A stretch of 27,380 nucleotides of DNA, taken from positions 1-27,380 of the IMG/VR virus record IMGVR_UViG_3300034102_002039; one strand, given 5' to 3'. This DNA comes from a virus. Below, piece after piece: positions 1 through 27,380 of the stretch. Made by a program: the position numbers and the translations under genes. The notes beneath the pieces are model-generated. The model saw only the letters and a program-made list of their open reading frames with translations, was not told where the DNA came from and made no database searches. How positions within the stretch are numbered: the first letter of the stretch is position 1; every line of letters begins with the position of its first letter.

Positions 1-1
1 A

Positions 2-901
2 AAGTTATACTCTGGATTCACTCGGGATTTTTCCAAACATGTAATGATCTCGACTTGGCAAAGTATCCACCGACAACCCAAGTCATGGTTTGAACAATTC
101 GATGTGATACTTTGCGATGAATGCCATTTGGCCCAAGCAAAGTCTCTGGTGTCCATTCTGGAAAAGACTGTCAATATGAAGTATAAGGTCGGCACAACTG
201 GAACACTGGATAATAAGAAATTAAATTCTTTGGTGTTGCAGGGAATATTCGGACCCATCCATAAGGTAACCACATCCAAGGATCTGATGGATGCCGGTAC
301 ACTTGCCAAATTGAACATCATTTGTATCGTGCTGAAATATGCCGACGAGATAAGAAAGGCAAACAAAGATTTGAAGTATCAGCAGGAGATTGACTTCCTC
401 GTATCCAACACTAAGCGAAATCAGTTCATAAAAAATCTAGCACTAAATACTAAAGGTAATACACTTGTACTGTTTCAGTATATCCGACATGGCACTGTAT
501 TGAATGATCTGATCAGGAATGCTGCCATTGAGAACAGGAAAATCTTTTTCGTGCATGGTGGAACTGAAGTTGAAGACAGAGAAGCAATCAGACATATCAC
601 TGAATTGGAATCAGATGCAATTATCATAGGGAGCGTTGGTACACTTTCTACAGGTGCCAATATTCCTTCCATTGAAAATGTTATATTTGCATCACCCAGT
701 AAGTCAAAGATTAGAAACCTACAGTCTGTTGGTAGAGGTCTAAGAAAGAAAGATGGCAAGACTGAATGTAAGTTGTATGATATTTCAGATAACCTGTCTT
801 GGAAGAATAGTAAGAATTATACGTTGCTACACTTTGCTGATAGGTTGAAGACCTACTCGGAAGAGAATTTTGATTATCGAATATGTGAGGTAAATCTGTG
901 A
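2..901 (+). CDS. uvsW: UvsW-like DNA/RNA helicase, 5'-truncated by the window edge
   Basis: C-terminal part of a superfamily 2 helicase. The frame is open from base 2, so the ATG at 44 is internal. Visible motifs are a DECH box (motif II) following an ILCDECHLAQ stretch, a TTGT motif III, and QSVGRGLR (motif VI) near the C terminus. In T4, UvsW unwinds branched DNA such as R-loops and stalled forks and drives the switch to recombination-dependent replication. The position just upstream of gp55 and gp47/gp46 matches T4-like cyanophage order. Its stop codon overlaps the next gene's GTG start by 4 bp, implying translational coupling. Walker A lies outside the window. The assignment rests on motifs plus context and is strong. 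Confidence 0.93.
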   Translation, partial: KLYSGFTRDFSKHVMISTWQSIHRQPKSWFEQFDVILCDECHLAQAKSLVSILEKTVNMKYKVGTTGTLDNKKLNSLVLQGIFGPIHKVTTSKDLMDAGTLAKLNIICIVLKYADEIRKANKDLKYQQEIDFLVSNTKRNQFIKNLALNTKGNTLVLFQYIRHGTVLNDLIRNAAIENRKIFFVHGGTEVEDREAIRHITELESDAIIIGSVGTLSTGANIPSIENVIFASPSKSKIRNLQSVGRGLRKKDGKTECKLYDISDNLSWKNSKNYTLLHFADRLKTYSEENFDYRICEVNL

Positions 902-1377
902 GTGAAGATTTTGAAGATGAGTATATACCAGAATACCTATGTATTAAGTTTGCATCTGGTGAGACTGTTATTGGTGAATTGATTGAAGAAACAGAGGACG
1001 AAATAATGCTTGGTGGAGTTATGTCTGTATCTGTTGCGTCAATTGCAGATTATGGAACAGGAACTTTAGTGGCATCACCTTACTGTAAGTTCACTGATGG
1101 TGATATTTTCTCATTCAATAAAAATCATATACTGTTTGTGAAGAGATTGAATAACAAGATCATTCCCAACTATCTGAAACTGGTAGAACGAATGGAAATT
1201 GCCTATGCAGAGGATGAAGTAGATGAATCTGAATTTGCTTCGGATGATGATTCAGAGATGAACGAATACCTAGATGCTCTTGAGAAACTAATCAAACCCA
1301 ATGAAGATTTTGAACCAAGTACAGAAGAAAGTACAGGTAACAAATCATTTGTTAGAGGTAATGAAACTAAACATTAA
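898..1377 (+). CDS. Sm-like small protein with acidic C-terminal tail
   Basis: A 159-residue protein starting with GTG, chosen because of a GAGG Shine-Dalgarno about 7 nt upstream and the 4-bp overlap with uvsW. The N-terminal 75 residues have a repeated beta-strand pattern (IKFASGETVIGELIEE, then IMLGGVMSVSV) resembling the small Sm/LSm-like barrels common in T4-like marine phages. Residues about 100-150 are very acidic, with runs such as DDDSEMNE. The same layout (K-x-x-x-G/D-E then E-E/T-T then a beta strand) recurs in the 98-residue protein at 18551. No catalytic motif is visible. RNA or nucleoprotein binding is inferred from the fold guess only; the true function is unknown. Confidence 0.8.
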   Translation: MSEDFEDEYIPEYLCIKFASGETVIGELIEETEDEIMLGGVMSVSVASIADYGTGTLVASPYCKFTDGDIFSFNKNHILFVKRLNNKIIPNYLKLVERMEIAYAEDEVDESEFASDDDSEMNEYLDALEKLIKPNEDFEPSTEESTGNKSFVRGNETKH

Positions 1378-1479
1378 TATACCCTTTATCAAACCCTACA
1401 CCCCATTATACCTCTACGTCAAATATAAAGCAAATATGATTTTGTTGAGAATGTCAATAGTTGAATGATACAAATAAAC

Positions 1480-1508
1480 TTTACTGTAATGACGTTATGG
1501 TGTATACT
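1480..1508 (+). promoter_or_regulatory. sigma70-type promoter before gp55
   Basis: TTTACT at 1480-1485 and TATACT at 1503-1508, separated by 17 bp. The -10 box ends 25 bp before the gp55 ATG. The spacer differs from that of the repeated cassette promoters, though the boxes match the variants before 7919 and 14679. Confidence 0.75.
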
Positions 1509-1533
1509 TGGTATTTTAATGGAGTGATATCTT

Positions 1534-2085
1534 ATGGCGAATGAACATTATGTGGATAACAAGGAATTTCTGGCAGCAATGATAGAGTTCAGAAAGGATG
1601 TATTAGAAGCAAGCGAAACAGATTCAGAATCACCCCAAGTGCCACCATATATCGGTGAGTGCATTTACAAGATAGCAACCCACCTATCATACAAACCTTG
1701 CTTCATAGGTTACTCATTCAGAGATGATATGGTGTTTGATGGAATTGAGAACTGCCTTCGTTATATCAAAAACTTTGATCCCGCAAAGTCCAGCAATCCC
1801 TTCTCATATTTCACTCAGATTATATACTTCGCATTCCTGCGTTGTATCTCCAAAGAAAAGAAACAATCACATATCAAGCACCGTATCATACTTGATGCTC
1901 CATTCGAGTTTTTTGAACTCCAGGAGCAAGACGAGGACGGTGAGTACAGCAATCAATTTCTGGAAATGCTGCAGACAGCACAGGCACAAAAGCAGTTTAT
2001 GGCACCCACAGAACGAGCAGTGAAGAAACCAAAGAAGTCCAAAGACAAACTAGACCTATTCATGGGAGATGAAGAAAATGTATAA
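1534..2085 (+). CDS. 55: late-transcription sigma factor gp55
   Basis: A 183-residue protein (T4 gp55 is 185). It follows the T4 layout: YVDNKEFLAAMIEFR at the N terminus matches T4 YVNNKELLQAIIDWK; DGIENCLRYIKNFD matches DGIEASIKGLHNFD; and NPFSYFTQIIYFAF precedes a KKEKK-like basic stretch. The C-terminal KLDLFMGDEE corresponds to the hydrophobic tip (SLDFLYE in T4) by which gp55 binds the sliding clamp, so clamp-coupled late transcription is probably kept. It directs host RNA polymerase to late promoters. ATG is preceded by TGGAGTGAT, a good ribosome site, and a promoter lies just upstream. The downstream 47-residue ORF starts inside its 3' end. Confidence 0.93.
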   Translation: MANEHYVDNKEFLAAMIEFRKDVLEASETDSESPQVPPYIGECIYKIATHLSYKPCFIGYSFRDDMVFDGIENCLRYIKNFDPAKSSNPFSYFTQIIYFAFLRCISKEKKQSHIKHRIILDAPFEFFELQEQDEDGEYSNQFLEMLQTAQAQKQFMAPTERAVKKPKKSKDKLDLFMGDEENV

Positions 2086-2221
2086 GGTAACATATTATAT
2101 TGCAGGCACTACAGTTGCATCCAAGTGGTTCAAGTCAATGAAACTTGCCGCAGCATTTGCTATCACTCTTGGCGTATTTGATGTTATTGAGATCAAGTTA
2201 TTCGAGGACGAGGGCGAGTGA
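2078..2221 (+). CDS. small conserved-position ORF between gp55 and gp47 (47 aa)
   Basis: ATG at 2078 overlaps the gp55 stop by 8 bp, and the TGA overlaps the gp47 GTG start by 4 bp, so it is locked into a translationally coupled chain. The protein begins MYKVTYYIAG, has a basic middle (SKWFKSMKLAAAF) and an acidic end (FEDEGE). No domain is recognised. Small ORFs of about this size in the same spot are typical of T4-like cyanophages. Coding is supported by the double overlap and absence of any gap. Confidence 0.75.
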   Translation: MYKVTYYIAGTTVASKWFKSMKLAAAFAITLGVFDVIEIKLFEDEGE

Positions 2222-3273
2222 GGGTAGCAATTATCACAGACACGCACTGGGGTTGTAGAAACGACAGTGGTGTCTTTATGGAGTTCTATCGGAAATTCTA
2301 TAGGGATGTATTCTTCCCCACAATCGATAGACTTGGTATAGACACTGTACTGATGTTGGGTGATACCTTTGATCGCCGCAAGTATACCAACCATGTCAGT
2401 ATCAAGGCAGCACGTGAAATCTATTTTGATGAGTTGCAGAAGCGAAATATCAAAACACATATCATTATCGGCAACCATGATACAGCGTTCAAAAATACCA
2501 ATGAAGTGAATACCGTTCAACTTCTTCTGGGTGACTATTTAAACATTACTCCAATACCAGATCCCACTACCATCGAAGTGGGTGGTGTGAAGATTTGCAT
2601 GATACCCTGGATCTGTCCAGACAACTATGATGCGAGTATGAATGAATTGAAAACTACCACGGCAGAGATTTGCATGGGACATCTTGAGGTCGCCGGATTC
2701 CAAATGTACCGTGGCATGGAAAGTCATGATGGATTGAACCCAAGTCTATTCAGCAAGTTCGATACTACATTTTCTGGACACTACCATCACAGGTCAACCA
2801 AGGGTAACATAACATACCTTGGCACACCATATGAAATTACTTGGCAGGATTACAACGACACCAAGGGATTCCATATATTTGATTTGGATACTAGAGAGTT
2901 AGAGTTCATCCCCAATCCACTTGTTATGTTCACCAAACTTGAATATGATGATAAGGATCAGGCACCGATTGATCTTGACGCACTAGATCTAAAAGATCAG
3001 TATGTGAAGTTAGTGGTAGTCAATAAAACGGACTATTATAAATTTGATCAATTTGTAAATAAACTGTATACTAAGGGTGCGCATGATATCAAAATCCTTG
3101 AAGACTTTTCTGAGTTCTCGGATGCAGATGTAGCAACTACAGTGAACCTTGAGGATACACTAAGTATTCTATCAAACTATATTGATTCAGTTCAGACTGA
3201 TCTGGATAAAGAAAAGATCAAGACGTACATGAAAGGGTTGTATGCAGAAGCACTCAACGTGGAAGAAATATGA
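2218..3273 (+). CDS. 47: recombination endonuclease subunit gp47 (Mre11/SbcD-like)
   Basis: A 351-residue calcineurin-like metallophosphoesterase. Metal-binding motifs appear in order: D8-T-H10 near the N terminus, GD49 in LMLGDTFDRR, N86-H87-D88, H155 in GHLEV, and H188/H190 in GHYHHR. Length is close to T4 gp47 (339). It forms a nuclease complex with gp46 that resects DNA ends for recombination-dependent replication and host DNA breakdown. GTG start is favoured by the 4-bp overlap with the upstream small ORF and because the translation then begins directly at the MRVAIITDTH strand. Its TGA overlaps the ATG of gp46 by 4 bp, as expected for subunits made in a fixed ratio. Confidence 0.96.
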   Translation: MRVAIITDTHWGCRNDSGVFMEFYRKFYRDVFFPTIDRLGIDTVLMLGDTFDRRKYTNHVSIKAAREIYFDELQKRNIKTHIIIGNHDTAFKNTNEVNTVQLLLGDYLNITPIPDPTTIEVGGVKICMIPWICPDNYDASMNELKTTTAEICMGHLEVAGFQMYRGMESHDGLNPSLFSKFDTTFSGHYHHRSTKGNITYLGTPYEITWQDYNDTKGFHIFDLDTRELEFIPNPLVMFTKLEYDDKDQAPIDLDALDLKDQYVKLVVVNKTDYYKFDQFVNKLYTKGAHDIKILEDFSEFSDADVATTVNLEDTLSILSNYIDSVQTDLDKEKIKTYMKGLYAEALNVEEI

Positions 3274-4979
3274 TCGTATTCAATTCTATAAAGTATAAGA
3301 ATTTTCTATCAACGGGCAATGTATCCAATGAGATTAGATTAGATAAATCTCGTAGCACTTTGGTGGTTGGAAAAAATGGCGAAGGTAAAAGTAGCGTACT
3401 TGATGCGTTATGTTTTGTACTATTCAGCAAACCATTCCGCAACGTCAACAAGGGACAACTAATCAATAGTATCAACGGAAAGAATTGTCTAGTTGAGATT
3501 GAGTTCATTGCAAGCAGTAAGAAGTATAAAGTAATCCGTGGACTGAAACCAAATGTGTTTGAGATCTGGTGCGATGGTGTTCTAATAAACCAGGATGCTG
3601 CTGCCAAGGACTATCAAAAAGTATTGGAACAGCAGATACTGAAGTTCAATTTTAAAACTTTCACACAGGTGGTCATCTTAGGTTCAGCATCATTCACTCC
3701 ATTCATGCAACTTTCTGCGGGTCAACGTAGAGAAGTAATTGAGGACATACTTGATATAAAGATTTTCTCAACCATGAACCAGTTGCTGAAAGAGTACTAC
3801 CAGCAAACCAAGGATGAGATAATCAGAATTGATGATGCTATTCTCATGGCAAAGGAACGGGTCACTGCCCAAAGAAAAGTCATTCAGATTATTGAAGATG
3901 CCAAGACAGAAAACATTTGGAAACTAGAATCAAAGATAACAGAGTACCTACAAGAGATAACTGTCACTGAAGCAAAGGCAACGGCACTGACAGAGCAGAT
4001 CTCATTATTATTGGCAAGCGTGTCTCAGGAAAAGTCATTGAAGCACGATATTTATGTGGTGGAGCATCACATCAATAAACTATCACACAAAAACAAAACA
4101 TGCGAAGACCACAAGGAATTCTTCACTGCCAATAGCACGTGTCCTTCCTGTGCCCAATCAATCCAAGACGATCATAAGGTAAAGACAATAGTTGAGTTAT
4201 CCAATGTCATTGAAAACAACAACAAAGAGATCACTGAACTGAATACCGCACTGGCAACGATGCAGGACACACTTGAGGGTATCAATAAAATAAACCTTGA
4301 TATTATCGACAAAAACATTGAACTTTCCACTGTAAATAACACAATAAACATAACAAACAAGCATATTTCAGCACTGAATCTAGAGATACAGGATCACAAG
4401 GTAGATAACTGTAATATAGAGACAGAAAAGAGCAAACTAAAGCAACTTGCCAATGATGCTGTGACTATGATAAATGATCGGACTACTTTATCAGAACAGA
4501 AGAATTTGCAGGAGATATCTGGACTGCTATTGAAGGACACTGGAATCAAGACAGCGATCATTCGTGAGTACCTTCCATCGGTCAATAAGTTCATCAATAA
4601 TTATTTACAGAAGATGGATAGTTACATTCACTTTGAACTAGATGAGGGATTCAATGAAGTAATCAAGTCTAGGTTCAGAGATGATTTTACCTATGCATCA
4701 TTCAGCGAAGGAGAGAAGGCAAAGATTGATCTGTCGTTATTGTTTGCGTGGCGTGCAGTGGCGCAGATGAAAAATTCTGTGAATACTAATTTGCTTATAC
4801 TGGATGAAACTCTGGATGGTGCTTTGGATGATACTTCCATAGAGTTATTTCTGGGAGTTTTATCTGGCATAAATAATAGTAATATCTTTGTGATCAGTCA
4901 TAGAGGTGATGTATTAGTGGATAAGTTTGACGACAAATTACAATTCGTCAAGGTGAATGACTTTTCTACGATAGTGTAA
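3270..4979 (+). CDS. 46: recombination endonuclease subunit gp46 (Rad50/SbcC-like ATPase)
   Basis: A 569-residue SMC-family ATPase (T4 gp46 is 560). Walker A GKNGEGKS at 34-41; coiled-coil arms about 170-280 and 300-430 around a zinc hook CPSC at 291-294; ABC signature SFSEGEK at 477-483; Walker B LILDE ending at E513; H-loop His544 in ISHRGD. All key residues are intact. With gp47 it forms the end-resection complex. The ATG overlaps the gp47 stop. A tRNA gene begins only 6 bp after its TAA, so the mRNA must be cut or terminated right there. Confidence 0.96.
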   Translation: MIVFNSIKYKNFLSTGNVSNEIRLDKSRSTLVVGKNGEGKSSVLDALCFVLFSKPFRNVNKGQLINSINGKNCLVEIEFIASSKKYKVIRGLKPNVFEIWCDGVLINQDAAAKDYQKVLEQQILKFNFKTFTQVVILGSASFTPFMQLSAGQRREVIEDILDIKIFSTMNQLLKEYYQQTKDEIIRIDDAILMAKERVTAQRKVIQIIEDAKTENIWKLESKITEYLQEITVTEAKATALTEQISLLLASVSQEKSLKHDIYVVEHHINKLSHKNKTCEDHKEFFTANSTCPSCAQSIQDDHKVKTIVELSNVIENNNKEITELNTALATMQDTLEGINKINLDIIDKNIELSTVNNTINITNKHISALNLEIQDHKVDNCNIETEKSKLKQLANDAVTMINDRTTLSEQKNLQEISGLLLKDTGIKTAIIREYLPSVNKFINNYLQKMDSYIHFELDEGFNEVIKSRFRDDFTYASFSEGEKAKIDLSLLFAWRAVAQMKNSVNTNLLILDETLDGALDDTSIELFLGVLSGINNSNIFVISHRGDVLVDKFDDKLQFVKVNDFSTIV

Positions 4980-4985
4980 GAAAAT

Positions 4986-5061
4986 GCCCTTATAGCTCAG
5001 TTGGTAGAGCAACTGATTTGTAATCAGTAGGTCCCGTGTTCGAATCATGGTGAGGGCACCA
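4986..5061 (+). tRNA. tRNA-Thr (anticodon TGT), CCA encoded
   Basis: Seven-bp acceptor stem 4986-4992 with 5051-5057 (one G-U), D-arm AGCTCAGTTGGTAGAGC, anticodon stem ACTGA/TCAGT around loop TTTGTAA, T-loop TTCGAAT, discriminator A and encoded CCA. It reads ACA codons. First of a three-tRNA cluster after gp46. Confidence 0.96.
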
Positions 5062-5076
5062 TAAAATAGTTTCAAT

Positions 5077-5152
5077 GGGGGATTAGCACAGTTGGGAGTG
5101 CGCCTGCTTTGCAAGCAGGAGGTCGTCGGTTCGATCCCGTCATCCTCCACCA
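5077..5152 (+). tRNA. tRNA-Ala (anticodon TGC), CCA encoded
   Basis: Acceptor GGGGGAT pairs with ATCCTCC (one G-U). Anticodon stem CCTGC/GCAGG encloses TTTGCAA. T-loop is TTCGATC, discriminator A, CCA encoded. It reads GCA and probably GCG/GCU. It lies 15 bp after tRNA-Thr. Confidence 0.95.
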
Positions 5153-5156
5153 ACTA

Positions 5157-5246
5157 GGAAGCGTGGCTGAGCGGTTTATGGCACCAGTCTAGAAAACTGT
5201 CGTAGGGGCAACTCTACCGTGAGTTCGAATCTCACCGCTTCCGCCA
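5157..5246 (+). tRNA. tRNA-Ser with unusual anticodon AGA, CCA encoded
   Basis: Class II tRNA: acceptor GGAAGCG/CGCTTCC, D-arm GGCTGAGCGGTTTATGGCA, a long variable arm (GTAG...CTAC) and T-arm GTGAG TTCGAAT CTCAC. Discriminator G and the variable arm fit serine. The anticodon stem CAGT/ACTG encloses CTAGAAA, giving AGA at 34-36; the top pair of the stem is a C-T mismatch. The neighbouring E. coli-type Ser loop is CTGGAAA, so this differs by one base (G34 to A34). A34 is rare in bacterial and phage tRNAs outside Arg-ACG. Confidence 0.85.
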
Positions 5247-5288
5247 TTTTTCATTTCTGTTATAATTGTGCATGGTGATAGACCTAAA

Positions 5289-5765
5289 ATGGGTTTGAGA
5301 AAACTAGATCTAGATGAGGTCAGGGAATTCATAGAACAACAACCACCGGAAACTAAAATTTACCTTGGTTGTGATTCTGAATTAGTGCTGGAAGAAGGTG
5401 GCATATGGTATGCGTACTATGCCACGGCAATTGTTATTCATATGAACGGTAATAGAGGGTGTAAACTATTCGGTGAAGTAGTGCGTGAGAGAGATTTTGG
5501 GCAACAGCAAGATAAACCCAAGCACAGACTAATGACAGAGACATTCAAAGTGTCTGAGTTGTATTTGAAACTATCTGACATATTAGTAGATAGAGAAGTA
5601 GAAGTACATTTGGATCTCAATCCAAATGAGAACAGTGGTTCGTACTGCGCTCTGAAAGAAGCAATAGGTTATATCCAGGGAACATGCAATGTGATTCCAA
5701 TGGTGAAACCAAATTCATTTGCTGCCAGTTGTGCTGCGGATAGGTTGAGAAGTTTATCCATGTAA
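5289..5765 (+). CDS. YkuK-like (DUF458) RNase H-fold protein
   Basis: A 158-residue protein of the YkuK/DUF458 family, predicted RNase H-like. Seen: IYLGCDSE near the N terminus (first Asp of an RNase H fold), a conserved RLMTETFKVSE stretch, VHLDLNPNENSGS, and VKPNSFAASCAADR at the C terminus with a further Asp. Biochemical role is not established; a nuclease acting on RNA-DNA hybrids or structured RNA is a reasonable guess. An extended -10 (TGTTATAAT, 5258-5266) lies upstream; transcription would start near 5273, so ATG 5289 is preferred over the in-frame GTG at 5268, although the ribosome site is weak. It follows tRNA-Ser directly. Confidence 0.82.
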   Translation: MGLRKLDLDEVREFIEQQPPETKIYLGCDSELVLEEGGIWYAYYATAIVIHMNGNRGCKLFGEVVRERDFGQQQDKPKHRLMTETFKVSELYLKLSDILVDREVEVHLDLNPNENSGSYCALKEAIGYIQGTCNVIPMVKPNSFAASCAADRLRSLSM

Positions 5766-5792
5766 TTAATAATTTTATTTTGAGGTTATACT

Positions 5793-6014
5793 ATGATTGA
5801 AACACGCAAAAGAACAATATGTCGAATGGTTACTTACAGGATTACTGCCTGGAGTTTTACTGTTTTTTGGACATACCTATTTACGAATAACATAGGAAAT
5901 GCTTTCGGATTTGCAACATTACTCCATATATTACTTTCAATTGATTACTACATACACGAGCGGGTATGGCTTAATGTCAAGTGGGGTTTAACAACTGGGG
6001 AAGAAGTAAAATAA
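5793..6014 (+). CDS. DUF2061-type small membrane protein
   Basis: A 73-residue protein with two hydrophobic segments (about 17-30 and 36-51). The N-terminal RKRTICRMVTYRITAW and C-terminal YYIHERVWLNVKWG match the DUF2061 pattern (RK-x-x-K-T-x-x-x-R then YYxHERxW). DUF2061 members are predicted inner-membrane proteins of unknown function, also found in cyanophages. TGAGG lies 9 nt before ATG. Its TAA ends 3 bp before the -35 of the next promoter. Confidence 0.85.
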   Translation: MIETRKRTICRMVTYRITAWSFTVFWTYLFTNNIGNAFGFATLLHILLSIDYYIHERVWLNVKWGLTTGEEVK

Positions 6015-6017
6015 TAC

Positions 6018-6046
6018 TTGACTTTAATTCAATAATACGGTATACT
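6018..6046 (+). promoter_or_regulatory. cassette promoter before the DUF4384 gene
   Basis: TTGACT at 6018-6023, 17-bp spacer of the repeated family (TTAATTCAATAATACGG) and TATACT at 6041-6046. The -10 ends 33 bp before the chosen ATG at 6080. It drives the exported-protein pair 6080-7833. Confidence 0.88.
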
Positions 6047-6079
6047 TGTATTATTGAAGATCTAATGAGGTTCTATATT

Positions 6080-6916
6080 ATGTCCTGCCGCTCAAATAGC
6101 ATCGCCCTGATGCTATCAATCATTGCTGCTTTCCCTGCATATGCAGAGATGGTCCCTGGAAAGGGTGAGTATCTCTATGGACCAGAAACCTCTGAGGCAG
6201 ATGCTTGCCGCACGGCAGAGGAACGAGCAAAGACATCTGCTCTCAGTAGAGTATTTGGTGAGCAGGTTTCCCTTGAACAACAAATGTCTTGCAGAGAAAT
6301 CACTGGTACCAATTCAGACTATAGTTGCGTCATGAATAGTTTGACTTGGTCTTTGGTGGAAGGTGATATCAAAGCAATCACTGCATATAATAAAGTGGTT
6401 GAATCGAGGACCAGTGAGAAATCTTGCACGGTAACTCTAACTGCCGATGTTGTCATCCCAGATAAAAAACCAGACTTGAATTTTCAGGTCAATGCAACAA
6501 TCAATGAAAAGATATATCGTGTCGGTGAATTTCTGACAATGGAATTTGAACCAACTGCACCAATGCATATTGTAGTATTCAACTGGGTGCCACATCAAGA
6601 TAGAAATCTAGTCACACAGATATTCCCCAACCCATCAGAACCGCAGGGGTACATCACCAAAAAGACTTCCATACCAAGTTCAAATAGATTGTCTGATTAT
6701 GCATTCATTATGTTGGATTCTGTTCCCAAGGATAAGAATTTCGTGGACAAGTATCTGATTATAATTGCCACCAAGAAACCAGTGAAGTGGTTATCGAAAT
6801 ATCAACTCATCGAATTGAAGGCAAGGTTGCGTGAGATCCCCGTTGATGAAAGACGAGTCATAAAAAAGGGGTATCAATTGATCCGTGGAGAAAGTAAAGT
6901 GAGTTCCCTACGATGA
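6080..6916 (+). CDS. exported protein with LPP20/FlgT-like N terminus and DUF4384 domain
   Basis: A 278-residue protein starting at ATG 6080, which has ATGAGG 10 nt upstream and follows the promoter; the longer frame from 5981 begins upstream of the promoter and is rejected. Signal peptide about residues 1-22, hydrophobic core IALMLSIIAAF, cleavage after AYA. Residues about 30-130 (EADACRTAEERAKTSALSRVFGEQ) look like the LPP20/FlgT N-terminal fold. Residues about 133-225 match DUF4384: ATINEKIYRVGEFL, then IVVFNWVPHQ, then IFPNPSEP. Four or five cysteines could form periplasmic disulfides. It overlaps the next gene by 4 bp. Related host proteins sit in outer-membrane complexes; the role in a phage is unknown. 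Confidence 0.8.
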   Translation: MSCRSNSIALMLSIIAAFPAYAEMVPGKGEYLYGPETSEADACRTAEERAKTSALSRVFGEQVSLEQQMSCREITGTNSDYSCVMNSLTWSLVEGDIKAITAYNKVVESRTSEKSCTVTLTADVVIPDKKPDLNFQVNATINEKIYRVGEFLTMEFEPTAPMHIVVFNWVPHQDRNLVTQIFPNPSEPQGYITKKTSIPSSNRLSDYAFIMLDSVPKDKNFVDKYLIIIATKKPVKWLSKYQLIELKARLREIPVDERRVIKKGYQLIRGESKVSSLR

Positions 6917-7833
6917 GAATGTTTACACTATTATTCATCTGTCTGATTAGTACTGGTTGTATCTCAACACGGTATATAGAGCGCAGTTCTGAGCACACAA
7001 AACAGAAACCAGAACCAGTTGATACCAACGATTCACTGGGAAATATCTATCATGGAGTGGTTGTCTTTGAATCCTCGGAAGAACTAAAATCAAATCCAAT
7101 ATCCTGTCTGGCAGTATTTCCAGTTACTGCAAAGGATGATGATACGGAAACCGCAGCAATAATTAGAAGTGCACTTCATTCTCAACTTTCAACTACAGGT
7201 ATTCGTCTAATCACATTACAACGAATCGATGCGGTAATGAAAACCACCGAAGGTGTAATTGATGCCACAGCAAAGAAAATTGGTTGCGATAATATTATGG
7301 TCGGTGAAGTGATTGAATCGCCGGAAGCATTCTACGGTATATATTCTGTGATACGTGCCGGAGCAAATATTCAAATTGTAAAGGTATCAACTGGAGAAGT
7401 CCTCTGGCGAGGCAATCACACAGCAAAACTCAGGGGTGGTGGCATTCCACTTGGATTCCTGGACATCGCAATGAATATATTTCATGCTGTAAGAAACCTC
7501 ACCACTGATCAGAAACACAGAGTATCTAGTGATCTTGCTCGGAGACTGGTCACTACAATTCCTGGACTTGAATTCCAAGATGAAATCATACCAACCAAGA
7601 TAGCAATAGATCAAACTCAATATTTACTTCTGCGTGGTGCCATTGATCATGCCAAGATGGGAGAAAACGAAGATGCTGCCAAACAATTGAGACGGGCAAT
7701 GATAGTTGGTATTGCAAAGTCAGACGCACCTTCGGCAAATCGTGCACTGAATTTATTGTATGCCATGAAGTTGACACCATGGATTCCATCCGAGGAGATA
7801 GAGATACTAGAAAACAAAATCAAGAATCTGTAA
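6913..7833 (+). CDS. CsgG/DUF799-like outer-membrane lipoprotein
   Basis: A 306-residue protein. The N-terminal signal ends in LISTGC, a slightly non-canonical lipobox, so lipid attachment at Cys16 is likely but not certain. The middle follows the CsgG/DUF799 pattern: CLAVFPVTA, RSALHSQLSTTGIRL, a KKIGCDNIMVGEV strand, YGIYSVIRAGANIQIV, TGEVLWRGNHTA and GGIPLGFLDIA. CsgG forms the curli export pore; the DUF799 (GNA1162-like) branch is a periplasmic or outer-membrane lipoprotein. The C-terminal 80 residues are helical, TPR-like (ALxxAxxG spacing). ATGA overlap with the DUF4384 gene implies co-expression. Whether it makes a pore cannot be told from sequence alone. Confidence 0.78.
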   Translation: MRMFTLLFICLISTGCISTRYIERSSEHTKQKPEPVDTNDSLGNIYHGVVVFESSEELKSNPISCLAVFPVTAKDDDTETAAIIRSALHSQLSTTGIRLITLQRIDAVMKTTEGVIDATAKKIGCDNIMVGEVIESPEAFYGIYSVIRAGANIQIVKVSTGEVLWRGNHTAKLRGGGIPLGFLDIAMNIFHAVRNLTTDQKHRVSSDLARRLVTTIPGLEFQDEIIPTKIAIDQTQYLLLRGAIDHAKMGENEDAAKQLRRAMIVGIAKSDAPSANRALNLLYAMKLTPWIPSEEIEILENKIKNL

Positions 7834-7840
7834 AATAAAC

Positions 7841-7869
7841 TTTACTCTAATTCAATATTGGAGTATACT
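7841..7869 (+). promoter_or_regulatory. cassette-variant promoter before the LPP20 gene
   Basis: TTTACT at 7841-7846 and TATACT at 7864-7869 with a 17-bp spacer that starts CTAATTCAATA, the shared family sequence. The -10 ends 49 bp before the ATG. Confidence 0.82.
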
Positions 7870-7918
7870 TGTAATTGTAGTATAGTGAAGTATCATTTAT
7901 ATCATATAAGGAAGAACC

Positions 7919-8530
7919 ATGAATATCAATAAAGCAGCAATCTCCTCTGTGGCAGTTATAACTATGTTATCTGCCTGTGCCAGTCCTCAACTGGGAACTC
8001 CTGGTTACGTCACAATGCAAGAAGCAGATCGTCAGACAGCAATCAGCAAGCAAGTACAAGACTCCATTTCAAATGCTCCTGCTTGGTATAAGCAACCTCC
8101 GGTTGATATGAATTCGATTTACGCGGCAGGCAGCGAATTATCCAGCGACATGCAACTATCCATGGATATGGCAACACTGTCATCCAAGAGAGCACTGGCA
8201 TCACAAATCAGTAACCGACTTTCTTCAAAGATGAAAGAGTTTGCAGTTCAGGTTGGTTCCAGCGATGATCCTCAAGTCAATAGAGAGATTGAACGTGTTA
8301 CCAAGAATGTTGTGACTGAAGTGAACCTTGCCGGAGTTGTCCGTGAACGCAGTGAGATTATTCCACAGGGTCGTTTGTTTAGATCATACGTGTTACTTCG
8401 TTATCCACTGGGTGATACCAACCGCATGCTGGTTGAACAGATGAAAAGAAGTTCGGTGCTAGGATCCAAACTTCTTGCTGCCGAGGCATATAAGGATCTT
8501 GAAAAAGAGATTGAATACGCCAGAAACTAG
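7919..8530 (+). CDS. LPP20-family lipoprotein (FlgP-like)
   Basis: A 203-residue protein with a clear lipoprotein signal: MLSAC lipobox, Cys20 modified. NAPAWYKQPP followed by IYAAGSELSSDMQLSMDMA and SSKRALASQISNRLSSKMKEF is the typical LPP20/FlgP layout, and VVRERSEIIPQGRLFRSYVLLRYPLGDTNR completes the domain. Family members are outer-membrane lipoproteins; FlgP forms basal disk or ring structures around flagella in some bacteria. AAGGAAG ribosome site 6-8 nt upstream of ATG. It is third in the exported cluster but has its own promoter. A purely host-like gene in a phage; likely acquired. Confidence 0.85.
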   Translation: MNINKAAISSVAVITMLSACASPQLGTPGYVTMQEADRQTAISKQVQDSISNAPAWYKQPPVDMNSIYAAGSELSSDMQLSMDMATLSSKRALASQISNRLSSKMKEFAVQVGSSDDPQVNREIERVTKNVVTEVNLAGVVRERSEIIPQGRLFRSYVLLRYPLGDTNRMLVEQMKRSSVLGSKLLAAEAYKDLEKEIEYARN

Positions 8531-8533
8531 TCC

Positions 8534-8562
8534 TTGACTTATATTCAATAATAAGGTATAAT
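8534..8562 (+). promoter_or_regulatory. cassette promoter before the 74-residue membrane protein
   Basis: TTGACT 8534-8539, family spacer ATATTCAATAATAAGG, TATAAT 8557-8562, 17-bp spacing. It starts 3 bp after the LPP20 stop codon. Confidence 0.9.
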
Positions 8563-8591
8563 AGTCTTATAACATTGAATAAGGAACAGTA

Positions 8592-8816
8592 ATGACTAGA
8601 ACAAATATCTTAAAATGGGTTGCCACCGCATTCACCTTGGGTGGTGCCCTTTCGGTCTCCCTATCCTGGGAACCATACAACATGATCCTCCTCAATATAG
8701 GGTCAACTCTTTTCCTCATCTGGGGATTTTTAATACGAGATCGAGCAATCATAGCAGTAAATGTGGGGTTGTTATCCATATATGCCTATGGTTTGATCAT
8801 CAGATTTGCCATATAA
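8592..8816 (+). CDS. small three-helix membrane protein, function unknown
   Basis: A 74-residue protein with three hydrophobic segments at about 8-23, 30-46 and 52-70, separated by WEPYN and RDRAI. AAGGAAC lies 7 nt before the ATG and a promoter 29 bp before it. I do not recognise the family with certainty. It closes the envelope-protein group, so a role at the inner membrane alongside the exported trio is possible. Frames overlapping it in another phase (8615-8899) run through the next promoter and are shadows. Confidence 0.75.
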   Translation: MTRTNILKWVATAFTLGGALSVSLSWEPYNMILLNIGSTLFLIWGFLIRDRAIIAVNVGLLSIYAYGLIIRFAI

Positions 8817-8846
8817 AACAACTGCTTAAAATAGTCAAGAAAGTGC

Positions 8847-8875
8847 TTGCCTTTAATTCAATAATACGGTATAAT
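8847..8875 (+). promoter_or_regulatory. cassette promoter before the HNH nuclease gene
   Basis: TTGCCT 8847-8852, 17-bp spacer TTAATTCAATAATACGG and TATAAT 8870-8875. The following leader (GTAGTTGTAGGTTG, then ATTATGAGG) is shared with the copy at 12230. Confidence 0.9.
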
Positions 8876-8920
8876 AGTAGTTGTAGGTTGGAAATTTAAT
8901 TACATATTATGAGGTCTTGA

Positions 8921-9352
8921 ATGGATATGAAGAATTGTAAACCTGTTGTTCTTGATGGAAAGATTCTGCCAAATTATTTTGTTTGCCCAGAAGGTAATAT
9001 TTGGAGCAACAAACGCGCAGGATTCAAGAAATTATCCACATCCCTCCGTGGGGGTAATAGAGGAGATAGTAGTTACCCAGCAGTAAATGTTATGGTCGGT
9101 AAGAATAGCAGAACTATTAATGTTCACAGATTAGTTTGCCAGACATACCATGCATATCCAAGACCTGCTGCCATGACAGAACAATCCTGGAGAACAACTC
9201 CAAACATAGCAAAACAACTCATATACGTAGGATATCAAGTAAATCATATTGATCATGATCACTCTAATCACCATCCATCTAATTTAGAATGGGTGACAGG
9301 TGCGGAAAATGTACAATCTTATCAAAATTATCGTGCTAAAAATAGTTCTTGA
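8921..9352 (+). CDS. HNH endonuclease, probably free-standing homing nuclease
   Basis: A 143-residue protein. The N-terminal LPNYFVCPEGNIWSNK is NUMOD4-like; VNVHRLVCQTY follows the usual beta-hairpin before the HNH fold; the core VNHIDHDHSNHHPSNLEWVT holds the His, Asp, Asn and second Asn of the HNH_3 family. Such genes move by cutting genomes that lack them. It is placed just upstream of the CobT-like gene. ATGAGG lies 8-10 nt before ATG. Its TGA stop is part of the -35 box (TTGACT) of the next promoter cassette, so gene and cassette are fused end to end. Confidence 0.87.
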   Translation: MDMKNCKPVVLDGKILPNYFVCPEGNIWSNKRAGFKKLSTSLRGGNRGDSSYPAVNVMVGKNSRTINVHRLVCQTYHAYPRPAAMTEQSWRTTPNIAKQLIYVGYQVNHIDHDHSNHHPSNLEWVTGAENVQSYQNYRAKNSS

Positions 9353-9377
9353 CTTTAATTCAATAATAAGGTATAAT
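9349..9377 (+). promoter_or_regulatory. cassette promoter before the CobT-like gene
   Basis: TTGACT 9349-9354, spacer TTAATTCAATAATAAGG, TATAAT 9372-9377. The -35 contains the stop codon of the HNH gene (9350-9352). Confidence 0.92.
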
Positions 9378-9420
9378 AGTATTTGTAGGTTGAGTTATTA
9401 ATTATATGAAAGGAAACGAA

Positions 9421-11538
9421 ATGACGGTACGAGCAATAGATCTGGTGGCAAATCTTCTGGCAGAGGAAAATCTAACTGTGGTCCGTGTGCCATCCAAGAC
9501 GGCATCGTTCAACATCAAGACACGTGTGTTGTCCCTGCCTATATGGAAGGATCTTACCCCAGAAATGGAGGACTTGTTTGTTATCCATGAAGTGGGTCAT
9601 GCCTTATATACTGGTGAGCAATTCCTAGTGGAAGCAAAGGATATGCCAGGACTGCATAGTTACCTGAATGTGGTTGAGGATGCCCGTATCGAGAAGTTGA
9701 TGAAGCGGAAATTCCCAGGTGTGCGGAAGGCAATGAATACAGCATACGCCCAGTTGAATGACAAGGACTTCTTTGGTATCAAGGATCTTGATCTGAGTGC
9801 TTGCCTGCTGATTGATAAGATCAATATTCATTTCAAGGTTGGTTACTCATCTGGGATCAAGTTCACACCGGAAGAAAATCGTTTCGTGGTGCGTGCTGAA
9901 CGGGCAGAAACGATTGAACAGGTCGTCCAGTTGGCCAAGGAAATTCGTGAATTCTCCATGCAAAAGTTGAAGGAAGAAAAGGAAGAGAAGCAACGTGCCA
10001 AGGCAGAAGAGGTAGAGGAAGATGAAGATGGTGAAGAATTTGAACCGCAACCATCCCATGGCGAACCAGAGTACGGCGACGACTTCCCAGAGGATGAGGA
10101 AGATGAAGAAGACTTTGGCACAGATGATTCTGTATCTACTGGTGCAGATGAGGAAGAAGTGACTGAAGAGCAGGAACTGGAATCCATCACCGACAAGGCA
10201 TTACAGGACAAGTTGGAAGAGTTCGCAGATGACTCAATTCAGTACCGTTATTACTCGGTGATAAGTGATGAGGGCAATGATCCAATCGTAGGATACAAAC
10301 AGATCTTCCAGGACACTCAGCAATTTGATGCTGACATCACTGAAGGTCACAAGGCAGACTTCAATAAGTTTATGCAGAATTCCACCACCATGGTGAATTA
10401 TCTGGTGAAGGAATTTGAGATGAAGAAATCTGCCGACCAATATAAAAGGGCAACCACCTCAAAGTTGGGATCCCTGGATATGAGGAAATTGCATTCATAT
10501 AAGTTTGTGGATGATATATTCAAGCAGATTACAGTAGTTCCTGGCGGCAAGAACCATGGCATGATGTTTCTGCTGGACTGGTCCGGTTCAATGTCTTCGG
10601 TCATGAGACCAACCTTGGAGCAGTTGATTAATCTGGTTATGTTCTGCCGCCGCGTCAACATACCATATGAAGTATATGCATTCACTTCCTCGTATGGTCG
10701 GTTGACCTATGGCACACCTGAGTACGAGGAACGTGCCAGCAAGAATAATGATAAGAGAAAAGAACTAGGTGCCATAGATGATTATGTCTTGTATGCTATA
10801 CCAGGATCATACAATCTGCTGGAATTGTTCTCCAACAAAATGTCGGCATCTGCATTCAATTCAATGGCAAGAAGGTTACTTGCCCCTGGATTCTTTCAGC
10901 AACGTGGATATGGCATGGGCGGTACACCATTGAATGAAGCACTGATATATATGATGGACTATATTCCAAAGTTCAACAAAAAGAATTTAATCCAAAAGAC
11001 CACCTTCATAACACTGACTGACGGAGAAGGTTGTATTCTTAATTCTCCGAATGGCAAGGAACTTGCTACAGGAGTTTACAATGTTGAACTTGACAAGAGA
11101 TTCATGGTGAAGAATTTCATCCATGACGTAAAGGCAAAGAATGGAAAGCAGTATGAGTTGACCCCGTATAATGAGACCAAAGTGCTATTGCAAATGATCA
11201 AGGATAGAACTGGTGCCATGATAGTTGGATTCTTCATCTGCGAAAATAAGATAAAGTGTATTGAGTCCGCATATCGGTCACACTATAGTAACAAGGTTGT
11301 TGCTTCAGTTGAGTCAATCCGTGCTGAGTTCAAGGAAAAAGGATTTGCCTCAATGCGCAATACTGGTCGTGATGAGTTGTTCTTAATACCAGAATCATCC
11401 ACCAGAATTGTTGAGGGTACGTTTGATGTTGATTCTGATATGACTGCATCGAATATCTCAAAGAAGTTTGGTAAGATGTTCAATACAAAGAAGCATTCCC
11501 GTGTATTGCTGGATCGTTTCATCGGGTTGGTGGCGTGA
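9421..11538 (+). CDS. cobT: CobT-like protein: HExxH metallopeptidase-like N terminus plus VWA domain
   Basis: A 705-residue protein. Start ATG 9421 has AAAGGA 6 nt upstream; the in-frame ATG at 9406 overlaps that ribosome site. Residues 56-60 are HEVGH in VIHEVGHALYTG, followed by NVVEDARIEKL, a zinc-peptidase-like arrangement. Residues about 195-260 are extremely acidic. The C-terminal half is a von Willebrand A domain with MIDAS DWSGS at 386-390, a later GGTPLNEAL threonine and a LTDGEG strand. Phage genes of this type are usually named cobT and paired with an AAA+ partner (cobS, here at 12304). The MoxR-VWA pairing suggests a chaperone or remodelling machine; cobalt chelation is not demonstrated. 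Confidence 0.88.
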   Translation: MTVRAIDLVANLLAEENLTVVRVPSKTASFNIKTRVLSLPIWKDLTPEMEDLFVIHEVGHALYTGEQFLVEAKDMPGLHSYLNVVEDARIEKLMKRKFPGVRKAMNTAYAQLNDKDFFGIKDLDLSACLLIDKINIHFKVGYSSGIKFTPEENRFVVRAERAETIEQVVQLAKEIREFSMQKLKEEKEEKQRAKAEEVEEDEDGEEFEPQPSHGEPEYGDDFPEDEEDEEDFGTDDSVSTGADEEEVTEEQELESITDKALQDKLEEFADDSIQYRYYSVISDEGNDPIVGYKQIFQDTQQFDADITEGHKADFNKFMQNSTTMVNYLVKEFEMKKSADQYKRATTSKLGSLDMRKLHSYKFVDDIFKQITVVPGGKNHGMMFLLDWSGSMSSVMRPTLEQLINLVMFCRRVNIPYEVYAFTSSYGRLTYGTPEYEERASKNNDKRKELGAIDDYVLYAIPGSYNLLELFSNKMSASAFNSMARRLLAPGFFQQRGYGMGGTPLNEALIYMMDYIPKFNKKNLIQKTTFITLTDGEGCILNSPNGKELATGVYNVELDKRFMVKNFIHDVKAKNGKQYELTPYNETKVLLQMIKDRTGAMIVGFFICENKIKCIESAYRSHYSNKVVASVESIRAEFKEKGFASMRNTGRDELFLIPESSTRIVEGTFDVDSDMTASNISKKFGKMFNTKKHSRVLLDRFIGLVA

Positions 11539-11571
11539 GTTTTTTAATTTTAATTATTAGAAGATTTAAAA

Positions 11572-12003
11572 ATGAGTAAAAGCGTAAAGAAGTTTATCAA
11601 AAACAAGGCAAAATTCTTTTGTACTATGACATACAACGAAACTAGAAATGGATTCGATATGGAAAAGTACCCCACTAAAACTCCTGGAATATATTTTATA
11701 GTTGATACGAATGATGGTGTCTTTGATATTTTGAAGGTCGGCAAGTCCGAAAGTGAAAATGGGTTGCATGGTAGATTGGGGCATTATCAACAAAATAAAA
11801 TTGATATGAGAATTGTCAAAGAACAAATGCAGACAACTCTCAAGGGCAAAATTTTATCAGTATATACATTGGAAATACCAATGGAAGAAGTTTTATTTGA
11901 AGGGTATGCGGTTCAATCCACATTCAGTCGATCCCTGGAAAGAATGTTATCAATTCAAGCAAAGAATGAAGGACATTCCATGCTATTGACGGGTAACCAT
12001 TAA
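11572..12003 (+). CDS. GIY-YIG-like nuclease domain protein
   Basis: A 143-residue protein. PGIYFIV at 38-44 and ILKVGKS at 53-59 correspond to the GIY and YIG strands, with Arg68 in GRLGHY and Glu123 in SRSLERML as the expected catalytic Arg and Glu. The YIG motif is altered to KVG, common in diverged members. It sits between the CobT-like and CobS-like genes with no cassette promoter of its own; AAGAAGATT is a weak ribosome site. Consistent with a mobile, free-standing nuclease, but activity and family are only moderately certain. Confidence 0.68.
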   Translation: MSKSVKKFIKNKAKFFCTMTYNETRNGFDMEKYPTKTPGIYFIVDTNDGVFDILKVGKSESENGLHGRLGHYQQNKIDMRIVKEQMQTTLKGKILSVYTLEIPMEEVLFEGYAVQSTFSRSLERMLSIQAKNEGHSMLLTGNH

Positions 12004-12015
12004 TTGAAATAGTAC

Positions 12016-12044
12016 TTGACTTTAATTCAACAATAAGGTATAAT
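12016..12044 (+). promoter_or_regulatory. cassette promoter before the 47-residue ORF
   Basis: TTGACT 12016-12021, spacer TTAATTCAACAATAAGG, TATAAT 12039-12044, then the shared leader (ATAGGTTGAATGATTAATTA). Confidence 0.9.
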
Positions 12045-12089
12045 AGTCTTATAGGTTGAATGATTAATTACATTATGAGGAGAACCAGC

Positions 12090-12233
12090 ATGGTAGAATA
12101 CAGTGAAGATGAGATGAATGAAATGGCAGGATTGTGCGAGGATATTCTCTGGGAACCATGGCAAATGGAGTATCCCTCTGTTGAAGAAAGTTTTACGATA
12201 TTTCAGACAACCTATCTTGGAAATAATGCTTGA
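12090..12233 (+). CDS. 47-residue acidic ORF between two promoter cassettes
   Basis: ATG at 12090 with GAGGAGAA 6-8 nt upstream; stop TGA at 12231-12233. The protein is acidic and starts MVEYSEDEMNEMAGLC, with ILWEPWQMEY in the middle; no domain recognised. Coding is supported by the perfect cassette promoter, a strong ribosome site and an end that falls inside the -35 box of the next cassette, the same arrangement as the HNH gene. It may be a small host-takeover protein, as short acidic early proteins often are; that is inference. Confidence 0.72.
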   Translation: MVEYSEDEMNEMAGLCEDILWEPWQMEYPSVEESFTIFQTTYLGNNA

Positions 12234-12258
12234 CTTTAATTCAATAATACGGTATAAT
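12230..12258 (+). promoter_or_regulatory. cassette promoter before the CobS-like gene
   Basis: TTGACT 12230-12235, spacer TTAATTCAATAATACGG, TATAAT 12253-12258. The -35 includes the stop codon of the 47-residue ORF. The leader is nearly the same as that of the HNH gene. Confidence 0.92.
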
Positions 12259-12303
12259 AGTAGTTGTAGGTTGAGTGATTAATTATATATTATGAGGTTT
12301 TAA

Positions 12304-13461
12304 ATGAGTAAGATTGATACAGTATTTCGCAGTGAGTTTGAGCAAAATGTAGTTGCGATGTTTCCTGATACAGTTACATCAGGAGTGGTTTCCAGGAAGC
12401 AACTGGTTACTGTCATGGAGAAAATGCAGACACCGAAGTATCCAGTTTGGTTGATGAAGAATAAAATCGGCCATGGTGTATATGCCATCGGTGCTGCACG
12501 GAAAGTAGAACCAGTTCCATATGCTGAGATTGCCGAGAAGTCTGCTGAAGTTGTTTCAATTGCACCACAAGGTAAACCAATGATCCCTGCCATTGACGAG
12601 AACTACGTTGCCTTCGGTAACCACAAAGACGTAGAAATGATTATCAAGTCAAGGTCTTTTTATCCAGCATATATTTCTGGACCAACGGGTAACGGCAAGT
12701 CAACCATGGTCGAGCAAGTTTGTGCTCAACACAAGAAGTCTCTGATCCGCATCAACCTGAACATGATGACCGATGAGGAACAGTTGATTGGTTCCAAGAC
12801 ACTGGTTAACGGCAACGTAGAGATCGTAGAAGGACCAGTGCTGATCGCCATGCGAACAGGTGCTACCTTACTACTGGACGAGATCGATGCCGGTGGTGCA
12901 AATACTTTACTATGTCTCCAACCTATTCTGGAAGGAAAACCATTCTACTTCAAACTGAAGAATGAAATGATCACCCCTGCTCCTGGGTTCAATGTTATCG
13001 CAACAGCAAACACCAAGGGCAAGGGCAGTGATGATGGTCGCTATATTGGCACCAACATTCTCAACGAGGCATTCCTCGAGCGATTTGCCGTTACCTTCAA
13101 TCAGGAATATCCTTCATCAAAGGTAGAGTTGAAGATTATTACCAACCTGATGACTGCATACGGTTGCATGGACCAAGAGTATGCCGATACATTGGTCAAG
13201 TGGGCAGATGCTATTCGCCGCACCTTTGCCGATGGTGGCATTGATGAGGTGGTAACCACCCGCCGCATGGTTCACATTATCCGTGCTTTCTCAATCTTCA
13301 AGGATAAGCAGAAGGCAATCGAGTTGTGCTGTAATCGCTTCGATGAGATTACCCGCGCTGCTTTCATTGACTTATTCGGAAAGTTGTCTACCCCTGCTCC
13401 ATTCGGTCCATCCCCAGCAGATACAGTGTCTGCCGTGGAAGAGGTAGCAGCAACGGTATAA
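12304..13461 (+). CDS. cobS: CobS/MoxR-like AAA+ ATPase
   Basis: A 385-residue protein. An N-terminal domain (about 1-70) resembles a small winged-helix unit ending YPVWLMKNKIGHGVYAI. The AAA+ core follows: Walker A GPTGNGKS at 126-133, Walker B TLLLDEID at 188-195, sensor-1 NVIATANTKG, and an arginine-finger region around NEAFLERF. It belongs to the MoxR/CobS branch. With the CobT-like VWA protein it forms an AAA+-VWA pair that is common in T4-like marine phages. Start ATG 12304 has ATGAGG upstream. The C terminus is Ala/Pro-rich. A strong hairpin follows 13 bp after the TAA. Confidence 0.9.
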   Translation: MSKIDTVFRSEFEQNVVAMFPDTVTSGVVSRKQLVTVMEKMQTPKYPVWLMKNKIGHGVYAIGAARKVEPVPYAEIAEKSAEVVSIAPQGKPMIPAIDENYVAFGNHKDVEMIIKSRSFYPAYISGPTGNGKSTMVEQVCAQHKKSLIRINLNMMTDEEQLIGSKTLVNGNVEIVEGPVLIAMRTGATLLLDEIDAGGANTLLCLQPILEGKPFYFKLKNEMITPAPGFNVIATANTKGKGSDDGRYIGTNILNEAFLERFAVTFNQEYPSSKVELKIITNLMTAYGCMDQEYADTLVKWADAIRRTFADGGIDEVVTTRRMVHIIRAFSIFKDKQKAIELCCNRFDEITRAAFIDLFGKLSTPAPFGPSPADTVSAVEEVAATV

Positions 13462-13474
13462 CAAAGAGTTGCAA

Positions 13475-13508
13475 AGGTTGGGTAGAATTGCCACCTACTA
13501 CCCAACCT
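13475..13508 (+). terminator. intergenic hairpin after the CobS-like gene (no U-tract)
   Basis: Perfect 11-bp inverted repeat AGGTTGGGTAG (13475-13485) and CTACCCAACCT (13498-13508), 12-nt loop. It is followed by CTTTACAGG, so it lacks a real U-run and may be a processing or mRNA-stabilising hairpin rather than a rho-independent terminator. Confidence 0.6.
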
Positions 13509-13543
13509 CTTTACAGGTGGTTTACATTATGGAGTTATTATAT

Positions 13544-13801
13544 ATGTCAATGCAAAGCGAATTGTTGTCCCGCCTACAATCAGGTGACGTCCTCACCACG
13601 AAGCAAATCTCTGGCTGGATCGGTTTAAAGAATCCCCATCGCGCCATTCATCTGCTACGTAGCCAAGGACATTGCGTCTACGGTAACCCAGCAGTCTTGA
13701 AGGACGGCACTGCCACTACTAAGTATCGTATCGGTAAGCCATCACGTAGCATGGTTTCTGTTGCTGCGCAATTCGGGTCAACCTTGTTCACCCGTAGTTA
13801 A
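13544..13801 (+). CDS. 85-residue helix-turn-helix-like protein
   Basis: Start ATG 13544 chosen because TATGGAG lies 9-14 nt upstream; earlier in-frame starts would place the start inside the hairpin or on the ribosome site. MSMQSELLSRLQSGDVLTTKQISGWIGLKNPHRAIHLLRSQGH fits a helix-turn-helix followed by a wing (KYRIGKP). Basic overall. A DNA-binding regulator is a reasonable guess; the target is unknown, although the repeated promoter spacers nearby are one candidate. No promoter of its own, so it probably is read through from the CobS cassette. Confidence 0.72.
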   Translation: MSMQSELLSRLQSGDVLTTKQISGWIGLKNPHRAIHLLRSQGHCVYGNPAVLKDGTATTKYRIGKPSRSMVSVAAQFGSTLFTRS

Positions 13802-13807
13802 CAAACT

Positions 13808-13835
13808 CGGGACTTGTGGGAAACTGCAAGTCCCG
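13808..13835 (+). terminator. intergenic hairpin after the 85-residue gene (no U-tract)
   Basis: Perfect 9-bp inverted repeat CGGGACTTG (13808-13816) and CAAGTCCCG (13827-13835) with a 10-nt loop, 6 bp after the stop codon. No T-run follows (CCTCATTA), so true termination is doubtful. Same placement as the hairpin at 13475. Confidence 0.58.
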
Positions 13836-13859
13836 CCTCATTATATTATGGAGTATCAC

Positions 13860-14264
13860 ATGAAATATTCAGATCTTACAAAATCACAAAAGCAATTTAT
13901 CAACGCAGCAATTTCCGTCAAACCTGAATTGGCAGAAGCAACTGAAGTTTCAAGAACCCAAATATCGGAAACATATTTCACGCTGCGTAATTCACGCACG
14001 AATAATTCACCGAAGATTGGATACCCAAACTGGTTGTGCAATAATGCAAAGACTGGACGTGGCGCATATATCTGGCCAGCACCAACTGCTGCTGATCTAG
14101 TTGCAGACAGTTTAATTGTAGTTGCACCAAAGACCAAGAAAGTAAATACCACACAGACACAAGAAGCACGTGTGCGTCTGGAAAAGATCATGCAACCAAG
14201 AGTTGCCGATACAACGCATGATGAGTTCCTGGATGAACTTCGCACTGCTGGGATTGTTGCTTAA
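13860..14264 (+). CDS. 134-residue protein sharing a domain with the CobS N terminus
   Basis: ATG 13860 is chosen because TATGGAG lies 6 nt upstream; the ATG at 13848 overlaps that ribosome site. Residues about 28-75 (VSRTQISETYF, then YPNWLCNNAKTGRGAYIWP) align by eye with residues about 28-62 of the CobS-like protein (VSRKQLVTVME, then YPVWLMKNKIGHGVYAI), a probable winged-helix unit. The rest is basic then acidic with no recognised motif. Function unknown. The stop codon overlaps the next ATG by one base (TAATG), so the two are coupled. Confidence 0.72.
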   Translation: MKYSDLTKSQKQFINAAISVKPELAEATEVSRTQISETYFTLRNSRTNNSPKIGYPNWLCNNAKTGRGAYIWPAPTAADLVADSLIVVAPKTKKVNTTQTQEARVRLEKIMQPRVADTTHDEFLDELRTAGIVA

Positions 14265-14611
14265 TGTCAACCGACATTAACAAGACCCTAAAGGATATTG
14301 TAAAGTCTTCTCAGAATGCTACCACTGGTGGTCGTAAGTTTGACGGAGACAAGTTACAATATGGTTTGGTTCCACCTCTAGCACTAAAATCTATGGTTGA
14401 AATTCTGACCTATGGTGCACAAAAGTACGAACCAAACAATTGGATCAAGGTGCCAGACGCCAAACGTAGATACTATGATGCCGCACAGAGACATCTTTGG
14501 GCATGGTTAGAGGGTGAGCAGAATGATCCTGAGACCAACAAAAATCATCTTGCCCATGCTCTGTGTAACATAGCATTTCTGTATGAGCATGATGTCAAGT
14601 ATTCCAAGTAA
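14264..14611 (+). CDS. DUF5664-family protein (dATP/dGTP diphosphohydrolase N-terminal-like)
   Basis: A 115-residue protein with the DUF5664 pattern: GGRKFDGDKLQYGLVPPLAL, LTYGAQKYEPNNW, YDAAQRHLWAWLEGEQND, then NHLAHALCNIAFLYEHD. The spaced Glu/Asp/His residues suggest an all-alpha NTP pyrophosphohydrolase-like fold related to MazG, and Pfam names the family after a dATP/dGTP diphosphohydrolase N-terminal domain. It could adjust nucleotide pools for replication; substrate is not known. ATG overlaps the preceding stop by one base. The gp45 promoter begins 6 bp after its stop. Confidence 0.8.
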   Translation: MSTDINKTLKDIVKSSQNATTGGRKFDGDKLQYGLVPPLALKSMVEILTYGAQKYEPNNWIKVPDAKRRYYDAAQRHLWAWLEGEQNDPETNKNHLAHALCNIAFLYEHDVKYSK

Positions 14612-14617
14612 ATAGAG

Positions 14618-14646
14618 TTTACTTTTATTTGGTTATGAAGTATACT
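14618..14646 (+). promoter_or_regulatory. sigma70-type promoter before gp45
   Basis: TTTACT 14618-14623, 17-bp spacer, TATACT 14641-14646, 32 bp before the gp45 ATG. The spacer is not of the common family; only the boxes and spacing are shared. Confidence 0.78.
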
Positions 14647-14678
14647 AGTAATGTTACTAATAATTAATGGAGAAACAT

Positions 14679-15332
14679 ATGAAACTAAGTAAAACAACGA
14701 TTGGTATCCTGAAGAATTTTGCTTCAATCAATACCAATCTGCTAATCAAGTCTGGCAGCAAGCTGACCACAATCAGCGGTCAGAAAAGTATCTTGGCAGA
14801 AGTCACTGCCGCAGAACAGTTCCCATTGGATTTTGCTATCTATGATCTGAACGCATTTCTGAATGCATACAGTTTGTTCCAAGACCCTGAACTTCAATTC
14901 AACGACAAGTTTGTTTCGATGACCGAGGGTGGTTCAATCAAGTACTATTCAGCAGTGGCATCAGTACTGACAATTCCACAAAAAGCAATCAAATTCCCAA
15001 CACCGGAAATTGAGTTTGATATGTCGGAAAATCTACTTGCAAATATTATCAAGACAGCATCTATCCTTTCAGCACCTGATGTAAGTTTCATCGGAGCGGA
15101 TGGTGATATCAGATTGGTAGTATCAGATAAGAAGACCGCAACTGCAAATTCCTATGATACACTCATTGGTAAAACAGAGTTGAACTTCAAGGTGAATTTG
15201 AAGGTTGAGAATTTTAAGTTCATTCCAGGTAACTATTCGGTTGCCATCAGCAGCAAGAAAATTTCTCGATTCAGTTCTAAGAATTCAGATCTAGTTTACT
15301 GGATGTCGGTAGAAACAGATAGCGTTATCTAA
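14679..15332 (+). CDS. 45: sliding clamp gp45
   Basis: A 217-residue protein (T4 gp45 is 228). MKLSKTTIGILKNFASIN matches the T4 N terminus closely, AIYDLNAFL matches AIYDLNGFL, IKFPTPEIEF and the FIPGNYSVAISSKK strand align with T4 PIPFP and MQPGNYKLLLWAKG, and VYWMSVETDS matches the end VVALEADS. The trimeric ring tethers the polymerase and activates late transcription through gp55. ATG 14679 has GGAG 6 nt upstream; the in-frame ATG at 14667 overlaps that site. It opens the clamp/clamp-loader/RegA operon. Confidence 0.95.
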   Translation: MKLSKTTIGILKNFASINTNLLIKSGSKLTTISGQKSILAEVTAAEQFPLDFAIYDLNAFLNAYSLFQDPELQFNDKFVSMTEGGSIKYYSAVASVLTIPQKAIKFPTPEIEFDMSENLLANIIKTASILSAPDVSFIGADGDIRLVVSDKKTATANSYDTLIGKTELNFKVNLKVENFKFIPGNYSVAISSKKISRFSSKNSDLVYWMSVETDSVI

Positions 15333-15333
15333 G

Positions 15334-16287
15334 ATGCTTGATACTCGTGATGATCAATTTTTGTGGGTAGAGAAATATCGACCACAAACAATTAGTGAAT
15401 GTATTTTACCAGAGGCACTCAAGGATACTCTTCATCAATTCGTTGCAGCAGGTGAATTGCCAACTCTTATGTTCACTGGCACTGCCGGTGTGGGTAAGAC
15501 TACAGTCGCCAAAGCACTCTGCAACGAAATTGGCGCCGAGTATATAATGATAAATGGTTCAGATGAAGGTCGTATGATTGAAACTCTCCGAGTGAAGATC
15601 AAGGGATTTGCATCAACTGTTTCTCTGACCGACTCAAAGAAAGTAGTCATACTTGATGAAGCAGACTATATGAATGCCGATAGTATCCAACCAGCACTGC
15701 GTGGGTTCATTGAAGAGTTCAGCAACAACTGCCGCTTTATCTTCACTTGCAATTTCAAAAACAGAATCATCGCACCGCTACATAGTAGGTGTTCTGTGAT
15801 TGATTTTAAGATAGATAATAAAGATAAGCAGATCATTGCTGCTGGGTTCTTCAAACGTGTGTCGCAGATACTGAAGCAGGAACAGATCGCATTTGATCCA
15901 AAGGTGGTTGCAGAGTTGGTAACAATGCACTTTCCGGACTATCGTAGAATACTGAATGAACTGCAAAGATATTCTGTATCTGGTGCCATTGATTCTGGGA
16001 TCCTTATAAGTATGTCCGATGACTCCATAAAAGAGTTGATGACCTTGCTGAAGGAAAAGTCATTCAATGGAGTTCGCAAATGGTGCGCCAAGAATTCTGA
16101 TATGGATACCACTCACTTGTTTCATATGTTATACGATAAGACCACGGATTATCTGGAAGCAAAGAGTACTCCAGAGTTGGTTTTAATTCTTGCAGATTAT
16201 CAGCACCGTGCTGCTTTTGTTGCTGACCATGAGTTGAATATCATGGCAGCGATGACGGAGATAATGCGATCATGTAGTTTCAAATAG
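15334..16287 (+). CDS. 44: clamp loader large subunit gp44
   Basis: A 317-residue AAA+ protein (T4 gp44 is 319). WVEKYRPQTISECILP matches T4 EQKYRPSTIDECILP. Walker A GTAGVGKT at 49-56, Walker B DEAD at 108-111, and the SRC motif at 151-153 carrying the arginine finger. MHFPDYRRILNELQRYS matches T4 NFPDFRKTIGELDSYS. Four gp44 and one gp62 load the clamp using ATP. The ATG follows the gp45 stop by one base, so translation is coupled. Confidence 0.96.
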   Translation: MLDTRDDQFLWVEKYRPQTISECILPEALKDTLHQFVAAGELPTLMFTGTAGVGKTTVAKALCNEIGAEYIMINGSDEGRMIETLRVKIKGFASTVSLTDSKKVVILDEADYMNADSIQPALRGFIEEFSNNCRFIFTCNFKNRIIAPLHSRCSVIDFKIDNKDKQIIAAGFFKRVSQILKQEQIAFDPKVVAELVTMHFPDYRRILNELQRYSVSGAIDSGILISMSDDSIKELMTLLKEKSFNGVRKWCAKNSDMDTTHLFHMLYDKTTDYLEAKSTPELVLILADYQHRAAFVADHELNIMAAMTEIMRSCSFK

Positions 16288-16295
16288 GAAAGAAT

Positions 16296-16616
16296 ATGGA
16301 AGCGCAAAATATATTGGTAGATCTTGCCTTGATAATTTTGCTCATTATTATAGGGTGGTATTTGAGAGAGTATGCAGCAAAGAAAACAGTCGAAAGACTG
16401 CTCGAGGAGCATGGAATTACACCGGAAATGAAATCAGATAATATCGTTGTTTGTTATATGGAAACACATGAAGACACGATATACCTATATGGAGTTATGG
16501 ATGATAAATTCTATGCTCAGGCAAAGACGCATGAGGAAATGCATGAGACTTTAGACAAACTTTATCCGGGAAAGATGTTTATTGTTCCGGACGATGATGA
16601 AGACGAAGTAGAATAA
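16296..16616 (+). CDS. small membrane-anchored protein inserted between gp44 and gp62
   Basis: A 106-residue protein. Residues about 5-22 (ILVDLALIILLIIIGWYL) form one transmembrane helix; the rest is a soluble cytoplasmic-type domain ending in the acidic DDDEDEVE. AGGAAAG precedes the ATG. I do not recognise the family. It interrupts the gp44-gp62 pair, whose products act together, so it may be a cargo gene or a factor that places replication near the membrane; the sequence does not decide. Confidence 0.75.
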   Translation: MEAQNILVDLALIILLIIIGWYLREYAAKKTVERLLEEHGITPEMKSDNIVVCYMETHEDTIYLYGVMDDKFYAQAKTHEEMHETLDKLYPGKMFIVPDDDEDEVE

Positions 16617-16617
16617 C

Positions 16618-17004
16618 ATGACCCCATTCGACTTTTTGAAGGCGATCAACGAAACCAAGGAGGACTTATTCGTTGATCCCCAAGCAGAGAAAGACTATTC
16701 TGCCTATATGATAAACAGGGGACTGTCGTTTTTCCCAGATACAATTCTGTATTCAAATATGATGAATCGGTATTCACATATACCCAAAAGATCCCAATAT
16801 CGTTTTCTTATAAATAACGTCATCAAGAGAAAAAGATTCAGTCAATGGCACAAAAAGGACAAAGAGACTGAATCTTTATCTATGGTAATGGAATATTTTG
16901 GGTATTCTTCAGAAAAGGCAAAAGAGGCATTGAAAATCCTTTCCGACACTCAACTTATTATTATTCAAGAAAAACAAAAAAAGGGTGGCAGAAATGACAG
17001 TTGA
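16618..17004 (+). CDS. 62: clamp loader small subunit gp62
   Basis: A 128-residue protein, shorter than T4 gp62 (187) but about the length usual in T4-like cyanophages. TPFDFLKAINETKEDLF, MINRGLSFFPDT, and FLINNVIKRKRFSQWHKK are the typical conserved blocks, and the C-terminal half is a helix-rich ALKILSDTQLIII segment. It is the non-catalytic subunit of the clamp loader. The ATG follows the preceding stop by one base. RegA starts inside its 3' end in another frame. Confidence 0.87.
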   Translation: MTPFDFLKAINETKEDLFVDPQAEKDYSAYMINRGLSFFPDTILYSNMMNRYSHIPKRSQYRFLINNVIKRKRFSQWHKKDKETESLSMVMEYFGYSSEKAKEALKILSDTQLIIIQEKQKKGGRNDS

Positions 17005-17431
17005 GATGATCTACTACGATTGGACTCCAGAAAGCATGTTGGAGGTATTACTCCCTGAACCGGATAATTTTTTGAAGGTTCGTGAAACATTGACTCGGAT
17101 CGGTGTTGCCTCTAAAAAGGACAAGACCCTATATCAGTCTTGCCATATCTTGCATAAGCAAGGTAGGTACTTTATTGTCCACTTCAAGGAACTTTTTGCA
17201 TTGGACGGTAAAGAAGCAAATATCTTTATCAATGATATTGAACGCAGGAATACAATTACCAAACTGTTACAAGATTGGGGATTGTTGGAAATGATTAACC
17301 CAGCGATGGCTGTAGCACAAGCATCACTGAGCCAGATCAAGGTCGTATCATTTAAAGAAAAACCAGAGTGGGAACTGGTGGCAAAGTATTCCCTTGGCAT
17401 CAAAAAGCGTAAACCCGTTGAACCTATATAA
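16994..17431 (+). CDS. regA: translational repressor RegA
   Basis: A 145-residue protein from ATG 16994. The T4 RegA signature is clear: FLKVRETLTRIGVASKKDK and LYQSCHILHKQGRYFIVHFKE (T4: LYQSCHILQKQGKYYIVHFKE), LLQDWGLLE, and KVVSFKEKPEWELVAKYSLG. RegA binds ribosome sites of early mRNAs, including clamp-loader and polymerase messages. Start choice is uncertain: GTG 16985, ATG 16994 and ATG 17006 are in frame; AAGGGTGG upstream supports 16994. The N terminus carries about 20 residues (YYDWTPESMLEVLL) not in T4. It overlaps gp62 by 11 bp. Confidence 0.93.
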   Translation: MTVEMIYYDWTPESMLEVLLPEPDNFLKVRETLTRIGVASKKDKTLYQSCHILHKQGRYFIVHFKELFALDGKEANIFINDIERRNTITKLLQDWGLLEMINPAMAVAQASLSQIKVVSFKEKPEWELVAKYSLGIKKRKPVEPI

Positions 17432-17445
17432 TACAGGAGTAAATT

Positions 17446-17646
17446 ATGGCAATAAATCTAGACTTAGAGATCAGTGAAGTGAATACAATCTTAGCATCAC
17501 TTGCGAAACAACCATATGAATCAGTTGCCGCTGTAATTGGTAAGGTTCGTGAACAAGGTATTCCACAAGTGGCAGCAGTTGAAGCAGCAGAAAAGAAGTT
17601 GGCAGAAGAAACAACTGCTGCTCAATTACTTCAAGAAGGAAAATAA
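17446..17646 (+). CDS. conserved 66-residue phage protein
   Basis: Starts ATG with ACAGGAG 7 nt upstream. LDLEISEVNTILASLAKQPYESVAAVIGKVREQG is a pattern I associate with short proteins of T4-like marine phages; the C-terminal half is Ala/Glu-rich and helical. No enzymatic motif. It is the last gene of the gp45-RegA operon and is followed immediately by a good intrinsic terminator, supporting that the transcription unit ends here. Confidence 0.82.
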   Translation: MAINLDLEISEVNTILASLAKQPYESVAAVIGKVREQGIPQVAAVEAAEKKLAEETTAAQLLQEGK

Positions 17647-17672
17647 ATCTAGCACCCCAATGCTAGATTTTT
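17645..17672 (+). terminator. rho-independent terminator after the replication operon
   Basis: Stem AAATCTAGCA (17645-17654) and TGCTAGATTT (17661-17670), 10 bp, 6-nt loop CCCCAA, ending in a short T-run (ATTTTTA). The best intrinsic terminator in the window. Confidence 0.82.
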
Positions 17673-17673
17673 A

Positions 17674-17816
17674 TCTCGTACCATTCGAGACTAAATAAGG
17701 GGCGTAACAGGAATCGGACAGGACGTTACATTGTCGCTGGAGTCGTACCCAGCATTTTACTACCTATGCCGCAAGGATAGGATTTTATATAACTCTCGCT
17801 GAAAAGGAGAAACAAA
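17674..17816 (+). ncRNA. structured leader upstream of hsp20, four hairpins
   Basis: In about 110 bp there are four short stems: TCTCG/CGAGA (17674-17690), GTAAC/GTTAC (17704-17729), GCTGG/CCAGC (17736-17753) and CCTAT-CC/GG-ATAGG (17763-17781), the last closed by a GCAA tetraloop. It lies between the terminator and the hsp20 ribosome site (AAAAGGAGA, about 17803-17811). It may be a 5' regulatory leader such as a thermometer, or a separate small RNA. Pairing is by eye, so this is a candidate. Confidence 0.5.
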
Positions 17817-18275
17817 ATGGGAAATTTATTTCCAGTAGGTCAACTTGCATTTGGTCCAGGTTTCAAGGACTTCGATAAATTCTTTGTTGGTTTTGATGAT
17901 CACGTAAATCGTCTAACTCGTATCAATGAAGAAGCAGCAAAAACTTCCAACAATTATCCTCCATACAACATCAAGAAAACTGGTGCTAACTCTTATATTA
18001 TTGAACTGGCAGTTGCTGGGTTTGATAGGTCAGACATTGATATTGAAGTGGAAGGCGATAAACTAATTGTGCGTGGTAATGTAACTCCAACCACCACAGA
18101 ATATAACCCACACGAATATGTTTTCAAGGGAATTGCTGAACGGGCATTTACACGTTCATTCTCTTTACTTGGGAATATCAAAGTTGAGTCAGCAGATCTG
18201 AAAAATGGTATGCTGAGAATATATCTGATGGGACAGGAGGAAGTGAGCAAGAAAATTAGAATAGCAATCGAGTAA
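17817..18275 (+). CDS. hsp20: small heat-shock protein Hsp20
   Basis: A 152-residue alpha-crystallin-type chaperone. The domain runs from about residue 48 to 150: YNIKKTGANSYIIELAVAGF, IDIEVEGDKLIVRGN, ERAFTRSFSL, ADLKNGMLRIYLM, ending in KKIRIAIE. The conserved AxxxNGxLxI motif appears as ADLKNGMLRI. The N-terminal 45 residues contain FKDFDKFFVGFDD. Common in T4-like marine phages, where it is thought to help folding of virion or host proteins under stress. AAAAGGAGA is a strong ribosome site 5-8 nt from the ATG. Flanked by a structured leader and a 14-bp hairpin, so it may be its own transcript. Confidence 0.95.
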   Translation: MGNLFPVGQLAFGPGFKDFDKFFVGFDDHVNRLTRINEEAAKTSNNYPPYNIKKTGANSYIIELAVAGFDRSDIDIEVEGDKLIVRGNVTPTTTEYNPHEYVFKGIAERAFTRSFSLLGNIKVESADLKNGMLRIYLMGQEEVSKKIRIAIE

Positions 18276-18278
18276 CAG

Positions 18279-18314
18279 TTTAGGGGAAACAACCTAAACC
18301 TTGTTTCCCCTAAA
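18279..18314 (+). terminator. strong hairpin after hsp20 (14-bp stem, no U-tract)
   Basis: Perfect inverted repeat TTTAGGGGAAACAA (18279-18292) and TTGTTTCCCCTAAA (18301-18314), 8-nt loop, 3 bp after the hsp20 stop. It is followed by TAAAAGC, so it is not a classic terminator; it may protect the hsp20 mRNA end. Confidence 0.65.
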
Positions 18315-18324
18315 TAAAAGCATC

Positions 18325-18528
18325 ATGGACAAACTAAACACATTCAAAGATCTCACATCATATGTAACTGTCCGGAGAAATAACTGGACTTTGAAAGTGT
18401 CTGTATATAAGGAAAACAGTATATTGGTAACATACCAGCATGTCTATGGTGATGCCTTTGGTATGAAATATTTTAGTGACTATAACAAAGCAGCAGATTT
18501 TATTGATGAATTGGTTGAGAAGGATTGA
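18325..18528 (+). CDS. 67-residue ORF, function unknown
   Basis: ATG 18325 chosen because the longer frame from 18301 would start inside the hairpin. Contains VRRNNWTLKVSVYKENSILVTYQHV and a C-terminal FSDYNKAADFIDELVEKD helix. Strand-strand-helix pattern, no family recognised. No clear ribosome site or promoter is visible, so expression probably comes from read-through of the hsp20 transcript. Confidence 0.6.
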   Translation: MDKLNTFKDLTSYVTVRRNNWTLKVSVYKENSILVTYQHVYGDAFGMKYFSDYNKAADFIDELVEKD

Positions 18529-18550
18529 TTTTACTTTATAAGGAAATAAC

Positions 18551-18847
18551 ATGACTATTGAAATTGTGAAACTAAGTACTGACGAAGATCTAATTTGTGA
18601 TGTAAAGGAAACCACCCCAGAACACATCGTTGTAAAAAACCCCGTAGTAATAATGATCCAGCAAACTGAACGTGGAGTTGGAGTTGCCTTGGCGCCTTTC
18701 ATGCCATATGTTGCAGGTGATATTACTATTCCCCGATCTGCCATAGTTGCCACAGGTATGCCTGAAGAGCAACTCGAACAAGAGTACACAACCCGTTTCG
18801 GGTCTGGAATCGTACTTTCTCGCTCATTACCACCAAATCCAATGTAA
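18551..18847 (+). CDS. Sm-like 98-residue protein
   Basis: TTTATAAGGAAATAAC gives a good ribosome site before the ATG. IVKLSTDEDLICDVKETTPEHIVVKNPVVIMI is a beta-rich small-barrel pattern typical of short T4-like phage Sm-like proteins, with FMPYVAGDITIPRSAIVATG forming the second half. The C terminus is LEQEYTTRFGSGIVL. It resembles the N-terminal part of the protein at 898 in layout, so the two may be distant paralogs. Function unknown; RNA binding is only a fold-based guess. Confidence 0.8.
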   Translation: MTIEIVKLSTDEDLICDVKETTPEHIVVKNPVVIMIQQTERGVGVALAPFMPYVAGDITIPRSAIVATGMPEEQLEQEYTTRFGSGIVLSRSLPPNPM

Positions 18848-18852
18848 TATTC

Positions 18853-18887
18853 TCCAATAATCACTTATAAAACAGGTGGTTATTGGA
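18853..18887 (+). terminator. hairpin downstream of the Sm-like gene
   Basis: 12-bp stem TCCAATAATCAC (18853-18864) with GTGGTTATTGGA (18876-18887), one G-U pair, 11-nt loop. It lies between the stop codon at 18847 and the next promoter at 18900. No T-run on either strand, so it may be a processing hairpin. Confidence 0.58.
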
Positions 18888-18899
18888 CCAAAATATCGC

Positions 18900-18928
18900 T
18901 TTACTTTAATTCAATAATCAGGTATAAT
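18900..18928 (+). promoter_or_regulatory. cassette promoter before the GIY-YIG gene
   Basis: TTTACT 18900-18905, spacer TTAATTCAATAATCAGG, TATAAT 18923-18928, 30 bp before the ATG. It drives the GIY-YIG, 39-residue and cytochrome c genes. Confidence 0.9.
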
Positions 18929-18958
18929 AGTATTATAGATTGAATAAAGGTAAGCAAT

Positions 18959-19273
18959 ATGAACTGTAATAGAAAGAAAAGAACCGATAGAAACCACGTC
19001 ATATACCAGTTGACCTGTGTTGAAACAGGTGAAACTTATATCGGGTTGACCGTGATGCGTGGTCAAGCAATAAAGAAATCAGTCAATACTAGGTTTCAGC
19101 AGCATTGTTATCGTGCCGAAAACCAAAATAAAGACTGGTCTCTCTGTACCGCACTTCGTACTCACGCAAATTGGATGGGGTCGGTTCTTGAAGTTGTACG
19201 TGGTAAAGTGGCAGCACATAGTCGTGAACGTGAATTGATTTTTATACATAATCCAAAACTGAATACGCAATAA
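18959..19273 (+). CDS. GIY-YIG endonuclease
   Basis: A 104-residue protein with VIYQLTC at 14-20, TYIGLT at 26-31, Arg45 in VNTRFQQH, Glu90 in SRERELI and a late NPKLNTQ: the GIY and YIG motifs, catalytic Arg and Glu, and the usual terminal Asn. It is a minimal, single-domain nuclease, probably a free-standing homing or repair type. AAAGGTAAGC lies 5-8 nt before ATG. It precedes a 39-residue ORF and the cytochrome c gene in the same transcript. Confidence 0.83.
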   Translation: MNCNRKKRTDRNHVIYQLTCVETGETYIGLTVMRGQAIKKSVNTRFQQHCYRAENQNKDWSLCTALRTHANWMGSVLEVVRGKVAAHSRERELIFIHNPKLNTQ

Positions 19274-19280
19274 TTATATT

Positions 19281-19400
19281 ATGAAAAAATTGAATAGAGG
19301 AAATCCAGTTGCCAAGGATGTTCGCACTCCAAAGTATCGGATGCGGGTTGTACCAAGCAAGAAGCACAAAATTGATAAACGATTTGAGGAGTCACTATGA
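19281..19400 (+). CDS. 39-residue basic phage protein
   Basis: ATG 19281 to TGA 19398-19400, overlapping the cytochrome c start by 4 bp (ATGA). NRGNPVAKDVRTPKYRMRVVPSKK looks like a small family seen in many tailed phages (N-P-[VI]-A-[KR] then [KR]-[FY]-R-x-R-V-V-x-x-K-K). Role unknown. Strong conservation of the motif and the coupled end support coding. The ribosome site upstream is weak. Confidence 0.7.
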   Translation: MKKLNRGNPVAKDVRTPKYRMRVVPSKKHKIDKRFEESL

Positions 19401-19729
19401 AAATGTATCTAGCAGGAATAGCACTACTCAGCACACTGAGCGGAAATGTGACGGCAAATGAATGCCTAGGATGTCACAAGGTGATTGGCAAAGATATTGG
19501 ACCATCGTTCCTGGATATCTCAAAGGAATATTCTAGTAAAAAAGAACCAGTTAAAACTTTGACGAATATAATTTATCAAGGTTCTGACATGGCAGTTTAT
19601 AATCAAAATCCTGGAACTAATGAAATGGGTGAATTTAATATGTATCGGTTCAACACTACCCCACAGCATGTCAAACTTGATATGAAGGATGCCAAGGCAA
19701 TGGCCGAATGGATACTATCAATCAAGTAA
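19397..19729 (+). CDS. exported c-type cytochrome
   Basis: A 110-residue protein. Signal peptide about 1-20 (LAGIALLSTLSG core, cleavage after VTA). The mature protein starts NECLGCHKVIGKDIGPSF, with a CxxCH heme site at Cys23-Cys26-His27. The second axial ligand is probably Met82 in EFNMYRFNTTPQ, and AKAMAEWILSIK is the C-terminal helix of small class I cytochromes. It would be matured in the periplasm by the host cytochrome c machinery and carry one heme. Ribosome site GAGGAG is 5 nt upstream. The preceding ORF overlaps by ATGA. A respiratory electron carrier in a T4-like phage is unusual. The axial Met is an assignment by eye. Confidence 0.87.
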   Translation: MKMYLAGIALLSTLSGNVTANECLGCHKVIGKDIGPSFLDISKEYSSKKEPVKTLTNIIYQGSDMAVYNQNPGTNEMGEFNMYRFNTTPQHVKLDMKDAKAMAEWILSIK

Positions 19730-19737
19730 AATATCCC

Positions 19738-19766
19738 TTGACTTTAATTCAATAATAAGGTATAAT
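19738..19766 (+). promoter_or_regulatory. cassette promoter abutting the SWIM gene
   Basis: TTGACT 19738-19743, spacer TTAATTCAATAATAAGG, TATAAT 19761-19766. Only 8 bp separate the -10 from the ATG at 19775, so the mRNA should start at or within a couple of bases of the start codon. Confidence 0.9.
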
Positions 19767-19774
19767 AGTCTTAT

Positions 19775-20122
19775 ATGATAGTGATAAAAGAAATTACTGA
19801 GTGGAACGACAACACCCCGAACCACATATACTTTGTATCGGATAACAAGAGCAAATTGCTGGCGTATATAAAGAGTGGTACGAAGGAAGTGTTGAAGATG
19901 AGCGTGCCAATAGCATTCTCAACGACACGAAGGAAGTTTGTTGAGGTGAAGAATACATTTGGGTTCAAGGATGAGAAATCTACCAACCCAACATGGGAAG
20001 TTGCTGGAAGTAACGGTAGTACCTATATCATAGAGCAAACGAATAACAGTTACGTGTGTAGTTGTTCGGGTTTCAAGTTCCGCGGCAAGTGTAAGCATAT
20101 TGATGAATTTTTGAGGAAGTAA
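19775..20122 (+). CDS. SWIM-type zinc-finger protein, likely leaderless
   Basis: A 115-residue protein with CSCSGFKFRGKCKHI near the C terminus, the SWIM pattern CxCx(n)CxH. SWIM domains bind nucleic acid or protein. It sits directly before the DNA ligase. The -10 box ends 8 bp before ATG 19775, leaving no room for a ribosome site; GTG at 19781 has none either. If the promoter works as in other cassettes, translation must be leaderless or start further in (Met42), which would lose the N-terminal third. The rest of the protein is unlike anything I recognise. Confidence 0.78.
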   Translation: MIVIKEITEWNDNTPNHIYFVSDNKSKLLAYIKSGTKEVLKMSVPIAFSTTRRKFVEVKNTFGFKDEKSTNPTWEVAGSNGSTYIIEQTNNSYVCSCSGFKFRGKCKHIDEFLRK

Positions 20123-20128
20123 TATATT

Positions 20129-21415
20129 ATGAACTATAATCAGTTTTTTACCGAAGTCGCTTCCAACAATTCCCGCATATTCAAAACTGCGGCATTGATG
20201 GAACATAAGAATGACACCCTACTCAGGGAAGTCGTTCGTCTTGCGCTGGATCCATTCACTCAATTCTACCAGCGCAAGATTCCAGCATACACCACAAACC
20301 ATACTCTTGGTTGCAGTCTTCAGTGGGGCATAGATTCACTCTATGAATTATCCTCACGCAGTCGTACCGGCAATGACGCAATCGCCTTCCTGAAGCATAT
20401 TCTGACTGGATTGACTGCCGATGACGCAAAGGTTATTGAGCGAATCATAGATAAGAGTTTAGACTGTGGTATTCATACATCGACTGCCAATGCTGTCTGG
20501 CCAGGATTGATCAAGGAATATCCAGTCATGCTCTGCTCACCATTCGAACAGAGACTTGTTGATAAGATAAAGTTCCCTGCGATCACCCAGTGCAAGATGG
20601 ACGGCATGCGGTTCAATGCTATCGTCCGTGAGGGCAAGTGTGAGTTCCGCAGTCGCAATGGAAAGGAAATACAGTTGCTGGGTAATCTTGAGCAAGAGTT
20701 CATCAGTCTTGCCGGCGACGTTGATTGTGTGTTTGATGGTGAGTTACTTGTTATGCGTGATGGGGCAATTCTATCCCGTCAAGAGGGTAATGGGATACTG
20801 AACAAGGCAAACAAGGGCACTATATCTGCCAATGATGCCGCCATGGTCAATGCCACGGTCTGGGACATTATTCCATATGTCTACTTCACTGACGGACATT
20901 GCCCCACACCTTACTCAACCCGTTTCACCACGTTACAGAATATGAACCTATCCGGTAAGATTCACTTGGTTGAATCTGCCATCGTGGATGATATTGAAAC
21001 TGCCAAGGCAACATTCGAGAAATACCTTGCTGCCGGACAGGAAGGTATTATCCTGAAGGATATGAATGGTCCATGGGAAGACAAACGGTCTAAGGGTCAA
21101 ATTAAGTTCAAGGGTGAAATGGAGTGCGACCTGAAGGTCGTTGCAGTTGAAGAGGGCAGCGGTAAATATGAAGGACAACTCGGTGCCCTTGTTTGTGTAT
21201 CATCCGATGGTATTGTTAAGGTAAATGTCGGTAGCGGTTTCAATGATGAGCAAAGAAAGTCATTGATGCCCCGTGACCTGCTTGGTAAGATTGTTGCCGT
21301 GAAGTACAACGCAAGGATCAAAAACAATCGTGGTGATGAGAGTTTATTCCTGCCGATCTTTGTTGAGATCCGTGAAGATAAAGATGTTGCTGATTCCAGT
21401 AAGTTGATCAAATGA
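20129..21415 (+). CDS. 30: ATP-dependent DNA ligase (gp30-like)
   Basis: A 428-residue enzyme (T4 gp30 is 487). Lys156 in CKMDGMR is the adenylated lysine (motif I); RSRNGKE, VFDGELLV (motif III, 201-208), EGIILKD (motif IV) and KFKGEMECDLKV (motif V) follow, then an OB-fold-like C terminus with GALVCVSSDG and VKYNARIKNNRG. It seals nicks in Okazaki fragments and repair. It follows the SWIM gene by 6 bp and the next gene overlaps its stop by 4 bp. Confidence 0.95.
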   Translation: MNYNQFFTEVASNNSRIFKTAALMEHKNDTLLREVVRLALDPFTQFYQRKIPAYTTNHTLGCSLQWGIDSLYELSSRSRTGNDAIAFLKHILTGLTADDAKVIERIIDKSLDCGIHTSTANAVWPGLIKEYPVMLCSPFEQRLVDKIKFPAITQCKMDGMRFNAIVREGKCEFRSRNGKEIQLLGNLEQEFISLAGDVDCVFDGELLVMRDGAILSRQEGNGILNKANKGTISANDAAMVNATVWDIIPYVYFTDGHCPTPYSTRFTTLQNMNLSGKIHLVESAIVDDIETAKATFEKYLAAGQEGIILKDMNGPWEDKRSKGQIKFKGEMECDLKVVAVEEGSGKYEGQLGALVCVSSDGIVKVNVGSGFNDEQRKSLMPRDLLGKIVAVKYNARIKNNRGDESLFLPIFVEIREDKDVADSSKLIK

Positions 21416-21621
21416 AAATAGACGAGAACGACATCTACAGCAAAAATAAGTATCTGAGCAAACTGTGCGATGATCAGAGTTACGCTAGGTTTCATAGGAC
21501 TGATCCATCACCATGGATTCCAATTGAGGGATCTGGACCAGGAATAAACTGGTGGAATATTTTGACTTGGGTTGCATCCGGCGGATTAGTTGTTGCAATC
21601 GTATACATCACTAATTTCTAA
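21412..21621 (+). CDS. small tail-anchored membrane protein
   Basis: A 69-residue protein. N-terminal polar part (DENDIYSKNKYLSKLCDDQ) and one C-terminal transmembrane helix, about residues 49-66 (ILTWVASGGLVVAIVYIT). ATG overlaps the ligase TGA by 4 bp. Family not recognised. Coding is supported by overlap, spacing to the next gene and the clean helix. Confidence 0.72.
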   Translation: MKIDENDIYSKNKYLSKLCDDQSYARFHRTDPSPWIPIEGSGPGINWWNILTWVASGGLVVAIVYITNF

Positions 21622-21633
21622 TGAGGGCATGAG

Positions 21634-22284
21634 ATGCTAGAGACTATTTGTCAAACACTGTTGGAAGGGTATAAGCGAAACTGGGCAACCAGTCGTGATG
21701 CCAATGTCAGTATCCGCCATCACGGTCGTCCACACTTCTATATCACTCCATCCGGTGTACGCAAGCAAACACTCCAACCAGATCAGTTCAAAAAGATTGA
21801 AGTGAAATATGATATGTTTGCGGATGAGGAGCATGAGTATACTTGGAGAACTATACCGCACACAGACATCTCTGCAATGCTGATGCCAAGCGGAGAGATG
21901 CCACTACACTTCAACCTACAGAAAAAGATAAGCGACAATAATGTAAGAGTTGTTACACACCTCCATCCGACCTATACTGTTGCTGCAATGCATGCTGGTA
22001 TAGAACTAAGTGAACTGGTAAATTCATTTCCAGAACTGCGCAGGTATACATCGGTTGCCAGGAACGTGGGTGAAGTGCCACCAATCTCAGAAGAGTTGGG
22101 AAGGGCATGCTGCGACAGTCTTGGACTGGATCGTGATGGCAACCTCAAATATAATATTGTTGGTATCAAGGGGCATGGAGTTGTATCGGTTGACTCTTCA
22201 CCATGGGGAGCATTTGAGCATATTGAGCGACTCGAGCACATAGCGAAGATCGTTTTAGTGAGTGGTAATTATGTTCGTATTTGA
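21634..22284 (+). CDS. class II aldolase/adducin-like protein
   Basis: A 216-residue protein. It has the fold's typical pieces: DANVSIR (family GNxSxR, Gly replaced by Ala), YITPSG, Glu88 near the PSGEMPLHF segment, zinc ligands His109 and His111 in THLHPT, and His181 in IKGHG. All candidate zinc ligands are present, so it looks active. Relatives include L-fuculose-phosphate aldolase and methylthioribulose-phosphate dehydratase; the substrate cannot be told. It is placed between ligase and DexA and overlaps the DexA start by 14 bp. GAGGGCATGAG precedes ATG. Confidence 0.83.
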   Translation: MLETICQTLLEGYKRNWATSRDANVSIRHHGRPHFYITPSGVRKQTLQPDQFKKIEVKYDMFADEEHEYTWRTIPHTDISAMLMPSGEMPLHFNLQKKISDNNVRVVTHLHPTYTVAAMHAGIELSELVNSFPELRRYTSVARNVGEVPPISEELGRACCDSLGLDRDGNLKYNIVGIKGHGVVSVDSSPWGAFEHIERLEHIAKIVLVSGNYVRI

Positions 22285-22837
22285 CGTAGAGACATTGGAT
22301 ACTAATTCTCATGCGGTGATTCTATCTGCCGGTATCATTCACATTGAGGATAATACTAGACCATCCTATGATGAGATGGTTGCCAATGGACTATTTGTGA
22401 AGTTCAATTCCAAGGATCAGATAGATCGTCTGCATAGAACTGTGTCAAAGGATACCTTGGCATGGTGGGCAAAGCAACATAAGTCTGTGAGAGATGTCTC
22501 AATGAAACCTTCACCGGATGATCTGTCGCCGGAAGATGGCCTGGCAATGTTGATGAAGTATGTTTCAAAATATCCCAGAACAAATATAGTCTGGACCAGA
22601 GGTTCACTGGATCAAATGGTGATTGATGATCTCGCAACCCAACTTGATTTTAATCCTATAATGGAGTATAATTGTTATAGAGATATCCGAACAGCAATAG
22701 ATATTTTCACGGGATCAACCAATGGTTACTGTGATGTTGGTTATCCTGGGTTTGATAGAGCATGTGTAATAAAGCATCACCCAGTGCATGATTGCGCATT
22801 GGACGGAATGCAGTTGCTCTATGGTAAGGCAGTGTAG
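22271..22837 (+). CDS. dexA: exonuclease DexA (DEDD 3'-5' exonuclease)
   Basis: A 188-residue protein from ATG 22271 (T4 DexA is 227). Asp5 and Glu7 in FDVETLD, Asp114 in RGSLDQM, and His173-Asp174 with Asp178 in VHDCALD make the DEDDh set. Matches to T4 DexA are clear at YDEMVANGLFVKFNSKDQ, ALAWW-type segments and YRDIRTAI. It trims DNA 3' ends. GTG 22262 is an alternative start, but its translation adds only MVI and lacks a better ribosome site. The start lies inside the aldolase gene's end. The tRNA-Tyr gene begins 6 bp after its stop. Confidence 0.9.
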   Translation: MFVFDVETLDTNSHAVILSAGIIHIEDNTRPSYDEMVANGLFVKFNSKDQIDRLHRTVSKDTLAWWAKQHKSVRDVSMKPSPDDLSPEDGLAMLMKYVSKYPRTNIVWTRGSLDQMVIDDLATQLDFNPIMEYNCYRDIRTAIDIFTGSTNGYCDVGYPGFDRACVIKHHPVHDCALDGMQLLYGKAV

Positions 22838-22843
22838 TATAAT

Positions 22844-22929
22844 GGGCGTGCGGATAAGTTGGAGAGTGTCGGCAGACTGTAAATCTGTTCCCTTTGGGTG
22901 AGTTAGTTCGAATCTAACCATGCCCACCA
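22844..22929 (+). tRNA. tRNA-Tyr (anticodon GTA), CCA encoded
   Basis: Acceptor GGGCGTG/CATGCCC (one G-U), anticodon loop CTGTAAA in stem CAGA/TCTG, a long variable arm (CCCTTTGGG), T-loop TTCGAAT, discriminator A, CCA. Class II form as in bacterial tRNA-Tyr. Confidence 0.95.
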
Positions 22930-22938
22930 AAGAATAAT

Positions 22939-23014
22939 TCCTCGATAGCTCAGCCGGTAGAGCGACGGACTGTTAATCCGCAGGTCCCAGGTTCGAGCCC
23001 TGGTCGAGGAGCCA
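22939..23014 (+). tRNA. tRNA-Asn (anticodon GTT), CCA encoded
   Basis: Acceptor TCCTCGA/TCGAGGA, D-arm AGCTCAGCCGGTAGAGC, anticodon stem CGGAC/ATCCG region around loop with GTT, T-loop TTCGAGC, discriminator G, CCA. It lies 9 bp after tRNA-Tyr. Confidence 0.95.
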
Positions 23015-23017
23015 AGT

Positions 23018-23099
23018 TTTGTGGTAAGGAAAGTTAAAAGGAGCATGGGCACGTCAAAGGGAGTCTGAACCGGAGACCACATACCGCACCTGCCACAAA
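23018..23099 (+). ncRNA. candidate structured leader of the DNA polymerase gene
   Basis: A 9-bp stem closes it: TTTGTGGTA (23018-23026) with TGCCACAAA (23091-23099), one G-U. A smaller hairpin GTCT/AGAC lies inside (about 23063-23077). It ends 18 bp before the gp43 ATG, directly upstream of the ribosome site TAGGAAA. It could be an RNA operator for polymerase autoregulation as in T4, or a separate RNA. No tRNA anticodon arm or CCA is present. Confidence 0.42.
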
Positions 23100-23117
23100 T
23101 TTATTATAGGAAATAAA

Positions 23118-25610
23118 ATGACAGAATTCTACACAAACGTATATACCCGTGGTGATAAAATTCTAGTGCGAGGTTATGAGGATGGAGTTGCATTCTCTCG
23201 CAAAGTAGATTTTCAACCAACACTATTTGTCAGTTCCAATACTGGCATCCCAGCAAAATGGCACACTCTGTATGGTGCTCCGGTCCACGAAGTAAAACCA
23301 GGAAGTATAAAAGACACACGAGATTTTCTTTCCACCTATGAGGACGTGGCAGGATTTGGTGTGCACGGCAACTCAAACTATATCTGCCAATATATCTCAG
23401 AGACATATCCAAAGGAAGTAGAGTGGGATACAGACAATGTAAAACTATTCACAGTTGATATTGAAACCTCCACGGAGTTTGGATTCCCCAATATCGAGAC
23501 TGCCAATGAAGAGATTATTCTAATATCACTGCAAAACAACTTCACCAAAAATATTATCACATTCGGTTGCAAGGCATACAACAACACTCGCAAAGATGTC
23601 ACCTACCATTTGTGTAATGACGAGCAGCATTTACTGAAAGAGTTTCTAATATTCTGGCAACAGAACTATCCAGACGCAATTACAGGATGGAATGTAAATC
23701 TGTTTGATGTGCCATATATCATCAACCGTATCAGACGGGTACTGGGTGAGACATCTGCCTCCAGATTATCACCTTGGAATATCATCAAGGAACGCAGAGT
23801 TACAATACGTGGTCGTGAAGAAATCTCATATGATATAGCAGGCGTATCTGTTCTGGATTACCTGGATCTCTATAGGAAGTTTACCTACACCACGCAGGAG
23901 TCATACAGACTGGATCATATTGCCGGAGTGGAGTTGAACGAGGGCAAGCTGGATCTACCTGGAGTGGACTTCAAGGACAGTTACACTAATCACTGGCAGA
24001 TATTCGTTGACTATAATATTCGTGACGTGGAATTGGTTGATCGACTGGAAGACAAAAAGAAGTTGATAGTATTGATTGTAACAATGGCATACAATGCCAA
24101 GATAAACTATGAGGATGTATTCAGCCCAGTGAAGATGTGGGATGCAATTATCTATAATCACTTGCTCCAGAAAAATATTGTCGTGCCCCAGAAATCCCAT
24201 AGTCAGAAGGTGGAAGCATTTGAAGGAGCATTCGTTAAAGATCCAATCATTGGTGCACACAACTGGGTGGTATCATTTGATTTGGCATCACTATACCCTC
24301 ATCTGATAATGCAATACAATATCAGTCCAGAAACACTGGACGATTATAGAATCAATACCAATGTTGACCAACTGCTGGCAAGAGAAGCAGACTTGGAATA
24401 TGTGAAAGAAAATAATCTAGCAGTCACTGCCAATGGTGTTTGTTATAGGAAGGATGTGTCTGGATTCTTGCCTGAGTTGATGGAGAAAATGTATGATGAG
24501 AGATCCATTAATAAAAAGAAAATGCTTGCTGTTCAACAAGAGTTTGAACATGACAAGGATAACAATAATTTACGCAAAGAAATATCCCGTCTGAATAGTA
24601 TGCAGATGGCAGGTAAGATTGCATTGAACTCTTTATACGGAGCACTGGGTAACTCTTGGTTCAGATATTTCGACCTACGCATGGCAGAGGGTATCACAAC
24701 CTCTGGTCAATTATCCATTCGCTGGATGGCAGATAGGTTGAATGCATTTATGAACAAGACACTGAAAACCGAGGGTGAAGATTTTGTCATAGCAATTGAC
24801 ACAGATTCCATTTACCTTGCGCTTGGGAAGTTAGTTGAAAAGACTTGTCCAAATAAAACCACTGACCAAACTATAAAATATCTTGACCGAATATGTACTG
24901 AAGTGTTTATGCCATTCATAGATAAAGGTTATCAAGAGTTGGCAGAGTATATGAATGCATATCAACAGAAGATGCAAATGAAAAGAGAAGTGCTGGCAGA
25001 CAAGGCAATCTGGACAGCAAAGAAAAGATATATTCTGAACGTACATAACTCTGAGGGTGTTCAATATGCCCAACCAAAACTAAAGGTGGTTGGACTTGAG
25101 GTGAACAAATCATCCACTCCTGCAATTATCCGCAAGAAACTAAAGGACACCATACAGGTTATCCTAAACAAAACAGAACCAGAGTTGCAGAAGTACATCG
25201 CAGACTTCCGTGAAGAGTTCAATGCAATGCCGGTTGAGGTAATATCATTTCCCCGTGGTGTAAACAATCTGAAGCAATATACAGGTTCACCGATATATGC
25301 CAAGGCAACTCCCATTGCTGTGCGTGCTGCGTTATTGCATAATCACTACATAAAAAAACTTGGACTCACTAAACAATATCAACCTATACTTGAAGGATCC
25401 AAGATAAAGTTTATCTATCTGAACCCACAGAATCCAATTCGGGAAGATGTCATTGGATATATTGATCACTTACCAAAAGAGTTTGGGTTGCACGAATTTA
25501 TCGACTACGATAAGATGTTTGACAAAGTGTATGTCGATGCCGTGAAAATTATTCTGGATGCCATTGGTTGGGATACCGAACACAGGTCATCATTGGAGGA
25601 TTTCTTTTGA
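23118..25610 (+). CDS. 43: family B DNA polymerase gp43
   Basis: An 830-residue replicative polymerase (T4 gp43 is 898). Exonuclease motifs: D114-x-E116 in FTVDIET, Asp197 in GWNVNLFDVPY, and Tyr299...Asp303 in YNIRDVEL. Polymerase motifs: DLASLYP at 388-394, KIALNSLYG at 499-507 and DTDS at 560-563. The C-terminal SSLEDFF resembles the T4/RB69 clamp-binding end (SLFDMFDF). All catalytic residues are intact. TAGGAAA sits 6-8 nt before ATG. It follows the tRNA pair and a possible structured leader. The next gene overlaps its stop. Confidence 0.97.
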   Translation: MTEFYTNVYTRGDKILVRGYEDGVAFSRKVDFQPTLFVSSNTGIPAKWHTLYGAPVHEVKPGSIKDTRDFLSTYEDVAGFGVHGNSNYICQYISETYPKEVEWDTDNVKLFTVDIETSTEFGFPNIETANEEIILISLQNNFTKNIITFGCKAYNNTRKDVTYHLCNDEQHLLKEFLIFWQQNYPDAITGWNVNLFDVPYIINRIRRVLGETSASRLSPWNIIKERRVTIRGREEISYDIAGVSVLDYLDLYRKFTYTTQESYRLDHIAGVELNEGKLDLPGVDFKDSYTNHWQIFVDYNIRDVELVDRLEDKKKLIVLIVTMAYNAKINYEDVFSPVKMWDAIIYNHLLQKNIVVPQKSHSQKVEAFEGAFVKDPIIGAHNWVVSFDLASLYPHLIMQYNISPETLDDYRINTNVDQLLAREADLEYVKENNLAVTANGVCYRKDVSGFLPELMEKMYDERSINKKKMLAVQQEFEHDKDNNNLRKEISRLNSMQMAGKIALNSLYGALGNSWFRYFDLRMAEGITTSGQLSIRWMADRLNAFMNKTLKTEGEDFVIAIDTDSIYLALGKLVEKTCPNKTTDQTIKYLDRICTEVFMPFIDKGYQELAEYMNAYQQKMQMKREVLADKAIWTAKKRYILNVHNSEGVQYAQPKLKVVGLEVNKSSTPAIIRKKLKDTIQVILNKTEPELQKYIADFREEFNAMPVEVISFPRGVNNLKQYTGSPIYAKATPIAVRAALLHNHYIKKLGLTKQYQPILEGSKIKFIYLNPQNPIREDVIGYIDHLPKEFGLHEFIDYDKMFDKVYVDAVKIILDAIGWDTEHRSSLEDFF

Positions 25611-26158
25611 AGAACATATCAATTATCAAGACTGGAATAAACGTATCAAAAATACTGGCACAACTGAAACAGTATTCTGCTGATTGGGGTGCTCAGAAAA
25701 AGGTGGACGGAGTTGGATCACTATTGGATCAGGGATTTCCGGATGTAGATGCAGGTGTGCTACAACTCGTGATGGGTGGAGTTACAGATCCCACTCAATA
25801 TGTCGGTGATACAGAGTTCTGCCACAAGACGCCAGCATATGATAGGCACACTGAGATAGTGGGATTTATGAAACGCAATTTCCGTGAGCATAAACGATGT
25901 GGGTTTCTATCATTGCCTGTTGGTGGAATGGTTGGTAAGCATATTGATATCGGTTCGTACTATCAAACCAAGGATAGGTATCATTTGGCAATTGCCGGAA
26001 CATACAAGTATATGGTGGGTGACGAATCTGTTATTGTTGAACCAGGCACACTGATGTGGTTTGATAATAAGTTGGAACATGGCACCGAGAATATCGGCGA
26101 TTGCGTAAGAGTCACATTTGTATTCGACGTACCACATTCAAAATGGAATCCAAAATAA
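25607..26158 (+). CDS. 2-oxoglutarate/Fe(II) oxygenase, aspartyl/asparaginyl hydroxylase-like
   Basis: A 183-residue protein starting at TTG 25607, chosen because GGAGGA lies 6-7 nt upstream and the TTG overlaps the polymerase stop (TTGA). Fe ligands His112 and Asp114 (GKHIDIG), His158 (LEHGTEN) and a 2OG-binding Arg168 (CVRVTF) are all present in an aspartyl/asparaginyl beta-hydroxylase pattern: YHLAIAGTYKYMVGDE, EPGTLMWFDN. Relatives hydroxylate Asp, Asn or Pro side chains or other substrates; the target here is unknown. It sits between gp43 and uvsX. Such oxygenases are common in T4-like cyanophages. Confidence 0.85.
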   Translation: MKNISIIKTGINVSKILAQLKQYSADWGAQKKVDGVGSLLDQGFPDVDAGVLQLVMGGVTDPTQYVGDTEFCHKTPAYDRHTEIVGFMKRNFREHKRCGFLSLPVGGMVGKHIDIGSYYQTKDRYHLAIAGTYKYMVGDESVIVEPGTLMWFDNKLEHGTENIGDCVRVTFVFDVPHSKWNPK

Positions 26159-26160
26159 AT

Positions 26161-26189
26161 TTGATCGAAATGATGAAATAAGGTATAAT
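26161..26189 (+). promoter_or_regulatory. cassette-variant promoter before uvsX
   Basis: TTGATC 26161-26166, 17-bp spacer ending GAAATAAGG, TATAAT 26184-26189. Only the last bases of the spacer match the shared family. The -10 is 40 bp before the GTG start. Confidence 0.8.
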
Positions 26190-26229
26190 AGTATTATTGA
26201 GTAAATTATATGTACACTAAGGAGACCCT

Positions 26230-27291
26230 GTGAGTTTATTAGACAAGATAAAAAAGAATAGTACCATAAAGGAATCTGCAATCCTATCAGAATCAAAGTT
26301 CTTCGCAAAGAAGGATATGATTACTACTTCCATTCCAGCAATCAATGTTGCATTGTCTGGTAGGTTGGATGGCGGATATGTTCCTGGTCTGACTATGTGG
26401 GCAGGTCCAAGCAAGCATTTCAAAACTTGTTTTAGTTTGATCATGGCAAAATCATATCTGGACAAGTATTCAGATGCAGTATTGCTATTCTATGATTCTG
26501 AATTTGGCACACCACAATCATACTTCACTTCATTCGGTATAGATACTGAGCGAGTTATCCACACTCCAATCACAGACGTGGAGCAATTGAAGTTTGACAT
26601 TATGCAACAATTGAATGGGGTTGAGCGTAATGATCACCTTATCATTGTCATTGATTCGATTGGTAACCTTGCTTCCAAGAAAGAAGTTGATGATGCAATC
26701 GAAGGTAAGAGCGTCGGTGATATGTCTAGAGCAAAGCAAATGAAGAGTTTGTTCCGTATGATAACACCACATTTGAATTTGAAAGATATTCCAATGGTGG
26801 TTGTGAACCATACATATATGGAAATTGGTCTATATCCAAAGGCAATCGTCGGAGGTGGAACAGGTAGTTACTACTCCAGTGATAACATTTTCATTCTAGG
26901 TCGTCAGCAAGAAAAAGATGGCACTGAAGTTATTGGTTATAACTTTATCATCAATGTTGAGAAGTCCCGTTATGTTAGAGAGAAGTCAAAGATTCCAGTC
27001 ACCGTGAAGTTTGATGGTGGAGTTTCTACTTGGTCTGGTCTGCTTGATATGGCACTTGAATCTGGACATGTTGTGAAACCAAGCAACGGTTGGTATGCCA
27101 GAGTTGACAGTGATGGTGTTGTTGAAGAAAAGAAATGGCGCATCAAGGATACAGATAGCAAAGAATTCTGGTTGCCATTGATTACCAAGTCATCATTTCC
27201 AAAGTGGGTTCAGGAAAGATATCAAGTTGGTACTGGTGACATTATGAATGATGATTCGATCAACAAAGAATTAGCAGAGATGGTAGATTGA
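26230..27291 (+). CDS. uvsX: UvsX recombinase (RecA-like)
   Basis: A 353-residue protein (T4 UvsX is 391). Walker A GPSKHFKT at 59-66 matches T4 GPSKSFKS; Walker B Asp142 in LIIVIDSIG; GVERNDHL, KSVGDMSRAKQMKSLFR and VVNHTYMEIGLYPK align with T4. It forms filaments on single-stranded DNA for strand exchange and recombination-dependent replication. GTG start 26230 is supported by AAGGAG 7-10 nt upstream and the promoter. Its TGA overlaps the TTG of the next gene. Confidence 0.95.
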   Translation: MSLLDKIKKNSTIKESAILSESKFFAKKDMITTSIPAINVALSGRLDGGYVPGLTMWAGPSKHFKTCFSLIMAKSYLDKYSDAVLLFYDSEFGTPQSYFTSFGIDTERVIHTPITDVEQLKFDIMQQLNGVERNDHLIIVIDSIGNLASKKEVDDAIEGKSVGDMSRAKQMKSLFRMITPHLNLKDIPMVVVNHTYMEIGLYPKAIVGGGTGSYYSSDNIFILGRQQEKDGTEVIGYNFIINVEKSRYVREKSKIPVTVKFDGGVSTWSGLLDMALESGHVVKPSNGWYARVDSDGVVEEKKWRIKDTDSKEFWLPLITKSSFPKWVQERYQVGTGDIMNDDSINKELAEMVD

Positions 27292-27380
27292 TTACAGACG
27301 AAGAATTGCTTTTGAAAGTTACTGAGATGGAGGAGAAGATGGGTTCTCTTCCATCTCCGGAGCACGAACCATTGCGATTC
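27288..27380 (+). CDS. start of a small gene after uvsX, cut by the window edge
   Basis: TTG 27288 overlaps the uvsX stop by 4 bp (TTGA) and the frame stays open to the edge. The first 31 residues (TDEELLLKVTEMEEKMGSL, then PSPEHEPLRF) form an acidic helix. T4-like cyanophages often have a short ORF here before the gp41 helicase. In-frame ATG at 27327 is an alternative start. Confidence 0.55.
   Translation, partial: MITDEELLLKVTEMEEKMGSLPSPEHEPLRF

Follow-up and report, generated by a model that had tools for sequence, protein, structure and literature searches.

The present analysis suggests that three adjacent genes of a viral genome fragment, P1, P2 and P3, are probably a module captured from an alphaproteobacterium that acts on the envelope of the infected cell. 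The window, that is, the whole stretch of 27,380 nucleotides analyzed (IMG/VR record IMGVR_UViG_3300034102_002039), belongs to a T4-like phage of marine type and contains the trio among its open reading frames at the coordinates given below. As judged from sequence comparisons, P1 and P3 constitute a core pair that is widespread among phages and under purifying selection. The original prediction had described exported envelope genes that are carried by a phage and unlike known virion genes, which the domains and the distribution bear out; the origin in a bacterial operon, the wide occurrence of the core pair and the probable separateness of the neighboring gene P4 go beyond it.

Domains and predicted structures of the trio

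P1 (positions 6080..6916, plus strand) encodes an exported protein of 278 aa, composed of an N-domain (residues about 25-125) and a C-terminal DUF4384 domain. P2 (6913..7833, plus strand), which overlaps P1 in the sequence ATGA, encodes a GNA1162/DUF799-type lipoprotein of 306 aa, and P3 (7919..8530, plus strand) an LPP20-family lipoprotein of 203 aa. Signal peptides and lipoboxes were called by sequence pattern; the lipobox of P2 is ISTGC, which is non-canonical at -3, while that of P3 is LSAC with Ala at +2.

The Pfam matches of P1 to DUF4384 (PF14326, E 7e-6, 26.5 bits against a cut-off of 27) and of P2 to GNA1162-like (PF05643, the same as DUF799; E 2.5e-4, 21.1 against 25.9) are below threshold. 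Both assignments were accepted because the homologues in a bacterial locus (L115, genome G066) exceed these cut-offs, with 31.8 for DUF4384 and 29.6 for GNA1162-like, the latter homologue also having TPRs. The bacterial homologues of P1 are full-length and 29-40% identical to it, and two of them have DUF4384 above the cut-off; besides L115, the P1 homologues of locus L110 and of phage L151 exceed it. The N-domain profile of P2 matches the crystal structure of GNA1162 (PDB 4HRV) at 1.6e-4; this profile was used alone in the PDB search, the full P2 profile being swamped by TPRs. The homologue above the cut-off and the profile match thus uphold the proposal that P2 is a DUF799-type lipoprotein.

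An LPP20/FlgT-like N-domain had been proposed for P1 in addition to DUF4384, and only the latter assignment stands. Residues 23-59 are predicted to form a strand and a helix. The N-domain was considered as a second LPP20 copy and rejected, as it gave neither a Pfam match nor a profile match to the LPP family, and the AlphaFold2 model of P1 (pLDDT 43) is too poor for a structure search. With P1 and P2 as queries, tblastn found nothing in annotated phages and plasmids, nor did single-protein scans of viral contigs, while PHROGs offered no useful family for P1, P2 or P3 and a PDB sequence search with the single proteins returned chance matches only.

P3 alone has no Pfam match to LPP20 (PF02169), which is matched by 3 of 17 of its relatives (best E 2.6e-5) and, with 28.2 against a cut-off of 25.9, by the homologue in L115. 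The AlphaFold2 model of P3 (pLDDT 76.9) has a predicted fold like that of Helicobacter Lpp20 (PDB 5OK8; Foldseek probability 1.00, TM 0.60 over the target, E 0.0097). Together with the lipobox, these results agree with the assignment of P3 as an LPP20 lipoprotein. By sequence pattern, all 63 distinct LPPs whose N-terminus is intact have a lipobox, and none of them has Asp at +2, so that under the Lol rule of E. coli sorting to the outer membrane is expected for the LPPs.

The likeness to the FlgT-FlgO-FlgP style of assembly, in contrast, is not supported by the features compared. The FlgT and FlgO models gave no match in the Pfam scan at E<=1, and the LPP20 fold is the sole feature that Campylobacter FlgP and Vibrio FlgT have in common with the trio. 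FlgP and FlgT share this SHS2-like fold, and a ring-forming beta-hairpin inserted in the SHS2 domain was taken as a mark of the FlgT-FlgO-FlgP type (PMC12222027). In the P3 model, the insert between the helix and the second strand is instead predicted to be helical, with helix 118-133 located where the ring-forming beta-hairpin of the SHS2 domain would sit.

The related bacterial operon

An alphaproteobacterial genome (G066, contig C15; locus L115, 8617-5738, minus strand) contains homologues of P1, P2 and P3 in identical order, and the first two overlap in ATGA there as well. The identities are 40% for P1, 31% for P2 and 40% for P3, the last reaching up to 52% to Magnetovibrio. The operon is larger than the phage trio: an exported caspase (Peptidase_C14) with TPRs and an HtrA-like TPR-trypsin protease precede the DUF4384 gene, the GNA1162/TPR lipoprotein and the LPP20 gene, and the last gene encodes 159 aa. 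Partial versions, in both of which P1 adjoins P3, are present in Magnetovibrio sp. NORP274 (L110) and in genome G111 (L116). In a sample of 385 genomes from the class, 3 contain P1, and P3 was found in those 3 plus one weak match; order-level searches around G066 and G101 covered 4 genomes each. The bacterial operon of the trio is not discussed in the literature found.

Compared with this operon, the phage trio is without both proteases (reading of the ORFs recognized neither a caspase nor an HtrA-like protease beside it) and without the 159-aa gene, and P2 has a shortened TPR tail, with 306 aa versus 478 aa in the bacterial homologues and most TPRs lost; the promoter motifs on the phage side are the phage's own. 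In the unrooted P3 tree, the window and the bacterial copies are split from the marine phages with a support of 100/99. This tree was rebuilt without the sequence of Mosig (L002), which introduced a very long branch and a support of 83/90. From the larger bacterial operon and the unrooted tree, we infer that the transfer went from bacterium to phage.

The composition of the operon can also be read differently, namely that the phage has kept the non-enzymatic parts of the host's putative periplasmic caspase/HtrA system as decoys or inhibitors that bind and disarm that system. The two proteases present in the bacterium and not found beside the window trio, the loss of most TPRs from P2, the matches of the operon's proteases to the PADLOC caspase and protease models, and the occurrence of DUF4384 elsewhere in orthocaspases (PMC7475262) would fit such a role. 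We nevertheless consider it unlikely, as P1, P2 and P3 themselves match no PADLOC defence model, and as the P1-P3 pair also occurs in an OM43 phage and the LPP also in SAR11 phages. A broader version is more doubtful still, namely that the envelope-anchored half of such systems, the one without proteases, has been captured by phages again and again and is either turned against them or re-purposed; if true, periplasmic caspase operons would serve bacteria for defence or as a death switch, and phages would have a counter-measure dedicated to them.

Occurrence in phages and promoter motifs

Relatives of P3 are present on 268 viral contigs, and the median dN/dS of the LPP is 0.14. Tblastn of P3 finds Melnitz gp76 (1e-28) and Mosig (3e-9). 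A gene with the P1 N-domain lies upstream of the LPP in 49 of the 84 other LPP loci examined, Melnitz included, always at a distance of 6-376 nt, so that the genes occur together rather than scattered in phages, as had been anticipated. In Melnitz gp74-gp76, the P1 N-domain stands beside an LPP20-type lipoprotein, as in the window, whereas for Mosig 167 and HTVC008M AGE60512 the lipoprotein alone is established as the likeness. In the isolates, the P1/P3-type genes are annotated as hypothetical. L151, a second phage that is unrelated and has a terminase and an SU10-type portal, encodes a full-length P1 together with LPP20. The structure library also lists a protein named LPP20 from Campylobacter phage CP8, whose feature table contains neither an annotated DUF4384 gene nor a recognizable partner.

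The version in marine T4-like phages differs from the window in that DUF4384 and P2 are absent and a small TM protein (44-56 aa) lies between the two genes; a Hydrolase_2 protein often follows, and about 30 marine loci, that of Melnitz again among them, have a gene for a cell-wall hydrolase in the vicinity. No relative of P2 was found in any phage searched by tblastn or by single-protein and profile scans of viral contigs.

A phage-wide sigma70-like promoter motif has 9 copies in the window at <=3 mismatches (0 in 100 shuffles), with close copies also in the related contigs L003, L005 and L006. One copy (TTGACTTTAATTCAATAATACGGTATACTTGTA, 6018..6050, plus strand) precedes P1, and a degenerate one with 3 mismatches (7841..7873, plus strand) precedes P3, while the late TATAAATA motif is found near neither gene. 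These motifs suggest early or middle expression. P4 (8592..8816, plus strand), a small membrane protein of 74 aa that matches DUF6552 above the cut-off (7.2e-10) and in Pfam is also weakly SemiSWEET-like, has a promoter with 1 mismatch of its own (8534..8566, plus strand) and is kept beside P3 or CobT in L003 and L005. It is thus probably a neighbor and not a module member, a separateness that the original prediction had missed.

The promoter motifs also bear on a role as lysis accessory, in which the outer-membrane lipoprotein and a small membrane protein would act as a spanin-like pair or as helpers of a hydrolase. The TM protein and the Hydrolase_2 neighbor of the marine phages and weak spanin matches of LPP N-termini speak for it, and a role in lysis has been proposed for CsgGF of Melnitz, a different gene set (PMC9004378). 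The window copy, however, has neither a TM protein between the genes nor an adjacent hydrolase, P3 is predicted to adopt a globular LPP20 fold, the promoter motif is of early/middle type, and the operon of the bacterial homologues contains no lysis genes, which makes such a role improbable.

Pelagiphages carry the curli (T8SS) genes csgF-csgG-csgA/B (PMC7029224, PMC9599517, PMC9004378), which likewise are outer-membrane genes that phages of this broad group carry and that come from bacteria, yet homology to P1-P3 is not detectable. An export pore of CsgG type built by P2 with helpers, as the proposed likeness to curli export would imply, is very improbable. P2 has no Pfam match to CsgG (PF03783) at E<=1, and the comparison with the phage CsgG profile gave a probability of 1%, the alignments compared being shallow. 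By eye, the stretch matching the first membrane hairpin of CsgG is shorter in P2, and P2 is absent from all other phage copies examined. Among the ORFs around the trio, no CsgF or CsgA/B was recognized by reading. On the other side, P2 weakly matches LpoB (0.012), and the GNA1162 type counts as distantly related to the CsgG/LpoB group. True CsgG-CsgF are present in Melnitz, as separate genes elsewhere in the genome, and in a CobT-related record (G003).

That the trio is passively carried along, was gained recently or results from a chimeric assembly could be argued from the full trio including P2 being found in one phage contig only, but has the slimmest chance of all, given the phage promoter motifs within the trio region and on both flanks, the wide conservation of the core pair under purifying selection, and the independent contig L003, which runs from the P3 C-terminus onwards, links P3-P4-CobT and has 3 silent differences from the window in 150 nt of P3.

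Proposed role in the infected cell

The reading that we favor is thus a captured module that works on the envelope. The phage would have taken P1-P2-P3 from an alphaproteobacterial operon and put them under its own early/middle-type promoter. P1 would be secreted into the periplasm, whereas P2 and P3 would be lipid-anchored, probably at the inner face of the outer membrane, and P3, with its LPP20 fold, would most likely assemble with P1 beneath the outer membrane of the infected cell; this localization, assembly and timing are deduced from the sequence features above. Our best guess is that the assembly alters the envelope such that superinfecting phages are excluded or the envelope is kept intact until lysis. 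Superinfection exclusion is perhaps the benefit to the phage; the shield, pore and change in adhesion named in the original prediction are likewise guesses. Lipoproteins for superinfection exclusion are known from T5 Llp, a single small protein that binds FhuA, and its relatives (PMC9586334); like the lipoproteins of the trio, they are phage lipoproteins expected on the periplasmic side of the outer membrane, although P1-P3 are larger and belong to other families.

By means of such genes, phages would seem to remodel the envelope of infected cells in a way that has so far been overlooked. The analysis brings to light a previously unnamed envelope gene pair in abundant marine T4-like phages, cultured ones included, and bears on whether lytic marine phages reshape the host outer membrane by non-curli means.

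Domain assignments of the trio

The window, a virus record of 27.4 kb, carries T4-type replication genes identified by reading (gp46/47, gp44, gp45, gp43, UvsX-like, plus CobS/CobT-like) and, on the + strand at 6080-8530, the three genes P1 (6080-6916), P2 (6913-7833) and P3 (7919-8530), the first two overlapping in an ATGA. As read from the sequence, P1 starts with a signal-like peptide, and P2 and P3 with lipoprotein-like signals. In Pfam, P1 matches DUF4384 and P2 a GNA1162-like domain, each slightly under the curated cut-off, and P3 has no match; among the bacterial homologues, that of P1 passes the cut-off for DUF4384, that of P2 the one for GNA1162-like (plus TPRs), and that of P3 the one for LPP20. 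The profile of the P2 N-domain also matches the GNA1162 structure 4HRV at 1.6e-4. The AlphaFold2 model of P3, obtained from 20 sequences (pLDDT 76.9), matches Lpp20 (5OK8) with a probability of 1.00, and Tip-alpha is matched as well, the E-values being modest (about 0.003-0.01). These results agree with the original prediction of DUF4384 in P1 and of an LPP20 lipoprotein in P3. For P2, proposed to be CsgG/DUF799-like, they favor the DUF799 side of that proposal, a GNA1162-like protein, and Pfam finds no CsgG domain anywhere in the trio. The "LPP20/FlgT-like" label of the P1 N-domain stays unproven, because the P1 model is poor (pLDDT 43) and profile comparison gives no similarity to the LPP20-type lipoproteins (LPP). 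A DUF2061 small membrane protein lies directly ahead of the trio (5793-6014), and a phage-encoded, cytochrome c-like exported protein with a CxxCH motif is found at 19397-19729.

The suggested likeness to curli export is not supported, since in addition to the missing CsgG domain the profile comparison with phage CsgG gave no useful match. True CsgG/CsgF are found elsewhere in Melnitz, a cultured OM43 phage, and in record G003, where csgG with csgF-like and curlin-repeat-like neighbours lies on a CobT-related phage contig (L029 618-2769, contig of L010). As for a FlgT-FlgO-FlgP assembly, neither FlgT nor FlgO is matched in the trio by Pfam. Lpp20, FlgP and FlgT have an SHS2-like fold in common, and ring formation accompanies an insert, which in FlgP is a beta-hairpin (PMC12222027); the P3 model, in contrast, predicts a helix at that place, which also argues against this assembly. 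None of the PADLOC models matches P1-P3.

The P1-P3 pair in phages

With tblastn, P3 matches Melnitz and Mosig, and HTVC008M is additionally matched with Melnitz gp76 as the query; in these cultured marine T4-like phages the relatives are annotated "hypothetical protein". A profile scan found 268 relatives in viral contigs, 80 of which were retained. Counting each LPP locus once and excluding the window gives 84 loci, 71 with >700 nt upstream, which are non-independent (clustering at 70% identity leaves 15 representatives for LPP and 12 for P1N, the P1 N-domain type gene upstream of LPP). They hold 49 P1-type genes, each at a distance of 6-376 nt (median 140) from the start of LPP, so that the expected co-occurrence across phages holds for this pair. 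When the loci were searched with P1 alone (6231 ORFs), the matches fell directly upstream of the LPP gene, the best foreign one at 1.5e-9, and none elsewhere except one at E = 0.79. The LPP genes evolve under purifying selection, the median dN/dS being 0.14 (0.36 for P1N).

In many loci a single-TM protein of 44-56 aa stands between the P1-type gene and LPP, and many contain T4-type genes (RNase H-like, PhoH-like, gp44, gp45, CobS). At L039:458-757 and in roughly 22 further loci (cluster c13), an exported protein of 93-125 aa stands beside LPP instead of P1N, of which it may be a reduced form (C...ILSAKTEYVCK). About 30 loci encode a cell-wall hydrolase of the Hydrolase_2 family, in many of them immediately behind LPP, e.g., L001:8624-9148 (Melnitz gp77).

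A bacterial operon and a second phage

A single search of genome contigs with the P3-family profile matched one locus, L110 of a Magnetovibrio MAG (G007, 49%), which has a full-length homologue of P1 directly upstream. Among 385 genomes of that class, P1 is present in G007, G066 and G111. P3 is found in these three genomes too, and G101 gives one weak match; since G007 was selected via P3, the independent cases of co-occurrence are G066 and G111, in both of which P3 adjoins P1 or stands one gene away. G066 has the order P1-P2-P3 with the same ATGA overlap. Ahead of these three genes lie those for an exported caspase, which combines Peptidase_C14 with TPRs, and for an HtrA-like protease of TPR-trypsin type; a 159-aa exported protein follows. 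The P2 homologue is absent from the operon in Magnetovibrio and G111. The products of this alphaproteobacterial operon (L115 5247-12272 in G066, L110, and L116 in G111), namely caspase, HtrA-like protease, DUF4384, GNA1162/TPR and LPP20 lipoproteins, are apparently all exported.

The full-length P1 profile matched one further viral contig, L151, where P1, whose DUF4384 scores above the Pfam cut-off, is followed by two small genes, a lipoprotein of LPP20 type, terminase large subunit and SU10-type portal. This arrangement is different from the T4-type, which implies that P1 plus P3 entered phages on more than one occasion or moved between them. The unrooted P3 tree, in which the window branch is long, separates the window, bacteria and L151 from the marine phages (support 100/99); inside the former group, the window and L151 do not pair as sisters, at weakly supported nodes (80/77 and 65/78).

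Regulation and possible role

A sigma70-like 33-bp promoter motif with conserved spacer, TTGACTTTAATTCAATAATA-GGTATAATAGTA, has nine copies in the window and none in 100 shuffles: upstream of P1 (6018), of P3 (7841, degenerate) and of P4, the neighbouring small membrane-protein gene at 8592-8816 (8534), and at 8847, 9349, 12016, 12230, 18900 and 19738. Close copies are present in the related contigs L003, L005 and L006, and none in L007, L009, L010 and L151. The only T4-late TATAAATA of the window is at 16809. On these motifs, the phage seems to control the trio, with expression that is probably early or middle. L003 independently joins the last 50 codons of P3 (3 nt differences from the window, 0 amino-acid changes), P4 and CobT, which counts against an assembly chimera at that end.

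P1 would be secreted, and P2 and P3 would be lipidated and then sorted to the outer membrane. By the Lol rule known for E. coli, Asp at +2 is the exception to such sorting, and none of 63 LPPs has it, which points to the outer membrane for the LPPs. P1 and P3, which form the constant pair, most likely work jointly under the infected cell's outer membrane. Our first guess for the benefit is superinfection exclusion, by analogy with other phages that use periplasm-facing lipoproteins for this, such as T5 with Llp (PMC9586334). Alternatively, the pair could stabilise the envelope, help a cell-wall hydrolase encoded nearby, or interfere with a host caspase/HtrA system.

A search of the available papers on LPP20 lipoproteins in phage genomes found nothing relevant; where the literature on these phages was consulted, its subject is CsgG/CsgF, and neither LPP20 nor lipoproteins are mentioned in the Melnitz paper. 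By annotation the domains are not new in phages: the structure library has entries labelled as LPP20 lipoproteins from uncultured phages and from Campylobacter phage CP8, and one labelled as a DUF4384 protein from an uncultured phage. What is added here is the pairing of P1 with P3, its spread, and a bacterial operon as its probable source.
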